Origin: Flavobacteriales bacterium
Lineage (GTDB): Bacteria; Bacteroidota; Bacteroidia; Flavobacteriales_F; PHOS-HE28
Assembly: GCA_023382455.1 (NCBI GenBank)
Contig: JAHDVX010000002.1
Location: forward strand, 1-64,000
Direction: 5' to 3'
DNA length: 64,000 bases
Below are positions 1 through 64,000 of the stretch, in pieces (position 1 is the first letter of the stretch; each line of letters begins with the position of its first letter). The notes under the pieces were generated by a model. The model was not told the origin of the DNA and did not search any database. It worked only from the letters and a program-made list of their open reading frames with translations. The translations under genes and the position numbers were made by a program.

Positions 1-146
1 CGATCGGCGGGCCTCTCTTGTTTTCAGGCCGCTTCGCGCGCTGCGCCCTATATTCGTGGACCCGTATCCCTTCAGCCAACCACGGGCACCGGCCTTTCGG
101 CGCCCCGCTTGATCACCACGGCTGAACCATCCATGCGGGGGTGAAC

Positions 147-581
147 ATGGCCACATTCGAGAAACGCGAGAAGGAAAAGAAGAAACTCCAGAAGAAGCAG
201 GAGAAGATGCGCCGCCGCGAGGAGCGAAAGTCCAACCAGGGCGACGGCAGCCTGGAATCCATGATGGCCTACGTGGATGAGAATGGCATGCTCTCGGACA
301 CCCCGCCGGACCCCGCCAAGCGCGTGGAGATCGATGCGAGCGAGATCGAATTGGGCGTTCCCCGCCGGGAGCAGGAAGAAGCAGACCCCGTGCACCACGG
401 CAAGGTGGATTTCTTCGACACCCAGAAAGGCTTCGGCTTCATCAATGGAGACGGAGGGCGCGAACGCTACTTCTTCCACATCAGCGGCACCTTGGAGGAT
501 GTGGCGGACGGCGACCGGGTGAGCTTCGAGCTTGAGCAAGGGCCCAAGGGCCTGAACGCTGTCCGCGTCAAGCGGAATTGA
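147..581 (+). CDS. Cold-shock-domain protein with charged N-terminal extension
   Basis: 144 aa. Residues 1-30 are almost entirely Lys, Arg, Glu and Gln and should form a basic helix or coiled coil. Residues 31-80 are a polar linker, and residues 83-144 are one cold-shock (OB-fold) domain with RNP1 KGFGFI (94-99) and RNP2 YFFHIS (108-113). Such domains bind single-stranded RNA or DNA as chaperones; the basic tail probably adds RNA affinity (inference). I chose ATG 147 over an in-frame GTG two codons upstream because CATGCGGGGGTG gives it purine-rich spacing. A second, minimal CspA-type protein is on the opposite strand at 11901-12092. The gene stands alone, with a long intergenic region after it. 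Confidence 0.88.
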   Translation: MATFEKREKEKKKLQKKQEKMRRREERKSNQGDGSLESMMAYVDENGMLSDTPPDPAKRVEIDASEIELGVPRREQEEADPVHHGKVDFFDTQKGFGFINGDGGRERYFFHISGTLEDVADGDRVSFELEQGPKGLNAVRVKRN

Positions 582-749
582 AAAAGCCCCCACCGCTTCG
601 GGTATTGGGCATCTCGTGCGCTGAACCGCCGAAGAGCATGCCGGGTGGCCCTTTGCGGCCACATTCCGGGGGCATCCTCACGCTTACTGAGCCGGTGAGG
701 AAGATCCGTTCTCTTTTTCCATCCGGTGGAAGAACGATGTGGTGCTAAG

Positions 750-813
750 GTTCAAGAGTGCGGGGGTGCGAGAGTGCGAGGGCCGCTCCTCGCGCACGCT
801 CGTACCCTTGAAC
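750..813. repeat. Long imperfect inverted repeat, 5' arm with GTGCGAG-like units
   Basis: GTTCAAGAGTGCG at the left is answered by CGTACCCTTGAAC at the right, and the arms continue inward imperfectly, so the segment could fold into one long hairpin. The left arm has near-repeated GTGCGGGG/GTGCGAGA/GTGCGAGG units. It lies in a gene-free stretch of about 340 bp (582-928). No coding potential was seen. It could be a dispersed palindromic repeat of this genome, or a weak terminator for the cold-shock gene. Confidence 0.5.
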
Positions 814-844
814 AGTCCGTTTCTTTCATGCCGCCTCTGTAAAA

Positions 845-871
845 TACGGGGATTACCGTAGTGAAATACGG
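845..871. promoter_or_regulatory. Three TACGG half-sites phased at 11 bp (candidate operator)
   Basis: TACGG (845-849), its reverse complement CCGTA (856-860) and TACGG again (867-871) have centres exactly 11 bp apart, about one helical turn. The second and third sites form a perfect 6-bp inverted repeat, ACCGTA-N6-TACGGT. The array ends 35 bp before the -7-like element of the downstream beta-propeller gene, a position suited to an activator or repressor. No regulator was identified. Confidence 0.45.
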
Positions 872-905
872 TCACCAACGGAGGCGACACCACGTAGAAA
901 GCGGG

Positions 906-913
906 GAACTTTG
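906..913 (+). promoter_or_regulatory. -7-like element GAACTTTG
   Basis: Matches the Bacteroidota -7 consensus TAnnTTTG at 7 of 8 positions counting the two free ones. It overlaps the TTG codon at 911, which argues that translation of the next gene starts further downstream (GTG 929). Confidence 0.4.
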
Positions 914-928
914 CCAAAACCCGCGCAC

Positions 929-2122
929 GTGTACACCTTCGATCTATCGGAAAGGATTTCCAGGATCCCTGCCAGGACGGTGATCACCATTGCTGTTGCC
1001 GGACTGCTGGCCTTGACCGCAGCGGCACAGGACGACGGGCAGCAATACCGCATCCTGAAGGTGGGCGGCCAGGAAACGATGTCCGGCTACCTGACCTGCT
1101 GGTTGGACCTGGCACCGGACGACAAGACCGTGGGCCTATCCTCCACCCAGAGCTTCCCCTACCGCTCCTTTGCCATCGACGACGAGGAGCACGTCAGCAA
1201 GCTGGACGTTGGGAACTGGTATGCCGGTTCCCGCGCGCGGTTCAGCAACACGGGCAAGTACCTCGTACTGCAGCAGCTCTATTACTTGGACTTCGCGCCC
1301 AACAAGGACCGGCCGATCCAATATGAGATCGTGGACTTCACCACGGGAAAGACCGTGCGCCGGTTCGAGGACCTCTTTGCCGCCGCACTCACACCGGACG
1401 AACGCACCGTGGTCACCTTGGATAAGGACGGCGTGAAATTCACGGACCTCGCCACGGGCCATGCGGACCGGGCCCGCAGCATCGATCGTACCGGCAACGC
1501 CGTGGCGGTGAGCAACGACGGAAAACGGCTGGCCGTGGCCCACCGGCCCACCAAGGACGAGGTGGCCGCATTGCCCAGCGTGCGCAACGACAAGGACGCC
1601 ATCAAGCACGGCGTGAAGCAAGGGCAGATCGTGGTGGTGTACGACATGGCCACCTTGAAGCCGCTCTACACGCTGCCCGAGCTCTTCGACAAGATCTTCC
1701 GCCTGGAATACAGCCCGGACGGCAAGGACCTGTGGATACATGCCAAGCCGCACACGCGGAAGAGCGGCAACCCGAACCCGAACCAGAGCTATGTGAGCGT
1801 GGCCGATGCGGCCACCGGCGGGATGCGCAGGACGGCCTTCCCCTCGCTCGCCCTGTACGAACCTGACTTCCGCATCAGCCCGGACGGCACGCTCTTCGCC
1901 ATCGGCAGCCAGGGTGGCCGGTTCATGGAGGTCCATCTGTATGACCGGGCCACCGGCGCCATGAAGGACCGCTTCATCCTCAGCTACCGGATCTTCGAGA
2001 AGATGGCCTCCAAGGCCGAATTCCCCAGCGACGGCCGGCTGTCGATCATCTTCCTGCCCGATGGGAAGCGCATGCTGATGACGTTCGGAAACCGCTTGAT
2101 CGAATGGACCTACGCACCATGA
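929..2122 (+). CDS. Secreted WD40/YVTN-like beta-propeller protein
   Basis: 397 aa from GTG 929. An in-frame TTG at 911 would give six more residues but lies inside the promoter-like element. A hydrophobic stretch, VITIAVAGLLALTAAAQ, ends in a plausible signal-peptidase site, so the protein should be exported. The rest has propeller-blade features: repeated S-x-DGK/TPDE turns (SNDGKRLA, SPDGKDLW, SPDGTLFA, LPDGKRML) and short beta strands. No catalytic motif was recognised; function unknown. Its stop overlaps the next start as ATGA, so the two are probably translationally coupled. Confidence 0.7.
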   Translation: MYTFDLSERISRIPARTVITIAVAGLLALTAAAQDDGQQYRILKVGGQETMSGYLTCWLDLAPDDKTVGLSSTQSFPYRSFAIDDEEHVSKLDVGNWYAGSRARFSNTGKYLVLQQLYYLDFAPNKDRPIQYEIVDFTTGKTVRRFEDLFAAALTPDERTVVTLDKDGVKFTDLATGHADRARSIDRTGNAVAVSNDGKRLAVAHRPTKDEVAALPSVRNDKDAIKHGVKQGQIVVVYDMATLKPLYTLPELFDKIFRLEYSPDGKDLWIHAKPHTRKSGNPNPNQSYVSVADAATGGMRRTAFPSLALYEPDFRISPDGTLFAIGSQGGRFMEVHLYDRATGAMKDRFILSYRIFEKMASKAEFPSDGRLSIIFLPDGKRMLMTFGNRLIEWTYAP

Positions 2123-2496
2123 GACACCTCTTCGTTTGGCTCTTCGCCATCGCCTTCGCGCTCGGCGCCAATGCCCAGAAGAAGGAACTGATCGAGGACA
2201 AGGAGACGATCCTCGCCCGGGCATCGGAAGTCCTCGATGCCTCGCTCCGGCCGGGATCGGAGGTTTACGAGGCCATCGTGAAGGAGAACCTCATCGGGCG
2301 CTATGTGCTGCAAGTGAGCTTCCGCGACAAAGGCGACATCAGCAGCGTGTTCGTGGTGAGCGCCGAAGGCCATGACATACGCTCCCAGAACCGCTTCAAG
2401 GACCTCATCCACCTTTCGCGGATGCCCTTCAAGATGCCCAAAGGCAGGCAGTACCGCATCGAACACACCTTCGACCTGAACACTTTACCGCGCTAG
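2119..2496 (+). CDS. Small secreted protein of unknown function
   Basis: 125 aa. ATG 2119 overlaps the preceding TGA and is directly followed by a signal peptide (MRHLFVWLFAIAFALGANAQ). The alternative ATG 2104 would put five extra residues before it. The mature part is mixed alpha/beta and highly charged, with a VLQVSFRDKGDISSVFVVSA segment reminiscent of the TonB C-terminal-type fold found in small Bacteroidota secreted proteins; that likeness is only suggestive. Probably the second gene of a three-gene unit with the two propeller proteins. Confidence 0.65.
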   Translation: MRHLFVWLFAIAFALGANAQKKELIEDKETILARASEVLDASLRPGSEVYEAIVKENLIGRYVLQVSFRDKGDISSVFVVSAEGHDIRSQNRFKDLIHLSRMPFKMPKGRQYRIEHTFDLNTLPR

Positions 2497-2519
2497 AACG
2501 TACCACGCCGAACAACACC

Positions 2520-4166
2520 ATGAAACAGATACTCACCCCCATCCTGATGTCCGCCGCCATCGGACTCCACGCCCAGGAAGAAATGCCCACGGTGTGGGAA
2601 ACCAAGCTGGAACACCGTTTCGACTACACCGGAACGGGTACCGAAGAACGCGGATACAGCTTCTCCGCCGACGACAAGGAGATGACCGTGTTCGACAACA
2701 AGACCGGTGCCACCAAATGGACCGGCCGGTACAAGGACCTTACGCCCAAGCTCAGCAAGGTGGACGAGCTGATCCCCTTCTGGGAAAGCGATGCCGTGTT
2801 CCTCTTCGACCGTAAGATGGGCAAGGACCAGATCGCCGTGCTGGAGCTGGCCACCGGCAAGATGTTGTGGAATACCGACAAGTACCAGAACCTTTCCGAT
2901 GAGAACGTGGTGTACATCCCCGAGAAGGACGGCTTCGCGATCTCGCTGAAGGAACGCCTGGTGTTCGTGAAGGCCAAGACCGGCGAAGAGCTCTGGAGCA
3001 CCGATAAATTCAAGGGTGTGGCCGGGCAATATGTGACCACCCCCGATGGCAAACTGGTGATGGTGAACTTCGTTCCCGGCAACCTGGCCGCGCTGTTCAC
3101 CGGGTTCAAGAACCAGATCGTGAAGATCGACCTGGCCAACGGCAACATCCTCTGGGAGAACACCTACATCGGCCGTGCGGAGCGCAAAGTGATCAGCAAG
3201 GAGTTCCTCTATGACCTGAACGTGGAGGGCGACAAGGTCTTCCTGCGCATGAACGGCATGCAGGTCTACGACCTGAACACCGGTGCCAACATCTACACCG
3301 CCGCCTTCGATTACACGCCCGATAAGATCGTGGGGGCCCCTGCCGGAGCGAAGAAATTCGGCGTTTACCACGCCGTGGCCGACCCCGTGATCGTGGGCGA
3401 TGACCTGTACGTCTTGGACATGAGCAGCAAGAAGAGCCAGTATGTGAAGAAATACGACCGCAATAGCGGCAAGCTGCTGTGGACCAGCCCGGAGATCAAG
3501 GAAGCACGCGCCATCCCCAACATGTATGTGGTGGGCGATCGTATACTGCTCCAGATCGGCGGAAATGTGGAGTGCCAGGCCTACATCTATCGCCGCGAAC
3601 GCCAGTCCGATGGCTCCTACACCATCGTGGAGGAGTGGCGCATCTGGCGCCCGAACGTCAAGCCCAATGGGGTACAGGCGTTCAACACCGCCGATGGCAG
3701 CCTGGCCTGGGACAGCGAACGTTTTCGTAAAGGCATCACCAACGCCGTGGTGGTGGGCGACCAGTTCGTGGTGTGCAGCGGCAAGGAGTTGTACAGCATG
3801 GATGTGAAGACCGGGGCCGAGAAGTTCGTGGTGCCCGTGGCCAAGGGCGGTGTTGGGAACGCCGACCAGATCATGACTTACAAGGACTTGGTCGTGGTGG
3901 TGGGCGACAAGGGTGTAAGCACCTTCAACATGAGCACCGGCGAGGCCGTGGCCAGTGGCAAGTACAAAAAAGCAGACCTGGAGGACGTGGAGGGCGATCG
4001 CATGATCCTGAAGACCGCCAAGGCCGACATCGCCTGCTTCGACCTGGACAATTGCACCTACAAGGAGTTCAAGGCCCGCACCGGCGCCGTGACCAGCATG
4101 AGCACAGACGGCAACTTCGTGTACGTGTACGACAAGAAGAACGTGACCAAGGTGGCCACGCGCTAA
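2520..4166 (+). CDS. PQQ-like beta-propeller repeat protein
   Basis: 548 aa with an N-terminal signal peptide ending near LHAQ (residues 1-19). Repeats of the PQQ-binding-like type run throughout: strand, turn, then D-x-x-TG-x-x-x-W (for example LELATGKMLWN, AKTGEELWS, DLANGNILWE, DRNSGKLLW, NTADGSLAWD, DVKTGAEKF). This family forms 7-8-bladed propellers; many members are not enzymes and act as scaffolds, like BamB. The catalytic residues of quinoprotein dehydrogenases were not identified. It follows the small secreted gene by 23 bp and is closed by a clear terminator. Confidence 0.8.
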   Translation: MKQILTPILMSAAIGLHAQEEMPTVWETKLEHRFDYTGTGTEERGYSFSADDKEMTVFDNKTGATKWTGRYKDLTPKLSKVDELIPFWESDAVFLFDRKMGKDQIAVLELATGKMLWNTDKYQNLSDENVVYIPEKDGFAISLKERLVFVKAKTGEELWSTDKFKGVAGQYVTTPDGKLVMVNFVPGNLAALFTGFKNQIVKIDLANGNILWENTYIGRAERKVISKEFLYDLNVEGDKVFLRMNGMQVYDLNTGANIYTAAFDYTPDKIVGAPAGAKKFGVYHAVADPVIVGDDLYVLDMSSKKSQYVKKYDRNSGKLLWTSPEIKEARAIPNMYVVGDRILLQIGGNVECQAYIYRRERQSDGSYTIVEEWRIWRPNVKPNGVQAFNTADGSLAWDSERFRKGITNAVVVGDQFVVCSGKELYSMDVKTGAEKFVVPVAKGGVGNADQIMTYKDLVVVVGDKGVSTFNMSTGEAVASGKYKKADLEDVEGDRMILKTAKADIACFDLDNCTYKEFKARTGAVTSMSTDGNFVYVYDKKNVTKVATR

Positions 4167-4188
4167 GCCATACTCCCGCCATTGCCCG

Positions 4189-4219
4189 ACGGGCCGCGCC
4201 GAAAGGTGCGGCCCGTTTT
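4189..4219 (+). terminator. Rho-independent terminator
   Basis: ACGGGCCGC pairs with GCGGCCCGT around a 10-base loop, followed by TTTTC. It lies 23 bp after the stop of the PQQ-like gene and closes the 929-4166 unit. Confidence 0.8.
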
Positions 4220-4296
4220 CGTTCCTGCCCCACATGAAAGTAGGTAATGGCCATATTGCCCGTCCGATACTTTTCGGCTGTCAACTTGAAGTACCG

Positions 4297-5688
4297 ATGC
4301 GTAAACAACTACTTCCTCTCTTTTTCGTGCTTTCTCTCCCCGCTGCGCTGAACGCCCAGCAGATCGCCACCGGAGCCTATTGGTCCATGGCGATCTGCGA
4401 AGACCAGGAGCTCCAGGTCTGGGGGTCGAATATCTATGGCCAATTCGGTGATGGTACCAACAACTCAACAAACACGGCCATCATCATCCCGGGTCTCGGC
4501 CCGGTGCTGGACATGCAGGGCGGCTACGGCCATACCGTGGCGCTCGCGGCCGATTCCACCGTGTGGTGCTGGGGCCGGAATGACTTCGGCGGGCTGGGCT
4601 ACGGCACCACGCAAGGCAGCTTTATCCCGCAACAAGTGGCCAACCTGAACGGCGTGGTGGCCGTAGCGGCCGGCGACATGTCCTCGGCCGCGCTGAAGGC
4701 GGACGGCACCCTGTGGACCTGGGGTTGGAACAACTACGGCCAGTCGGGCACGGGGATCACGGCGAACTATCTGGCCGAACCCACCATGGTGGACATGACG
4801 GGCATTACTTCCATGGCCTTGGGTGCCGGATATATGCTCGTGCTCCGGAATGACGGCTCGGTATGGGGCTGGGGCCTCAACGACCGCAGCCAATTGGGCG
4901 CAGGCATCAACGCTTCAACCACATACCCGGATTCCGTGCAAGCCGTGGGGCTCACGCAAGTAGTGGCCATCACTGCCTCGCGATACTATTTCAGCGCAGC
5001 CCTGAGGGCCGACGGCTCCGTTTGGACCTGGGGAGACAACATGTGGGGGCAGATGGGCAACGGCACCACCGACCGCAACCATGTGCCCGCGCAGGTGCCC
5101 GGCCTTTCGGACATCGTGGCCATCGCCGACCAGATCGGGCAGGGGCATATCTGTGCCGTGCGCAACGATGGCACCGTGTGGACATGGGGATACAATCTCA
5201 AGGGCCAGCTGGGCAATGGCACCAACACGGACAGCAACGTGCCCGTCCAGGTCAGCGGCCTGGATGATGTGGTGGCCGTATCCTGCGGCATGGAACATAC
5301 CCTGGCACTCAAGGCGGACGGCACGGCCTGGGCCTGGGGCCGGAACGCCTCCGGCGAACTGGGCGACGGAACGATCATCAATAGCAATGTGCCCGTGCCG
5401 GTGTCCGGCATCTGCACCGCCACTGGGGTAGCCGAAGCATCCGGCTTGGCCAGGCCGCTGACCGTGACCCCCAACCCCTCCGACGGCCACTTCCGCCTGT
5501 CCACCTTGCCATGGCCCGCACTACGCGGGGCCATCCACAATGCGCTTGGCGCGAAGGTGATGGACCTGAACACCGCACAGATGAGCGGTGCAGAGACCAT
5601 TGCCCTGGGTGATCGGCCTGCCGGCGTGTATCTGCTCCGGGTGGAAAGCGGCCTGGGCACGGCGACCACGAGGATCGTCGTGCAATAG
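4297..5688 (+). CDS. RCC1-repeat protein with T9SS type A sorting domain
   Basis: 463 aa. The ATG at 4297 is followed directly by a signal peptide (MRKQLLPLFFVLSLPAALNAQ); in-frame upstream codons would delay it. About seven RCC1-type blades follow, each with WxWGxNxxGQLGxGT-like motifs (WGWGLNDRSQLG, WTWGDNMWGQMGNG, WTWGYNLKGQLGNG), forming a seven-bladed propeller. The last 75 residues (VTPNPSDGHF ... AGVYLLRVE ... RIVVQ) are a T9SS type A C-terminal signal, so the protein is exported by PorT/Spr-type machinery and probably surface-attached. The ligand is unknown. Directly after its stop lies a decayed fragment of another gene. Confidence 0.88.
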   Translation: MRKQLLPLFFVLSLPAALNAQQIATGAYWSMAICEDQELQVWGSNIYGQFGDGTNNSTNTAIIIPGLGPVLDMQGGYGHTVALAADSTVWCWGRNDFGGLGYGTTQGSFIPQQVANLNGVVAVAAGDMSSAALKADGTLWTWGWNNYGQSGTGITANYLAEPTMVDMTGITSMALGAGYMLVLRNDGSVWGWGLNDRSQLGAGINASTTYPDSVQAVGLTQVVAITASRYYFSAALRADGSVWTWGDNMWGQMGNGTTDRNHVPAQVPGLSDIVAIADQIGQGHICAVRNDGTVWTWGYNLKGQLGNGTNTDSNVPVQVSGLDDVVAVSCGMEHTLALKADGTAWAWGRNASGELGDGTIINSNVPVPVSGICTATGVAEASGLARPLTVTPNPSDGHFRLSTLPWPALRGAIHNALGAKVMDLNTAQMSGAETIALGDRPAGVYLLRVESGLGTATTRIVVQ

Positions 5689-5904
5689 GATGCCACGGGC
5701 CACTATTTCATCCTTTCCGCCGTGGACCAGACCCTGCTGGTGCTGGACCGGAAGGGTGGCTACGTGGGGCTATACCTTCTGGATGAAAAGCTGCTCCCCA
5801 AGGCGGAGGGCATCACCTTCCTGGCCAATGGCGATATGCTGATCGCCACCGAGGGCAAGGATGCGCCGCCCAGGCTGGTGCGCCATGCCCGTGGCAACCG
5901 TTGA
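5689..5904 (+). pseudogene. Orphan C-terminal fragment of an SdiA-regulated-type propeller protein
   Basis: Open in the same frame as the preceding RCC1 gene but after its TAG stop. The 71-residue translation contains GHYFILSAVDQTLLVLD, a PKAEGITFLANGDMLIATEG segment and a final LVRHARGNR, which match the last blades of the SdiA-regulated/phytase-like family (YYILSA..LLVLD..., EGI.F..DG.L.I..EG). No start codon, signal peptide or N-terminal blades precede it, so it cannot encode a whole protein. It looks like the 3' remnant of a gene whose 5' part was replaced by the RCC1/T9SS gene. The family assignment is from memory of its motifs. Confidence 0.65.
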
Positions 5905-6006
5905 GCAACGGCAAGGGCCATCCCGCCGCTTCGTCGAATTCTTTCCTGGCGGAATGTGAAATTTGCCCCGTCCCATCCTTGACCCGGCAAGAACCCAACA
6001 TCAACC

Positions 6007-6501
6007 ATGACCCAAGGAGAAGCCATCGCCGCCGAATTGATGCAATTCCACGCCCCCACCCGCACCCTGCTGGAGCGCATCCCGCACGACAAGCTCGCAT
6101 GGAAGCCGCACGAAAAGTCCATGACCCTGGGGCGGCTCGGACGGCATGTGGCCGAGCTTCCGCATTGGATCGTCAAATCGTTCCAGTTCCCGGAATTTGA
6201 TTTCGTGGCCCAGGGTTACGCACCGCGCACTCCGGACGATCATGCGGAGATCATGGCCACCCTGGAGGAACAATGGGGCCAGGCCGCGAACCTGCTGAAG
6301 CAGGCCAGCGATGCCGACCTGGCCGTGCCCTTCACCATGTGCAGGGGGGAGCACGTGATCAGCCGGTTGACCCGTGCCGAAACTGCCCGGCACCACATCA
6401 AGCACATGATCCACCACCGCGGGCAGCTCAGCGTATACCTGCGCCTGCTGGACGTGCCCATCCCCGAGCTGTTCGGCCCCACGGCGGACACAAGGCGTTA
6501 A
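6007..6501 (+). CDS. DinB-family four-helix protein
   Basis: 164 aa. It has the pattern of the DinB/YfiT-like four-helix metal-binding superfamily: an N-terminal helix, a conserved GRHVAELPHW segment (His near 47 and 53), and C-terminal HHIKHMIHHRGQL with the two-His metal site and the typical HRGQL ending. Members include thiol S-transferases and DNA-damage-inducible proteins; the substrate here is unknown. A TTTG-containing -7-like element (GAAATTTG near 5958) lies about 40 bp upstream. It appears monocistronic. Confidence 0.85.
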   Translation: MTQGEAIAAELMQFHAPTRTLLERIPHDKLAWKPHEKSMTLGRLGRHVAELPHWIVKSFQFPEFDFVAQGYAPRTPDDHAEIMATLEEQWGQAANLLKQASDADLAVPFTMCRGEHVISRLTRAETARHHIKHMIHHRGQLSVYLRLLDVPIPELFGPTADTRR

Positions 6502-6662
6502 TTACCATACGGGTCCCACCGAATAGCCTGTTAAACCCCAAGGCAGAAGGACCATATATTGATCGGAAGGCCGGATGATCTGGCAATCCGGGGCCGGGAA
6601 GCGGGGCAAATGGGACGTGTTCCCGAACTTCGCGTCCGCAGAAACCGCCCTCCCGGCCCTCC

Positions 6663-6694
6663 TCTGATCTTCTGATCCTCTGATTTTCTGATTA
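6663..6694. repeat. Four tandem 8-bp TCTGATnn repeats
   Basis: TCTGATCT-TCTGATCC-TCTGATTT-TCTGATTA lies immediately upstream (8 bp) of the carboxyltransferase start. Four exact TCTGAT cores at an 8-bp period are the only marked structure in the 201-bp gap after the DinB gene. It may be polymerase-slippage low complexity; a regulatory role is unproven. Confidence 0.55.
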
Positions 6695-6702
6695 CTTGAC
6701 CC

Positions 6703-8358
6703 ATGCCCGAAAAGATCGACCTCGAAGCCTCCAAGAACGAGGACCACAACAAGCTCGCCGTATCCGACCTGCACAAGCGGCTGGTGAAGGTGTACCAAGG
6801 CGGCGGCGAGAAGCACACGGCCAAGCACAAGGCCAAGGGCAAGATGACGGCCCGCGAGCGCATCGACGCCCTGCTGGACCCCAAGAGCCCGCGCATCGAG
6901 ATCGGTGCCTTCGCCGCCGACGGCATGTACACCGAATACGGCGGATGCCCCAGCGCCGGCGTGGTGGTGGTGATCGGCTACGTGAGCAAGCGCCAGTGCA
7001 TCGTGGTGGCCAACGACGCCACCGTGAAGGCCGGCGCTTGGTTCCCCATGACGGGCAAGAAGAACCTGCGCGCGCAGGAGATCGCCATCGAGAACCGCCT
7101 GCCCATCATCTACTTAGTGGACAGCGCGGGCGTGTTCCTGCCCATGCAGGACGAAATCTTCCCCGACAAGGAGCACTTCGGCCGCATCTTCCGCAACAAC
7201 GCCGTGATGAGCTCCATGGGCATCACGCAGATCGCCGCCGTCATGGGCAGCTGCGTGGCCGGCGGCGCCTACCTACCCATCATGAGCGATGAGGCCCTCA
7301 TCGTGGAAAAGACCGGCAGCATCTTCCTCGCGGGCAGCTACCTGGTGAAAGCCGCCATCGGCGAGGACATCGATAACGAAACCCTCGGCGGCGCCACCAC
7401 CCACAGCGAGATCAGCGGAGTGACCGATTACCAGTGCAAGGACGATGCGGACTGCCTGAAGAAGATCCGCGCCATCATGGACAAGCTGGGCAAGCCCAAG
7501 GATGCGGGCTTCAGCCGCGAGAAGCCCGCACCGCCCAAGGCCGATGAAAAGGAGATCTACGCCATCCTGCCCGACGAGCGCGCCAAGCCCTACGACATGC
7601 GCGAGCTGATCGCCCGCCTGGTGGACGACAGCGAATTCACCGAATACAAGCAGGGCTACGGCCAGAGCATCATCACGGCGTATGCCCGCATCGACGGCTG
7701 GGCCGTGGGCATCGTGGCCAACCAGCGCAAAGTGGTGAAGAGCAAGAAAGGCGAGATGCAGTTCGGCGGCGTGATTTACAGCGACAGCGCCGACAAGGCC
7801 ACGCGCTTCATCGCCAACTGCAACCAGAAAAACATCCCGCTGGTCTTCCTGCAGGACGTCACCGGCTTCATGGTGGGCAGCCGCAGCGAGCACGGCGGCA
7901 TCATCAAGGACGGCGCCAAGATGGTGAACGCCGTGAGCAACAGCGTGGTGCCCAAGTTCACCATCGTGGTGGGCAACAGCTACGGCGCCGGCAACTACGC
8001 CATGTGCGGCAAGGCCTACGATCCGCGCCTGATCGTGGGCTGGCCCAGCGCCAACGTGGCCGTGATGGGCGGCGACCAGGCCGCGAAGGTGCTGCTGCAG
8101 ATCGAGGTGGCCGCACTGAAGGAGCGCGGGGACTCCTCGACTTCGCTCGGAGTGACCAAGGAACGCGAGGAAGAGATCCTGGGCAAGATCCGTGCGAAAT
8201 ACCACGCCAGCACCAGCCCCTACTACGCGGCGGCCCGCCTTTGGCTGGATGCCGTGATCGATCCGTTGGAAACGCGGAAGTGGATCAGCATGGGGATTGA
8301 AGCGGCGAACCAGGCACCAGCGGAGCGGGCGTTCAATATGGGGGTGCTTCAGACATGA
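6703..8358 (+). CDS. Acyl-CoA carboxylase carboxyltransferase subunit, methylcrotonyl-CoA type
   Basis: 551 aa, about the normal length. It transfers carboxyl from biotin to an acyl-CoA; similarity is strongest to the beta subunit of 3-methylcrotonyl-CoA carboxylase (leucine degradation): FLPMQDEIFPDKEHFGRIF, then VMGSCVAGGAYLPIMSDE in the N-terminal half, and VTGFMVGS and SYGAGNYAMCG in the C-terminal half (oxyanion glycines). The biotin carboxylase partner is not in the window. Near the C-terminus, residues 477-486 (GDSSTSLGVT) are encoded by a palindromic repeat not expected in the family. The C-terminal coding end is duplicated at 9696-9953. The stop overlaps the next gene's start (ATGA). 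Confidence 0.9.
   Translation: MPEKIDLEASKNEDHNKLAVSDLHKRLVKVYQGGGEKHTAKHKAKGKMTARERIDALLDPKSPRIEIGAFAADGMYTEYGGCPSAGVVVVIGYVSKRQCIVVANDATVKAGAWFPMTGKKNLRAQEIAIENRLPIIYLVDSAGVFLPMQDEIFPDKEHFGRIFRNNAVMSSMGITQIAAVMGSCVAGGAYLPIMSDEALIVEKTGSIFLAGSYLVKAAIGEDIDNETLGGATTHSEISGVTDYQCKDDADCLKKIRAIMDKLGKPKDAGFSREKPAPPKADEKEIYAILPDERAKPYDMRELIARLVDDSEFTEYKQGYGQSIITAYARIDGWAVGIVANQRKVVKSKKGEMQFGGVIYSDSADKATRFIANCNQKNIPLVFLQDVTGFMVGSRSEHGGIIKDGAKMVNAVSNSVVPKFTIVVGNSYGAGNYAMCGKAYDPRLIVGWPSANVAVMGGDQAAKVLLQIEVAALKERGDSSTSLGVTKEREEEILGKIRAKYHASTSPYYAAARLWLDAVIDPLETRKWISMGIEAANQAPAERAFNMGVLQT
8130..8157. repeat. REP-like palindromic element inside the carboxyltransferase gene
   Basis: GGACTCCTCGACTTCGCTCGGAGTGACC has arms ACTCC and GGAGT around a TCGACTTCG core. 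In reverse it reads CACTCCGAGCGAAGTCGAGGAGT, a sequence type that recurs as a dispersed repeat in Bacteroidota genomes (from memory). It is inserted in frame, adding about ten residues between the conserved VAALKERG and KEREEEIL segments. It ends where the duplicated 3' segment (compare 9696-9953) begins. Confidence 0.6.
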
Positions 8359-8588
8359 ACCCAAAGCCACGGCAAATGCGCACTCCCGAAGTCTTGCTGG
8401 ACAAGGAGATGGTCCTCCGGTCCGTCCGGCTCATGCCTGATCACTTCAGCTTGGATGAGTTCGTGGATCGGATGATCGTCCTAGAGAAGATCGTACGCGG
8501 GATCGCTGATATCGAAGCTGGCCGGACCTTCACGCTGGAAGAAGTGCGGAAGCGGTTCGCTGGCATCCTGGACAAGAAAATCAAGTGA
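8355..8588 (+). CDS. Small antitoxin-like protein
   Basis: 77 aa, starting on the ATGA that ends the carboxyltransferase gene. It resembles the short Bacteroidota addiction-module proteins found upstream of RelE/ParE-type toxins: an N-terminal helix (LLDKEMVLRSVRLMPDHFSLDE), a central LEKIVRGIADIEAGRTF and a closing TLEEVRKRFAGIL helix. Here the next gene is RhuM rather than a ParE-like toxin, 58 bp downstream. Antitoxin function is inferred. Together with RhuM it forms the insert between two copies of the carboxyltransferase 3' end. Confidence 0.6.
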   Translation: MNPKPRQMRTPEVLLDKEMVLRSVRLMPDHFSLDEFVDRMIVLEKIVRGIADIEAGRTFTLEEVRKRFAGILDKKIK

Positions 8589-8646
8589 AGACTACCAGCG
8601 CAGCTTACATTGGAAGCGACCGATCGACCGGAAAGCCGTCAGGCAG

Positions 8647-9699
8647 ATGAACGCTTCAGACATCATCTTCTACACCACGCCGCAGGGCGAAGTGCGCATC
8701 GAGGTCTTCTTCGAGAACGAGACGTTCTGGCTCACACAGAAGAAGCTTGCCGAGCTCTTCGATGTGGAGGTGAACACGATCAACTACCACCTGAAGGAGG
8801 TATACAAGAGCGCTGAGCTTCAAGAGGTGGCAACTATTCGAAGAATTCGAATAGTTCAACTCGAAGGAGGTCGCGAAGTGACCCGCGAGGTGGAGCACTA
8901 TAACCTGGACGCCATCATTGCGGTGGGCTACCGGGTGAACAGTACCCGCGCCACCAAATTCCGCATCTGGGCCACCAACACGCTCAAGGAATACATCATC
9001 AAGGGCTTCGTGCTGGACGATGCACGGCTGAAGCAAGGCAAGCGTTTCGGGCAGGATTACTTCGAGGAGCTGCTGGAACGCATCCGGGAGATCCGCGCCA
9101 GCGAGCGCCGGTTCTACGAGAAGATCACCGACATCTACAAGGAGTGCAGCCGCGACTACGATGCGAACGATGAGGTGACCCGTCTCTTCTACAAGACCGT
9201 GCAGAACAAATTGCATTGGGCCATCCATCGCCATACGGCCGCCGAGCTCATCGCCGAGCGCGCCAAGGCCGAACTGCCGCACATGGGCCTCACCACCTGG
9301 AAGAACGCGCCCGATGGCAAGGTGCTCAAGAGCGATGTGACGGTCGCCAAGAACTACCTGAACGCGGAGGAGATCGCTGAACTGGACCGCATCGTGGGCA
9401 TGTACCTGGACTATGCGGAGAACCAGGCCAAGCGAGGCATCACGATGTACATGAAGGATTGGGCTGGCAAGCTCGACGCCTTCCTCCAGTTCAACGACTA
9501 CAACGTGCTGAAGGACGCAGGCAGGGTGAGCCACGATGTAGCGGTGCAACTGGCCGAGGGTGAGTACGAGAAGTTCCGCGTGCGGCAAGACCGCGATTAC
9601 ATCAGCGACTTCGACAAGGAAGTGCGGCGGCTTACCGGCGGACGGCCTTCCGATCTTGCGGTGAGCGAACCAAAGACGAAGAAGAACAGGAAGCGATGA
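8647..9699 (+). CDS. rhuM: RhuM family protein
   Basis: 350 aa, close to the family's usual length. The N-terminus IIFYTTPQGEVRIEVFFENE is followed by WLTQKKLAELFDVEVNTINYHLKEVY, a winged/HTH-type segment (about 25-50), then YNLDAIIAVGYRVNSTRATKFRIWA, the family's hallmark. A Fic/DOC-like alpha-helical part and a basic C-terminal tail (KTKKNRKR) follow. RhuM was named from a Salmonella pathogenicity island; the biochemical role is not settled, and members often lie in mobile or defence-associated regions. Its stop overlaps the ATG of the displaced carboxyltransferase fragment. It is cargo of a likely inserted cassette. Confidence 0.88.
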   Translation: MNASDIIFYTTPQGEVRIEVFFENETFWLTQKKLAELFDVEVNTINYHLKEVYKSAELQEVATIRRIRIVQLEGGREVTREVEHYNLDAIIAVGYRVNSTRATKFRIWATNTLKEYIIKGFVLDDARLKQGKRFGQDYFEELLERIREIRASERRFYEKITDIYKECSRDYDANDEVTRLFYKTVQNKLHWAIHRHTAAELIAERAKAELPHMGLTTWKNAPDGKVLKSDVTVAKNYLNAEEIAELDRIVGMYLDYAENQAKRGITMYMKDWAGKLDAFLQFNDYNVLKDAGRVSHDVAVQLAEGEYEKFRVRQDRDYISDFDKEVRRLTGGRPSDLAVSEPKTKKNRKR

Positions 9700-9749
9700 G
9701 CCAACGCGAAGAAGAGTTCCTCGGCAAGATCCGCAGCAAGCTTCATAGT

Positions 9750-9763
9750 CCCGCCTTAGCGGG
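9750..9763. repeat. Short palindrome in the displaced gene end
   Basis: CCCGC-CTTA-GCGGG: perfect 5-bp arms. It adds about ten residues (SPALAGYEG) between KIRSKLH and the conserved SPYYAAAR of the fragment, where the intact gene has only YHAST. Confidence 0.6.
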
Positions 9764-9854
9764 GTACGAGGGGAGCATGAGCCCCTATTACGCGGCGGCA
9801 CGGCTGTGGCTGGATGCCATCATCGATCCGCTGGATGGGCTTGCGGGTGGCCGT

Positions 9855-9877
9855 CATCCCGGGCCTGACCCGGGATG
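9855..9877. repeat. REP-like palindrome CATCCCGGG-N5-CCCGGGATG
   Basis: Perfect 9-bp arms around CCTGA. It interrupts the displaced gene end between DPLD and WISMG, where the intact copy reads ETRK. This palindrome type (CATCCCGGGxxTGACCCGGGAT) is a familiar dispersed repeat in bacterial genomes. Confidence 0.75.
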
Positions 9878-9975
9878 GATCAGCATGGGGATCGAAGCGG
9901 CCAGCCAGGCACCGACGACGAGGGAGTTCAACATGGGGGTGTTGCAGGTGTGAGCCTGTTCGACCACCATTGAGG

Positions 9976-10506
9976 TCAGCCCGTGATCTCCTTCCGCATC
10001 AACACGTCCGTCTGGGCGTCGCCGCCCAATTGGAACACGTGTTCCCCAAAACGAATGAATCCGCAGCGTTCATAGAAAGCGATGGCGGCAGGGTTCCGTT
10101 CCCACACGCCGAGCCAGACCCATTCGATCTGCCACTCCTGGGCCACGCCATAGGCCTGTTCCATCAGCAACGCCCCGATGCCCTGCCGATGGAATTCCCT
10201 CAGCACGTACAAACGCTCGATCTCCATGGCCTTCTCCCCCATCGCCTCGGTCTGGGCCGCCCCCCGGTTCACCTTCAGGTAGCCGATCACCCGGCCATCC
10301 TGTTCGGCCAGGAAAAACCGGGATCCCTGGTCCTGCCATTCGACCAGGATCTTTCCATGGCTGAACTGCTCGGCGAGGTATTGTTCCATATCGGCGGTGG
10401 TGTTGTCCTGCCCGAAAGTTTCCAGGAAGGTTTGCCGCCCGATGGCGCACAGGGTTTCGATGTCCTGCCTTTCGGCTTCCCGTATCCGGAGCTTGTTCGT
10501 TGCCAT
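9976..10506 (-). CDS. GNAT family N-acetyltransferase
   Basis: 176 aa from the ATG at 10506, preceded by a good GGAGG site; an in-frame upstream start would add 19 residues without family support. GNAT signatures: IREAERQDIETL start (motif C/D region), YLKVNRG strand, IERLYVLREFHRQGIGALLMEQA (motif A, acetyl-CoA pyrophosphate-binding R/Q-x-x-G-x-G/A), and NPAAIAFYERCGFIRFGEHVF (motif B). Closest in pattern to spermidine/RimI-like acetyltransferases. Substrate unknown. It converges on the displaced carboxyltransferase fragment 22 bp away. Confidence 0.9.
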   Translation of the reverse strand: MATNKLRIREAERQDIETLCAIGRQTFLETFGQDNTTADMEQYLAEQFSHGKILVEWQDQGSRFFLAEQDGRVIGYLKVNRGAAQTEAMGEKAMEIERLYVLREFHRQGIGALLMEQAYGVAQEWQIEWVWLGVWERNPAAIAFYERCGFIRFGEHVFQLGGDAQTDVLMRKEITG

Positions 10507-10605
10507 CGGCCCTCCAAAGAAAGGCCGGATCGGACCCGGAAAAATTCCCTGTCCGCTGTTCACATTTCCTTACCGTCCCCGATGGATAGGCAAACACACC
10601 CGAAA

Positions 10606-11823
10606 ATGACCTTGCCCAAGCCCATCTTCCTGGTTGCCCCGCTCCTGCTACTCGCCTGTGGGGCCGCCGAACAGGAACCCATGGCCAACGCCGGTGATCA
10701 CCAAGACTACAACGCGTTGGCAGCCCGGGTTGCCGCCGCCACCGGGCAGCCGCTGCCCGAAGGGGACCCCGCTTTGGCGGGCTCCATGGATGCCGCACAA
10801 GCCGGGACACCGGCCGCAAAGGGCCTGCGCAGGTACACCGTGTACAGCGAGCAGTACAAGGTGCCTTCCACCTACATAGAGCTGCCCGCGCACTGGCAGG
10901 TGAGCGGCCTGGAAACCAGCTACTGGAGCGCCACCGCCCCCGGGTTGGAGGTGCGTAACAACAGGTACGCGATGTTCAAGGATGTGACCGGGCAGATGCG
11001 GCAGTTTTCACTGATGGCCGGAGAAAACTTGCGCGCGCCGATGGCCCCGGAACAGGTGTTCCAGCAGGACATCGCCCCGAAAGTGCGCGCCGAAGGCTAT
11101 GAACTGGTGGAGGTGAAACCGATGCCGGACCTGACCCGCAAGGGCATGGAGGACATAAGCAAATTGCGCATGTCGGGCAATGTCCGCCCCGCCTTGCAGA
11201 CCCTGATGAGCGTATGGAAAAAGGGCGATCAGCGCCGGGCCCTCTTCCTGAACTGGATGCGCATGGACGGCGAAGGTTTCGTGATCTGGGGCTACGGCGT
11301 TTCCACGCTGGATGCAACGGCCAACATCTTCGAGACGGAGAAGAACAGCCTGATCCAATCTTCGTTGACGGCCCAATCTGCTCCCGAAGGCATTGCTGCA
11401 CAACACCGGGATGCCGAAATGAAGGAGCACCAGGGCAGGATGCAGGCCCAGCAGCAACAGATGCAGAACCAGCAGAGCTGGGCGGCCCACAACCAGCGCA
11501 TGCAGGCCAACCAGGCCGCCTTTAACGCTCAACAGGCCGCCCACAACGACATGGTGAACAGCGTGAACAACTCCATCATGGGCGGCTACAACAGCACCAT
11601 GGGCAGCATGGACCGCATGCAGAACGCCACCATCAACGGCATCCGTGGCGAGCAGGATGCCTACAACCCTTATTCCGGTGAAGCCGGCAAGGTCCAGAGC
11701 GGCTACGACAACTACTGGATGAACCGAGACGGCCAGTACATCGGCACCAACGATGTAATGTACGACCCCAACATGAACAGCGACCAGACCGACCAGTGGC
11801 GCCAGGTGCCTACGCAGCCGTAA
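10606..11823 (+). CDS. Lipoprotein with Gln/Asn/Met-rich C-terminal region
   Basis: 405 aa. The signal peptide with lipobox LLAC (MTLPKPIFLVAPLLLLAC) points to lipid anchoring; ATG 10582 would add eight residues. Residues 60-270 look globular (an ELPAHWQVSG start, a GEN-LRAPMAPEQVF region, a MRMDGEGFVIWGYGVST strand pair) without a recognised family. From about 275 the chain becomes very rich in Gln, Asn, Met, His and Ala (KEHQGRMQAQQQQMQNQQ), then in Asn, Gly, Ser and Tyr. A short GYDNYWMNRDGQYIGTNDVM segment near the end resembles the tails of other Q-rich bacterial proteins. Function unknown; monocistronic with a strong terminator. Confidence 0.75.
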   Translation: MTLPKPIFLVAPLLLLACGAAEQEPMANAGDHQDYNALAARVAAATGQPLPEGDPALAGSMDAAQAGTPAAKGLRRYTVYSEQYKVPSTYIELPAHWQVSGLETSYWSATAPGLEVRNNRYAMFKDVTGQMRQFSLMAGENLRAPMAPEQVFQQDIAPKVRAEGYELVEVKPMPDLTRKGMEDISKLRMSGNVRPALQTLMSVWKKGDQRRALFLNWMRMDGEGFVIWGYGVSTLDATANIFETEKNSLIQSSLTAQSAPEGIAAQHRDAEMKEHQGRMQAQQQQMQNQQSWAAHNQRMQANQAAFNAQQAAHNDMVNSVNNSIMGGYNSTMGSMDRMQNATINGIRGEQDAYNPYSGEAGKVQSGYDNYWMNRDGQYIGTNDVMYDPNMNSDQTDQWRQVPTQP

Positions 11824-11847
11824 AAAACCCGGAACGGCCTTCCAACA

Positions 11848-11875
11848 CGAAGCCCCGGCAAACGCCGGGGCTTCG
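11848..11875. terminator. Bidirectional terminator between convergent genes
   Basis: CGAAGCCCCGGC and GCCGGGGCTTCG form a perfect 12-bp stem with an AAAC loop. It lies between the ends of the Q-rich lipoprotein gene (+) and the cspA-like gene (-). There is a short A-rich stretch on its left and CATT on its right, so it can serve both strands. Confidence 0.8.
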
Positions 11876-11900
11876 TCATTCCTGAGGCCAGGCCGGTCCT

Positions 11901-12092
11901 TCAGGCCCGGGTCACATTCACCGCATTGGGGCCCTTCGGACTTTGCTCCACTTCAAAGGAGACTTTGTCTCCTTCACGGATGGGCTCACGCGTGCCGGTC
12001 TTATGGACGAAGACGTCCTTGCCGCCATCATCCGGGGTGATGAACCCGAAACCCTTCTCCGTGTTGAAAAACTTTACCGTACCACTTGCCAT
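11901..12092 (-). CDS. CspA-type cold-shock protein
   Basis: 63 aa, the normal minimal length. [30 protein letters not shown] contains RNP1 (KGFGFI) and RNP2 (VFVH), followed by [22 protein letters not shown]. It acts as an RNA chaperone in the cytoplasm. The start at 12092 is fixed by the family N-terminus. The 5' region to the next gene is about 175 bp, long enough for the structured leader typical of cold-shock mRNAs, but no defined element was seen. Confidence 0.95.
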
Positions 12093-12268
12093 GGACTTGA
12101 TTGTGTTGTGCCCGCTGATCGGCGGGCGTGTTCGTATCGCGGCAAAAGCGCCGGACCGTTTTCGCAAAGGTCGGCCATCGCCCCCCCCTTCCGACGGGTC
12201 GACGAAATAATTTGCGCCACGGCCCATCCTGGTGCCGGATCACGGCGGCGCCATACGAAATTCGTTCC

Positions 12269-12700
12269 ATGAAACGCCATCAACCCCGGCCCGCCGCACC
12301 GGTAAAGCTCCTCAGCGGCGGCAATCCGCAGATCCCCCTGGGCCATGGCGACGAAACCGTGCAGACATATATCGCGGCCATGCCCGGCTGGAAGCGCGCC
12401 GTGGGCGAATTGCTGGACCGCCTGATCACCCGCGCCGTGCCCAAGGCCACCAAGGCCGTGAAGTGGAACACGCCGCTCTACGGGCTGGACAGGGACACGC
12501 GCTTCATGGGCTTCAACTGCACCACCAAGTACGTGAAGGTGGCCTTCTTCATGGGCTCCCATCTGGACCCGATGCCCCCCGAAGCAAGCACGCAGAAGAA
12601 TGTGCGCTACCTGCACATCCGCGAGAACGACAAGCTGGATGAGAAACTGTTCACGCGCTGGGTGAAGGAGGCGGCGAAGCTGCCGGGGGTGAAGATGTGA
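12269..12700 (+). CDS. DUF1801 domain protein
   Basis: 143 aa from ATG 12269; the upstream in-frame extension overlaps the cspA leader and has no family character. DUF1801 pattern: VQTYIAAMPGWKRAVGELLDRLI, then KAVKWNTPLYGL, FMGFNCTTKYVKVAFFMG and the closing VRYLHIRENDKLDEKLFTRWVKEAAKLPG. The family (YdhG-like) has an alpha/beta fold related to frataxin-like iron-binding proteins; the molecular role is unclear. A related DUF1801/YdeI protein is at 15991. Confidence 0.85.
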   Translation: MKRHQPRPAAPVKLLSGGNPQIPLGHGDETVQTYIAAMPGWKRAVGELLDRLITRAVPKATKAVKWNTPLYGLDRDTRFMGFNCTTKYVKVAFFMGSHLDPMPPEASTQKNVRYLHIRENDKLDEKLFTRWVKEAAKLPGVKM

Positions 12701-12874
12701 GGCGGAACAGGCCGCCTAGATCACTTGGGAAATCCACGGCCGAACGGGCAACCGGCATAGTGCGGCATTGACAACACCCCTAAGGCTTGGCCCGGCCCGG
12801 CCTTCTTACCTTTCCCCTCAGGCCACCCGGCACGTTCCTCCTGCGTCCTCTTCCCGTTTCCTATTCTTGATCCC

Positions 12875-14569
12875 ATGATCCCGACCCGTACCCTTTGCCT
12901 TGGCGGCATCATCCTCGCATCATCGGCCGTTGCCCAGACCAGCACCAGCGATTGCAACGGCGCCATCCAGCTATGCGGTGGCGTCTATACGGAAACCACG
13001 GCCCCGCTGGGCACGGGGAACGTATTTGAGTTCACCGGCACGTGCAACCAGAGCATGGAATCCGCCAGTATCTGGTACACCTTCACCGTGCAGGAGGACG
13101 GGAACCTGAGCTTCGTGCTGGACCCCGCGAACGACATGGACGATTACGACTGGGGGCTGTTCGACATCACCAACGGCGGTTGTGCCGGCATTAACGCCCA
13201 GAATGGCACCTCCCCGGAAGTGCAGTGCAACAGCTACGGTTCCTTCATCACGAACGGCCCCACCGGCATTTCCTCGCAATTGGGCGGATCCGGAAACACC
13301 AATGGCCCTGGCGACCTGAACGGCCCGCCCTTCAACGCCGACATGCCCGTGCAGGTGGGGCAGACATACGCCCTGGTGGTCATGAACTGGACCGGCAGCA
13401 CCAACGGATACACCATCGATTTCACCCAGAGCACGGCCTCGATCTATGACGCGAACCCTCCTTCCTTGATCTCCGTCACCCCCGACTGTGCGAACCAATC
13501 CTTGACCCTGGACTTCAACGAGCCCATCGTCACCAGCTCAGTGGAGCCCGGGGACTTCAGCCTCCTCTCCCCCTCCGGCAACCTCTTCCCGTTCACCGCT
13601 GTGAATCCGGACAATCCTTCGGCCAACGCGCAAAGCGGCTTTACCATCGTGCTTCCCGATACCTTGCTGGAGGGTGGGCTTTACACCCTGACCATCAACT
13701 CCTCCTTCGGGAATGTGCAGGACCTCTGTGGAAACACGGTGGTGGACACCGTGATCCAAGTGCCCATATCCGCTCCTCTTTCCTACACGGCGGACATCAC
13801 CACGGCCTGCAACGGAGCGGGAGGTGCCATCCAGGTCGCCAACATCACCGGTGGGCACCCCCCGTTTCAAACTCTCTTGAACGCTTCCAACATTCCCGGA
13901 GGTGTGGCCGCAGACCTGCCCCCCGGGGAGTACGGCCTATTGATCGTCGATTCCGTGGGCTGCATCGCCTTCGAACACTTGGTGGTACCGGACCATGCCA
14001 TTGAAGTGGTGATCCCCGTGCCGCAGGACAGTCTTTCCTGCTCCAATCCCCTGGTGACCATTGCGGGCGTGGAAGTGTTGCCGCCACAAACCCCCACGTA
14101 TCTCTGGACCGCGGTGACGACCTCCGGTACCGATCCGCAATACAGCACCGTGATCAACCCCCAAGTACAGCAGCCCGGCATTTACACCTTGCTGGCCACC
14201 GACCAGCAGACCGGCCGCGCGGACCAAGCCAGCGTGACCATCATGGCCACCGACCTTTCCTCCATGGACCTCAGCGGGGTGCTTCTGCCCAATGTGGTGT
14301 CGCCGAACGGTGATGGCCTGAATGATACGTGGCGGCCGTACCTCCCTTCAGCGCCGGACATGGACATCACCCATCTTTTCGATGAATATACTCTTACGGT
14401 ATTCGACCGCTGGGGCAAGTCCGTATATGCCACCGGCGAAAGCGGCCCACGGACGTGGAAACCGTACGACACATCGGACGGCACCTACTTCTACACCATC
14501 GCCTTGCGGTCCGAATGCGGCACACCGGTGGACAAGAAGCTGAACGGCACCATCACCGTACTGCGCTGA
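12875..14569 (+). CDS. Secreted protein with gliding-motility-type (T9SS type B) C-terminal domain
   Basis: 564 aa. The signal peptide MIPTRTLCLGGIILASSAVAQ is followed by a Cys-containing region (SDCNGAIQLCGG) and a jelly-roll-like ESASIWYTFTVQEDGNLSFVLDP domain (about 22-190). An Ig-like stretch with PSLISVTPDCANQSLTLDFNEPI follows, then SprB-repeat-like DITTACNGAGGAIQV segments. The last 95 residues, SPNGDGLNDTWRPYL ... LTVFDRWGKSVY ... DGTYFYTI ... NGTITVLR, are a clear CHU_C/gliding-motility-associated domain that targets type B substrates to T9SS. Probably a surface adhesin-like protein; partner unknown. Confidence 0.9.
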   Translation: MIPTRTLCLGGIILASSAVAQTSTSDCNGAIQLCGGVYTETTAPLGTGNVFEFTGTCNQSMESASIWYTFTVQEDGNLSFVLDPANDMDDYDWGLFDITNGGCAGINAQNGTSPEVQCNSYGSFITNGPTGISSQLGGSGNTNGPGDLNGPPFNADMPVQVGQTYALVVMNWTGSTNGYTIDFTQSTASIYDANPPSLISVTPDCANQSLTLDFNEPIVTSSVEPGDFSLLSPSGNLFPFTAVNPDNPSANAQSGFTIVLPDTLLEGGLYTLTINSSFGNVQDLCGNTVVDTVIQVPISAPLSYTADITTACNGAGGAIQVANITGGHPPFQTLLNASNIPGGVAADLPPGEYGLLIVDSVGCIAFEHLVVPDHAIEVVIPVPQDSLSCSNPLVTIAGVEVLPPQTPTYLWTAVTTSGTDPQYSTVINPQVQQPGIYTLLATDQQTGRADQASVTIMATDLSSMDLSGVLLPNVVSPNGDGLNDTWRPYLPSAPDMDITHLFDEYTLTVFDRWGKSVYATGESGPRTWKPYDTSDGTYFYTIALRSECGTPVDKKLNGTITVLR

Positions 14570-14647
14570 GGCATGGCAACCTTGACATGCCCGGCAGCGC
14601 GCATGCCAAGCGGCCGAACTACTGCGGCGCGGATGAGGCTGGCACTG

Positions 14648-15085
14648 ATGGAACCCTACCCCAAGGCTTACCTCTACAAACGCATCGTGCAGGCCAAGCT
14701 GTTCATGGACGATCATTTCACCGAGCACATCGACCTGGCCGCGATCTGTTGGGAAGCCTCCTTCTCCAAGTTCCACTTCACCCGCCTGTTCCGGGAAGTG
14801 TATGGCACCACGCCCAAAGCCTACCTCTCCAAGCTGCGGATCGAGCAAGCGGCCCAGCTTCTTGACCAAGGCATGCCCGTGGCTGATGCTTGCTTGAACG
14901 TTGGTTTCGAAAGCATACCCACCTTCAGCAATGCCTTCCGGAAGCAAGTCGGCAAGACGCCTGCGGCCTACCGGAAAGCACGTGAAGAGCGTTTGCAAAG
15001 CATGAAGGAGGAGCCGATGGACCACATCCCCAACTGCTACGCGGTGTGGCTGGGCTGGCAAATCGAAGACCGCAATCCGGAATAA
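14648..15085 (+). CDS. AraC-family transcriptional regulator (DNA-binding domain only)
   Basis: 145 aa. Two helix-turn-helix motifs form the AraC DNA-binding domain: HIDLAAICWEASFSKFHFTRLFREVYGTTPKAYL and IEQAAQLLDQGMPVADACLNVGFESIPTFSNAFRKQVGKTPAAYRK. There is no effector-binding domain, which is common for the short Bacteroidota members. ATG 14648 (MEPYPKAYLYKRIVQAK) matches the usual start; upstream ATGs at 14573 and 14633 are possible. It leads a same-strand run with a VOC protein, DoxX-like and YdeI-like proteins, which it may control (inferred from context). Confidence 0.88.
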   Translation: MEPYPKAYLYKRIVQAKLFMDDHFTEHIDLAAICWEASFSKFHFTRLFREVYGTTPKAYLSKLRIEQAAQLLDQGMPVADACLNVGFESIPTFSNAFRKQVGKTPAAYRKAREERLQSMKEEPMDHIPNCYAVWLGWQIEDRNPE

Positions 15086-15133
15086 TTCCGCGATTGAAGA
15101 TGGGTCTTTCTTTGCGGCAAGAAACCAAGCCAG

Positions 15134-15571
15134 ATGATCGCACGCATCACACACCTTTCCGTCTTCGTCCTCGATCAGGACCAGGCCCTGAACTTCTACG
15201 TCAACAAGCTCGGCTTCAAGAAACACACGGACATCCCCATGCACGGCGGCGGGCGCTGGCTCACGGTGACACCTCCGGAGCAACCGGAACTGGAGGTGGC
15301 GCTGATGCCTACGGCACCTTGGGGTCCTTGGAACGAAGAGAACGCCGCCACCATGCGCGGCCTGGTGAAGCAGGGCTTGTTCGGCTTTGCCGCCTTCAAA
15401 TGCAAGGACGTGCGCGCCACTTACGAGGAACTGCATGCCAAGGGCGTTGAATTTCCCATGCCACCCACCCAGCAGCCCTTCGGCATCATCGCCGTGCTGA
15501 AGGATGATAGCGGCAATTCCTTCAGCCTGTCCGAGCTGGAACCGAAACGCGGGAAGAACACCAACGCCTGA
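15134..15571 (+). CDS. VOC (glyoxalase-like) family protein
   Basis: 145 aa. The paired beta-alpha-beta-beta-beta pattern of vicinal-oxygen-chelate proteins is visible: ITHLSVFVLDQDQALNFYVNKLGF at the start, WLTVTPPEQPELEVAL in the middle, VRATYEELHAKGVEF, and PFGIIAVLKDDSGNSFSLSE at the end. A first metal-ligand His (H7) and a terminal Glu region are present. It could be a dioxygenase, resistance or isomerase-type protein; substrate unknown. Short AraC plus VOC is a recurrent pairing. It is followed after 5 bp by the DoxX-like gene. Confidence 0.88.
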   Translation: MIARITHLSVFVLDQDQALNFYVNKLGFKKHTDIPMHGGGRWLTVTPPEQPELEVALMPTAPWGPWNEENAATMRGLVKQGLFGFAAFKCKDVRATYEELHAKGVEFPMPPTQQPFGIIAVLKDDSGNSFSLSELEPKRGKNTNA

Positions 15572-15576
15572 TCGCC

Positions 15577-15981
15577 ATGACCAAGTCAAGAAAGATCACG
15601 TACTGGGTGGCCACGCTGTGGCTAGCCTTGGGCATGGCCGCAACGGGCGTGCAGCAACTGATGCATGCGAAGTTGGAAGGCGCCTTGTCGCCGCCGGGTG
15701 AATACGGCATGCAGGACCTCGGCTACCCGCTCTACCTACTGACCTTGCTGGGCGTATGGAAGCTGCTCAGCGTAGTGGCCATCCTGGTTCCCCGCTTCCC
15801 CGTGGTGAAGGAATGGGCCTACGCCGGCATCTTCTTCCTGCTCACCGGGGCGCTCTGGTCGCACCTCGCCGTGGGGCACCCTTCGGCGGAACTGTTCCCG
15901 GGGGCTTTCCTGTTGGCGTTGCTCGTGATCTCCTGGCTCCTCCGACCGGAAAGCCGGAAGGTCGCGGCGCGCACGGCATAG
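15577..15981 (+). CDS. DoxX-like inner-membrane protein
   Basis: 134 aa with four predicted membrane helices: ITYWVATLWLALGMAATGV, YPLYLLTLLGVWKLLSVVAIL, EWAYAGIFFLLTGALWSHLAVG and FPGAFLLALLVISWLL. The GVWKLLSVVAILVPRFPVVKEWAYAG segment is typical of DoxX-like (PF13564-type) proteins, which are related to terminal quinol oxidase accessory subunits; most have no defined role. It lies five bases after the VOC gene, so probably co-transcribed. Confidence 0.85.
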   Translation: MTKSRKITYWVATLWLALGMAATGVQQLMHAKLEGALSPPGEYGMQDLGYPLYLLTLLGVWKLLSVVAILVPRFPVVKEWAYAGIFFLLTGALWSHLAVGHPSAELFPGAFLLALLVISWLLRPESRKVAARTA

Positions 15982-15990
15982 CTTTGGCAC

Positions 15991-16569
15991 ATGAACCCTA
16001 CGGTCCAATGGTTTTTCGACAAGGACACGCCTTGGCAGGGGTGCTTCCTCTTGTTGCGCGAAATGGCCTTGGAAAGCGGCCTCACCGAGGAACTGAAATG
16101 GGGCCACCCCTGTTACACGCTGAAGGGGAAGAACGTCTTCCTGATCCATGGCTTCAAGGACTATTGCGCGGTGCTCTTCCACAAAGGCGCGCTGTTGAAG
16201 GATGCGAAAGGCCTGCTGGTGCGGCAAACGGCGAACGTGCAAAGCGGCCGCCAGCTCCGGTTCCGGGATGTGGAGGAGATCGAAGCGCACACGGCGTTGA
16301 TCAAGGCCTACATGGCCGAGGCCATCGCCAACGAAAAGGCCGGACGAAACGTGCCCATGAAGAAGACCGCGGAGTTCGACATGCCGGCGGAGTTCGCCAA
16401 GGCGATGAAACAGATGCCCGAACTGAAGAAGGCCTTCCACGCACTTACCCCGGGAAGGCAACGCGGCTATCTGTTGTTCTTCGGCGGTGCCAAGCAGAGC
16501 AAGACCCGCGAGGCGCGGATCGAGAAACATGTGGACCGCATCCTGGCGGGTAAGGGGCTCAACGATTGA
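15991..16569 (+). CDS. DUF1801/YdeI-family protein
   Basis: 192 aa. The N-terminal DUF1801-like domain (WQGCFLLLREMALESGLTEELKWGHPCYTLKGKNVFLIHGFKDYCAVLFHKG, 15-75) is followed by a YdeI/OmpD-associated C-terminal domain with the hallmark FHALTPGRQRGYLLFFGGAKQSKTREARIEKHVDRIL. YdeI homologues have been linked to bacteriocin and antimicrobial tolerance in enterobacteria, a loose guide here. Last gene of the araC-VOC-doxX-ydeI row; the 127 bp after it show no clear terminator. Confidence 0.88.
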   Translation: MNPTVQWFFDKDTPWQGCFLLLREMALESGLTEELKWGHPCYTLKGKNVFLIHGFKDYCAVLFHKGALLKDAKGLLVRQTANVQSGRQLRFRDVEEIEAHTALIKAYMAEAIANEKAGRNVPMKKTAEFDMPAEFAKAMKQMPELKKAFHALTPGRQRGYLLFFGGAKQSKTREARIEKHVDRILAGKGLND

Positions 16570-16696
16570 ACCGCCCCAGGGGTGGGCACGGTACTAAGCC
16601 CGGCGGCATCCGGGAGTTCGCCCTGCCTGACCCCGGTCACGACCGGTTGAACCTCGGGGAACGCGAATGACAACGGCGGGTCCGGAGCGGTGGCAC

Positions 16697-18346
16697 CTAG
16701 CGCACCACCAACGCACGCAGCACGGCCGAGCCCTTCGAGGTGGTGATCCGGATGGAATAGGCACCTGGCGCGGCAAGTACCACGGAAGCGTTGGTGCTGT
16801 TCACCGAGCGGTGCAGGACCGTGCGGCCGGATGCATCCACCACCCGGATGGACTGCATCGGCACCATCGACGTGACCATCACCTCACCGGTGCCGATCGA
16901 AGGATGGACGCTGGCTCCAAGTTCATCCAGGTGTTCGGCAAGTCCAGTTGGGCTGCCCAGCAGGCCGAGCCAGAGGTCATTGTCCATGTTGTTCCCGAGG
17001 GACAGGGCACCGACCTGGAAGGGGTCGCTATTGAAGTAACCGGCCACGCCCACCTCGCCATTCTGCCCGCAAGCCACGGCATGTGCGCGGTCCCCGTCAT
17101 CCCCGCCAGCAGCACGGGCCCAAAGCGCTGTCCCATCCGGACCATACTTCACTGCGAAGGCATCGTAGTCGTCCACATGGGTCAGGGTGGTTCCGCCGAA
17201 CACGGGCGCCGGGCTGTCGAACTCACCGACGATGACCGTGTTACCGTCCCCATCCACGCTCAGGTCCGAAACGAACTCATCGTAGACCCCACCACCGGAG
17301 CGGGCCCAGATCAGCGTTCCATCATCATCGTAGCGCGCCACGAACAGGTCGTACCACGATTGGTCCGTGGTGGTGTTCGTGAGCACGGTCCCGTCCAGGT
17401 CAAGGCTTGCATCGATGAAGGAGCCGGTGGTGACGATATCCCCATTGCCATGGATGCCAACGCCCCAGATGCGTTCGTGGCGTGTGCCGCCGGCGCGTTT
17501 GGCCCAGATCAGGTCACCGGCCGCATCGTACTTGGCCAGGAACAGGTCGTTGTAGTTGTCGTTCGCGTTGGTCAGTGTCTGGCCACCCAGGTCCAGTGCG
17601 GCACAGGCGAAATAGCCACCGACCACGATGTGGCCGCTCGCATCGATCGCCACGCTCTGGGCCACATCATCATAGGTGCCACCGGCGCTCATGGCCCATT
17701 GAAAGCCCCCGAACACGTCCAAGGTCACCATGTACAGGTCCTCATCCCCCGGGTCGTTGTTCTGCAGGTTGGTGTTGCCTGCGGCGAAAACGGCACTGTT
17801 GAACGAACCCACCACAGCCACCACTCCATCATCCCCCACGGCAACATCAGAGACCTGGTCCCCGGACCCTCCGCCCATGGTGGTGGCCCACATGGGCATT
17901 CCGGACGCGGTGAACTTGGCCACGAAGACGTCGCTCCCACCATTGCTGAGCAGGCCGGTGGAACCGACGGTGATGCTGTTCTCATAGGTCCCCGTCAGCA
18001 CCACCTGCCCCAGGGGCGTGGCGGCCACGGAAATGCCGACCTGACTGCCCGTGCCACCGATCTGCTGCACCCAGAGGAAGGTGCCATCCGAGGCCACCTT
18101 GGCCAGGAAGAGATCGGCGGAATTGTTGGTCTGTGTATTCACCAAGGTGGTGCCCCCGATGGAGATGGAGCTTCCGGTGAAGTAGCCCGTAACAAAGAAA
18201 TTACCGCTTCCATCCGCACAGATACCGCGGGCCTGGTCCACCCCGGCGCTCCCGAACGCCTGTGCCCATTGCCAATCCGGCCCTTGCGCATGACCGAACG
18301 TCCCCTTGACAAGAAGCAGCAGAAGCAGACCAGTGCGAAGGTTCAT
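16697..18346 (-). CDS. SBBP-repeat beta-propeller protein with T9SS C-terminus
   Basis: 549 aa from the second Met (MNLRTGLLLLLLVKGTFGHAQ signal peptide). About eight repeats of the SBBP type follow: (D/N)L(F/Y)(V/L)A(K/R)YD..G.L.WA...GG, with D-x-x-GN-x-x-V-x-G-x-F blades (GNFFVTGYFTGS, GDIVTTGSFIDA, GNTVIVGEFDSP). The last 75 residues (SVHPSIGTGEVMV ... IRVVDASGRTVLH ... GAYSIRI ... LRALVVR) form a T9SS type A sorting domain. Probably an outer-surface or secreted propeller; ligand unknown. No neighbours on its strand appear linked. Confidence 0.87.
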   Translation of the reverse strand: MNLRTGLLLLLLVKGTFGHAQGPDWQWAQAFGSAGVDQARGICADGSGNFFVTGYFTGSSISIGGTTLVNTQTNNSADLFLAKVASDGTFLWVQQIGGTGSQVGISVAATPLGQVVLTGTYENSITVGSTGLLSNGGSDVFVAKFTASGMPMWATTMGGGSGDQVSDVAVGDDGVVAVVGSFNSAVFAAGNTNLQNNDPGDEDLYMVTLDVFGGFQWAMSAGGTYDDVAQSVAIDASGHIVVGGYFACAALDLGGQTLTNANDNYNDLFLAKYDAAGDLIWAKRAGGTRHERIWGVGIHGNGDIVTTGSFIDASLDLDGTVLTNTTTDQSWYDLFVARYDDDGTLIWARSGGGVYDEFVSDLSVDGDGNTVIVGEFDSPAPVFGGTTLTHVDDYDAFAVKYGPDGTALWARAAGGDDGDRAHAVACGQNGEVGVAGYFNSDPFQVGALSLGNNMDNDLWLGLLGSPTGLAEHLDELGASVHPSIGTGEVMVTSMVPMQSIRVVDASGRTVLHRSVNSTNASVVLAAPGAYSIRITTSKGSAVLRALVVR

Positions 18347-18540
18347 GGGAATGAGTTTGGCCATGAATCTAACACTTGCATGCTGTTACCATCCACTGTT
18401 CAAATGCGTGATCGCTCGATCCGGCCGTTCGGGAACACCCACGAACAGCCTCCCAATTGGTGCGAACACGGCTCTGAAGGGACGTGTCCTGAATGAACCA
18501 TAGGGGCTTCATCCCATATCGTCTATCTTCACGCGGGGCC

Positions 18541-18864
18541 ATGATGCGCAACCTCCGGACCGTTCAGGTCATCTACCTCGTCGTGTTGCTGTTCGCCCTG
18601 CACCTGTGCGCGCACATCCTACGCACCTTGGTGCTCGATGTACCCCAGGGCCAGCTCTGGTACCAGTTCTCCGGCACGGTGGGAGACAATTGGGCCTTCC
18701 TGCTCACGGCCACCTACCCCCTCTTCTGGCTGGCCACGGTGCGGCGCGTATGGGGACTTGGTTGGGTATGGCTGCGCGGCGTTCAACTGGCCATCACCGT
18801 GACCCTGCTGATCCTGGTCAGCTACCTGTTCTATGCGCGCTGGATGACCGACCCGCTGGGTTGA
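18541..18864 (+). CDS. Small membrane protein of unknown function
   Basis: 107 aa from tandem ATGs at 18541/18544. Three membrane helices are visible: VIYLVVLLFALHLCAHIL, WAFLLTATYPLFWLATV and LAITVTLLILVSYLFYARW. The loop between the first two (LDVPQGQLWYQFSGTVGDN) is probably extracytoplasmic. No family recognised. A TATCTTCA sequence just upstream (18531-18538) resembles the -7 promoter element. It converges on phnA, with 8 bp between stops. Confidence 0.6.
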   Translation: MMRNLRTVQVIYLVVLLFALHLCAHILRTLVLDVPQGQLWYQFSGTVGDNWAFLLTATYPLFWLATVRRVWGLGWVWLRGVQLAITVTLLILVSYLFYARWMTDPLG

Positions 18865-18872
18865 GCCGGAAC

Positions 18873-19214
18873 TCAGGCCTTGCGCACGTAGATGCTCTTC
18901 AGCCCCATGGCGCCGAAGCCGTCGATCTTGCAATCGATGTCATGGCCCGCGTTCCCGGCACCGTCCACCAGCCGGATGTTCTTCACCTTGGTGCCGGCCT
19001 TCACCGGCTTGGGCATGCCCTTCACCGGCAGGTCCTTGATCACCACCACGTCGTCGCCGTCCTGCAGCACGTTGCCGTTGGCATCCTTCACCTGGGCCGC
19101 TGCTTCAACTTCCTCGGGGTTCCATTCGTGGCCGCATTCGGCGCACATCTGGGATGTGCCGGTGGGATAGGTGATCAACGACGCGCACTCGGGGCACTTG
19201 GGGGTCTCGCTCAT
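18873..19214 (-). CDS. phnA: PhnA/YjdM family zinc-ribbon protein
   Basis: 113 aa, the normal family length. The N-terminal zinc ribbon CPECASLITYPTGTSQMCAECGHEWNPEE (two CxxC pairs) is followed by an SH3-like C-terminal domain: VLQDGDDVVVIKDLPVKG, TKVKNIRLVDGAGNAGHDIDCKIDGFGAMGLKSIYVRK. Despite the name (alkylphosphonate operon protein), the biochemical role is unknown and phosphonate breakdown is not implied. It has its own TAnnTTTG promoter 5 bp before the start codon. Confidence 0.95.
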   Translation of the reverse strand: MSETPKCPECASLITYPTGTSQMCAECGHEWNPEEVEAAAQVKDANGNVLQDGDDVVVIKDLPVKGMPKPVKAGTKVKNIRLVDGAGNAGHDIDCKIDGFGAMGLKSIYVRKA

Positions 19215-19219
19215 GGCGG

Positions 19220-19227
19220 CAAAACTA
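19220..19227 (-). promoter_or_regulatory. -7 element TAGTTTTG of phnA
   Basis: Exact match to TAnnTTTG on the minus strand, 5 bp before the phnA ATG, implying a leaderless or near-leaderless transcript. No good -33 TTG was found at 17-23 bp. Confidence 0.6.
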
Positions 19228-19311
19228 ACGGTCTTCCCATGGCTGCGTGCCCGTTCCGGCAGGGCAAACGCATCAAAAAACCAGGTTGAAGGGGAGGTTC
19301 CTTGTGGTGTG

Positions 19312-19414
19312 CGACCCCTTCAGGGTCGAATGCCTTGATACATGCGGGTTTTATTAGCTGAGACCCCTTCGGGGTCTTTCGCGAACGGATCCGGCTTCGA
19401 CCCCGGAGGGGTCG
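19312..19414. repeat. Cluster of three GACCCC...GGGGTC palindromes
   Basis: CGACCCCTTCAGGGTCG (19312-19327), AGACCCCTTCGGGGTCT (19361-19376) and CGACCCCGGAGGGGTCG (19398-19414) are three related hairpins in the 254-bp gap between phnA and the esterase gene. They fall on opposite sides of a TTTTATTAGCTGAG stretch. They may be dispersed REP-like units, or a terminator array for the esterase gene, which ends at 19469. Confidence 0.65.
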
Positions 19415-19468
19415 CAGATCTAGATGCGTTTGCCCCGCCCGCTCCGGGCGATTGCCGAATGGGCGGAT

Positions 19469-20296
19469 TCAATGCCTCGGATACAGCCACTCGAAAGCCT
19501 TGCATTCCGCGCGGTGCAAAATGGTCATGTGGCTTTCCTGCGGGAAGTGCTCGTAATGGAACTCCAGCGGCGACCTGGCTCCTTTGAACGCCTTCGCCAC
19601 CGCATCGATCTGCGGTTGCATCATGGCATCGTCCCGTGCGGAGGCCATGAAGATCCGTTTGGGCAGCGCTGCATGCGCCTTCACCCACGCATCTGCCTGC
19701 GCGGCCAATTCCCCGTTGTTCCACCACAGGCTGGGGCTTACCAGGATGTAATCGTCAACCAGCTCCGGACGGGTGAACAGCACCTCGGTGCCCAGCAGGC
19801 CGCCGAGCGATTGGCCGATGAGCGTGCGACGCCCGTTGGTGCGGTACTTCAACTGCACCAGGGGTTGCACCTCCTCCGCCAGGAACCTGATGAATGCCTC
19901 CGAGCCACCGTACGTGGGGATCCACACCTTGTCGCTGTCGCTCTCCGTGGGGCCGGTGAAATCGTGGTAGCGTGAGCGGCCGTTGTTGGCGATGCCCACC
20001 ACGATGCTCTGCGGGACCAGGCCGTACATGTTCAGGAACTGCACCAGGCCCGCAGTGTGCGGGAAGTCCTCGTTGGTTCCACCATCCAGCACGTAGATCA
20101 CCGGATAGGCCAGCGAACTGTCCGCATAGCCGTCGGGCAGGCGCACGTTCAGCACCCGCTCCTGGCCCAGCACCTGCGACGGAAAGGTGAGCACCTCGCC
20201 GGCCACAAGCGGCTTCACCACAGGTTCAACCGGCTTGTTGGCCTGCGCTGCAACGAGTACCGGCAGCATCAAGAAGGAGAGCAACGGGGTTCGCAT
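19469..20296 (-). CDS. Secreted esterase of the EstD/IroE-like alpha/beta hydrolase family
   Basis: 275 aa from ATG 20296; the long upstream extension lies over the DUF2461 gene and is spurious. Signal peptide MRTPLLSFLMLPVLVAAQ. Core: LNVRLPDGYADSSLAYPVIYVLDGG, then the nucleophile elbow IGQSLGG (Ser about 163), an acid loop after PKRIFMASARDD, and a terminal catalytic His in QESHMTILHRA. This is the putative esterase (PF00756-type) family, which includes feruloyl and siderophore esterases. Substrate unknown. It ends beside a cluster of palindromes. Confidence 0.88.
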   Translation of the reverse strand: MRTPLLSFLMLPVLVAAQANKPVEPVVKPLVAGEVLTFPSQVLGQERVLNVRLPDGYADSSLAYPVIYVLDGGTNEDFPHTAGLVQFLNMYGLVPQSIVVGIANNGRSRYHDFTGPTESDSDKVWIPTYGGSEAFIRFLAEEVQPLVQLKYRTNGRRTLIGQSLGGLLGTEVLFTRPELVDDYILVSPSLWWNNGELAAQADAWVKAHAALPKRIFMASARDDAMMQPQIDAVAKAFKGARSPLEFHYEHFPQESHMTILHRAECKAFEWLYPRH

Positions 20297-20344
20297 GGGG
20301 TAAAGTTCGTGCGATCGGCGGCATTGTGGTGAAGGGATCGGCAT

Positions 20345-20374
20345 TGCGGCCCATGCATTCGCACACCACCTTTG
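20345..20374 (+). promoter_or_regulatory. Promoter: TTG-N19-CACCTTTG
   Basis: A -33 TTG (20345-20347), 19 bp of spacer and CACCTTTG (20367-20374, one mismatch to TAnnTTTG) fit the Bacteroidota promoter layout. The DUF2461 ATG follows 10 bp later, so an upstream in-frame TTG at 20372 is part of the promoter, not a start. Confidence 0.55.
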
Positions 20375-20383
20375 CCATTCACC

Positions 20384-21082
20384 ATGAGCACTCCTTCCGG
20401 CACCATTGACCGTGCCACCCTCCGCTTTCTTTCCGACCTGAAGAAGAACAACGACCGCGACTGGTTCGAGGCGAACCGCCCCCGGTACCAGGCGGCCTTG
20501 GGGAACATGCGCGGTTTCGCCGACGCGCTGATCGAGCGCATGAAGCGCCACGACAAGCTTGCCACCGCCAGCGGCAAGGACACCCTGCACCGCATCTACA
20601 CCAACCAGCGTTTCCACCCGGAACGACCGCCATACAAGGAGCATTTCTCCGGTGGCCTGGCACGTGTGAAGCCTGCCTTGCGCGGCGGCTACTACTTCCA
20701 CGTCCAGCCCGGCGGCTCGTTCATTGCCTGCGGCTTTTGGGCGCCTGAGGCCGAGGACCTGAAGCGCATCCGCATGGACATGCTGTACGAGCATGAGGCG
20801 TGGGACAAGATCCTGCGCGGAAAAGCCCTGCGCAGCCATTGGGGCGAGCTGGAGGGCGAACAACTGAAAACCGCACCCCAGGGTTTTCCCAAGGATCACC
20901 CGGCCACGCCCTTGCTGCGCTACAAGCAGCTCTATTTCAGCCATTCCTTTACCGACAAGGAAGTGACCGCATCCGGTTTCGCGGCGGAGGTGGACAACTG
21001 CTTTCGGGCCATCCGACCATGGTTCGATCACATGAGCGAGGTGCTCACCACCGATGGCGACGGGGAATCGCTGTTGGGCTGA
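20384..21082 (+). CDS. DUF2461 domain protein
   Basis: 232 aa, the usual length. Motifs of the family: TLRFLSDLKKNNDRDWFEANRPRYQ at the start, RIYTNQRFHPERPPYKEHFSGGLAR, YYFHVQPGGSFIACGFWAPEAEDLKRIR in the centre, LKTAPQGFPKDHPATPLLRYKQLYFSHSFTD near the end. Cytoplasmic; the function of the TIGR02453-type family is not established. It precedes the Fic gene by 87 bp but is separated from it by an operator/promoter, so separate transcription is likely. Confidence 0.93.
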   Translation: MSTPSGTIDRATLRFLSDLKKNNDRDWFEANRPRYQAALGNMRGFADALIERMKRHDKLATASGKDTLHRIYTNQRFHPERPPYKEHFSGGLARVKPALRGGYYFHVQPGGSFIACGFWAPEAEDLKRIRMDMLYEHEAWDKILRGKALRSHWGELEGEQLKTAPQGFPKDHPATPLLRYKQLYFSHSFTDKEVTASGFAAEVDNCFRAIRPWFDHMSEVLTTDGDGESLLG

Positions 21083-21094
21083 GGCAAAGCGTTT

Positions 21095-21141
21095 GCGGAG
21101 AATACCGGAGTTATTCTCCGCATTATCTGCGGAGAATAACC
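21095..21141. promoter_or_regulatory. Three copies of GCGGAGAATA(A) in inverted/direct array (operator of the Fic gene)
   Basis: TTATTCTCCGCA (21111-21122) and TGCGGAGAATAA (21128-21139) are a perfect 12-bp inverted repeat with a 5-bp spacer. A further direct copy, TGCGGAGAATA, lies at 21094-21104 and pairs with the same central arm. The array ends four bases before the TACCTTTG promoter element, a classic repressor position. The downstream Fic protein carries a C-terminal helix-turn-helix that could bind it (inference). Confidence 0.7.
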
Positions 21142-21142
21142 G

Positions 21143-21150
21143 TACCTTTG
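21143..21150 (+). promoter_or_regulatory. -7 element TACCTTTG of the Fic gene
   Basis: Exact TAnnTTTG, 18 bp before the ATG and immediately downstream of the inverted-repeat array, which covers the expected -33 position. No TTG is present there, so repression or activation at this site is plausible. Confidence 0.65.
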
Positions 21151-21168
21151 TCCGCAAGTCCGGTAGCC

Positions 21169-22272
21169 ATGCCCCTATACATCCATGAACGTAAGGACTG
21201 GCCCTCGTTCCGCTGGGACGCTGAAGCACTGGCACCAACCCTTGCCGAGGCCTACCGGATGTTGGGGCTTCTCCTCGGCAAGATGCAGGTCATCGGTTTC
21301 GACTTGCGCACCGAGGCCAACTTGGACACCTTGACCGTGAACGTACTCCGCAGCAGCGAGATCGAAGGCGAGATCCTGGATCCTTCCCAAGTCCGGTCGT
21401 CCTTGGCCAGGCGTTTGGGCCTTGACAAGGCCGGTGCCCCCTTGGTGGACCGTCATGTGGATGGCGTGGTGGAGATGCACTTGGATGCCACGGAGCAATG
21501 CCGGGCCAAGCTGGATGCCGAACGCCTCTTCGCGTGGCACAGTGCATTGTTCCCCTCCGGGCGCAGCGGCATGCTGAAGGTGCTTACCGGGCAATGGAGG
21601 AATGACTCCACCGGCCTGATGCAAGTGGCCTCCGGTCCCATGGGCCGTGAGAAGGTCCACTTCCAAGCTCCTGCCGCTGACAGGCTGAAAAAAGAAATGG
21701 CCACCTTCCTGAAGTGGGTGAACAAGAAGGATGGGCCGGATCCGATGATCAAGGCCGGCCTGGCCCACCTCTGGTTCGTCACCATCCATCCATTTGAGGA
21801 CGGCAACGGCCGGATCGCACGGGCGATAGCGGACCTGCTGCTGGCCCGGGCCGACGGTTCACCTCAGCGGTACTACAGCATGAGCGCCCAGATCCGCGCG
21901 GAACGCGGCAAATACTACGACCTGCTGCAAAGGACGCAACAGGGCACCATGGATGTAACCGGTTGGCTGGCCTGGTTCCTGGCTTGCCTATGCCGGGCCT
22001 TGGTCGCCTCGGAGACCATGCTGGCCAGCGTTCTTAACAAGCATCGTTTCTGGCAAAACCATGCGCAAACGCTGTTCAACTCCCGTCAATTGAAAGTGCT
22101 GAACAAGCTCTTCCACAACTTCCAGGGGAGCCTCACCTCCACCAAATACGCCAAGATCGCCAGGACATCCCAGGACACGGCATCGCGCGACATCGCGGAC
22201 CTGATCGCCAAAAAGGTGTTGCGGAAAGGGAAAGGCGGGGGACGGAATACCCATTACGTGCTCGCGTCCTAA
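21169..22272 (+). CDS. Fic family protein, class II, with C-terminal winged helix
   Basis: 367 aa. The N-terminal DUF4172-type region is followed by a class II inhibitory motif S62-xxx-E66-G67 (SSEIEG), then the Fic core HPFEDGNGRIAR (207-218) with catalytic His, phosphate-binding glycines and Arg. The C-terminal part, from about 300, is a winged helix (TSTKYAKIARTSQDTASRDIADLIAKKVLRKG). Fic enzymes AMPylate Ser, Thr or Tyr residues; the Glu of the inhibitory helix blocks ATP until relieved. The target is unknown. ATG 21169 fits both the promoter and the family start. Confidence 0.93.
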   Translation: MPLYIHERKDWPSFRWDAEALAPTLAEAYRMLGLLLGKMQVIGFDLRTEANLDTLTVNVLRSSEIEGEILDPSQVRSSLARRLGLDKAGAPLVDRHVDGVVEMHLDATEQCRAKLDAERLFAWHSALFPSGRSGMLKVLTGQWRNDSTGLMQVASGPMGREKVHFQAPAADRLKKEMATFLKWVNKKDGPDPMIKAGLAHLWFVTIHPFEDGNGRIARAIADLLLARADGSPQRYYSMSAQIRAERGKYYDLLQRTQQGTMDVTGWLAWFLACLCRALVASETMLASVLNKHRFWQNHAQTLFNSRQLKVLNKLFHNFQGSLTSTKYAKIARTSQDTASRDIADLIAKKVLRKGKGGGRNTHYVLAS

Positions 22273-22287
22273 GACCTGATGCGCGGG

Positions 22288-24303
22288 TCACTGCACGCCC
22301 CCCGCCACGCCACCACCCTCCAACGTACTGGCGGCATCCACTTCCTTGAAGGTGCCGTTGCCCACGTAGCTGTTGCCCGCTTCTTTCACCGTGGCCCCGC
22401 CCAAGGCGGCATGCTCGTGGCGCAGCACGAAGACCTTTCCGTTGCCGCTGAATTCGGATCCATTCACCCGGGCCGTTGAGCCATCCAAGGCCGACAGCGC
22501 AACCGCATTGCCCGTGAAGCGGCAGTTGGACACCGATACCTCACTGCCACGTGCCAACCGCAGCGCGGTGAACGGCAGGTCGGCGAATGAGCAACCGGAA
22601 ACATCCATTTTGCAGGAACGCAGCAACAGCGCGGCACGGTCCGGGGCCATGTCCGTGTGGTCGGGCAGTATGAAGGCCGTGCGTTGGATGCCGCCCTCCG
22701 TTTCGGCCAGGCTGACGAAAGCCCCGTGGGCATTGGCCAGCACGCAATCCGCCATGCGGAACCTGCCCCTGCGGGCGCTTACCGTGGCCGCACCGTAGGC
22801 CTCGGCGATGTCGCAGTGGTCCATGGTCACATCGGTGCGGAGGAAGCTGAGCATGCCGCCGTGGTACACACCATCCGCCAGCAGGTCGCTGCCGCCGCTG
22901 ATGCGCATACCGCGGATGCGCACGCGCGTATCCCCATCCCCGTTCACCGCGATGGCGCCCCAGGGGGCAGCCTCGCTCTGCGGGCGGATGAACACCGGGT
23001 TCAGGTCGGTGCCGCGCGCATGGAACTCACCGTTGACCACCACGCTCACCCCCGGGGCCATGAACCAGCGCGTTCCTTTCTCCAGCACCACGGCGATGCC
23101 CTCCGGGATCACCAGGTCATGGTCGATGTTGTACTTGCCGCGCACGAAGCGCAAGGTGTCCGGCTGGGTGCGGAACTGCGCCAACCACGGATCCAACGGA
23201 ATGGCTGCCGGTGGCGACTGCTTCACCGGTGCGCCGATGAAACGTTCCGGCGCGGGATGGAACAGGCGCTGCAGGAAAGCCTCGCGCTGCCGGTCCACTT
23301 CCGCCTGCACCAGGCCGATGTTCCGGCCGTTGGCAAGTACAGGCACGGCTGCTGAATCGATGGCCAGCAGCCTGGCTGCCCAGTTCGCACTGTCCTTGCG
23401 CAAGCGCTCCGCGAGCTTGTCGATCTCCTGTTGGACCGTCGCACCGGTCATGGCCTCACGGAATGCCGGGGCCAAGCCGGTGCCGTTCTCCTCATAGGCC
23501 ATGCCGTGGTCCATCCGGTACAGCGGCGTGATGCCGCCCGTGACGCGGTCGGACATGGCACCGGCCTCACCCAGCAACAAGCCGTTGCGGTGCTCCGCAT
23601 AGGCCAGCAATCCCACGGCAGCGGTGGCCTCGGGATTGAACCGCGCGCCCTGGACCGGTGAGCCGTCCCCGGAATTGCCGATGGTATCCCCCACCACGGA
23701 CCGCCGCTCCGTCTCCACGGATCCGTCCGGGCCCATCAACGACATGGCCACGGCAGCGCGCTTCAGTACGAAGTCCGGTGTGATGGCCTCCTGCATCAGG
23801 TATGGCCTGGCCTTCGCGCCTTCCAGCTCCAGTTTCACCAAGGCAACCGATGGGCTCAGCACGGGCAGCGAATCCGCCACGGCTTGCGCATACAGCGTGG
23901 TCAACGCATGCAGGTCCGCCTGCACCAGGTCCAGCCGGTCGGCGCCGCCAGGGCCTGTGCCTTGGGCAAAGGCCAGTCGGAAGTTCCCCGGATGACTGTT
24001 CACGTGCAATGCTTCCTTCCTGGCCCGGTACGTTGTTCCTTCACCGATGATCACCTCCACGCTGTCGCCGCCGGCATCACGGACCACCATCTTCTCCGCC
24101 TCGCCCTCCACGTGCTGGCCGGGCCTGCGGTCGAAGAGCGCCTGATAGGCCATCACCTCCCCCTGCCCGATGCCCAGCGGCCATTGGCGCACCATGCGGT
24201 CATAGGGCATCAGCGAGAAAAGCACGAACAGCGCCACCGCCGGGATCGCCAGTGCGAAAAGCCACGCCTGCACCGTGGGCCTGCTTCGCTTACCCTTTCT
24301 CAT
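22288..24303 (-). CDS. Membrane-anchored protein with CotH-like middle and right-handed beta-helix
   Basis: 671 aa. Basic N-terminus and one TM helix (AWLFALAIPAVALFVLFSLMPY, 13-34). Residues about 60-360 resemble degenerate CotH-type spore-coat kinase features (a YLMQEAITPDFVLKR segment, and GGITPLYRMDHG in place of the metal-binding part), but I cannot confirm the catalytic residues. Residues about 410-660 form a parallel beta-helix: repeated short strands with N/D turns (MDHCDIAEAYGAATV, MADCVLANAHGAFV, VSGCSFADLPFTALRL, VSNCRFTGNAVAL). The protein is probably extracytoplasmic and anchored at the inner membrane. It is followed by the small membrane gene at 24325 on the same strand. Function unknown. 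Confidence 0.65.
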   Translation of the reverse strand: MRKGKRSRPTVQAWLFALAIPAVALFVLFSLMPYDRMVRQWPLGIGQGEVMAYQALFDRRPGQHVEGEAEKMVVRDAGGDSVEVIIGEGTTYRARKEALHVNSHPGNFRLAFAQGTGPGGADRLDLVQADLHALTTLYAQAVADSLPVLSPSVALVKLELEGAKARPYLMQEAITPDFVLKRAAVAMSLMGPDGSVETERRSVVGDTIGNSGDGSPVQGARFNPEATAAVGLLAYAEHRNGLLLGEAGAMSDRVTGGITPLYRMDHGMAYEENGTGLAPAFREAMTGATVQQEIDKLAERLRKDSANWAARLLAIDSAAVPVLANGRNIGLVQAEVDRQREAFLQRLFHPAPERFIGAPVKQSPPAAIPLDPWLAQFRTQPDTLRFVRGKYNIDHDLVIPEGIAVVLEKGTRWFMAPGVSVVVNGEFHARGTDLNPVFIRPQSEAAPWGAIAVNGDGDTRVRIRGMRISGGSDLLADGVYHGGMLSFLRTDVTMDHCDIAEAYGAATVSARRGRFRMADCVLANAHGAFVSLAETEGGIQRTAFILPDHTDMAPDRAALLLRSCKMDVSGCSFADLPFTALRLARGSEVSVSNCRFTGNAVALSALDGSTARVNGSEFSGNGKVFVLRHEHAALGGATVKEAGNSYVGNGTFKEVDAASTLEGGGVAGGVQ

Positions 24304-24324
24304 GGCTCCGCTTGCGGCTTGCGT

Positions 24325-24735
24325 TCATCGCTTGGGCACCGGGCTGAGCATATACACCAGCGTGGCCACCACCGTGAGGGTCGCCGCGCTCAGGATGTAG
24401 CCCAGCCCCAACAAGGCTGCGATCATCATCATGGGCACGCCCATGCCGCGGCCGTGGCCCGAGCGGCTGAAGAAACCGGCAATGATCACCGCTGCCGCGA
24501 TCAGCACGGGTTGCCATAGCTCATCATGGATGTGGCGCACCAACAGGGCCAGTCCGAAGGACAAGGTGAGCAGCGGCAACCGCACCAGCGAGCCCCGTTC
24601 CGTGGGCCGGAAGCCCCGGTTGTACGCCCAGCCAACGATGGCCAATGCGGTGAAGACCTCCACCAACAGCACCACCAGGCCGCCGGTTCCTTCCGGGACC
24701 AAGTGGGTCCATTGGGCCAGTTGTTCACGCATCAC
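24325..24735 (-). CDS. Four-helix membrane protein, possibly DUF4956/MgtC-like
   Basis: 136 aa from tandem ATGs. Hydrophobic helices: GGLVVLLVEVFTALAIVGWAY, LPLLTLSFGLALLVRHI, PVLIAAAVIIAGFFS and VPMMMIAALLGLGYILSAATLTVVATLVYML. The last pair, glycine-rich and ending AATLTVVATLVYML, is reminiscent of MgtC/SapB-type or DUF4956 C-termini, which commonly neighbour CotH-type proteins; this supports the reading of the next gene. It is 21 bp upstream of that gene on the same strand, so one operon is likely. Likeness only; function unknown. Confidence 0.55.
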   Translation of the reverse strand: MMREQLAQWTHLVPEGTGGLVVLLVEVFTALAIVGWAYNRGFRPTERGSLVRLPLLTLSFGLALLVRHIHDELWQPVLIAAAVIIAGFFSRSGHGRGMGVPMMMIAALLGLGYILSAATLTVVATLVYMLSPVPKR

Positions 24736-24818
24736 GGCGAAGTTGCGGACCTGAACGGGGCTTACGCCCCATCACCGCATCCTTTCGCCAACAGCGCAGC
24801 GTGGGAAACGCCTGAAAG

Positions 24819-25304
24819 TCAGAGATACCGGGACATCCAGGTATTCCGCAACGCGGTGCGGAAGCGCGTGTCCAGGTCACCTTTCGTGGCCACCAGATCG
24901 TCGAATACGATGGTATCGCCGTTGATCACGCCGGTCTTGATCAAGGCCTCGAGCTCATTCATCCGGCAGGCGCGGATCCCGCCGTCGGCCTCGTGGAGCA
25001 CCACCATGCGGTCCGTGAGGTTCAGGCCCAGGTCCCGCTCCAGGCCCTTGATCATCTGCACGCTCTTGTCCACGCTTCCGCCGCAGATCACCATGTCCGC
25101 CAGGTCGGCGGCGATCACCAGGAAATGGTCGTGCAACAATGCGAAGGCCGCAGCGACGGTATCGCCATGGGAGACCCAGGAACCTGTGAACGCCTCGCCC
25201 CTTCGGCGGATCTCCGCGCTTTGTTCCGGCGTGAAGGCGGTGGCGCTCTTGTAGATCCACACCCGGGCGTGGGCGGGCATGGTGGCGAACGGGATGGCGG
25301 TCAT
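24819..25304 (-). CDS. Conserved Bacteroidota protein (often labelled ABC transporter ATPase)
   Basis: 161 aa. It has the features of a small family widespread in Bacteroidota: MPAHARVWIYKSATAFTPEQ at the start, FTGSWVSHGDTVAAAFALLHDHFLVIAAD in the centre, CGGSVDKSVQMIKGLERDLGLNLTDRM, and INGDTIVFDDLVATKGDL at the end. It has no Walker motifs, so the database label ABC transporter ATPase is misleading. ATG 25304 has GGAAG upstream; a Met four codons earlier (25316) lies nearly on a GACCTTTG promoter-like element. Cytoplasmic; function unknown. Confidence 0.8.
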   Translation of the reverse strand: MTAIPFATMPAHARVWIYKSATAFTPEQSAEIRRRGEAFTGSWVSHGDTVAAAFALLHDHFLVIAADLADMVICGGSVDKSVQMIKGLERDLGLNLTDRMVVLHEADGGIRACRMNELEALIKTGVINGDTIVFDDLVATKGDLDTRFRTALRNTWMSRYL

Positions 25305-25375
25305 GGAAGCTTCCATGGGACAAAGGTCGCCATTTACCGTTCATCACAGATCCCGGGGACGCTCCTTCACGCGCC

Positions 25376-25383
25376 TAGCTTTG
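25376..25383 (+). promoter_or_regulatory. -7 element TAGCTTTG of the tricorn-like gene
   Basis: Exact TAnnTTTG, 19 bp before the ATG at 25403. Confidence 0.65.
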
Positions 25384-25402
25384 CCGCAAATCCGGGAAAC
25401 CC

Positions 25403-26614
25403 ATGCGGCACACGATCGCCACCGTTCTCTTGACCTCCCTGCTGTTCCACGTTGGGGCCCAGGCCCAGACCGAGGCGCTCTGGCTTCGCTACGGGGCCAT
25501 TTCACCGGACGGTTCCACCATTGCCTTCAGCTATCAGGGCGACCTGTGGCGCGTTCCCGCCACCGGCGGGGCCGCCACACTGCTCACCACCAACGCCGCC
25601 TACGAGCACTCACCCGTATGGTCGCACGACGGCCAATGGATCGCCTTCGCCAGTGACCGCCATGGCAATGACGATGTGTACGTGATGCCTTCCGGCGGTG
25701 GAACGGCGCAGCGCCTCACCTGGTCCAGCGCAGACGATGTGCCCTCGGATTTCTCCCCGGACAACGCCGCTGTCCTTTTCAGCAGTTCCCGGATGCATTC
25801 GAAGGCGGACAGGCAATTCCCTGGCCGCGGATTTGGTGAGGTCTACCGTGTGCCTGCGCGGGGAGGGAAAGCCTTGCAGGTGATCTCCACCGCAGCGGTC
25901 GGCGCCCGCTACAGTCCCGATGGCCAAAGCCTCGTGTACCAGGACAAGAAGGGCTTCGAGAACCATTTCCGCAAGCACCACACCTCTTCCGTCACGCGGG
26001 ACATTTGGACCTACGACCTCGGCAGCAAGGCGTATAAGCAGATCAGCACTTTCGCGGGCGAGGACCTCAACCCCGTGTTCAGCCCTGACGGCGGCCAGGT
26101 GTACTACCTGAGCGAGGAGAAGGGCAGCATGAACATTTTCCGCAGGTCCGTAGGCGGCGGGAACGCCGAGCAGGTCACCTTCCTGGAAAAGGACCCCGTG
26201 CGCTACCTCAGCATGGCCCGCACCGGCACGCTCTGCTTCAGCTATCGTGGCGGGCTGTACACCATGGCACCCGGCGCGCAACCCGTGCGCTTGGTGGTGA
26301 CCACCGCAGTGGACAGCCGCTACACGCCGGAGAAGACGATCACCGTGAACGGGGACGCCTCGGAGGTGAGCCCCTCGCCCAACGGCGTGGAGGTGGCCTT
26401 CATCCATCGCGGGGAGGTCTTCGTCACTTCCGTGAAGGAAGGCACCACGCGGCGCATCACCAACACGCCGGAACAGGAGCGCTCGGTGAGCTTCAGCCCC
26501 GACGGAAGAAGCCTGCTGTACGCCACGGAGCGCAACAACAGCTGGGACCTCTACCGCACCATCCTCACGCGGCCGGAGGAAAAATACTTCTTCAATGCCA
26601 CGGTGCTGAAGTAA
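25403..26614 (+). CDS. Tricorn-like S41 protease, N-terminal part (interrupted by in-frame TAA)
   Basis: 403 aa, with signal peptide MRHTIATVLLTSLLFHVGAQAQ, then a WD40/TolB-like six-to-seven-blade propeller (SPDGSTIAFSYQGDLW, SHDGQWIAFASDRHGNDDVYVM, SPDGQSLVYQD, SPDGGQVYYLSEEKGSMNIF). The frame ends at TAA 26612-26614, but the codons immediately after it (GAG GCG CTG GTG GCC) stay in the same frame and continue the propeller. Tricorn-type proteases are single chains of about 1,050-1,100 residues, so a single nonsense codon probably splits one gene. The protein is normally periplasmic and degrades peptides. As read, this half lacks the catalytic domain. Confidence 0.85.
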   Translation: MRHTIATVLLTSLLFHVGAQAQTEALWLRYGAISPDGSTIAFSYQGDLWRVPATGGAATLLTTNAAYEHSPVWSHDGQWIAFASDRHGNDDVYVMPSGGGTAQRLTWSSADDVPSDFSPDNAAVLFSSSRMHSKADRQFPGRGFGEVYRVPARGGKALQVISTAAVGARYSPDGQSLVYQDKKGFENHFRKHHTSSVTRDIWTYDLGSKAYKQISTFAGEDLNPVFSPDGGQVYYLSEEKGSMNIFRRSVGGGNAEQVTFLEKDPVRYLSMARTGTLCFSYRGGLYTMAPGAQPVRLVVTTAVDSRYTPEKTITVNGDASEVSPSPNGVEVAFIHRGEVFVTSVKEGTTRRITNTPEQERSVSFSPDGRSLLYATERNNSWDLYRTILTRPEEKYFFNATVLK

Positions 26615-26623
26615 GAGGCGCTG

Positions 26624-28645
26624 GTGGCCACGCCGGCCGAGGAATTCCAAGCGGCATGGTCGCCGGACGGCAAAGAAGTGGCCTACCTGGAGGAACGCAC
26701 CGCCGTGAAGGTGTACAACCTCGCCAGCAAGCAAAGCCGCACGGTGCTCCCGGCGGACAAGAACTATAGCTATGCGGACGGCGACCAATACTTCTCCTGG
26801 TCACCGGACAGCAAATGGCTGCTGGTGGAATTCCTGCAGGACAAGCAATGGATCACCCAATGCGGGCTGGTGAAGGCAGACGGCAACTCCCCGGTGATCA
26901 ACCTCACCAAGAGCGGCTACGGCGGCGGCCATCCGCGGTGGGCACTGGACGGCAAGGCCATGCTGTGGTTCAGCGGCCGCGACGGCATGAAGGCCCAGAG
27001 CAGCTGGGGCAGCCAGATGGACGCCTATGCCATGTTCTTCACCCAGGCCGCCATGGACACGTTCCGGTTGAGTAAGGAGGAATATGACCTGCTGAAGAAT
27101 GATGCGGGCGGGGACATGGGTGGGGAGGACAAGGGAGGAAAGGATGGTAAAGGAGATAAGGGAGGAAAGGATGAGAAGGAGGATAGCACGGTGGCGCCGT
27201 TGAAGTTCGAGCTGGACGGTATCGAGGACCGCAAGGTGCGGCTCACCATCCATTCCAGCGACCTGGCCGATGCCATCATGAGCAAGGACGGTGAAAAGCT
27301 TTACTACCTGGCGGAATTCGAGAAGGGTTTCGACCTCTGGCAGACCGACCTGCGCTCCAAGGAGACCAAACTGCTGGTGAAGATGGGTGCCGAAGGCCCC
27401 GGCAGCATGGAGATGGACAAGGAAGGCAAGAATCTCTTCCTGGTGAACAATGGCGGCATCTCCATGGTAGACCTGGACAAGGGCGAGGTGAAATCCGTGG
27501 GCATCAAGGGCGAGATGCGCCTGGATGCCGCGGCAGAGCGCCAATACCTCTTCGAGCATGTGTGGCGGCAGGTACTGAAGAAATTCTACGTGAAGGACCT
27601 GCAAGCCACCGATTGGGACTACTACAAGAAGGAGTACGCCCAATACCTTCCCTACATCAACAATGACCAGGACTTCGCCGACCTCTTGAGCGAGATGCTC
27701 GGAGAACTGAACGCCTCGCATACCGGGGCCTATTACCGCGGTTCCATCCCGAACGGCGACGCCACCGCACGGCTCGGCCTCTTCTACACCAACGACACGC
27801 TGCCGGGCCTCACCATTTCGGAGGTGATCGACCGCTCGCCGGTGATCAAGGCCGGTTCCAGGGTGAAGGCCGGCACGGTGATCGAACAGATCGACGGCGA
27901 GGCGATCACCGGCCGCGATGAACCCGCACGCTTCCTCAACCGCAAGGCCGGCCGCAACGTGCTGCTCTCGCTGTACGACCCCATGACGGGCAAACGCTGG
28001 GAGGAGACCGTGAAACCGATCACCCGCAGCGAGGAGAACGAGCTTTTGTACCGCCGTTGGGTGGAACGCAACCGCCACACGGTGGACAGCCTCAGCAACG
28101 GCCGCGTGGGCTATGTGCACGTGCGCGGCATGAACAACGACAGCTACAAGACCGTGTACGAAGAGGTACTGGGCCGCTACCACGACAAGGAAGCCCTCGT
28201 GGTGGACACACGCTTCAACGGCGGCGGCTGGCTGCACGACGACCTGGCCACCTTCCTCAGCGGCCATGTGTACATGCACCTGATGCCCCGCGGGCAGGAC
28301 CTCGGTACCGAACCCCAGTTCAAGTGGAGCAAGCCCAGCGTGGTGCTGATGAACGAGGCCAACTATTCGGATGCGCACATGTTCCCGTTCACGTACAAGG
28401 CCTTGGGTATCGGCAAGCTCGTGGGCATGCCCGTGCCGGGAACCGGCACCGCTGTGTGGTGGGAGCACCTGCAGAACGGCGTGATCTTCGGCATCCCGCA
28501 AGTGGGCATGGTGGACAACAGCGGCAAGTACTTGGAGAACCAACAGCTGGAACCCGACGTGCGCCAAGCCGATGAACCCGCCCTGCTCAGCACCGGCACG
28601 GACCAGCAACTGGGCGCGGCAGTGAAGGCGGTGTTGGGCCAGTAA
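26624..28645 (+). CDS. Tricorn-like S41 protease, C-terminal part with PDZ and catalytic domain
   Basis: 673 aa if started at GTG 26624; in frame with, and separated only by TAA from, the preceding part. Contents: second propeller (SPDGKEVAYLEERT, SPDSKWLLVEF), a low-complexity Gly/Lys/Asp insert (about 160-185, repeated GGKD/GDKGG), a helical bundle, a PDZ domain (about 385-465), and the S41 core with VVDTRFNGGGWLHDDLATFLSG and the nucleophile region NEANYSDAHMFPFTYKALGIGKLVGM (catalytic Ser). Without the first half it lacks a signal peptide, so alone it would stay in the cytoplasm. Confidence 0.85.
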   Translation: MATPAEEFQAAWSPDGKEVAYLEERTAVKVYNLASKQSRTVLPADKNYSYADGDQYFSWSPDSKWLLVEFLQDKQWITQCGLVKADGNSPVINLTKSGYGGGHPRWALDGKAMLWFSGRDGMKAQSSWGSQMDAYAMFFTQAAMDTFRLSKEEYDLLKNDAGGDMGGEDKGGKDGKGDKGGKDEKEDSTVAPLKFELDGIEDRKVRLTIHSSDLADAIMSKDGEKLYYLAEFEKGFDLWQTDLRSKETKLLVKMGAEGPGSMEMDKEGKNLFLVNNGGISMVDLDKGEVKSVGIKGEMRLDAAAERQYLFEHVWRQVLKKFYVKDLQATDWDYYKKEYAQYLPYINNDQDFADLLSEMLGELNASHTGAYYRGSIPNGDATARLGLFYTNDTLPGLTISEVIDRSPVIKAGSRVKAGTVIEQIDGEAITGRDEPARFLNRKAGRNVLLSLYDPMTGKRWEETVKPITRSEENELLYRRWVERNRHTVDSLSNGRVGYVHVRGMNNDSYKTVYEEVLGRYHDKEALVVDTRFNGGGWLHDDLATFLSGHVYMHLMPRGQDLGTEPQFKWSKPSVVLMNEANYSDAHMFPFTYKALGIGKLVGMPVPGTGTAVWWEHLQNGVIFGIPQVGMVDNSGKYLENQQLEPDVRQADEPALLSTGTDQQLGAAVKAVLGQ

Positions 28646-28653
28646 GGCCCGCG

Positions 28654-29445
28654 TCAGAGCTTGTTCGCCTCGGCGATCAGCTCGGCGATGTCCTTCACCT
28701 GCACCTCGGCCTCCTTGCCTTGGTGCTTCACGCCGTCGGTGAGCATGGTGTTGCAGAAGTTGCAGGCCACGGCCACGATCTTGGCGCCGGTGCCCACGGC
28801 CTCCTCGCTGCGCTCCACGTTCACTTCCTTGTTGCCCGGCTCGGCCTCCTTCCACATCTGTGCGCCGCCAGCGCCGCAGCACAGCGCCTTTTCCTTGCTG
28901 CGCTTCATCTCCACCAGGGCCGTGTCCAGGCTGCGGAGCACCTCGCGCGGGGCCTCGTACTCGCCGTTGCCGCGCCCCAGGTAGCACGGGTCGTGATAGG
29001 TGATCTGCTGCCCCTGGAAGCTGCCGCCCTCCACCTTGATGCGCCCTTCCTTGAGCAACTGGTTGATGAACTGGCTGTGGTGCATCACCTCGTAATGGCC
29101 GCCGAGCACCGGGTACTCGTTCTTCATCACGTTGAAGCAGTGCGGGCACGTGGTGACGATGCGCGTAATGCCATAGCCGTTCAGCACGGTGATGTTCTGC
29201 AGTGCCTGCATCTGGAACAGGAACTCGTTGCCCGCGCGCCGCGCCGGATCGCCGGTGCAGCTTTCCTCATTGGCCAACACCGCGAACTTCACGTTGGCGG
29301 CGTTGAGGATCCGCGCAAAGGCCCGCGTCACCTTCTTGGCACGGTCGTCAAAGGAGCCGATGCAGCCCACCCAGAACAGTACCTCGGGCTTTTCGCCCTT
29401 GGCGGCGAGCTCGGCCATGGTTTGGATCTGTATCTCTTGGCTCAT
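28654..29445 (-). CDS. HdrB-like CCG-domain (Fe-S)-binding protein
   Basis: 263 aa. Two cysteine-rich CCG motifs of the heterodisulfide-reductase subunit B type: CTGDPARRAGNEFLFQMQALQNI ... CPHCFN and a second DPCYLGRGNGEYEAPREVLRSLD ... CCGAGGAQMW ... CNFCNTML. Such modules bind an unusual noncubane cluster and accept electrons from a ferredoxin-like partner, plausibly the membrane Fe-S protein encoded next (29587-30915). The physiological acceptor in aerobic Bacteroidota is not established; methanogen-type CoM/CoB chemistry is not implied. Confidence 0.88.
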   Translation of the reverse strand: MSQEIQIQTMAELAAKGEKPEVLFWVGCIGSFDDRAKKVTRAFARILNAANVKFAVLANEESCTGDPARRAGNEFLFQMQALQNITVLNGYGITRIVTTCPHCFNVMKNEYPVLGGHYEVMHHSQFINQLLKEGRIKVEGGSFQGQQITYHDPCYLGRGNGEYEAPREVLRSLDTALVEMKRSKEKALCCGAGGAQMWKEAEPGNKEVNVERSEEAVGTGAKIVAVACNFCNTMLTDGVKHQGKEAEVQVKDIAELIAEANKL

Positions 29446-29454
29446 GGGTGGTTG

Positions 29455-29486
29455 AGTTGGCAGGGGCAGAGGGCAGTTGGCAGGGG
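29455..29486. repeat. Direct repeat AGTTGGCAGGGG, 20 bp apart
   Basis: Two exact 12-bp copies (29455-29466, 29475-29486) in the 141-bp gap between the HdrB-like gene and the Fe-S membrane gene. Nothing else of note is seen in this gap. Confidence 0.5.
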
Positions 29487-29586
29487 TAGTTCCCGTGGAA
29501 TTCAGGGAGCGAAGCAGATGAAGGTCTTTGGTGTTTCCGGGTTTGATTTGATGGATCAGCCTGCCTACTGCTTCTGCCTACTTCCT

Positions 29587-30915
29587 TCACTCCTTCACCC
29601 AATCCATCCGCTTGTCCGGCCCGTATGCCCAGGCGGCGCCGTTGTTCTCGATGGTGGTGAACATGGCGTTCAGTTCCTGGCGGGGCTTGCTTTCCTCCAT
29701 CACCAGATAGCGGCGCAGGTCGAGGATGATGTGCACGGGATCGATGTTCACCGGGCAGGCCTGGGTGCAGGCGTTGCAGGTGGTGCAGGCCCACAGTTCC
29801 TCGTCGGTGATGCGGCTGAAGAGGTCCTTCCCGTCGTCCACCCACTTGCCGTTGTTCTTGTCGAGCACCTTCCCCACTTCCTCCAGGCGGTCGCGGGTAT
29901 CCATCACGATCTTGCGCGGACTGAGCAGTTTGCCGGTGATGTTGGCCGGGCACACGCTGGTGCAACGCCCGCACTCGGTGCAGGTGTAGGCGTCCATCAG
30001 GCTCTTCCAGCTCAGGTCGAACACATCCTTGGCGCCGAAATGTTCCGGGGGGAAGCCGTTGGCGGGCTCGGCGGGCGGTGCGGGTGGCGGAATGGACGGG
30101 TCCATCATGCTCTGCACCTCGGCGGTGATGCGCGGCATGTGGTCCATCTGCGTCTTCGGCCTCAGCTTGCTGTACCACACGTTGGGGAAGGCCAGCAGGA
30201 TGTGGAAGTGCTTGCTGTAGGGCAGGTAGTTGAGGAAGCCGAGGATGCCCACGATGTGGAACCACCAGCAGAAGCGTTCGATGCCGATGAGCGTGGAAGG
30301 TTCCATGCCGGCCATGCCCAGCCAGCTGGCCAACACGGCGCTGACCGGGAAGGCACCCGCCTTCACGTAGTGCTCCGCCCCCATGCCTTGGAGCGTGTGG
30401 TCCGCCGCATTCATCAGCAGGAAGGCGGACATCAGCAGGATCTCGAAGGTGAGGATGAGGCCGGCGTCCGTGCGCGGCCACTCGGTCATTTCCCGGGACC
30501 AGAAGCGCGGGATGCGCAGGATGAAGCGGCGGATCAGGAAGATGGCGCAGGCCAGCCAAGTGAGGATGGCGAGCACCTCGAAGCTGCCGATGAGGAAGCT
30601 GTAGAAGCCGCCGAGGAAGCTGAACACGCGGTGCGTGCCGAAGATGCCGTCGATGATGATCTCCAGCACCTCGATGTTGATGATGACGAAGCCCGCGTAC
30701 ACCAGGATGTGCAGAATGCCCGCCACCGGCCGTACCACCATCTTGCTCTGGCCCAGGGCCACACGCGCCATGGTGGCCCAGCGCTCGGCCTTGCGGTCGT
30801 TGATCACCTCCTCGCGGCCAAGCAGGATGTTCCGCCGGATGCGGCGCACGTTGCGCGTGAACCACCACACGGCGGCCGCGAGGACCAGGATGAAGATGAC
30901 CGCGCCGATGTTCAT
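29587..30915 (-). CDS. Membrane (Fe-S)-binding oxidoreductase subunit (HdrC/DsrK-like)
   Basis: 442 aa. The N-terminal half holds five or so TM helices with a NarI/HdrE-like cytochrome-b look (IGAVIFILVLAAAVWWF, ILHILVYAGFVIINIEV, FEVLAILTWLACAIFLI, FCWWFHIVGILGFLNYLP), with candidate heme His residues. The C-terminal half has two [4Fe-4S] motifs, CTECGRCTSVCP and CTTCNACTQACP, each with a closing Pro. It probably passes electrons between quinone and the adjacent CCG-domain protein. Its start overlaps the end of the MCE gene (ATGA), so these are translationally coupled. Confidence 0.88.
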   Translation of the reverse strand: MNIGAVIFILVLAAAVWWFTRNVRRIRRNILLGREEVINDRKAERWATMARVALGQSKMVVRPVAGILHILVYAGFVIINIEVLEIIIDGIFGTHRVFSFLGGFYSFLIGSFEVLAILTWLACAIFLIRRFILRIPRFWSREMTEWPRTDAGLILTFEILLMSAFLLMNAADHTLQGMGAEHYVKAGAFPVSAVLASWLGMAGMEPSTLIGIERFCWWFHIVGILGFLNYLPYSKHFHILLAFPNVWYSKLRPKTQMDHMPRITAEVQSMMDPSIPPPAPPAEPANGFPPEHFGAKDVFDLSWKSLMDAYTCTECGRCTSVCPANITGKLLSPRKIVMDTRDRLEEVGKVLDKNNGKWVDDGKDLFSRITDEELWACTTCNACTQACPVNIDPVHIILDLRRYLVMEESKPRQELNAMFTTIENNGAAWAYGPDKRMDWVKE

Positions 30916-31934
30916 GGCTTCTGGTTCGGGGGGTAGGCCCGGCGGATGCGCTCAATGTCCGAATCACTCAGCTTGGGCAGCTTGTCCTTGCGGCCGAAGA
31001 TGGAAAGATAGCGGTGCGGGTTGAGCCGCAGGTCCTCCATCAGCAGGTCCATCTGGTGCGTGGCGGCATTGAGGTTGTGGTACAGGCTGTCATCGCTCAT
31101 CAGCTTGCCCAAGGTACCCTCGCCGGACTGGATCCGTGCCATGATGGACTTGAGTTCGTTGGAGGTGGATTCCAGGTTGGCCATCATCTGCTCCATGCGG
31201 CCGTTCGCCATAGAGGCCGTGATGCTGTCGGTGTTGGCCAGGATGTTGGTGAGGTGCTGGTTGTTGGCGGCGAGGTTGGCGGTCACCTTGTCCGCGTTGG
31301 CGAGGATGCCGCTGATGTGGTTGCTTTCCTTGGCGATCAGCTCATCCAGCTTGCGGGTGGTGGAGTTGATGTTCTCCAACGTGGTGCGCAGGCTGGTGAA
31401 GCTGGCGTCGATATCGCCGCGTGCCTTGTCGTTCAGGATGAGCTGCACGGCGGTGAGCACGGAATCGGCACTGGCCAGGATGGTCTCGGCCTTGCGCTTG
31501 AGCGGGTCGATCTGCGCGCCCACGGATTCGGTAAGGCTGAGCTCGGCGCCGCCCAGCAGCGTATCGCCGGCCGCGGCCGCGGCACCGGAGCCCAGGTTGA
31601 TGCGCACCGCCCGGCTGAACAGGTCGGCGCTGAAGAGCTCCGCGCGGGTGTCCTTGGTCAGCTTCAGGCTCTTCTCCCCTACCTGGAAGGCCACGGCGAT
31701 GCGGCCGGAGCCGTCGGGCAGCATCTGCGTGCCCACCACTTGGCCCACCTTGTAGCCATGGTAGAGCACCGGTGTGGCGTCGTTGATGCCGGAGACGTCG
31801 TTGTACACCGCATAGTACGTGCTGCCCCGGCTGAAGAGGTCGATGCCCTTCAGGTAGTTCAACCCGAAGATGAGCAGGGCGATGCCCGTTACCGCCAAGA
31901 GGGCGATGGAATACTGCCGCTTGATCTTCAGCAC
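30912..31934 (-). CDS. MlaD/MCE-family lipid-transport protein
   Basis: 340 aa. One N-terminal TM helix (SIALLAVTGIALLIFGLNYL, 8-27) is followed by an MCE domain (about 36-120: RGSTYYAVYNDVSGINDATPVLYHGYKVGQV ... LGGAELSLTES). A long alpha-helical region with repeated asparagine-rich NxxxITASMAN-type segments, expected to form a needle-like coiled coil, fills the rest. Proteins of this type carry phospholipid between inner and outer membranes with an Mla-type ABC pump, whose other subunits are not in the window. It overlaps the Fe-S gene by 4 bp and follows the amidase gene by 12 bp. Confidence 0.9.
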   Translation of the reverse strand: MLKIKRQYSIALLAVTGIALLIFGLNYLKGIDLFSRGSTYYAVYNDVSGINDATPVLYHGYKVGQVVGTQMLPDGSGRIAVAFQVGEKSLKLTKDTRAELFSADLFSRAVRINLGSGAAAAAGDTLLGGAELSLTESVGAQIDPLKRKAETILASADSVLTAVQLILNDKARGDIDASFTSLRTTLENINSTTRKLDELIAKESNHISGILANADKVTANLAANNQHLTNILANTDSITASMANGRMEQMMANLESTSNELKSIMARIQSGEGTLGKLMSDDSLYHNLNAATHQMDLLMEDLRLNPHRYLSIFGRKDKLPKLSDSDIERIRRAYPPNQKP

Positions 31935-31946
31935 GTGGAGGGGGAA

Positions 31947-33092
31947 TTAGGGATCGCGGACCAAAGTAACAGCTTGCCGAAGATCGATGCGCTCCCCATC
32001 CTTCCATGCCGTGATGAAGGCCCCATCGAATCCCTTGGCCTTGCAGGCCGCCTGCACCTCCCGCGCACCCGCCAGGTCGGTGGCATTGCCCACGCTGTAT
32101 TTCCAGAGCTCCCCGGCCTTGGTCTCCTCCACCTCCAGGCCTTTGAACCTGGGGGAATCCGCCGGTATCCGCTTGGCCGTGGTGGCGATCTGCACCTTGA
32201 AGCGCACCCCGCTGTTGCCGTCCGGCTCCTTCACCGGCGCCGCCGGGGTATCGGGCTTCGCGGCGGTTTCCGGGCTGATGTCCAGGTTCACGTCCTTGTG
32301 CTCGATCTGGTTCTTGTACTCCTTGAAGGCCCTATAGATGGCCGAGGCCATGTACTCCTGGCCCTTCTTGCTTTGCAGGAAGTCCTCTTCCTCGGCATTG
32401 GTGAGGAAGCCCAGCTCCACCAGCACCGCCGGCATGGTGGTGTAGCAGATCACCAGGAAGCCGGCCTGCTTCACGCCGCGGTCGGTGCGGCCCACGCGGT
32501 CCTTGAACTGGTCCTGGATCAAGGAGCTCAGCAGCAGGCTGTGGTCCAGGTAGGCGTTCTGGCGCAAGCTGAGCGCGATCATGCTCTCGGGGTCCTTCGG
32601 GTCGTACCCGTCGTACTTCAGTGCATGGTCGGCTTCCAGCAGGATGGATTCGTTCTCCTTCATGGCCACCTGCATGTTGGCCTGGGTCTTGTGCAGGCCC
32701 ATCACGTAGGTCTCGCAGCCGTGCGGGTCCGCGCTTTTGTTGGCGTTGCAGTGGATGCTGATGAAGGCATCGGCCTTATTGCGGTTGGCGATGTTGCTGC
32801 GCTCCATGAGCTCGATGAAGCGGTCGTCCTCCCGGGTGTAAACCACCTTCACATCGGGCAGGTTTTCCTTGATGTATTGGCCGACCAGCAGGGTCACCGC
32901 CAGGGCGATGTCCTTTTCGGTGGTCTTGTACCGCTTGGTGCCCAGGTTGCCGGGGTCCTTGCCGCCGTGGCCGGCATCCAGTACCACGGTGGCCACACGG
33001 TTGGCGCTGCTTGCCGACTTTTGCGCCATGGCAGGCGCACAGAGCAGCACCGCAAGCAGGGCCAGCGGCCACCAGGCCCGGTGTGCGGGCAC
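31947..33092 (-). CDS. N-acetylmuramoyl-L-alanine amidase with SPOR-like C-terminus
   Basis: 381 aa. Signal peptide from GTG 33092 (AHRAWWPLALLAVLLCAPAMAQ); AGGTGG lies 7 bp upstream. An ATG at 33182 would add 30 residues and overlap the divergent lptD start. Amidase_3 catalytic domain (about 32-260): VVLDAGHGGKDPGNLG with Zn-His, SIHCNANKSADPHGCETYV, VELGFLTNAEEEDFL with catalytic Glu. The C-terminal 80 residues (VRFKVQIATTAKRIPADSPRFKGLEVEE ... WKYSVGNATDLAGAREVQAACKAKGFDGAFITAWKDGERI) form a SPOR domain binding denuded peptidoglycan at the septum. It acts in cell separation. Confidence 0.9.
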   Translation of the reverse strand: MPAHRAWWPLALLAVLLCAPAMAQKSASSANRVATVVLDAGHGGKDPGNLGTKRYKTTEKDIALAVTLLVGQYIKENLPDVKVVYTREDDRFIELMERSNIANRNKADAFISIHCNANKSADPHGCETYVMGLHKTQANMQVAMKENESILLEADHALKYDGYDPKDPESMIALSLRQNAYLDHSLLLSSLIQDQFKDRVGRTDRGVKQAGFLVICYTTMPAVLVELGFLTNAEEEDFLQSKKGQEYMASAIYRAFKEYKNQIEHKDVNLDISPETAAKPDTPAAPVKEPDGNSGVRFKVQIATTAKRIPADSPRFKGLEVEETKAGELWKYSVGNATDLAGAREVQAACKAKGFDGAFITAWKDGERIDLRQAVTLVRDP

Positions 33093-33162
33093 CAAGAGGC
33101 CACCTGCCACGTTGTTGCCTGAAGCTACTTTCGGCGCGGCCGCCGGGGGGGCGGGCCAGCGG

Positions 33163-35733
33163 ATGTCCCCAATTCCTCGCATTTCCTGTTCCGGAACAGG
33201 CCTCTCGGGCCGGTGTGGCGAAGGTACCGCCCGTCCGGAGCGGGCCCTGGGCGGATGGCGTTCCATTTTCCTCACGGTGTTGTCAGTAACCGCACTGGCG
33301 GCCACCAAGGCCCAATCGCTGAAGGATGCCGTGAAGTATGATGCCCGGGACAGCATGACGTTCGACATGGCCCTGCAAACCGTGTACCTTTTCGGTGGTG
33401 CCACGGTGAAGTACCAGGATGTGGAACTCACCGCCGACCGCATCGTGCTGGACATGGCCCGGGAGGAAGTGCAGGCCTACGGCACCACCGACAGCAGCGG
33501 GAAGCCCGTGGGCCTGCCGCTCTTCAAGCAGGACGGCAAGGAGGTGGCCGCCGAAAGCATCCGGTACAATTTCAAGACGAAGGAGGGCATGATCACGGAG
33601 GTGCGCACCACCGAGAGCCAGCTCATCGCCCTGGCCCACCTGAGCAAGCGCCACGCCAACGGGGAGGTCCACAGCCTGGGCGGAAGCCTCACCACCTGCG
33701 ACCGGCCCCACCCACACTACCGCTTTGCCGTGGCCCGCATGATGGTGATCCCCGAGGACAAGATCATCATGGGCCCGGCCATCATGAAGATCGGCAGGGT
33801 GCCCACCCCGCTGGTGGCGCCCTTCGGCTTCTTCCCCAACCACAAGAACCGCGGCGCCGCCGGCCTGCTCATCCCCACCTGGGGCACCTCCGACCAGTTC
33901 GGCCTCTTCCTGCTCAACGGCGGCTACTACTTCCCCTTGGGCGACCACCTGGACGAGCAGCTCACCGCCGACATCTACAGCAAGGGCAGCTGGGGCCTGC
34001 GCTCCGTCACCCGCTACAGGCAGCGCTACCGGTCCAGCGGCAACCTCGACCTGCAATTCACCAGCAAGCGCAACAGCCTGCCCGAGTACCCCGACTTCAG
34101 CGAGCAGCGCACATTCTTCATCCGTTGGAACCATGCCGTGGACCCCAAGGCCAGCCTCACCGACCGCTTCAATGCCAGCGTGAACCTGGGCAGCAGCCAG
34201 AACTTCACCAACAACTTCAACAGCAGCACCAACGATTACCTGAGCAACACCTTCCAGAGCAACATCACCTGGAGCCACCTCTGGACCGGCAAGCCGTACA
34301 GCCTCAGCGTTTCCGCACGGCACAGCCAGAACACCCTCAACCGGAGCTTCGACGTCACCCTGCCCTCGGTGAATTTCATCGTGCAGCGCTTCTTCCCCGG
34401 CACCCTGCTCCGCGGGGAGGCCCCCACGGCCGGCCGGAAATGGTATGAGCAGATCGGCATCACCTGGAACTCCACCTTCGATAACCGGCTCTCCACCACC
34501 GAGGACCAGCTCTCCATCGGCAACCTGCCCCGCCTGATGGACCGCGTGCGCAACGGCGTGCGCCACACCGCCGCCGTGAGCACCTCCATCAAGACCCGCG
34601 CCTTCACCGTCAATCCGCAGCTCAACATCACCGACCGCACCTACTTCCAGGCGCTGGAAAAGACCTACTTCCCCGGCAACGACTCCCTGGCCACCGATAC
34701 CGTGGCCGGCCTGCACAACCTCTTCGACTGGAACATCGGCGCCACCGCCACCAGCAAGCTCTATGGCATGTACGCCTTCCACAAGGGCCGGCTCAAGGCC
34801 ATACGGCACGTGATCACCCCTTCGGCCGCCATCACCTACCTGCCCGGCAACGACACACGCGTGTTCGGCCCCTACGGGTCCGGCGGGGCGTACGGCAGCT
34901 ACGCGCCCTACGAACTCGGCATCTACGGCCAGCCGGCGCCCAATGCCAGCGGCCTGGTCACGCTCGGCCTGGTGCAAAGCGTGGAGGGCAAGCTCCTTTC
35001 CCGAAAGACCGATGACAAGGGCGAGCCCCTGACCTCCAAGGTGAAATTCCTGGACTACCTCGGCATCAACGCCAACTATGACCTGCTGAAGGATTCGATC
35101 AACTGGTCGCCCGTGAGCGTGGCCGCACGCACTCGCCTGCTGGACCTGCTGGACCTGAACCTGGCCAGCAACTGGGACCCCTACGCCACCGACAGCCTGG
35201 GGCGCAACATCCAGCTGGCCACGCACCGGCTGGACGGCAGCCTGGCCCACCTGCGCAGCGCCACGGCGTCCCTGGGCTTCGAGCTGCAAAGCAAGCGCTA
35301 CGGCACGGCCAACACCTCCTCCGGCGGGCAGCAGGTGGTGGCCGAGGCCGACCCGGGCAAAGGGGCCCGCATCAACTTCAGCATCCCTTGGCACCTGCGC
35401 GTGAACTACAGCTGGAGCATGGCCCGCAACTACAAGCAGCGCGAATTCACCGAGCAGCAGACGCAAAGCGTGCTCTTCAGCGGCGACCTCAACATCCTCA
35501 AGTACTGGAAGCTCGGCTTCAGCAGCGGCTACGACATGGAGGCCCGGGAATGGACGCCCACCTCGCTCAACCTCTACTGGGACCTGCATTGCTGGGAGTT
35601 CAACATGAACGTGATCCCCCTGGGCATCCGCAAGAGCTTCACCTTCCGCATCAACGTGAAGGCCAGCGTGCTGCACGACCTGAAGTACGAGCTGCGCAAA
35701 CCCTTCGGGAACAAGAATGAACTGCTGTATTGA
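33163..35733 (+). CDS. lptD: LPS-assembly outer-membrane protein LptD
   Basis: 856 aa. From ATG 33163 a long n-region leads into a signal peptide (SIFLTVLSVTALAATKAQ). Residues about 60-200 form an OstA/LptA-like beta-jellyroll (FDMALQTVYLFGGATVKYQDVELTADRIVLDMAREEVQAYG). The rest is a large beta-barrel rich in aromatic strand ends (PLGDHLDEQLTADIYSKGSWGLRSVTRYRQRYRSSGNLDLQF) and ends in WEFNMNVIPLGIRKSFTFRINVKAS. It inserts LPS into the outer membrane with LptE; Bacteroidota LptD proteins have this extended form. The start on minus-strand amidase DNA overlaps only if the longer amidase start is used. The last 129 bp are duplicated at 39626-39754. Confidence 0.9.
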   Translation: MSPIPRISCSGTGLSGRCGEGTARPERALGGWRSIFLTVLSVTALAATKAQSLKDAVKYDARDSMTFDMALQTVYLFGGATVKYQDVELTADRIVLDMAREEVQAYGTTDSSGKPVGLPLFKQDGKEVAAESIRYNFKTKEGMITEVRTTESQLIALAHLSKRHANGEVHSLGGSLTTCDRPHPHYRFAVARMMVIPEDKIIMGPAIMKIGRVPTPLVAPFGFFPNHKNRGAAGLLIPTWGTSDQFGLFLLNGGYYFPLGDHLDEQLTADIYSKGSWGLRSVTRYRQRYRSSGNLDLQFTSKRNSLPEYPDFSEQRTFFIRWNHAVDPKASLTDRFNASVNLGSSQNFTNNFNSSTNDYLSNTFQSNITWSHLWTGKPYSLSVSARHSQNTLNRSFDVTLPSVNFIVQRFFPGTLLRGEAPTAGRKWYEQIGITWNSTFDNRLSTTEDQLSIGNLPRLMDRVRNGVRHTAAVSTSIKTRAFTVNPQLNITDRTYFQALEKTYFPGNDSLATDTVAGLHNLFDWNIGATATSKLYGMYAFHKGRLKAIRHVITPSAAITYLPGNDTRVFGPYGSGGAYGSYAPYELGIYGQPAPNASGLVTLGLVQSVEGKLLSRKTDDKGEPLTSKVKFLDYLGINANYDLLKDSINWSPVSVAARTRLLDLLDLNLASNWDPYATDSLGRNIQLATHRLDGSLAHLRSATASLGFELQSKRYGTANTSSGGQQVVAEADPGKGARINFSIPWHLRVNYSWSMARNYKQREFTEQQTQSVLFSGDLNILKYWKLGFSSGYDMEAREWTPTSLNLYWDLHCWEFNMNVIPLGIRKSFTFRINVKASVLHDLKYELRKPFGNKNELLY

Positions 35734-35746
35734 TGGGCAAGAACGA

Positions 35747-35772
35747 GAGGGCCTCCCGCATGGAAGGCCCTC
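35747..35772. terminator. Hairpin between convergent lptD and S74-protein genes
   Basis: GAGGGCCT and AGGCCCTC form an 8-bp stem with a 10-base loop, 14 bp after the lptD stop. No T-run follows, so it may terminate weakly or act as an mRNA 3' end stabiliser. Confidence 0.45.
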
Positions 35773-35796
35773 CATAGGTTCAAGGCCACGAACCGA

Positions 35797-37983
35797 TCAC
35801 CTCACCTTCACGGCCCGCTTCACCACCACCTGGCCGTCCAGCGTGTAGGTGCAGAAGTAGGTGCCAGCGGCCAGCTTGGTGGTGTTCCACGGGTAGCTGT
35901 ACGCGCCGGGTTCAGCTTGTTCCTCGCGCAACGTGCCCAAGGGTTTGCCATCGCTGGTGCTCACGGACAAGCTCACCCTGCCGGCCTGTGGCACGTAGTA
36001 CTCCAGCGTGGTGATGTCCGCCACGGGGTTCGGAATGATGAGCAGACGCTGTTCCTGGAGGTCGCCAGCGGGATCATCCGGTTCCACCTTGTAGCCTTGC
36101 GGGGCCGTGCCTTGGTCCGAGGCGCAGCATTGGGCCAGTTGGGCCTCAAGGGAGGAGATACGGGCAGTCTGTTCCTGGAAGGCTGCCACGAGGAACGGGA
36201 TGATGGTGGATTGATTGATGACCAGGGTTGGCAAAGCTGGTTGCACCTCGCTCCCGGTGGAATCCAACACGGCATGTATTGTTACGGATCTTACGGCTTC
36301 GGGAATGACCTGCCGCAGTTCTTGGGCGATAAATCCGTACTGCTCCCCGGTGGGCAAGCCCAGCTGCGGGTATTGATCCGTGAGGTAATCGAAGGATTTC
36401 GGTTCCAGTTGCCCGATCACCGCCGACGCATTCGTCAAATCCTCTATGTTCTCCTTGAGGTTCACGTCGGAGCTCTGCCAGACACCACCGGGTATCACGC
36501 CCGTGCCATTGACCATGACGTCACCCTCGAACCACCCCGCCCAATCGGTCGATGGTTCACTGCCCGCCGTCATTCCGATCACACCGTAATTGCCAGCAGG
36601 AATGTAGATCGAGGCGGAATCAATGCCGTGATACCCGACCACTCCCGCATTCACATTTGCACGCCCATAGGACCGGCCTGCCACGCCAATACTGCGCACG
36701 TCCCCGTCCCTTGACAATCCCTGAACGCCATGTGAATATTGTGCACTGTCATTGGACGCAAAGAACCCCGCGTATGCCGTGTAGGTCGCTCCATTGGTAA
36801 AACACATGACACCGCGCGTCCGATAGACCGGGGCATTCTCCACATGGGCCAGGAACCCGATCTTCTCCAAGTAGGTACCGCTCCCTTCCACCGATGCCTG
36901 ATATCCGATCTCCCGATCGCTCCCTCCGGTCGTCCGCACTTTCACCCCTCTGAGCACCCCGGTCGGCATGGTGGCTTCCACTGCTTGGGCCGTGGGGAAA
37001 TTGGCGGAGGTCAAATTGAATTTCGCGGATGCGGCAGCAGCCCCCAAGTCCACCCCGATCCCCACGGCATCCCCAATATCCGGGCAATCCGGGTCGGCCG
37101 GGCCGAACGCGGTGGATACGTTGTTCTGCGTGGTCGGGTTCAAGGTCCAATCGCAGTTCAACGGTGGTTGGGGCAGGTAGCGCCACCGAACCACGCCTTT
37201 TGTGCTGCCCGGCGTATCCTCCACCACCAGGAACTTGGTCAGTGCCGGTGCTTCCGGCTCATTGGGAAGTTGCCGGATCCGCAGTCTTCCATTCAACAGG
37301 TCCAGGCGCTGGTTGGGGTTCACCCCGGCCGTTTTCCAATCCCCCAGTCCGAAGAACGATTGGTTGCCCGAGGCGGCCGCAAGGAATCGCGCCGCTTCCA
37401 GCCCATCGGTGCTAGCCGCCGTGTCTGATCCGTTACTGGGACCAACGAAGATGATCCTGAGCGCATCCGGGCCTGTATCACCGATATTGTTGTCGCTCCA
37501 GGAAAGCACGGTGGAGGTGGATGCGCCACCTTCATATTTCAGGCCGAAGTAGCACTGGTCACTGGATTGGGTGATCAGCATCCCCGCCCGCATCCAAGGA
37601 CGGTAGGCGAACCAACTATACCCGTTATCATCCAAATGCAACATACTATACGGCCGTTTGATCCCGTAGAGAACGCTGTTATTGAACCTGCCAACCCCCA
37701 GGAATCCGCTATGGTCCAAGCCCGAATACCCGTTCACGGTCTGGTTCAACAACGACTCGTTCAGGAGCATCCGCCGCGTGCTGTCCGTGTACCACTCGAT
37801 CGGCTGGTTCAGATCATGCCGAACCCGCAGCGGGAAGTTGTTGGCCCCGTTGTTATTCCAACCTAGAAAATCGGTACCAGCACCAGCAACATTACCAGGC
37901 GTGGTGGATTGCCCGACCATTTCACCACACGTCAACGACAGCGCACCCATGATCAGGTGCTTCAAAGAAACTTTCGTTCTCAT
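35797..37983 (-). CDS. T9SS-exported protein with S74 (endosialidase-type) intramolecular chaperone
   Basis: 728 aa. Signal peptide (HLIMGALSLTCGEMVGQ) and a tail-fibre-like beta region rich in Gly, Asn and Thr. Then SSDVNLKENIEDLTNASAVIGQLEPKSFDYL ... LPTGEQYGFIAQELRQVIPEAV (about 510-575), the Peptidase_S74 chaperone seen in phage tail spikes and Bacteroidota fibres. After it a coiled coil (QEQTARISSLEAQLAQ) and a T9SS type A sorting end (IIPNPVADITTLEYYV ... AGTYFCTYTLDGQVVVKRAVKVR). Usually S74 cleaves itself off; here the sorting domain lies after it, so cleavage would release the anchor part. It is one of two cargo genes behind lptD. Confidence 0.88.
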   Translation of the reverse strand: MRTKVSLKHLIMGALSLTCGEMVGQSTTPGNVAGAGTDFLGWNNNGANNFPLRVRHDLNQPIEWYTDSTRRMLLNESLLNQTVNGYSGLDHSGFLGVGRFNNSVLYGIKRPYSMLHLDDNGYSWFAYRPWMRAGMLITQSSDQCYFGLKYEGGASTSTVLSWSDNNIGDTGPDALRIIFVGPSNGSDTAASTDGLEAARFLAAASGNQSFFGLGDWKTAGVNPNQRLDLLNGRLRIRQLPNEPEAPALTKFLVVEDTPGSTKGVVRWRYLPQPPLNCDWTLNPTTQNNVSTAFGPADPDCPDIGDAVGIGVDLGAAAASAKFNLTSANFPTAQAVEATMPTGVLRGVKVRTTGGSDREIGYQASVEGSGTYLEKIGFLAHVENAPVYRTRGVMCFTNGATYTAYAGFFASNDSAQYSHGVQGLSRDGDVRSIGVAGRSYGRANVNAGVVGYHGIDSASIYIPAGNYGVIGMTAGSEPSTDWAGWFEGDVMVNGTGVIPGGVWQSSDVNLKENIEDLTNASAVIGQLEPKSFDYLTDQYPQLGLPTGEQYGFIAQELRQVIPEAVRSVTIHAVLDSTGSEVQPALPTLVINQSTIIPFLVAAFQEQTARISSLEAQLAQCCASDQGTAPQGYKVEPDDPAGDLQEQRLLIIPNPVADITTLEYYVPQAGRVSLSVSTSDGKPLGTLREEQAEPGAYSYPWNTTKLAAGTYFCTYTLDGQVVVKRAVKVR

Positions 37984-38029
37984 GTCCTCTTGTGTTAGAA
38001 GTACACCACCAGGACCGGAACGATGCCCG

Positions 38030-39043
38030 CTATTCGACCAATACGAACGTGTGCGTTTTCAACCTCCCACGTTGCTCCAAGCGTAGCACGTATGCACCTC
38101 GCGCCCAGGAACCCACATCCAGCACCCAGTGCTCGCTGGTAATCCGGCCCTGCCACAGCAACCGACCAACAGCATCCATCACCTGGGCCTCCGCGCCTTC
38201 ACGCTGGCTCACCACCACCTGGTCCCGGGCCGGATTGGGGAACAGCACTGAGGCGATCGCCTGGCCCTCGCCCACATCCTGCCCAAAGGCACAACCTTCA
38301 GGGTTGGTGGTCACACATACAGCATCCACCAAAGTGTACGCCCGAGGTAACCAATACCAAGGCACACCCTCTGGCGAGAATTGCAGCGTATCCGTCAACG
38401 CATTGCTGAAGAATTGTCCGATCATCACGTACTGGTAGGCACTGTCCGCCAAGAAGCTGCCGCTCACCAAGGTCCAGCCAACCGTATCGCTCAGGATCTG
38501 CGGATAGAGGATGTGCGCATGGTTGGGTGGCAAGGGGTAGGGATCGGGATCGTTCCATGCAGGCATGGGTATGGTGGAGAAGCGCATGCCCACCTTGTCG
38601 TTGGCCAGCCAATGCTGCGGATAGGTATGGTTACCCCCGAATGCCGCATTCGCCCGAAAGCTGCAGTAGTAGGTCTGGCCCACCACCAGGGGTTCCAGTA
38701 AAGGTGCCAAGATCCATTCTCGATACTCCGTTTGGCCATTCTGCAAGTAGGTGTACACACCCGCACACGAGGTCCCTTCGAACGGCTCCTGATAGGTGAA
38801 GAAATTCATAGGCAGGCCTCGAAAATCGCCGTATGGCAAACAGCTCCGCAGATGATCCGGGCTGCCATTGACGCTGTACCAATCGTGAATTCCTACGAAG
38901 GGAGGCAGTTGATCGGAGCAACTATCCGCTTCCTCGAACCCCGGGTTGGGCACCAAATTCTGCGCTTCGCAGCGGAGGTTGGCAACAAACCCCAGGCAGC
39001 CGAGCAGCAGGCCAAGGCCCGCGCCCAGCCACCGGAGGTTCAT
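38030..39043 (-). CDS. Secreted jelly-roll-like protein with T9SS type A sorting domain
   Basis: 337 aa from ATG 39043 (MNLRWLGAGLGLLLGCLGFVANLRCEAQ signal). NLVPNPGFEEADSCSDQLPPFVGIHDWYSV begins a jelly-roll of the kind found in Bacteroidota extracellular proteins, with YLQNGQTEYREWILAPLLEPLVVGQTYYCSFRA and GWTLVSGSFLADSAYQYVMIGQFF strands. The sorting domain is SVLFPNPARDQVVV ... AQVMDAVGRLLWQG ... RGAYVLRLE. The same N-terminal layout (NMVPNGSFEE...) occurs in the OmpA-family protein at 54940. 46 bp separate it from the S74 gene on the same strand. Function unknown; probable carbohydrate or protein binding. Confidence 0.85.
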   Translation of the reverse strand: MNLRWLGAGLGLLLGCLGFVANLRCEAQNLVPNPGFEEADSCSDQLPPFVGIHDWYSVNGSPDHLRSCLPYGDFRGLPMNFFTYQEPFEGTSCAGVYTYLQNGQTEYREWILAPLLEPLVVGQTYYCSFRANAAFGGNHTYPQHWLANDKVGMRFSTIPMPAWNDPDPYPLPPNHAHILYPQILSDTVGWTLVSGSFLADSAYQYVMIGQFFSNALTDTLQFSPEGVPWYWLPRAYTLVDAVCVTTNPEGCAFGQDVGEGQAIASVLFPNPARDQVVVSQREGAEAQVMDAVGRLLWQGRITSEHWVLDVGSWARGAYVLRLEQRGRLKTHTFVLVE

Positions 39044-39286
39044 TGTGCGGGAGGTCATCGTTCGTTCGTATTGGCCGGAGCACCCTTCAGCAAGCTCAGG
39101 GTGGCATCGTTCCGGTCCATGAAAATACGATGCACCGTGCGATCAGCACGCATGCATGTCTTCCCTTGCGGCGGCCGGGAGGGGCCGTTCGCCATGCGGC
39201 GAACACCGTGCGCCAAGGCACGCGGCACCTATGCCTCAAAGGGTGGTGCGGTATCCATGGGCTGGAGTGTTGGAAGGTGGCATAAC

Positions 39287-39322
39287 AAAAAAGCCGGTGG
39301 GGCACATTTGCACCCTACCGGC
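39287..39322 (-). terminator. Rho-independent terminator on the minus strand without an upstream gene
   Basis: Read on the minus strand, GCCGGTAGGG pairs with CCCCACCGGC (one G-T pair) and is followed directly by TTTTTTG. No minus-strand gene ends to its right within 39323-39935, so it is orphaned or belongs to an unrecognised small RNA. Confidence 0.55.
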
Positions 39323-39351
39323 AGAACTACCTTGCCTGACTGTACCTTTAA

Positions 39352-39391
39352 CTGCGCCCCTGCGCCCCTGCGCCCCTGCGCCCCTGCGCCC
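39352..39391. repeat. Five tandem CTGCGCCC units
   Basis: Exact 8-bp unit repeated five times, then a partial TGCG. Spacer-free, so not a CRISPR array. It lies just after TGTACCTTTAACTG, which is promoter-like on the plus strand. Confidence 0.7.
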
Positions 39392-39592
39392 TGCGTTCAG
39401 CGGGCAGCTTCATGTCAACGGCGCTACGCGGTTCCATCGTGTCGAATATAGGGAAGAGAATGAATGCTCATGAAGGGATCGAAAATTCCGTGAGGGAGGC
39501 AATGCGTCATCAAGTGGGCTGGTCACACACTGGCGAGCCGCCACTATTGAAAGCCCTCACCATCGCAAGTGTTCCCGCCAGACCCCTGATTC

Positions 39593-39617
39593 CACCATCC
39601 CGACGGGACTAATGGTG
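39593..39617. repeat. Nested palindrome CACCAT-CCCG-A-CGGG-N4-ATGGTG
   Basis: Outer arms CACCAT/ATGGTG (6 bp) and inner arms TCCCG/CGGGA (5 bp). It ends eight bases before the start of the displaced lptD tail, so it marks the right boundary of the insert. Confidence 0.55.
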
Positions 39618-39625
39618 AGATTAGC

Positions 39626-39754
39626 ATGAACGTGATCCCCCTGGGCATCCGAAAGAGCTTCACCTTCCGCATCAACGTGAAGGCCAGCGTGCTGCACGAC
39701 CTGAAGTACGAGTTGCGCAAACCCTTCGGGAACAACAACGAGCTGCTGTATTGA
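39626..39754 (+). pseudogene. Displaced 3' end of lptD (last 43 codons)
   Basis: Five substitutions in 129 bp against 35605-35733, starting at the same internal ATG (MNVIPLGIRKSFTF) and ending at the same TGA. Outside these limits the sequences are unrelated on both sides. It has no upstream reading frame, signal peptide or promoter. Confidence 0.93.
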
Positions 39755-39935
39755 GATCCTGCCCGGTTGGCTTGCCCCGCTCACCAGGCGCGTAGCCCGC
39801 GAGCACCGGCCATCCTGTGCCTTTGCATGCCCTGGGAGCACCGTTCCCCGTTCCGCACCCTGCCCAAGTATCTTTTCGGGGCTCCGCTTTCATCCTCTTC
39901 TAAATTAGCGCCCCCTCGCAAGGAAGACCATCTCC

Positions 39936-42263
39936 ATGACCCGAATCCCGAACCGGCTGCTGGCACTGGTGTGCACGCTGGCCCTCCCGCTGCTCACCTT
40001 GGCCCAGACCGGCACCGTACGCGGCTTCGTGTATGATGAAAGCACCGGCGAACCTTCCATCTTCACCCCCGTGGCGTTGATCGGGGCCGACCGACATGGC
40101 GCCCAGACCGATGTGAACGGCTACTTCTCCATCACCAAGCTGCCCCCCGGCAAGTACACGTTGCGCGTGGTCTATCTGGGCTATGACACCTTGAGCAAGG
40201 AGGTGCAGGTGAACGCCGACCAGATCATCACCGAACAGCTGTACCTGAAGAAGGGCACCATCCAGATGAAGGCCGTGGAGGTGACCGCCGAACAGCAGAA
40301 GGCCCAATCCAACGTACGCGTGGGCGTCACCAAGCTCACCCCCAAGCAGATCGAGCGCCTGCCGGCCATCGGCGGCCAGGCCGACCTGGCCCAATACATG
40401 CAAGTGGTACCGGGGGTGGTCTTCACCGGTGACCAGGGCGGGCAGCTCTACATCCGCGGCGGGTCGCCCGTGCAGAACAAGGTGCTCATGGACGGCATGG
40501 TGCTCTACAACCCCTTCCACAGCATCGGCCTCTTCAGCGTGTTCGACAATGACATCATCCGGAACGCCGACATCCTCACCGGCGCCTTCAACGCCCAGTA
40601 CGGTGGACGCGTGAGCAGCGTGATGGACATCACCACGCGGGACGGCAACAAGACCCGTTTCGGCGGGAAGGTGGGGGCCAGCACCTTCGCCGCCAAGGCC
40701 CTGCTGGAAGGCCCGCTCAAAAAGCAGGAGGCCCCGGGCAAGGGCAGCAGCTCCTTCCTGCTCAACTTCAAGCACAGCTACCTGGACCAGACCAGCAAAA
40801 GCCTGTACAGCCACGCCGATACTGCGGGCCTGCCGTTCAACTTCTCCGACCTCTACGGCAAGATCTCCCTCAACGGCGCCAACGGCAGCAAAGTGAACTT
40901 CTTCGGCTTCAACTTCACCGACGGTGCACGCTTCCGTGGCATCAGCGACCTGGACTGGAACAACTGGGGAGCCGGGGCCAATTTCGTGCTGGTGCCCTCG
41001 GGCAGCGCCGTGCTCATCGAGGGCGTGTTCGCCCTGAGCAACTACGACATCACGTTGAAGGAAGGCAGCCTGGAGCCCCGCACCAGCGGCATCAACAACT
41101 TCAACGCAGGGCTGAACTTCAAGTATTTCATCGGCGACGACGAGATCCAATACGGCATCGAGGTCACCGGTGTGAGCACGGACCTGAAATACTTCAACTC
41201 GCTCGGCTATGAACTGCGCCAGGAGAAGGTGAGCACCGAACTCGCCGGGTTCATCAACTACAAGTGGCGTGTGGGCAAATGGGTGTTCGACCCCGGCGTC
41301 CGCATGCAGTACTACGCCACGCTGGCCGTGATGAGCCCCGAACCGCGCTTCGGCTTCAAGTGGAACGTGACCGACCGCTTCCGCATCAAGGGTGCCGCCG
41401 GACTCTACAGCCAGAACCTCATCGCCACCAACAACGACCGCGACGTGGTGAACCTCTTCTACGGCTTCATCACCGCGCCGGACGATGTCCCCGCGACAGT
41501 GACCAGGCCCAATGGCGAAACCTCCGAGATCAAGGACCCGCTCCAGCACGCCAGCCATGCCGTGGCCGGCTTTGAATTCGACATCAGCCGGAAGACCAGC
41601 ATCAACGTGGAAGGGTACTACAAGTACTTCGGCCAGGTGACCAACCTCAACCGCGAGAAGCTGTACAATGACACGCCCGAGTTCATCAACCAACCTGATG
41701 AGCTGAAGAAGGACTTCATCGTGGAATCCGGCACCGCGTACGGCGGCGATGTGCTGCTGAAGTACGAGGACAAGGGCCTCTACCTCTGGCTGGTGTACTC
41801 GCTCAACTTCGTGGACCGCTACAACCGTACCCAGAGCTACAACCCCATCTGGGACCGCCGGCACAATGTGAACCTGGTGGCCAGTTACACCTTCGGCAAG
41901 CACGACAGCTGGAAGGCCAGCGCCCGCTGGAACTACGGCTCCGGCTTCCCCTTCACCCAGAACCAGGGCTTCTATGAGCGCATTCCGTTCGATGACGGCA
42001 TCTGGACCGACATCAACTCCACCAACGGCGACCTGGCCATCATCTACGGCCCCCTCAACGGCGGCCGCCTCACCGATTACCACCGCCTGGACCTCGGCGC
42101 CTCCAAGACCTGGAAGCTGAGCGAGCACCAAGTGCTGGAACTGGACCTGAGCGTGACCAACGTTTACGACCGCGACAACATCTTCTACCGCGACCGTGTG
42201 ACGGCCAAGGAGGTGTACCAGCTGCCGGTGTTGCCCAGCGTGGGGGTTTCATATTCGTTCTAA
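39936..42263 (+). CDS. TonB-dependent receptor with carboxypeptidase-regulatory N-terminal domain
   Basis: 775 aa. Signal peptide (LLALVCTLALPLLTLAQ), then a CarboxypepD_reg-like domain (about 25-115: VRGFVYDESTGEPSIFTPVALIG ... DVNGYFSITKLPPGKYTLRVVYLGYDTLSKEV). Plug domain (about 130-240: VPGVVFTGDQGGQLYIRGGSPVQNKVLMDGMVLYNPFH, DILTGAFNAQYGGRVSSVMDITTRDG) and a 22-stranded barrel with typical YNPIWDRRHNVNLVASYTFGK and SGFPFTQNQGFYE near the end; final residues GVSYSF. It imports a nutrient at the outer membrane using TonB energy; no SusD partner or regulator is adjacent, so the substrate is unknown. Confidence 0.92.
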   Translation: MTRIPNRLLALVCTLALPLLTLAQTGTVRGFVYDESTGEPSIFTPVALIGADRHGAQTDVNGYFSITKLPPGKYTLRVVYLGYDTLSKEVQVNADQIITEQLYLKKGTIQMKAVEVTAEQQKAQSNVRVGVTKLTPKQIERLPAIGGQADLAQYMQVVPGVVFTGDQGGQLYIRGGSPVQNKVLMDGMVLYNPFHSIGLFSVFDNDIIRNADILTGAFNAQYGGRVSSVMDITTRDGNKTRFGGKVGASTFAAKALLEGPLKKQEAPGKGSSSFLLNFKHSYLDQTSKSLYSHADTAGLPFNFSDLYGKISLNGANGSKVNFFGFNFTDGARFRGISDLDWNNWGAGANFVLVPSGSAVLIEGVFALSNYDITLKEGSLEPRTSGINNFNAGLNFKYFIGDDEIQYGIEVTGVSTDLKYFNSLGYELRQEKVSTELAGFINYKWRVGKWVFDPGVRMQYYATLAVMSPEPRFGFKWNVTDRFRIKGAAGLYSQNLIATNNDRDVVNLFYGFITAPDDVPATVTRPNGETSEIKDPLQHASHAVAGFEFDISRKTSINVEGYYKYFGQVTNLNREKLYNDTPEFINQPDELKKDFIVESGTAYGGDVLLKYEDKGLYLWLVYSLNFVDRYNRTQSYNPIWDRRHNVNLVASYTFGKHDSWKASARWNYGSGFPFTQNQGFYERIPFDDGIWTDINSTNGDLAIIYGPLNGGRLTDYHRLDLGASKTWKLSEHQVLELDLSVTNVYDRDNIFYRDRVTAKEVYQLPVLPSVGVSYSF

Positions 42264-42384
42264 GGGGGATCTGTTCGGAGTTGGCAGTCCGATTTCGCTG
42301 AAGCATCGCCGAGGCGAGGGCTGCTGGCAGGAGCAGCAGGCCGTTGTCCGTTCGGCCTGCCGCTTATGGCCTAAGCCTTATTGA

Positions 42385-44175
<1,791 letters not shown>

Positions 44176-44283
44176 CCCGCACCGTGACACCAGGCCGACC
44201 TGGCCGAAAAACCGGCCCGACACCAGCCCCGCCGGGCTATCTTCGCGCCCTTCCCGTTATTCCAACAGCGCCTCAGGAGCAGC

Positions 44284-46188
44284 ATGGACCGTAACACCAT
44301 CACCGGCCTCGTCCTCATCGTCCTCATCCTCTTCGGCTACCAGTACCTCACCATGCCCAGCGCCGAGGAGCGCGCGCGCATGCAACGTGAGCAGGACAGC
44401 ATCGCCGCCCTCGCCATCGAGAAGCAGGCCCGCAGCGCCGACTCCGCCCTGGCCGAGAAACAGGCCGCCGCCGCACCCGCCGGGCCGCTGACCGCCCAAA
44501 CGCCCGCCATGGCCGCCGATACCACCGGCGCCGACACCCTGAACGCCGACAGCCTCCGCCAGGCCCACTTGACCGAGCGCTTCGGCATATTCAGCACTGC
44601 CGCCCAAGGTGACAACGAGTCCATCATCATCGCCAACCAGCACCTTCAGGTGGCCATCAACACCTTCGGCGCACGGCCCAATGTGATCCGCCTCAAGGAA
44701 TACACCACCTACCACGGCCACAAGCCGCTGCTGCTGGCCGTACCGGACAGCGGGGCGTACGAATGGAACTTCTTCCTCGGCAACCGAAAGATCAGCACCA
44801 AGGACATGAACTTCACCGCCGAGCGGCTCGGCGATACCGGCGTGCGCCTGAAGGCCCCCACCACCGACCCCGGCAAGTTCATCCAGGTCACCTACCAGCT
44901 GGACAGCAACTCCTGGTTCATGAACACCACCCTGGAGCTGGTGGGCATGCCCGAGGTGGACCCCAGGAACCTGATGTTCCACTGGAACCTCACCGGATTC
45001 CACAACGAGAAGCACCGCCCCACCGAGGAGCAGAAATGCACCGTTTTCTTCAAGTATTTCAATGACGACCGGGACTACCTGAGCGAGACCAAGGACGATG
45101 CCCGGAAGTTCGAGGCCAAGACCAACTGGGTGGCCTTCAAGCAGGACTTCTTCACCGTGGCCATGGTGCGCGATGACGGCTTCACCAGCAACGGCTCGGA
45201 GGCCTCCATCACCACCCTGCCGGACGATACGCTGTACTCCAAGCGCTACGACGCCAAGCTCTTCTTCCCCCAGGAACCCAGCGACCATGCCGTGCTCGAC
45301 ATGCGCTTCTACCTCGGGCCGAACCAGTTCAACACCCTGCGCCAGACCGGCATCCCCGAGTTCAGCCGCATCATCGACCTCGGCTGGGGCATCTTCGGCT
45401 GGATGAACCGCTTCCTGGTGATCCCCATCTTCAACTTCCTGCACGGCTTCAACCTCAGCTACGGCATCATCATCCTGGTGCTCACCATCGCCATCAAGGT
45501 GCTGCTGCTGCCGCTCACCTATAAGAACCAGAAGAGCAGCGTGCGCATGCGCGCCCTGAAGCCGGAGATGGAGGCCATCAACGCCAAGTACAGCAAGGAT
45601 GAGCCCCTGAAGCGCCAGCAGGCCACCATGGACCTCTACCGCAAGGCAGGGGTGAGCCCCGTGGCCGGGTGCCTGCCCATGTTGATCCAGATGCCCGTGC
45701 TCTACGCCATGTTCCGCTTCTTCCCCAGCAGCATCGAACTGCGCCAGCAACCCTTCCTCTGGGCCGATGACCTGAGCAGCTACGACAGCATCCTCACCCT
45801 GCCCTTCCACATCCCGGCCTACGGAAGCCACGTCAGCCTCTTCACCCTGCTGATGGCCGCCAGCACCATCGTGTACACCTTGGTGAACAGCAAGCAAATG
45901 CCCCAGCAGCAGGGCATGCCCAACATGAAGGTCATGATGTACCTCTTCCCGGTGATGATGCTCTTCTTCATGAACTCCCTGCCATCGGGCCTGAGCTACT
46001 ACTACCTGCTGGCCAACTTGATCAGCATCCTGCAGATGACGGTGATCTCCAAGTGGATGATCGACGAAGGGAAGGTGCGCGAACAACTGCTGGCCAACAT
46101 GAAGGCCCCGCGCAAGAAGAGCAAGTGGCAGCTCCGCATCGAGGAGATCCAAAAGCAGCAGCAACAACAGGCCCGCAAGCGCCGCTGA
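44284..46188 (+). CDS. yidC: Membrane protein insertase YidC
   Basis: 634 aa. N-terminal TM helix (ITGLVLIVLILFGYQYL) with the first cytoplasmic/periplasmic turn MPSAEE, a large periplasmic beta-sandwich (about 90-370), then the YidC/Oxa1 core: FNLSYGIIILVLTIAIKVLLLPLTYKNQKSSVRMRALKPEM, MDLYRKAGVSPVAGCLPMLIQMPVLYAMFRFF, SLFTLLMAASTIVYTLVN and MYLFPVMMLFFMNSLPSGLSYYYLLANLISI. A basic tail, KAPRKKSKWQLRIEEIQKQQQQQARKRR, can bind ribosomes. It inserts proteins into the inner membrane with or without Sec. TATCTTCG at 44238 is promoter-like. Confidence 0.98.
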   Translation: MDRNTITGLVLIVLILFGYQYLTMPSAEERARMQREQDSIAALAIEKQARSADSALAEKQAAAAPAGPLTAQTPAMAADTTGADTLNADSLRQAHLTERFGIFSTAAQGDNESIIIANQHLQVAINTFGARPNVIRLKEYTTYHGHKPLLLAVPDSGAYEWNFFLGNRKISTKDMNFTAERLGDTGVRLKAPTTDPGKFIQVTYQLDSNSWFMNTTLELVGMPEVDPRNLMFHWNLTGFHNEKHRPTEEQKCTVFFKYFNDDRDYLSETKDDARKFEAKTNWVAFKQDFFTVAMVRDDGFTSNGSEASITTLPDDTLYSKRYDAKLFFPQEPSDHAVLDMRFYLGPNQFNTLRQTGIPEFSRIIDLGWGIFGWMNRFLVIPIFNFLHGFNLSYGIIILVLTIAIKVLLLPLTYKNQKSSVRMRALKPEMEAINAKYSKDEPLKRQQATMDLYRKAGVSPVAGCLPMLIQMPVLYAMFRFFPSSIELRQQPFLWADDLSSYDSILTLPFHIPAYGSHVSLFTLLMAASTIVYTLVNSKQMPQQQGMPNMKVMMYLFPVMMLFFMNSLPSGLSYYYLLANLISILQMTVISKWMIDEGKVREQLLANMKAPRKKSKWQLRIEEIQKQQQQQARKRR

Positions 46189-46273
46189 CCTTCCCGCCAG
46201 CCTGATCCGCGACGGGCGCGGAGACTTCCACCAGGCCCCGAATGGCAACCGGCGCGCATCCGGGGCCGTAAGA

Positions 46274-46633
46274 ATGGCCATGCACCGCTGGACCGCTGCC
46301 CTGCTCTTCTGCCTGCCCGGCCTGCTTTGCGCCCAAACGGACCATAAGGCCGCTCCACCGCCGATGGTGCAGGTGTTCGGCTCGGTCACGGACAGCATGA
46401 GCGGCAAGCCCGTGTATGATAGCCTCGTGGAGTTCTATGACGCGGCGGAGGTGCGCAAGGCCGTGAGCAGCGTGAACGCCGACGGCCGCTATGCCCTGTT
46501 CATCCCTGCCGGCAAGCCCTTCGAGCTGCGGATCTCCAAGGAGAACGGCTACCGTGAGCTGCGGAAGCCGCTGCCCCCGATCCCGCCGGGCACGGCGCAA
46601 TGGCGGCAGGACCTGGTGCTGCAACCCAAGTAA
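46274..46633 (+). CDS. Small secreted carboxypeptidase-regulatory-like domain protein
   Basis: 119 aa. Signal peptide (WTAALLFCLPGLLCAQ). The mature part is a single Ig-like beta-sandwich of the CarboxypepD_reg type: VFGSVTDSMSGKPVYDSLVEFYDAAEVRKAVSSVNADGRYALFIPAGKPFELRISKENGY. Such lone domains probably bind or stabilise surface proteins. ATG 46280 is an alternative start two codons on. It ends beside a long perfect terminator. Confidence 0.75.
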   Translation: MAMHRWTAALLFCLPGLLCAQTDHKAAPPPMVQVFGSVTDSMSGKPVYDSLVEFYDAAEVRKAVSSVNADGRYALFIPAGKPFELRISKENGYRELRKPLPPIPPGTAQWRQDLVLQPK

Positions 46634-46645
46634 CGCTTGGCCACC

Positions 46646-46686
46646 ATGCACGAAGGCCCGGGCGTTGCGCCCGGGCCTTCGTGCAT
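46646..46686. terminator. 19-bp perfect hairpin between convergent genes
   Basis: Stem ATGCACGAAGGCCCGGGCG with its exact complement and a TTG loop. It separates the small secreted gene (+) and the S46 peptidase gene (-). Neither side has a long T-run, but the stem is very strong and symmetric. Confidence 0.8.
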
Positions 46687-46705
46687 CACCCTTTCGGGCT
46701 TGGGG

Positions 46706-48931
46706 TCACTTCTTCTTCCCCGTCTTGGCCGGCACGGTCTCCGGCAGCGTGATGGGGGCAGGCACCGGTACGGGCCGCTTCACCAGGGTCATTTCATCCA
46801 CCAGGTGCTTGGCCCCGGCAAACTTGTCGATCACCCACAGCACGTAGCGGATGTCCACGCTGATGGTGCGCTGAAGCTCCGGCTCGTAGGAGATGTCACC
46901 GCTCATGGCCTCCCAGTTACCGTCGAATGCGATGCCGATGAGCTCGCCGTTGCCGTTGATCACCGGGCTGCCGCTGTTGCCGCCGGTGATATCGTTCTCG
47001 CTGATGAAGTTGATCGGCAGGTGGCCGCTGGCGTCCGCATAGCGGCCGAAGTCCTTGGCCAGCAGCAGCTCCTTCTGGCGCGCCGGCACGATGAACTCGT
47101 CGCTCGTCGGGTCTTCCTTCTGCAGGATGCCCTCCTCGGTGGTCAGGAAGTCGTAGTGCACGGCATCGGCGGGCTTGTAGTCGTTCACGATGCCATAGGT
47201 GAGGCGCTCGGTGCTGTTCGCATCGGGGTACCACTGCTTACCGGGGTCCTTCTCCATCATGGCGGCCTCCAGCAGGCGGTAGCCGCGGTCGATCTTCGTT
47301 TGGGCCTCGCCGATGGCCGGGCCGAGCACGCCGCGGTACAGGTTCAGGCTGCTCTCCATGGCCTGCATGCCCATGTCCTTCTGCAACACCTTCAGGCTCG
47401 GCTTGGCCAGGAAGGCCATCAGGCGCGTGCTGTCGGTGAGGATGCTGGTCTTGAAGAGGGTGGCGGCCCACTTGTCGAAGTCGCCCTTGTACTTCTTCAC
47501 CACCGTTTGGATCACATCAGGCTGCTGGGCGGCATCCACGTCCTTGTGGATCATGCGGAACATGGAGGCGGTCAATTCCTGGTCCGTGGCCGGATCGTAG
47601 TCCTTCCAGAATTCGCGCGCCGAATGCCGCACCATGTCCGACAGGGCGGCCAGCTTGGCCTGGTCCTTCGGGTCCTTCTCCATCTGCCGCTTCAGGCCAT
47701 AGAGACGGAAACCGAACATCACCGCTTCGCTTCCGAAGGCGGCCTCCTGCATGTAGGTGCTGGCCTTCTCGTACTTGGCGCGCTGGGCGTAGCCCTCGGC
47801 CAGGTCGTTCAATACGTTGCCGTACTTCTGCTTCCGGGCGGCATCGGCGTTGATCCATGCCATGAGGTCCGCCTCCTGGGCTTTCTTGCGGTCGTACACG
47901 TGCTGGCGCTTCAGGCCTTTCTGCTGGCCGATGAAGTACTTCCAGTAGTTGGCGATCTGCGCATCCTTGGCCGCGTACTTCAGGCGCACGGCGTTGTCGG
48001 CGTCCATGTGTTTCTTGAGGATGTCCAGCTTCTCCCCGCGGATCTTCACCCGGCTGGGCTGCTCCACCTCCAAGGCCAGCTTCACCCCGTCGCTGTTCAG
48101 GAAGCGGTCGGTGCTGCCGGGGAAGCCCATTATCATGCTGAAGTCGCCTTTCTTCACGCCATCGAGGCTCACCGGGAAGTGCCAGCGGGGCTTGAAGGGG
48201 ATGTTCTCCGGGGCGTACTCGGCCGGCTCGCCGTCCGGGCCGGTGTAAATGCGGAACATGCTGAAATCACCGGTGTGGCGCGGCCATTGCCAGTTGTCCG
48301 TGTCGCCGCCGAACTTGCCGATGGCGTTGGGCGGGGTGCCCACCAGGCGCACGTCCGGATAGGTCTTGTACACGAAGAGATAGAACTGGTTCCCGGCGAA
48401 CATGACCTTGAAGTTTGCGTCGATGTGGCCCGACCCGTCGTCGGCTTTTTTCTCCAAGGCGTCGCCCACTTGGCCGATGGCGGCTTCGCGCTCCTCCTCG
48501 CTCATGCCGTCGTTCAGCACGGAAAGCACCGTATCGGTCACGTCGGTGATGTACTGCAGGAAGCTCACCGAGAAGCCGGCGGGCTTTTCCTGGTCGCGCG
48601 TCATGGCCCAGAAGCCGTTGGTGAGGATGTCATTCTCCACCGTGCTCAGGCTTTGGATCGCGTCATAGCCGCAGTGGTGGTTGGTCAGCATCAGGCCGTC
48701 CGCGCTCACCACTTCGCCGCTGCAGAAACCGCCGCCCAGGCGCGCCACGGCATCCTTGATGCTCGCCTTGTTCAGGCTGTAGATGTCCTCCGCCGTGAGC
48801 TTGAAGCCCAGCGCACGCATCTCGGCCTCGTTCACCTGCTTCAGCTTGTTCAGCAGCCACATGCCTTCGCCGGCGAAGGCCGTGCCCGCCGTCAATACGG
48901 CCGCAAGGACCAGGGAAAGGAACTTCTTCAT
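46706..48931 (-). CDS. S46 family dipeptidyl-peptidase (DPP7-like)
   Basis: 741 aa, close to P. gingivalis DPP7/DPP11 length. Signal peptide (LSLVLAAVLTAGTAFA). Catalytic triad: His in MLTNHHCGYD (H86), Asp in GGDTDNWQWPRHTGDF, Ser in DITGGNSGSPVIN. At 18 residues after that Ser lies Gly (AFDGNWEAMSG); in DPP11 this position is Arg, which selects Asp/Glu at P1, so hydrophobic P1 preference (DPP7-like) is inferred. Secreted or periplasmic; releases dipeptides for amino-acid nutrition. TACTTTCG at 48983-48990 is a promoter-like element 50 bp upstream. Confidence 0.93.
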   Translation of the reverse strand: MKKFLSLVLAAVLTAGTAFAGEGMWLLNKLKQVNEAEMRALGFKLTAEDIYSLNKASIKDAVARLGGGFCSGEVVSADGLMLTNHHCGYDAIQSLSTVENDILTNGFWAMTRDQEKPAGFSVSFLQYITDVTDTVLSVLNDGMSEEEREAAIGQVGDALEKKADDGSGHIDANFKVMFAGNQFYLFVYKTYPDVRLVGTPPNAIGKFGGDTDNWQWPRHTGDFSMFRIYTGPDGEPAEYAPENIPFKPRWHFPVSLDGVKKGDFSMIMGFPGSTDRFLNSDGVKLALEVEQPSRVKIRGEKLDILKKHMDADNAVRLKYAAKDAQIANYWKYFIGQQKGLKRQHVYDRKKAQEADLMAWINADAARKQKYGNVLNDLAEGYAQRAKYEKASTYMQEAAFGSEAVMFGFRLYGLKRQMEKDPKDQAKLAALSDMVRHSAREFWKDYDPATDQELTASMFRMIHKDVDAAQQPDVIQTVVKKYKGDFDKWAATLFKTSILTDSTRLMAFLAKPSLKVLQKDMGMQAMESSLNLYRGVLGPAIGEAQTKIDRGYRLLEAAMMEKDPGKQWYPDANSTERLTYGIVNDYKPADAVHYDFLTTEEGILQKEDPTSDEFIVPARQKELLLAKDFGRYADASGHLPINFISENDITGGNSGSPVINGNGELIGIAFDGNWEAMSGDISYEPELQRTISVDIRYVLWVIDKFAGAKHLVDEMTLVKRPVPVPAPITLPETVPAKTGKKK

Positions 48932-48982
48932 TCAATAGGGTTGTTTAAATTCCAGGGTCTGGGGGGGGAAGTTTGCCGGCGG

Positions 48983-48990
48983 CGAAAGTA
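48983..48990 (-). promoter_or_regulatory. -7-like element TACTTTCG of the S46 peptidase gene
   Basis: One mismatch (C for T) to TAnnTTTG, 52 bp upstream of the start. The same TTCG variant precedes several other genes here. Confidence 0.4.
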
Positions 48991-49062
48991 GCCCAAAGGA
49001 CCCGCCCGAAAGGGGATAAAGACCGGACTTCGTGCCGAACGGTTGCTGAAGGGCCCACCTGT

Positions 49063-49644
49063 TCAATCCAGGTCGCCCAGGCGTGTCCACTCGATGCCCT
49101 GCAGCATTTCCTCCAGCTGCACGGCCAGTTCCTTGAACTCCTTCGGTGTGCCCACGCGGCCTTTCACCTGTTTGTCCCGCTCCGGGGTGCGGAAACGGAT
49201 GATCAAGCTGGGCAGGTCGGTCACCGGTGCGTCGTACACATCCTTCAGGCCGAAGAACCCGCTTTGCTCCGCAGCGGCCTCCAGCGCCTTCATCTTGGCG
49301 GCATCCACCTGGCCGGCGTAGCGTCCCTCGCGCGGTACGAAACGGCGGCCTTCATAGTAGGCCTTGCCATCGCCGTTGATGGTGAGCCTGTACGTAGGGC
49401 AGGTGCCGAAACAGGCGGTGCGCTCGAGCACGAAGAAGGCCGTATCGCCGCCGATGAGCTTCACGGGCGGCAGCTGGGGCCCGGCCTCCGTGGTTGCCGG
49501 GGCCGGTTCCTTCACCGCGGGCGCCGTTTGTTGCGCGGCTTCCTCCTTGGACGTTCCTTCGGCCGCAGGCTGCTTGGCCTTGCAACCGCTGATGGCGGCG
49601 GGCAGCATCAATGCGGCGGCGATGATCAGGCTGTATGCTTGCAT
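49063..49644 (-). CDS. DUF6438 lipoprotein
   Basis: 193 aa. Signal peptide with lipobox ISGC (residue 21), then an Ala/Pro/Glu-rich linker (25-60) and a compact domain with VLERTACFGTCPTYRLTINGDGKAYYEGRRFV. This motif (two Cys separated by FGT, then tyrosine-rich strands) is the DUF6438 signature, found in Bacteroidota exported proteins; the two cysteines probably form a disulfide. Function unknown. Divergent from purB across 95 bp; TACATTTA at 49650-49657 is promoter-like. Confidence 0.82.
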   Translation of the reverse strand: MQAYSLIIAAALMLPAAISGCKAKQPAAEGTSKEEAAQQTAPAVKEPAPATTEAGPQLPPVKLIGGDTAFFVLERTACFGTCPTYRLTINGDGKAYYEGRRFVPREGRYAGQVDAAKMKALEAAAEQSGFFGLKDVYDAPVTDLPSLIIRFRTPERDKQVKGRVGTPKEFKELAVQLEEMLQGIEWTRLGDLD

Positions 49645-49725
49645 GGCGTAAATGTAGGCGGTGAATGCATCGCCAGAACCGTGCCGATCCCCGATACCGC
49701 CGGTCGGCTGCCTGCGGGCGTGGGC

Positions 49726-49733
49726 TACTTTTG
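49726..49733 (+). promoter_or_regulatory. -7 element TACTTTTG of purB
   Basis: Exact TAnnTTTG ending 6 bp before the purB ATG, so the transcript is nearly leaderless. It also rules out the upstream in-frame start at 49665. Confidence 0.7.
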
Positions 49734-49739
49734 CGGCCC

Positions 49740-51095
49740 ATGGAACTTGGACCGCTCACCGCCATCTCCCCCATTGACGGGCGCTACCGCGGCCGCACCG
49801 CACCCTTGGCCGCCTGGTTCTCGGAATTCGCCCTCATCCGGTACCGCCTCCTGGTGGAGCTGCATTGGTTCCGGTTCCTGTGCGAGGTGCCCCTGCCCGA
49901 GCTGCGTGGTGTGGACCCCGGCAAGCTGGAGCAGGTGGACCTGCGCATCGACGCGCTCACCCTGATGGATGCCCAGGAAGTGAAGGCCATTGAGCGCACC
50001 ACCAACCACGATGTGAAGGCCGTGGAATACTGGCTCAAGGCCCAAATGGAGGCCGTGGGCATCGGCGATTCCAAAGAGTTCGTCCACTTCGGGCTCACCT
50101 CGCAGGACATCAACAACACCGCATTCCCGCTCCTGCTCAAGGAATTCACCCTGGCCCACTACCTGCCGGCCATCACCGCGCTGCGCGACCGGATCCACCA
50201 GTTGGCCCTGCAATGGGCGCGGGTGCCCATGCTTGCGCGCACCCACGGACAGCCCGCTTCGCCCACCCGCCTGGGCAAGGAGTTCGAGGTGTTCACCGAG
50301 CGCCTGGACGCCCAGCTGCACCTGCTGCGCGAAGTGCCCTTCTCCTGCAAGTTCGGCGGTGCCACCGGCAATTTCAACGCACACCTGGCGGCCTATCCCG
50401 AGCTTGACTGGCCCGCGCTGGCCGACCGCTTCACCCGCGAGAAGCTCGGGCTGCGCCGCCAACGCTTCACCACCCAGATCGAGCACTACGACTCGATGGC
50501 CGCCCTCTTCGATGCCATGCGGCGGATCAACGTGATCCTCATCGACCTCTGCCGCGATATCTGGACCTACATCAGCATGGATTGGTTCCGCCAGCGCGTG
50601 AAGCCCGGCGAAGTGGGCTCCTCCGCCATGCCGCACAAGGTGAACCCCATCGACTTCGAGAACGCGGAAGGCAACCTCGGCATGGCCAACGCGCTCTTCG
50701 GCCACCTGAGCGAGAAACTGCCCGTGAGCCGCCTGCAGCGCGACCTCACGGACAGCACGGTGACCCGCAACATCGGCGTGCCCTTGGCCCACACGGAAAT
50801 CGCCATCGGCGCGGTGATGAAAGGCCTGGACAAGCTGCTGCTGAACGAGGCCGCCATCGCGCGCGACCTGGACGCCCAGTGGGCCGTGGTGGCCGAGGGC
50901 ATCCAGACCATCCTTCGCCGGGAAGGCTACCCGGAACCGTACGAGAAACTGAAGGACCTCACGCGCGGCAAGGAGCGCGTGGGCCAGGAGGACATCGCCG
51001 CCTTCATCCAGTCGCTGGATGTTGCGGAAGGTGTGAAGCAGCGCCTGCGCGCCCTCACGCCGGCCACCTATCTCGGTGTGGACCTGCTGCCCTGA
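49740..51095 (+). CDS. purB: Adenylosuccinate lyase
   Basis: 451 aa. It cleaves SAICAR to AICAR and adenylosuccinate to AMP in purine synthesis. Fumarase-superfamily signature SSAMPHKVNPIDFENAEGN, with the catalytic Ser295 loop (SSAMPHK), the first conserved region THGQPASPT and the substrate-binding VHFGLTSQDINNTAF. The start is fixed by the promoter 6 bp upstream and by MELGPLTAISPIDGRYRG, the common PurB N-terminus. Confidence 0.97.
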   Translation: MELGPLTAISPIDGRYRGRTAPLAAWFSEFALIRYRLLVELHWFRFLCEVPLPELRGVDPGKLEQVDLRIDALTLMDAQEVKAIERTTNHDVKAVEYWLKAQMEAVGIGDSKEFVHFGLTSQDINNTAFPLLLKEFTLAHYLPAITALRDRIHQLALQWARVPMLARTHGQPASPTRLGKEFEVFTERLDAQLHLLREVPFSCKFGGATGNFNAHLAAYPELDWPALADRFTREKLGLRRQRFTTQIEHYDSMAALFDAMRRINVILIDLCRDIWTYISMDWFRQRVKPGEVGSSAMPHKVNPIDFENAEGNLGMANALFGHLSEKLPVSRLQRDLTDSTVTRNIGVPLAHTEIAIGAVMKGLDKLLLNEAAIARDLDAQWAVVAEGIQTILRREGYPEPYEKLKDLTRGKERVGQEDIAAFIQSLDVAEGVKQRLRALTPATYLGVDLLP

Positions 51096-51107
51096 CCGCA
51101 GGGCCCG

Positions 51108-51584
51108 TCACTTCTTCGCCTGCAGCAGGCGCTGGTAGGCCACCATGTCCGTGTTCGGCACCTCGGCCAGGTCAAGCTGCCGCATGATCGTGATCACCTG
51201 CCCGCGGTGATAGCTGGCATGGTTGAAGCAGTGCAGCAGCAACTGCCAGCGCGGCTGAACGTACTTGATCCCGTTGGCACGCGCATAGCCCACTTCGGCC
51301 ATCAGGTCCGCCCCGGCCAGGCCGCGCACACGGTCGCTGAGGGCCACGCTCACCTTCAGCAGCCCGTCGATGCCGTCACCATGCTGCATCGGCGCGGTGC
51401 CGAAAATGCGTTGCGACCAGATGTCATCCGAATCACGGATGTGGTCCAACGTGGCCCGCAGTGAAGGAAAGCTGCTCTTCACATGGCGGTCCAGCACCGG
51501 TTCGCTCTCGCGTTGCAGACGCTCAATGATGCGCGTGTTGGCCCACAGGTCGTAGGCCGCGTAGAGGTCGATCAATTCCTTCAT
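51108..51584 (-). CDS. DinB-family protein
   Basis: 158 aa. DinB four-helix pattern: LYAAYDLWANTRIIERL at the start, LRATLDHIRDSDDIWSQRIFG with the first metal His, and LLLHCFNHASYHRGQVITIMRQL with the C-terminal HxxxHRGQ site. Unrelated in detail to the DinB protein at 6007. Thiol transferase or stress-related function possible; substrate unknown. Convergent with purB; a GCCCTG-N4-CAGGGC hairpin (51089-51104) lies at the junction. Confidence 0.88.
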   Translation of the reverse strand: MKELIDLYAAYDLWANTRIIERLQRESEPVLDRHVKSSFPSLRATLDHIRDSDDIWSQRIFGTAPMQHGDGIDGLLKVSVALSDRVRGLAGADLMAEVGYARANGIKYVQPRWQLLLHCFNHASYHRGQVITIMRQLDLAEVPNTDMVAYQRLLQAKK

Positions 51585-51688
51585 CGGAGGTTAAGGGGTG
51601 GATAACGGTGTTGAAAATACGCACGAACACGGCTTCCCGCCCCGCCCATGCATGGGCTAGGTTCGCGGCACAGAAGAACAACCAGGCC

Positions 51689-52234
51689 ATGATCGGGTCC
51701 ATCTTCGGCAAGCGAAAGATCAGCGAGGACAAGTTCGCGAACGTGTTCGTGAACGCCGTGCTTCGGCTTACCGAACACGGCTATCCCGCCGTGGTGGCCG
51801 AGCTGGAGGAGTCCATCGAGTTCACCTCCAGGCCGGTGTTCGGTCCCGGCGACGACGAGCTCTTCGCGCAGATCCTCTTCGCCGGAAACCTCATGGAGGC
51901 TCCCAAGCACCTGCCCGCTGGCATGGACCGGAGGCTGGCCCAGCACGCCTATTCAAAGTTCGCGCGCCTGATGGACACCTCCGCCGCAGAGATGGAGACG
52001 GAGACCGTCGCGCTGCAGCACTTCATGTCGCGCATCAACCACCCCAGCAAGAACACGGTATATGCCATGAGCAAGGCCGTGTTCCACAAGTACGACCTCT
52101 TCCGGCACCAGGATGCCTACTTCCGGGAGATGAAGGCCCCCAACCCCATCGTCCTCGGCCGCGTGAACAAGCTCATGCAGTACTGCCTGTGGGATTGGGC
52201 CGACCTGCTGGAGGACCTGCGCGTGACGGCCTAA
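51689..52234 (+). CDS. Conserved hypothetical protein
   Basis: 181 aa from ATG 51689; an upstream in-frame start would add 27 residues in a TAGGTTCG promoter-like stretch. Predicted helical, soluble and without signal peptide: MIGSIFGKRKISEDKFANVFVNAVLRLTEHGYP, then HAYSKFARLMDTSAAEMETETVALQHFMSRINHPSKNTVYAMSKAVFHKYDLFRHQDAYFREM. No family recognised. It is transcribed away from the DinB gene and toward the lhgO gene. Confidence 0.65.
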   Translation: MIGSIFGKRKISEDKFANVFVNAVLRLTEHGYPAVVAELEESIEFTSRPVFGPGDDELFAQILFAGNLMEAPKHLPAGMDRRLAQHAYSKFARLMDTSAAEMETETVALQHFMSRINHPSKNTVYAMSKAVFHKYDLFRHQDAYFREMKAPNPIVLGRVNKLMQYCLWDWADLLEDLRVTA

Positions 52235-52303
52235 GAGCCTATTGGGATTCTCTTCCCAGGCGCCCTCCGGCCACTTTCCGCTCTTCTTGGACCGGAGCCC
52301 CGA

Positions 52304-53536
52304 TCACCCGATCACGCCTTCGGCCACGGCCATTTCCACGATGTGCTCGCCGATGGCCAGGCACGCCGTGGCCGCCGGCGACGGGGCATTGAGCACATGG
52401 ATGTGCTGCCCGCGCCGCTCGATGCGGAAGTCGTCCACCATCTCGCCGTCCGTGCCCAGCAGCATGGCCCGCACACCGGCACGCCCCGGGTGGATGTCGT
52501 CCATCTCCAGCGAGGGCACCAGGCGCCGCAGTGTCTTCAGGAAAAGACGTTTGCTGAAGGCCCGCCGGTATTCGGCAATGCCGTAGGACATGTTCTTGAA
52601 GAAGAGCTTCCACGTACCGCCGTAGGTGAGCGCCTCCCAACTGTCCCGCCAGCTGAAATCGGTCTTGCCGTAGCCTTCGCGCTTGAAGGTGAACACGGCG
52701 TTCGGCCCGCATTCCGTGCTGCCGTCGGTCATGCGTGTGAAATGCACGCCCAGGAAGGGGAAGCGCGGGTCCGGCACCGGGTAGATCAGGTTGCGCACCT
52801 TGTGCTTGCCCTTGTCGGTCAGTTCATAATAGTCGCCGCGGAAGCCCACGATCTGCTCCTTCACTTTGGCACCGTCGGCGCGCGCAAGGCGGTCGCTCTG
52901 CAGGCCTGCACAGAAGATCACGCACTTGGTGCGGTGGTTGCCCTTAACCGTGCGCACGATGCTCACCTCCCCAGCGGGCCCGGTGCCCAGCACCTCCTCG
53001 CCGGTGCGCACCTCCGACGCCGGATTGAGGGCGCAGGCCAACTCGGCCATTTTGTTGGTGGCACCGCGGAAATCGATGATGCCCGTGCAGCCCACCCACA
53101 GGCCGGCGATCCCCGTGCAGTGCGGCTCGATGGTGCGGATCTCCTCCGCGCTGATCTTCCGCAGGTCCTCGATACCGTTGGCGATGCCGCGCTGGTGGAT
53201 CTGCTCCAGCCGGGGCAGCTCGCTCTCCTCCACCGCCACGATCACCTTGCCGCATACGTCGTGCTTCACGCCGTGCTGCTTGGCAAAGGCCACCAGATCG
53301 CGCCGGCCCTGCACGCAGGTCTTCGCCTTCTTGCTGCCGGGCTTGTAGTAGATGCCGCTGTGGATCACCCCGCTGTTGTGGCCGGTCTGGTGATCACTCA
53401 GCAGGGCCTCCTTCTCCAGCAACAGGATCCGCTTCGCCGGGAAGCGCGCCTGCAGTTTGTACATGGTGGCCGCGCCGACGATGCCGCCGCCGACGATCAC
53501 CGCATCCCAAGGCTTGGTACTGTCCATTGGTTCCAT
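52304..53536 (-). CDS. lhgO: L-2-hydroxyglutarate oxidase/dehydrogenase
   Basis: 410 aa. FAD-binding DAO fold: VIVGGGIVGAATMYKL (Rossmann GxGxxG), then LLLEKEALLSDHQTGHNSGVIHSGIYYKPGS (HNSGVIHSGIYY is the family hallmark), IVGFRGDYYEL, RNLIYPVPDPRFPFLGVHFTRM and GRAGVRAMLL near the end. It oxidises L-2-hydroxyglutarate to 2-oxoglutarate, passing electrons to the quinone pool. A TAACTTCG promoter-like element lies 10 bp upstream (53546-53553). Confidence 0.95.
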   Translation of the reverse strand: MEPMDSTKPWDAVIVGGGIVGAATMYKLQARFPAKRILLLEKEALLSDHQTGHNSGVIHSGIYYKPGSKKAKTCVQGRRDLVAFAKQHGVKHDVCGKVIVAVEESELPRLEQIHQRGIANGIEDLRKISAEEIRTIEPHCTGIAGLWVGCTGIIDFRGATNKMAELACALNPASEVRTGEEVLGTGPAGEVSIVRTVKGNHRTKCVIFCAGLQSDRLARADGAKVKEQIVGFRGDYYELTDKGKHKVRNLIYPVPDPRFPFLGVHFTRMTDGSTECGPNAVFTFKREGYGKTDFSWRDSWEALTYGGTWKLFFKNMSYGIAEYRRAFSKRLFLKTLRRLVPSLEMDDIHPGRAGVRAMLLGTDGEMVDDFRIERRGQHIHVLNAPSPAATACLAIGEHIVEMAVAEGVIG

Positions 53537-53550
53537 GAGCGGCGGCGAAG

Positions 53551-54873
53551 TTATCGCCCGGGAACCCGCACCGGTGCGATGTTCTTTTCCCGCGGCACAC
53601 GCAACAGCAGCAGGGCGCCCAGTACGAAGAAGGACCCGATGGCGATGACGGTGTTGCGGATATCACCGGTAAACTGGTTCACGATGCCGAATGACAAGGT
53701 GCCCAGCACGGTGGCCAGGTAGAAGCTCACGTCGTAGAAGGAAAAGAACGAGGCGTGGTCCTCGGTCTCGGGCAGCAGTTTGGCATAGGTGCTTCGCGAA
53801 AGGGCCTGTGTGCCGCCCATCACCAGCCCCACGCATGCCGCCAGGCCATAGAATGCATTGGTGCTCTCGATGCGCCAGGCCGCCACGCAGATGCCCATCC
53901 ACACCACCAGGCCCATGATGAGGGCGGCAACGTTGCCGAAGCGCCGGCTGAGGCGCACGAAGAGCATGGCCCCTACCGCTGCCACCAGCTGGATGAGCAG
54001 GATGCTGGTGATCAGGCCCGAGTCGGCGATCGGCGATCCGTCCGGTTCCTTGATCTCCTGCTTGGCGTAGGTGACGGCCAGGTACATCACCGTTTGCACG
54101 CCCATGTTGAACACGAAAAAGGCGGCCAGGAACCGCCGCAGCCGGGGCAGCCCGATCAACTGGTTCCAAACGCCGCGCAGCTCGCGGTAGCCCACGGTGA
54201 GCGTGTTCACCTTGGCCTCCTTGGGCACGCGCGCATCGGGCAGGCTGCGGAAGGTGACCTGCGCCCAACCCGCCCACCAGATGCCCACGCTCAGGAAGGA
54301 GAGGCGCGCGGGGAGTCCAGCGCGGTCCGGGATGCCGAACCAGTGCGGCTGCATCACCATCAGCAGGTTGATGATGAGCAGGATCACACTGCCCACATAG
54401 CCCATGGCGTAGCCGCGTGCGCTCACCCGGTCATGGTCCGCGGGGTCGGCGATCTCCGGCAGGTAGGCATCATAGAAGACCAGGCTGCCGCTGAAGCCCA
54501 TGCAGGCCAGCATGAAGAGCAGCAGCCCCGCCCAGAGGTTGTCATAGGTAAAGAAGAAAAGACCGGCGCAGCTGGTCGCGCCCAGGTAACAGAAGAATTT
54601 CAGGTAGTTCTTCTTGTTCCCCCGGTGGTCGGCGATGCCGGAGAGCAGCGGCACAATGGCCGCCACCAACAGAAAGCCCAAGGAAAGCGTGTAGGACTGC
54701 AACGAGGCGGCCGGCAGGCCATGGTCCCGGGCCACCCGGTCCTCTCCGCCCATGGTGGTGATGGCCGCATAGTAGATGGGGAAGATGGCCGAGGTGATGG
54801 TGAGCGAGTAGGCCGAATTGGCCCAGTCGTACATGGTCCATGCCCGGATCAAGCGCGGATCCCCCTTCTTCAT
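53551..54873 (-). CDS. UMF1/Atg22-like MFS transporter
   Basis: 440 aa with about twelve TM helices. MYDWANSAYSLTITSAIFPIYY at the start is the hallmark of the UMF1 (Atg22-like) family; others include IVPLLSGIADHRGNKKNYLKFFCYLG, VFYDAYLPEIA and GGTQALSRSTYAKLLPE (DRRGSRK-like and QSLSRS motifs). Substrate not known; relatives export amino acids from fungal vacuoles. 14 bp from lhgO on the same strand, so possibly one transcript. Confidence 0.92.
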   Translation of the reverse strand: MKKGDPRLIRAWTMYDWANSAYSLTITSAIFPIYYAAITTMGGEDRVARDHGLPAASLQSYTLSLGFLLVAAIVPLLSGIADHRGNKKNYLKFFCYLGATSCAGLFFFTYDNLWAGLLLFMLACMGFSGSLVFYDAYLPEIADPADHDRVSARGYAMGYVGSVILLIINLLMVMQPHWFGIPDRAGLPARLSFLSVGIWWAGWAQVTFRSLPDARVPKEAKVNTLTVGYRELRGVWNQLIGLPRLRRFLAAFFVFNMGVQTVMYLAVTYAKQEIKEPDGSPIADSGLITSILLIQLVAAVGAMLFVRLSRRFGNVAALIMGLVVWMGICVAAWRIESTNAFYGLAACVGLVMGGTQALSRSTYAKLLPETEDHASFFSFYDVSFYLATVLGTLSFGIVNQFTGDIRNTVIAIGSFFVLGALLLLRVPREKNIAPVRVPGR

Positions 54874-54939
54874 CGGGGCGGAAGGTAGGCGGCAAGCCCG
54901 ATCCCGGCTCGGGTCAGGCTCTTTTCGCCGGAGGCCTGA

Positions 54940-56112
54940 TCAAGGCACTACATCGATCTCCACGCGCCTGTTCTGGCTGGTGGACACCTCGTCGTCACCT
55001 TCCACGGCCGGCTTATCACCCTTGGCCCCCGCCACGCTGATGCGTTCCGCACCGATGCCGGCCGCCACCAGGAAGCTCTTCACGGCCTCGGCCCGTTCCT
55101 TGTCCAGATCGGTCAGGTCCGGCCGCATGCGCACGCGGTCCACCTCCAGCACATCGGTATTGCCGGTCAGCTTCACCTTGATGGTCGGGTTGGCCTTGAG
55201 CACCGAGGCCAGCGTATCGAGCTGGGGCTTCATCGAGGGATCGATATCCTTGGCGAAACGCTTGAAGTAGATGATGCCGCGGTCGACCCGTTCGGCCGGT
55301 TTCAGGCCCGGGTTGGGGGTCATCTTGCGGCCGTAGATGAACTCGCTCTTGTCCTTATCCACCTGCTCACAGGAGCACTCGCTGAGGAATTTCACCGGTT
55401 GCACGCTCACGTCATCGATGAAGAAGTAGGCACTGGGCTGCTGCGGGCGCGTCTCGCCCCGTTGACGCCGCACTTTGCCGGCGGTCACCTTCTCCGTGGG
55501 AGCGAAGTTGCCGATGATCAGGTACTGCTCATCCCCGTTGGCCTCATACACGCCGCATACGCCCTGCCACCCGTTCATGTCGTCGTATACCCGGGTCTGC
55601 AATGCAGGCACCTGCGGGTTGTAGGTCAGGCTCGCTTCCTCCTTCTTATTGATCTGGATCTTGCTGAGGTAGGCACCCAGCCGGTCGCTGGAATACTTGC
55701 TCAGGTCGCTCAGGCTCACATAGTAGGTCACGCAGTATTTCTGGCCCTTCTTCAGCATCTTCTTGAGCTTCACCTGCACGTAGCTGCGCGGCTCCTTGTC
55801 CATGTAGCTGTACCAGCGCACGCCCGCATAGTTCACCCCGCTGAGGGCGCTTTGGAAGCCGTTGGCGTTGGTGGGGGCCGATGCCGGCGAGCCCGAGGCG
55901 ATGCTCTCGCTGTACAGGTCGGCTTTGGCGGCCGTGGGGCTGGACCAACCTTTGGCCACATCGATGCCCCCCAAGCGGCGCAGCTTGCCATCGATTTCCT
56001 CGAAGCTGCCGTTGGGCACCATGTTCAAGCTGTCCGGCACTTGCTGGGCATGCATGGCGTTGCCGGCCAGGACCAAAACCGTGGTGAACAGAAGGGAGGC
56101 GTGCTTTCTCAT
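54940..56112 (-). CDS. OmpA-family protein with N-terminal jelly-roll
   Basis: 390 aa. Signal peptide (LLFTTVLVLAGNAMHAQ), then NMVPNGSFEEIDGKLRRLGGIDVAKGWSSPT and a carbohydrate-binding-like jelly-roll (about 30-235) with YAGVRWYSYMDKEPRSYVQVKLKKML. The C-terminal OmpA peptidoglycan-binding domain (about 270-390) contains LDTLASVLKANPTIKVKLTGNTDVLEVDRVR ... DLDKERAEAVKSFLVAAGI ... STSQNRRVEIDVV, with Asp and Arg contacts for diaminopimelate. It probably links the outer membrane or surface to the cell wall. Confidence 0.88.
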   Translation of the reverse strand: MRKHASLLFTTVLVLAGNAMHAQQVPDSLNMVPNGSFEEIDGKLRRLGGIDVAKGWSSPTAAKADLYSESIASGSPASAPTNANGFQSALSGVNYAGVRWYSYMDKEPRSYVQVKLKKMLKKGQKYCVTYYVSLSDLSKYSSDRLGAYLSKIQINKKEEASLTYNPQVPALQTRVYDDMNGWQGVCGVYEANGDEQYLIIGNFAPTEKVTAGKVRRQRGETRPQQPSAYFFIDDVSVQPVKFLSECSCEQVDKDKSEFIYGRKMTPNPGLKPAERVDRGIIYFKRFAKDIDPSMKPQLDTLASVLKANPTIKVKLTGNTDVLEVDRVRMRPDLTDLDKERAEAVKSFLVAAGIGAERISVAGAKGDKPAVEGDDEVSTSQNRRVEIDVVP

Positions 56113-56212
56113 GCGATAGGGCGCTTGGCGTTTTCGGTGCGCGGCGAATTTAGGCCATACCGCCTTGCAATCCCCGTGCCGGTCCGAGGCCGGGCCTCGG
56201 GCGGCAAGGACC

Positions 56213-57094
56213 TCAGCGGACGGCCGTGGCCGATCCCGGCTGTGGCAGCACGGTAATGCGGTAGAGCACCGGCGTCCATGGTGGCACGATGCCGGAGGAG
56301 GATCCTTCAGGCCCGAAGGCCAACGCCGACGGGATCAGGAAGGTCCCACCGCCGCCGTTGGCGGGCAACAGGTGCATGGCGGCTTCCAGCCCCTTGATCA
56401 CTTGGTCCGGGTCGCCCAGCCGGAAGGTCAATCCACCGTCGGCCACGGTCTGCTCATCGAACACCCGGCCGTCGTCCAGGAAGGAAGCGGTGTAGGCAAT
56501 GGACACCCGGTCGCCGGACTGCACCCGGGGGCCGCCATCGCTCAGGCTGTCCAAGCGGTACCAGAGGCCCATGGCCTGCTTCCAAGGTCCGGATCCTGCT
56601 GCGGCGAAGTATCCGGCGATGATGCGTTCCTCATCCGCGGCGGTGCGGGCCATCAACGCGGCACGGGCCCGCTCGCGCGTCTGTTGCGGCGTGCGGATAT
56701 CGCGCAGCGAGAGCTCCAACTGCACCCAGGCCGTGTCAGGTAAGTCCAGCTCGGGGCGTGCGCCCAACTCGGCCCAAGGCACGCCGCCGGGCCGCATGAG
56801 CAGGGTGGCACTGTCCCCTTGGCGCATGCGGGCGAACCAAGCACCCGAACGCCCCGCCCCCCCTACCGTGTACCATTGCTCGGTACTGTACAGCGAACCC
56901 GGGGCTGTGCCTTGCCGGGCCACACGGATGCGCATCAGTACGCTGTCGCTGTCCGCAGGGAGCCGCTCCCCGTCACCCAAGGTGTTGAGGCGCCAGTAGA
57001 CGTCATCCCCGATCTCGCTCCCTCCCTTCAACGGGGCACGGCCGCAGCCGCACACCAGCAGCACCAAGGCGCCGACAACCACAGCCGCTTTCAT
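56213..57094 (-). CDS. FKBP-type peptidyl-prolyl isomerase lipoprotein
   Basis: 293 aa. Lipobox VCGC (C17). N-terminal region of unknown fold (25-150), then the FKBP_C domain (about 190-285): GPRVQSGDRVSIAYTASFLDDGRVFDEQ, FRLGDPDQVIKGLEAAMHLLPANGGGGTFLIPSALAFGPEGSSSGIVPPWTPVLYRITVL. Several FKBP catalytic-pocket aromatic residues are replaced, so activity may be low. It overlaps the upstream gldI-like gene by ATGA. It probably folds exported envelope proteins. Confidence 0.87.
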   Translation of the reverse strand: MKAAVVVGALVLLVCGCGRAPLKGGSEIGDDVYWRLNTLGDGERLPADSDSVLMRIRVARQGTAPGSLYSTEQWYTVGGAGRSGAWFARMRQGDSATLLMRPGGVPWAELGARPELDLPDTAWVQLELSLRDIRTPQQTRERARAALMARTAADEERIIAGYFAAAGSGPWKQAMGLWYRLDSLSDGGPRVQSGDRVSIAYTASFLDDGRVFDEQTVADGGLTFRLGDPDQVIKGLEAAMHLLPANGGGGTFLIPSALAFGPEGSSSGIVPPWTPVLYRITVLPQPGSATAVR

Positions 57095-57615
57095 GGATGC
57101 AGACCCACCAGGCCGATGTGGTAGACCACCGGGCTCCGCATGGGGATCTTGTCCCGGTCGCCAAGCAGGCCGAAGGCCCTCGCGCTGGGGATCACCAGCA
57201 CGGCGCTATCCCCCACCGACAGGTGCTGGACGCCTTCCTGAAGGCCGCTTTCCACGTCGGCATGCTCGATGCGGAACTCGGCCGGGCCGGAGGCCTGAGA
57301 GGTGTAGCACGTGTCGCCATTGAGCAGCAGCACGGCGAAGTTGAGCACGGCCACTTCGCCGGGGCGGGCCGTATCACCGGGCACATCGCGCACCAGTTTG
57401 TAGCGCAACCCGCTTCCAGTGGCCACCATTGGCGTGCCCTGGCGCCGCAGCCAATCCTGGATGTCGCGCTCCTCGCGCTGTGCGAAGCGCTTGTTCTCGT
57501 CCACCAGGCTGTTGTCCCGCGCTTCAGGCCGGGTACCCACGGATGCCGGGGGGGCGGCAGGTCCTTGCCCGCAGGCGGCCAATGCCGCCACCATCCATGG
57601 TAGCAGACGTCTCAT
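57091..57615 (-). CDS. gldI: GldI-like FKBP-type peptidyl-prolyl isomerase lipoprotein
   Basis: 174 aa. Lipobox AAC (C15). FKBP_C-like domain (about 70-172): TGSGLRYKLVRDVPGDTARPGEVAVLNFAVLLLNGDTCYTS ... FRIEHADVESGLQEGVQHLSVGDSAVLVIPSARAFGLLGDRDKIPMRSPVVYHI. GldI in Flavobacterium is a lipoprotein PPIase needed for gliding; there it is next to a DHH phosphoesterase gene, as here with nrnA. The match is by size, lipobox and context. It overlaps both neighbours by 4 bp, so the three form one coupled operon. Confidence 0.75.
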   Translation of the reverse strand: MRRLLPWMVAALAACGQGPAAPPASVGTRPEARDNSLVDENKRFAQREERDIQDWLRRQGTPMVATGSGLRYKLVRDVPGDTARPGEVAVLNFAVLLLNGDTCYTSQASGPAEFRIEHADVESGLQEGVQHLSVGDSAVLVIPSARAFGLLGDRDKIPMRSPVVYHIGLVGLHP

Positions 57616-58637
57616 CGGGGATGGGCGGCCAGGAAGGCCGGCAGCTCGCGCATCAACCCGGCCACGGTCTCTTCCAGCGAAAGCGAGGAACGGCCACCGG
57701 CCGCATTGGCATGTCCGCCACCCTGGAAATGCGCGGACAGGAACTCGTTCACCGGCAGGGCTCCCCGCGACCGCAGGCTGATCTTCACCATGTCCTTGCG
57801 TTCGGCCAGGAAGGCGGAAAGCCGCACGCCGCGCACGGACAACCCCTGGTTCACCAACCCTTCCGTATCGCCGGCCACGTAGTTGAAGCGCTCCAGGTCG
57901 GCCCGCGACAGGGCGATGACCGCCACCTCCCCGCCATGGTGCAATTGCAGGCGTTCATGGAGCGCGAACCCGGTGAGGCGCAGCCGGTCCAGGCTGTTGT
58001 CCTCCATGATGGCGCTGTACACCTGTTGGGGATCCGCGCCGCGTGCCATCACGGCGGCGGCCACGCGCAAGGTGTGCGGGCTGGTGCTGGGGAAGCGGAA
58101 GGAGCCGGAGTCCGTCATGAGGCCGGCGTAGAGGCAGGTGGCGATGTTCTTGTCGATCAGGTCCGCCTTGCCCAGGCCCGTTACCACATCATGCACCATC
58201 TGGCAGGTGGAGGAGGCCGAAGTATCGCTGAATGCCACGTCATACCCGGTGCCCGGGTCGCGGTGATGATCGATCAGCACCTTCAGGGGCACGTTACGCA
58301 CGGCGGGCTCCAGGTCCTTCAGGCGGTCCGTCCGGTTGAAATCCAGGCAGAAGACGATCTCCGCAGCGGCCATGGCCTGCTCGGCGGCATCCTTGTCCTC
58401 TTGATGGTTGACCACCCGTTCATGGCCGGGCATCCAACGCAGGTTGGCCGGCGCGGGGTCGGGCAGCACCACGCTCACCTGGTGGCCCATGGCCCGGAGC
58501 ACGCCGGCCCAGGCCAGGCTGCTTCCCAGTGCGTCGGCATCCGGATTGGTATGTGCGGTAACAACGGCACGGCGAGGCGTTGCAAGCAGTCCGGCCAAGG
58601 CCGCCAAGGCCTCCGGGGTTGCGGAAGGATGAACCAT
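57612..58637 (-). CDS. nrnA: DHH-family oligoribonuclease/PAP phosphatase NrnA
   Basis: 341 aa from ATG 58637; upstream TTG 58646 lies inside the promoter. DHH superfamily: AHTNPDADALGSSLAWAGVL (DxD), FCLDFNRTDRL, LIDHHRDPG (DHH motif), YAGLMTDSGSF, and the C-terminal DHHA1 GGGHANAAGG. It degrades short RNA oligos and adenosine 3',5'-bisphosphate, finishing RNA turnover and sulfur-assimilation by-products. First gene of the coupled nrnA-gldI-FKBP operon. Confidence 0.95.
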   Translation of the reverse strand: MVHPSATPEALAALAGLLATPRRAVVTAHTNPDADALGSSLAWAGVLRAMGHQVSVVLPDPAPANLRWMPGHERVVNHQEDKDAAEQAMAAAEIVFCLDFNRTDRLKDLEPAVRNVPLKVLIDHHRDPGTGYDVAFSDTSASSTCQMVHDVVTGLGKADLIDKNIATCLYAGLMTDSGSFRFPSTSPHTLRVAAAVMARGADPQQVYSAIMEDNSLDRLRLTGFALHERLQLHHGGEVAVIALSRADLERFNYVAGDTEGLVNQGLSVRGVRLSAFLAERKDMVKISLRSRGALPVNEFLSAHFQGGGHANAAGGRSSLSLEETVAGLMRELPAFLAAHPR

Positions 58638-58643
58638 GTGCGG

Positions 58644-58651
58644 CAAAAATA
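58644..58651 (-). promoter_or_regulatory. -7 element TATTTTTG of the nrnA operon
   Basis: Exact TAnnTTTG on the minus strand, 6 bp before the nrnA ATG; implies a leaderless or near-leaderless mRNA. Confidence 0.65.
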
Positions 58652-58682
58652 GGCCGCTGCCGTACGGTTCGCGGGCTGTCCG

Positions 58683-59234
58683 TCAAAAGCCGATCGTCGG
58701 CGTGGGCATGTGCTCGATCAGGATACCGATGCAGCCGATGTCCGGTTGGGGACGACCGCGCTTGGCATCCTTCGGATTCTCGGGTGCCCCGGGGGCCGTG
58801 ATCTCGATGGCGATACGCTTGGTGCTGGTGGCGGTGAATTCCACTTCATCGGCCATCTCGTGCTCCTGGTTGTCCCAGATCACCTTGCGTACATCCTCGA
58901 ACTCGGGCTTCTCACCGTCCACCTTCACCGAGGAGGCCGGCCGCTTCTTGGGGCCGCGCACCTTTTCGACGATGCGGATCACCAGGTGGTCGCCAAGCAC
59001 CTTCTCGTCATACACGGTGGAAATGCGGTAATCCTGGCCCTTGTAGATGATGATATTAAGCTCGGTGGGCACCCCCACCTGCAAACTTGCACTTGCGCTT
59101 TGGCCGTTCACTTTGAAGCGTGCATCACTGGAACGTGACGCCGACCGCCAGTATTCGGCGCATTCGCTTTGGGCCATGCCCTGGAAAGTCGCCGCCGCGA
59201 CCAGCAAGGTGGTGATGGAATGTCGTAGTCTCAT
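58683..59234 (-). CDS. Small secreted protein of unknown function
   Basis: 183 aa. Signal peptide (SITTLLVAAATFQGMAQ). The mature part is predicted beta-rich, with ECAEYWRSASRSSDARFKVNGQSASASLQVG, then YRISTVYDEKVLGDHLVIRIVEKV and the closing DIGCIGILIEHMPTPTIGF. No family recognised. It lies 8 bp after the lipoprotein gene at 59243 on the same strand; both may be co-transcribed. Confidence 0.7.
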   Translation of the reverse strand: MRLRHSITTLLVAAATFQGMAQSECAEYWRSASRSSDARFKVNGQSASASLQVGVPTELNIIIYKGQDYRISTVYDEKVLGDHLVIRIVEKVRGPKKRPASSVKVDGEKPEFEDVRKVIWDNQEHEMADEVEFTATSTKRIAIEITAPGAPENPKDAKRGRPQPDIGCIGILIEHMPTPTIGF

Positions 59235-59242
59235 GGTCCTAT

Positions 59243-60148
59243 TCAGCTTTTCGCCGCCTCTGGGCTGTCCTCCGGAATGATGATGCGCTCACGGATCCCT
59301 TCCAAGGTGGCCACCAATTGGTCAAAACCATCCGGTGTGATGACGATGGTGACATCCTCGCCCAGGATCTGCCGGCCGCTGGGCGAGCTTCCCTGATGCG
59401 GGTTGCGCACCACGGGGAACGTATCATAGATGTCACGCAGCTTCACCAGGTCCGCGCGCATGGCGGCCACTTCCCTGTCATCCTTGTACTTCTCCATCAT
59501 CTCGATCAGGTGCTCCATGCTGGTCTTCTGTTCGGCCACGCGCAGCACCAACGGGTCGGCGGCATCGAAATGGATCACTTGGCGCGCCACCAGGTGCATG
59601 GTCTCCACCCAGCCGCCGGCCAGTACCAGGGCCAAGGTGGGGCCCATGCGCTCATCCTGCATCCGGCGGTAGGCTTTCTCGTAGGCTTCGTTGCTGATCA
59701 CGTCCAGGGAATCGCCCCGGGTGAGGTTGCGCTCCAGGCGCAGGAAATCCTTGTCGGTGAAGGAGCCGGCCAAGCCCAGGTCGTCGCCGAGCTTCTTGCA
59801 GGTGAGGTAGTAGCGCACCACCTCGCTGGTGATCTTGTAGGTACTGGCGTAGACCAGATCGGTGGCATAAACCCCGAAGTTGAGCGCCTTCTTTCCGCGG
59901 GTGGCAAAGCGATCCACATTGTTCGCCGGGCTCATCATGCGCTTCTGGCCCTCGCCGGACATGGTCTTCACGATCTGGAAGAGCTCATTGGGCGTGGGCA
60001 TCTGGTAGTAGTCCACGGTGCTTTCCGAGGCATCGAGGCCGCCGATGACCAAGGTCTGTTCCTCCTTGGCTTCCGGCTTTTCACCGCTCGGGGCGTTGCA
60101 TGAGGCCAAGGCTGCGGCCAGGACCAGGGGGATATACTTGTGATGCAT
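59243..60148 (-). CDS. Conserved lipoprotein of unknown function
   Basis: 301 aa from ATG 60148, giving a signal peptide with lipobox LASC (C17) after [15 protein letters not shown]. The mature part is helical: [77 protein letters not shown]. Proteins like this occur widely in Bacteroidota without known role. It is divergent from ndk. An upstream reading frame would extend into the ndk promoter and is rejected. Confidence 0.75.
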
Positions 60149-60239
60149 GGGGGTCGATTGGAGGCACGCCGGACCGAGGTCGGCGCAACACAATGCGAAG
60201 AAAACAGCAGGCGAAGTGATCCGGGGTGTGGAGTACGGC

Positions 60240-60247
60240 TACTTTTG
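60240..60247 (+). promoter_or_regulatory. -7 element TACTTTTG of ndk
   Basis: Exact TAnnTTTG, 24 bp before the ndk ATG. The same GCTACTTTTGC string precedes purB and, with CCTACTTTTGC, the TPR-ribH unit. Confidence 0.65.
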
Positions 60248-60271
60248 CCGCCGTTTTTCAACATTCCTACG

Positions 60272-60691
60272 ATGGCAACCAATAGAACGTTCACCATGAT
60301 CAAGCCCGAGGCGATGGCCGCGGGCCATGCCGGCAAAGTGCTGGACATGATCCTTTCCGCCGGCTTCCGGCTCGTTTCCCTGAAATACACCCGGCTTTCG
60401 GAAGCCGAGGCCGGGAAATTCTATGAAGTGCACAAGGAGCGCGGCTTCTACCGCGAACTGGTGGAATACATGGCCAGCGGCCCCGTGCTGGCGGCCATCC
60501 TGGAAAAGGACAATGCCGTGCAGGATTTCCGCAAGCTGATCGGCTCCACCGACCCCGCCGAGGCCGCCGAAGGCACCATCCGCAAGCGCTTCGCCGAGAG
60601 CAAGGCCAAGAATGCCGTGCACGGCAGCGACAGCGACGAGAACGCCGCCATCGAGGGGGCTTTCTTCTTCACCACCCGCGAACAGTACTGA
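60272..60691 (+). CDS. ndk: Nucleoside diphosphate kinase
   Basis: 139 aa, the family length. [10 protein letters not shown] start, catalytic His117 in [16 protein letters not shown], and LRFLE-like nucleotide pocket. It transfers the gamma phosphate of ATP to NDPs through phospho-His. Start fixed by [14 protein letters not shown]; the upstream extension overlaps the promoter. Confidence 0.97.
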
Positions 60692-60708
60692 GCAGGCCCG
60701 ATCGGGCC

Positions 60709-60999
60709 TCAATCCAGCTTGACCTGCTCCACCACGGGCCGCCCCAGCCGCTCGTTGATGGTCTTCAGCAGGCCTTCGCGCATGTACAGAAGCTCCTGCC
60801 GCAGGGGCGCGCTGTCCACTTTGATGTGGAGCGTGCCCTTGCGCAGCTTCACGGCCACGGTGTGGCGGGCCACCAGCCCTCCGGCCAGTTCGTCCCATAG
60901 GCTGGCCACGGCCTGTTCATCCAGCTTTTCGCGCAGGCCATAGGCATCCACCAGTTGCTCCATCGCCTCCTTCAGGCTGGTCTCGTTGCTGCGCCTCAT
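60709..60999 (-). CDS. DUF721 protein (DciA-like)
   Basis: 96 aa, the short Bacteroidota form. MRRSNETSLKEAMEQLVDAYGLREKLDEQAVASLWDELAGGLVARHTVAVKLRKGTLHIKVDSAPLRQELLYMREGLLKTINERLG has the typical V..W....G...a.ht......g.L.v.v.s.aw.qeL pattern. DUF721/DciA proteins load the replicative helicase in many bacteria. Its start overlaps the recF stop (ATGA), fitting a replication role. Confidence 0.9.
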   Translation of the reverse strand: MRRSNETSLKEAMEQLVDAYGLREKLDEQAVASLWDELAGGLVARHTVAVKLRKGTLHIKVDSAPLRQELLYMREGLLKTINERLGRPVVEQVKLD

Positions 61000-62123
61000 G
61001 CGTGTGCGGTTTGTCCGGTCGCCGCCACGGTGATGCCCTGGTGGTCCAACAGGAAGAAGCGCGTGTCGAGCCCAAGGCCGTCCAGCGCGGCATGCAGGCG
61101 GGCGGCATCGGTGTCGGTGATGATCACCTGCCCGAAACGGCCATCGCCCAGCAACCGCAGCAGGTGCCGCATGCGCTTCGGGTCGATCTTGTCGAAGATG
61201 TCGTCCAGCAGCAGCAGGGGCTTCAGTCCGGTGCGTGCCGTGGTCAGGTCGAATTGGGCCAGCTTCAAGGCGATGAGGAAGGTCTTTTGCTGGCCCTGGC
61301 TGCCGAACTTGCGCAGGGACCTGCCGTCGATGCTGAACACCAGGTCGTCCTTGTGGGTGCCGCCGGTGGTATGCTGGGCCTGCAGGTCCCGCTCACGGCG
61401 CGCATCCAGGATCTCGCGCATGGAGGCCTCGTCCAATTCCGTGCGGTGGCCCAGTGCCACCCGCTCCGGCCCGTCGGCGATGCCCTGATAATGCTGCTCC
61501 AGCAGCGGTGCCATGGCGGCCATGAACTCCTTGCGCACCGCGTGCACCGCCTCGCCGTGCAGGATGAGCTGCTCATCCCACGGGTCCATCGCCCCGCGCG
61601 AAGGCGGGCCGTGGAGGGCCTTCAGCAACAGGTTGCGCTGGGCCAGGGCCCGGTTGTAGCGCAGCAGATGGTCCAGGTAGGCGCGGTCGAATTGGGCGAT
61701 CAGCCCGTCCAGGAAGCGCCGCCGCACCTCGCTGCCGTCCAGCACCAACTGACCGTCGTAGGGCGTCACCATCACCGCCGGAAAGCGGCCCACATGGTCG
61801 GCCAAGCGGTCGTATTCCTTCCGGTTGCGGATGAACACCTTACGGTGCCCCTTGCGCACCGAGCAGGACAGCTCATCCGGCCCGGCGGGCGTTTCCATGG
61901 TCCCCTTCACCATGAACCATTCCTCCCCGTGCAGGACGTTCAGCAGGTCCTGCGACTCGAAATAGCTCTTGCACATGCACAGGTAGTGCACGGCGTCCAG
62001 CAGATTGGTCTTCCCCGTGCCGTTGGGCCCCACCAGGCAATTCACCTGCGGGCCCAGCTCCACGCCGGCCTCGCGATGGTTACGGAACTGGAGCACCGAA
62101 AGGCGGCTGAGCTGGACATTCAT
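60996..62123 (-). CDS. recF: DNA replication and repair protein RecF
   Basis: 375 aa from ATG 62123; upstream residues overlap the promoter region of the divergent TPR gene. SMC-like ATPase: Walker A GPNGTGKT (32-39), the RecF-specific LLDAVHYLCMCKSYF, signature KFGSQGQQKTFLIALKLAQF and Walker B LLLLDDIFDKIDPKRM. It loads RecA at ssDNA gaps with RecO and RecR. A TATCTTTG element lies 10 bp upstream. Confidence 0.97.
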   Translation of the reverse strand: MNVQLSRLSVLQFRNHREAGVELGPQVNCLVGPNGTGKTNLLDAVHYLCMCKSYFESQDLLNVLHGEEWFMVKGTMETPAGPDELSCSVRKGHRKVFIRNRKEYDRLADHVGRFPAVMVTPYDGQLVLDGSEVRRRFLDGLIAQFDRAYLDHLLRYNRALAQRNLLLKALHGPPSRGAMDPWDEQLILHGEAVHAVRKEFMAAMAPLLEQHYQGIADGPERVALGHRTELDEASMREILDARRERDLQAQHTTGGTHKDDLVFSIDGRSLRKFGSQGQQKTFLIALKLAQFDLTTARTGLKPLLLLDDIFDKIDPKRMRHLLRLLGDGRFGQVIITDTDAARLHAALDGLGLDTRFFLLDHQGITVAATGQTAHA

Positions 62124-62133
62124 GGCGCAGCGC

Positions 62134-62141
62134 CAAAGATA
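62134..62141 (-). promoter_or_regulatory. -7 element TATCTTTG of recF
   Basis: Exact TAnnTTTG on the minus strand, 10 bp before the recF ATG. Confidence 0.65.
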
Positions 62142-62195
62142 GACCGCCCCGCGGGGCACCGCGCCGATAGACGCAATCGCCGTATTTGGGGCCGG

Positions 62196-62229
62196 TTGCT
62201 GGCCGGTTTGGGCGGAACACCTACTTTTG
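62196..62229 (+). promoter_or_regulatory. Promoter TTG-N23-TACTTTTG of the TPR-ribH unit
   Basis: -33 TTG (62196-62198) and exact -7 element TACTTTTG (62222-62229) at 23-bp spacing; the ATG follows 30 bp later. It is divergent from the recF promoter within about 90 bp. Confidence 0.65.
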
Positions 62230-62259
62230 CGCTCCACAAAAAAATCGACGGGCACCACG

Positions 62260-62949
62260 ATGTCGACGCAAACCACGGAGGAGAAGGACATTGACCTCGG
62301 CCAGCTCTACACCAAAAGCGAGCTGTTCCTGGAGAAGCACAAGAACACCGTTTCCATCGCGGTGATCGCCGTGCTGGTGATCGTCGGCGGCCTGCTGGGC
62401 TACCGCAAATGGGTGGTGGAGCCGAAAGCCAAGGAGGCGCAGGACATGATCTGGAAGGCCCAGTACTATTTCGAGATCGACAGCTTGGACCTGGCCTTGA
62501 ACGGCGACGGCAACTTCCTGGGCTTTGCCGACGTGGCCGATCAATATGGATCCACCGCCACGGGCCAGCTCGCCAAGTTCTACATCGCGGTGATCAATCA
62601 CCAGAAGGGTGACTATGAGTCGGCGCTGCAGTACTACAAGGAAGCCGACCTGGGCGATGACGTGCTGCGCGTGATGGCCACCGGGAACCAAGGCGACGTG
62701 CTGGTGGAACTGGGCCGCCCCGAGGAGGCCTTGGCCCAATTCATGAAGGCCGCGGACATGGTGAAGAGCGACTACACCACGCCGATGTTCCTGATGAAGG
62801 CCGGCATCCTCTACCAGCAGCAGAACGACTGGAAGAACGCCGCGAAGTGCTTCGAGCGCATCAGCCGCGACTACCCGATGTCCCCTGATGCCGCCACCGC
62901 CCGCAAGTATGGTGCCCGCGCCCAGGCCATGGCCGGCCAGCCTTCGTAA
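62260..62949 (+). CDS. Membrane-anchored tetratricopeptide-like protein (YfgM-like)
   Basis: 229 aa from ATG 62260. Cytoplasmic start MSTQTTEEKDIDLGQLYTKSELFLEKHKN, one TM helix (TVSIAVIAVLVIVGGLLGYRKWVV, 30-53), then TPR-like repeats (AKFYIAVINHQKGDYESALQYYKEADLGDD, NQGDVLVELGRPEEALAQFMKAADMV, MKAGILYQQQNDWKNAAKCFERISRDYPMSPDAATAR). Topology resembles YfgM, a periplasmic Sec-associated protein. It overlaps ribH by one base, so they are coupled. Confidence 0.85.
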   Translation: MSTQTTEEKDIDLGQLYTKSELFLEKHKNTVSIAVIAVLVIVGGLLGYRKWVVEPKAKEAQDMIWKAQYYFEIDSLDLALNGDGNFLGFADVADQYGSTATGQLAKFYIAVINHQKGDYESALQYYKEADLGDDVLRVMATGNQGDVLVELGRPEEALAQFMKAADMVKSDYTTPMFLMKAGILYQQQNDWKNAAKCFERISRDYPMSPDAATARKYGARAQAMAGQPS

Positions 62950-63437
62950 TGGCCACCACGGACCTTTCGAAATATGATGCAGCCGGTGTCCCCAAGGGCA
63001 CCGGTCTGCGTTTGGGCCTGGTGGTCAGCGAATGGAATGCCGAGATCACCGGGGCCTTGCGCGATGGGGCCGTGGAAACGCTGCTCAAGCACGGTGTGGC
63101 CCTGAAGGACATCCGCGAGGAATCCGTACCCGGCAGCTTTGAGCTGGCCCTGGGCGCCCAACTGTTGCTGGAGCGCCACGACCTGGACGGCGTGATCTGC
63201 ATCGGCAGCGTGGTGCGCGGCGAAACACCCCACTTCGATTTCGTCTGCCAGGCCACGGCCCATGGCATCATGGAAGTGGGCCTGAAGACCGGCCTGCCCG
63301 TGATCTTCTGCGTGCTCACCGATGACAATATGGAGCAGGCACGGGCGCGCAGCGGCGGCCGGCATGGCAACAAGGGCGTGGAGGCCGCGGTGGCCGTGCT
63401 GAAGATGGCCGCCCTGCGCCGAAAGTCCGCCGTGTAG
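62949..63437 (+). CDS. ribH: 6,7-dimethyl-8-ribityllumazine synthase
   Basis: 162 aa. Last but one step of riboflavin synthesis. Motifs: LVVSEWNAEITGALRDGA (active-site W/N region), VPGSFELALGAQLLLER, IGSVVRGETPHFDFVCQATAHGIMEVGLKTGLPVIFCVLT (catalytic His in TPHFD) and GGRHGNKGVEAA. The full active-site set is present. It is translationally coupled to the TPR-like gene (TAATG). Confidence 0.97.
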   Translation: MATTDLSKYDAAGVPKGTGLRLGLVVSEWNAEITGALRDGAVETLLKHGVALKDIREESVPGSFELALGAQLLLERHDLDGVICIGSVVRGETPHFDFVCQATAHGIMEVGLKTGLPVIFCVLTDDNMEQARARSGGRHGNKGVEAAVAVLKMAALRRKSAV

Positions 63438-63439
63438 GC

Positions 63440-64000
63440 CTATTTGAACGTGATCAGCCCGAAGCGGTAGTCGTTCTTGCGGCTGGCGTAGATGAACATG
63501 TCCTTGTTGTCCAGTTCCACGCAGTCCATCGGCCGTAGGATCACATCGCGGCGCTCGGGCGAGAACAGGGCCTCGCGCGCCACCTCCCCGTTCCGGTCCA
63601 CGGTGGCCAGCACCACCAGGGCATCCTCCCCGGTCACCTCGAACTGCTTCACCTTGTCCCCAGGCTTCAGGAAGAGGTTCTCCCCGGAATCGTTGAACAC
63701 CAGGTAGAGCTTGTCCCCCTTCACGTTCAACGCGAAGCCGCTGAACGTCGCCGCTCCGGTGGTATGCTGCCGCTTGGGCACCTTCACCGCCCATTCGATG
63801 TCGCCGACCGGGCTGATGTTGATCACCAGCACATCGTTGTACACATAGTGCACCACCGTGGTGGTGTACGTCTGCCCGTTCATGGAGGAAGTATGGGTGG
63901 TGGTGTACATGTAGTACTGCTCGGCCAGCAGGACCGCTCCCCCATCATCGCGGTGCACGATGTCATGCAACTGGAATTCGGGAAGTTCCAGCTCCTCCTC
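63440..64000 (-). CDS. Partial conserved Bacteroidota secreted protein (runs off the window)
   Basis: 187 codons, 186 C-terminal residues, are visible; the frame stays open to the window edge, so the true start lies beyond. Conserved features: AEQYYMYTTTHTSSMNGQTYTTTVVHYVYNDVLVINISPVGDIEWAVKVPKRQHT, then ALNVKGDKLYLVFNDSGENL and the final RFGLITFK. This pattern belongs to a family of large Bacteroidota proteins of unknown function (recognised from memory). It converges on ribH with 2 bp between stops. Confidence 0.7.
   Translation of the reverse strand, partial: EEELELPEFQLHDIVHRDDGGAVLLAEQYYMYTTTHTSSMNGQTYTTTVVHYVYNDVLVINISPVGDIEWAVKVPKRQHTTGAATFSGFALNVKGDKLYLVFNDSGENLFLKPGDKVKQFEVTGEDALVVLATVDRNGEVAREALFSPERRDVILRPMDCVELDNKDMFIYASRKNDYRFGLITFK

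What the first reader, a model, noticed from the sequence alone, without database searches (positions are those of the whole stretch)
26600..26640. Single in-frame TAA splits a tricorn-like S41 protease
The reading frame before and after 26612-26614 is the same and both sides are intact propeller sequence; neither half alone makes a complete exported enzyme. A one-base change (for example GAA to TAA) or a sequencing error would explain it. If real, it is a very recent pseudogene or a case of readthrough.
Basis: seen in the sequence. Interest (0 to 1): 0.55.

Follow-up and report, generated by a model that had tools for sequence, protein, structure and literature searches.

The report
Recent nonsense break in tricorn-like protease
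In this bacterium's assembled genome a large exported protease gene is interrupted by one stop codon that no examined relative shares, most likely a very recent broken copy or, less likely, a one-letter assembly error; it is an ordinary find.

Summary
A TAA at 26612-26614 lies in frame between 25403 and 28645 and splits a tricorn-like S41 protease into 403 and 676 codons. The stop is private to this genome. The column is Glu in 50 of 51 relative loci (the other is N; three loci are duplicates). In a class-wide search the other 108 listed matches, in 85 genomes, have no internal stop. So the gene is not normally split, and this is not a conserved readthrough site. Constraint is strong on both sides, without excess amino-acid change on this branch, so the stop must be very young. 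No tRNA able to read TAA is among the 39 found, an incomplete set. Best reading: a very recent nonsense substitution in the only copy. The rival, a consensus error, needs reads to exclude. Readthrough or restart at GTG 26624 is possible but unsupported. In passing, divergence from the nearest relative changes sharply at about 26375, a probable recombination junction upstream of the stop.

The parts
25403..26614 (+). 5' part of the split gene: signal-peptide-like N-terminus, first beta-propeller and start of the second (403 aa), ending in the private TAA
   Evidence: place of the break in the fold read (intact orthologue)
26612..26614 (+). in-frame TAA, at a column that is Glu in 50 of 51 relative loci (the other is N)
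26615..28645 (+). 3' part in the same frame: rest of second propeller, Tricorn_C1, PDZ, S41 catalytic domain (676 aa plus stop)
26624..26626 (+). first possible restart codon (GTG) after the stop; restart not shown
27716..27721 (+). Ser-His pair of the S41/tricorn active site, kept downstream of the stop
   Evidence: catalytic role recalled
28367..28369 (+). putative nucleophile Ser (NYSD), kept
   Evidence: catalytic role recalled
28535..28537 (+). putative active-site Glu (YLEN), kept
   Evidence: catalytic role recalled

Best explanation
A very recent nonsense substitution turned a conserved Glu codon of a single-copy, exported tricorn-like S41 protease gene into TAA. Translation should end after 403 residues, at the edge of a blade in the second beta-propeller, giving an exported fragment without the protease domain. 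The remaining 676 codons, with the active-site residues intact, would be left without their start signal and signal peptide. The gene is therefore most likely a nascent pseudogene, or a nonsense allele within the population. Shown: stop, frame, private state, kept active-site residues, constraint. Inferred: that the base is real, that the product is exported, and that function is lost.
For: Single in-frame TAA with colinear homology on both sides. The column is Glu (27 GAG, 23 GAA) in 50 of 51 loci, the 51st being N. None of the 108 other class matches has a stop inside. One match in the own genome. dN/dS against the nearest relative 0.198 (5' part) and 0.162 (3' part). Nonsynonymous to synonymous changes on this branch 77:115 against 68:80 on the sister branch, Fisher p 0.32; a rough model puts the neutral share of the branch below about 5%. 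In about 40 kb of comparable window frames this is the only stop deep inside a frame backed by high-scoring full-length relatives, 18 other positions being set aside by position.
Against: No reads and no second strain, so an error cannot be excluded; absence of decay is equally what an error would show. The nearest relative has GAG here, so a one-step origin assumes the synonymous GAA in the immediate ancestor.
Confidence: 0.63

Rival explanations
1. A consensus error in the assembly: the organism has an intact gene and the stop is a wrong base call or a minority variant picked by the assembler.
For: The stop is seen in one assembly only; there is no sign of decay; relatives are intact at the site. 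The six nearest named loci by table order (L036-L041) are titled MAG, so the window's unnamed 51-contig genome may be one as well (inference).
Against: A substitution, not the indel typical of poor long-read consensus (recalled). No other deep in-frame stop was established in about 40 kb of comparable frames of the window. The genome is rated 99.95% complete with 0.08% contamination.
Confidence: 0.3
2. The stop is tolerated: readthrough, or restart at GTG 26624 behind the purine-rich AAGAGG, yields some full-length protein or a separate second half.
For: Constraint is kept on both sides. A GTG follows, with nine bases between it and the stop. Belinky et al. 2021 (PMC7918605; abstract, matched passages and section 2.1 seen) argue that in-frame stops in bacterial genes keep dN/dS below 1 and may be read through.
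Against: The stop is in 0 of 50 readable relative loci. No tRNA with anticodon TTA among 39. RNA folding around the stop is unremarkable (z -1.52). A restarted half would lack a signal peptide and the first propeller. TAA is generally the least leaky stop (recalled), and Bacteroidota make little use of Shine-Dalgarno signals (recalled).
Confidence: 0.06
3. Two genuine adjacent genes, the family being naturally encoded as two proteins.
For: None found.
Against: The frame is open through the column in 50 of 51 loci (L031 is broken there by a run of N; L012 has its first 49 residues in another frame, far from this site) and no stop lies inside the 108 other matches, a few of which are partial (for example G183 and G294).
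Confidence: 0.01

Closest known systems
Tricorn protease of Thermoplasma (PDB 1k32), peptidase family S41
   Same: Propeller repeats, Tricorn_C1, PDZ and S41 domains in order; the intact nearest orthologue is predicted with TM-score 0.77/0.81 to 1k32; Ser-His, Ser and Glu positions align
   Different: 18% identity in the structural alignment; signal-peptide-like N-terminus; this copy has a TAA at residue 404. The source organism of 1k32 is recalled
Uninterrupted tricorn-like genes of Bacteroidia, nearest in 'MAG: Flavobacteriales bacterium isolate mag.6' (JAGFIV010000097, L036)
   Same: Colinear, 87% protein identity
   Different: No internal stop; Glu at the column
In-frame stops in bacterial genes (Belinky et al. 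2021, PMC7918605)
   Same: Single nonsense codon inside a constrained gene
   Different: Those authors focused on stops shared by two or more species; this one is private

Membership tests
Tricorn-like S41 protease | PD40 propeller, Tricorn_C1, PDZ_Tricorn and Peptidase_S41 domains in order | tested here: met
   All four over their Pfam cut-offs, divided between the two halves
Tricorn-like S41 protease | Active-site Ser-His, Ser, Glu | tested here: met
   Residues 772, 773, 989, 1045 (read-through numbering) match invariant columns and align with 1k32; catalytic role recalled
Tricorn-like S41 protease | Tricorn fold | tested here: met
   Tested on the intact nearest orthologue, not on the broken protein: pLDDT 82.5, best match 1k32
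Tricorn-like S41 protease | Protease activity and assembly | not testable with these tools
   needs protein
Pseudogene / nonsense allele | Disruption absent from orthologues | tested here: met
Pseudogene / nonsense allele | Relaxed selection on the disrupted lineage | tested here: not met
   77:115 against 68:80, p 0.32; hence only a very recent event is possible
Pseudogene / nonsense allele | Base confirmed by reads or by other strains | not testable with these tools
   no reads held; the genome collections searched hold one genome per species
Functional stop readthrough or recoding | Stop conserved among relatives | tested here: not met
   0 of 50 readable loci, 0 of 108 other matches
Functional stop readthrough or recoding | tRNA able to read TAA | tested here: not met
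   39 tRNAs, none with anticodon TTA; the set is incomplete, with no Asp or Ile tRNA in it
Functional stop readthrough or recoding | Stimulatory RNA structure | tested here: not met
   z -1.52; 16 of 200 shuffles fold at least as well

The most novel reading that the evidence does not exclude
The TAA is a real, tolerated switch: a low level of readthrough or restart at GTG 26624 gives a reduced dose of full-length protease or a separate cytoplasmic second half.
Probability: 0.05. Interest if true: 0.45.

Novelty: new member of a known kind. Interest (0 to 1): 0.12.

Why it matters
It matters little beyond annotation: the locus should be marked as interrupted, and this protease activity should not be assumed for the strain. 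As a private stop in a gene constrained on both sides it is a fair test item for telling nascent pseudogenes from consensus errors in assembled genomes.

Tried and rejected
Naturally split gene: rejected. Stop reassignment or suppressor: no TTA anticodon among 39 tRNAs, and this same gene ends in TAA at 28643. Second copy in the genome: none at E 0.001 with the 3' part. Decay in the 3' part: none seen. Readthrough structure: not significant.

Led nowhere: the first comparison of relatives without strand correction gave many wrong rows (replaced). The first window scan was swamped by antisense shadow frames; the filtered scan kept 59 of 246 aligned pieces and listed 19 stop positions. I set aside 18 of these by position (outside the gene's start or end, or in a frame other than the long open one there, using the ORF lists); they were not each proven. 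No frame-break candidate passed that filter. My stretches were cut near or inside the tricorn gene, so three intact orthologues were added. An exact 21-base search of viral contigs found nothing. Literature: 'tricorn protease' with 'stop codon' found no paper in the held library; two searches gave listings of no direct use; led to PMC7918605.

Full report
Observation. The frame that opens at ATG 25403 meets TAA at 26612-26614 and continues in the same frame from 26615 to TAA 28643-28645. The first part (403 aa) holds PD40 propeller repeats; the second (676 aa) begins with another PD40 stretch and goes on to Tricorn_C1, PDZ_Tricorn and Peptidase_S41; these four models are over their Pfam cut-offs. 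Read with X at the stop, the protein matches tricorn protease 1k32 in two pieces, residues 37-349 and 683-1078.

Relatives. A search with the 3' part among 58 genomes, the own one included, found matches in 36; 32 of the 34 other genomes of the same genus have one, G014 only a partial one, and G002 and G033 none. The genome-contig scan gave 22 named loci; the nearest is titled 'MAG: Flavobacteriales bacterium isolate mag.6' (L036) and is the same gene as L007. Of 51 loci aligned with both strands searched, 50 show Glu at the stop column (27 GAG, 23 GAA) and one, L031, has N there. One relative, L012, has its first 49 residues in another frame, a separate break far from this site, not followed up. 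A class-wide search of 395 genomes with the read-through protein listed 109 matches in 86 genomes, the own one included; at most two candidates per genome were scored. The own gene is the only one with a stop inside. A few of those matches are partial. At this site the gene is thus one continuous frame wherever else it could be read.

Age of the stop. Against L036, dN/dS is 0.198 for the 5' part (384 codons; the first 25 alignment columns from the start codon and gapped codons left out) and 0.162 for the 3' part (676 codons), like pairs of intact relatives in the same table (0.15 to 0.25). Changes assigned by parsimony, sites where the outgroup majority matched neither being dropped: window branch 57 synonymous and 46 nonsynonymous in the 5' part, 58 and 31 in the 3' part; sister branch 48 and 41, 32 and 27. 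The sums do not differ (Fisher p 0.32), and a rough model with an assumed neutral ratio of 2.8 gives a 95% upper bound near 5% for the neutral share of the branch. A nonsense change older than a small part of that branch should have left a trace. This fits a very recent change, and fits an error equally.

Where it breaks the protein. The nearest intact orthologue, folded with 33 relatives, gives pLDDT 82.5 and pTM 0.82, and its best solved match is tricorn 1k32 (E 5.9e-54, TM 0.77 and 0.81). The Glu at the stop column is residue 405 there and lies at the start of strand 404-409, in the second propeller region (assignment to the second propeller is my reading of the strand list). The fragment before the stop would keep the signal-peptide-like start and the first propeller; the Ser-His, Ser and Glu active-site positions lie after it (catalytic roles recalled).

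Readthrough. The genome has 39 tRNA matches, and none of the ARAGORN anticodons at those 39 places is TTA; no Asp or Ile tRNA is among them, so the draft's set is incomplete. Folding of 120 bases around the stop gives z -1.52. A GTG at 26624 follows the stop behind a purine-rich stretch; restart there is possible but would yield a protein without signal peptide. Belinky et al. 2021 (PMC7918605; I saw the abstract, matched passages and section 2.1) report that in-frame stops in bacterial genes are widespread, with dN/dS below 1, that many may be read through, that a substantial fraction of initial cases may be artefacts, and that such stops tend to persist only for short times on the scale of population polymorphism. 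The present stop fits the short-lived class.

Error or real. Comparison of 380 kb of stretches from seven relatives, plus three intact orthologues, with the window assigned 40,330 bases to frames; the only stop deep in a frame backed by high-scoring full-length relatives is 26612, the other 18 positions listed being set aside by position and not each proven. The assembly is rated 99.95% complete with 0.08% contamination in 51 contigs. These favour a real change modestly, as does the general expectation that nonsense alleles outnumber substitution errors in good assemblies (recalled). Reads are needed.

Mosaic history. From 25480 on, divergence of the window gene from L036 changes sharply at about 26375: 23.0% differing bases to the left, 8.3% to the right (max chi-square 110.8). 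The largest of 100 permutations is 14.9, but real control pairs exceed that too: six pairs, three of them including the window gene, reach 7.2 to 32.7, so the contrast to rely on is 110.8 against 32.7. Identity to the same genome elsewhere in the window is 78-85% in the long pieces, and 73% just upstream of the gene. One of the two lineages has therefore probably exchanged part of this gene. The junction lies about 240 bases before the TAA; no causal link is shown.

Verdict. The feature is there in the sequence as given, and its reading as a recent single-base interruption holds. It is an ordinary nonsense allele or nascent pseudogene, or a consensus error; nothing argues for a new mechanism.

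Noticed in passing
window 26375 (about), against L036: Sharp change in divergence from the nearest relative inside the gene, 23.0% to 8.3% differing bases: probable recombination junction about 240 bases upstream of the stop.
   Followed up: partly
window 26612-26620: Four of nine bases at and just after the stop differ from the nearest relative, in a stretch otherwise about 93% identical.
   Followed up: no
window 25841-25843 (residue 147): Besides the stop, the only column where the window departs from a residue shared by at least 97% of relatives: Val against Leu in 50 of 50.
   Followed up: no
L012: The first 49 residues of this relative's orthologue match in another frame than the rest: a separate frame break near its 5' end.
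   Followed up: no
genomes G002 and G033: Two of 34 other genomes of the genus lack a match to the 3' part; one is rated 73% complete, the other 94%.
   Followed up: no
class-wide matches: 23 of the 86 genomes with a match list two matches; in 20 of these the weaker one is 26-31% identical, a more distant tricorn-like gene.
   Followed up: no
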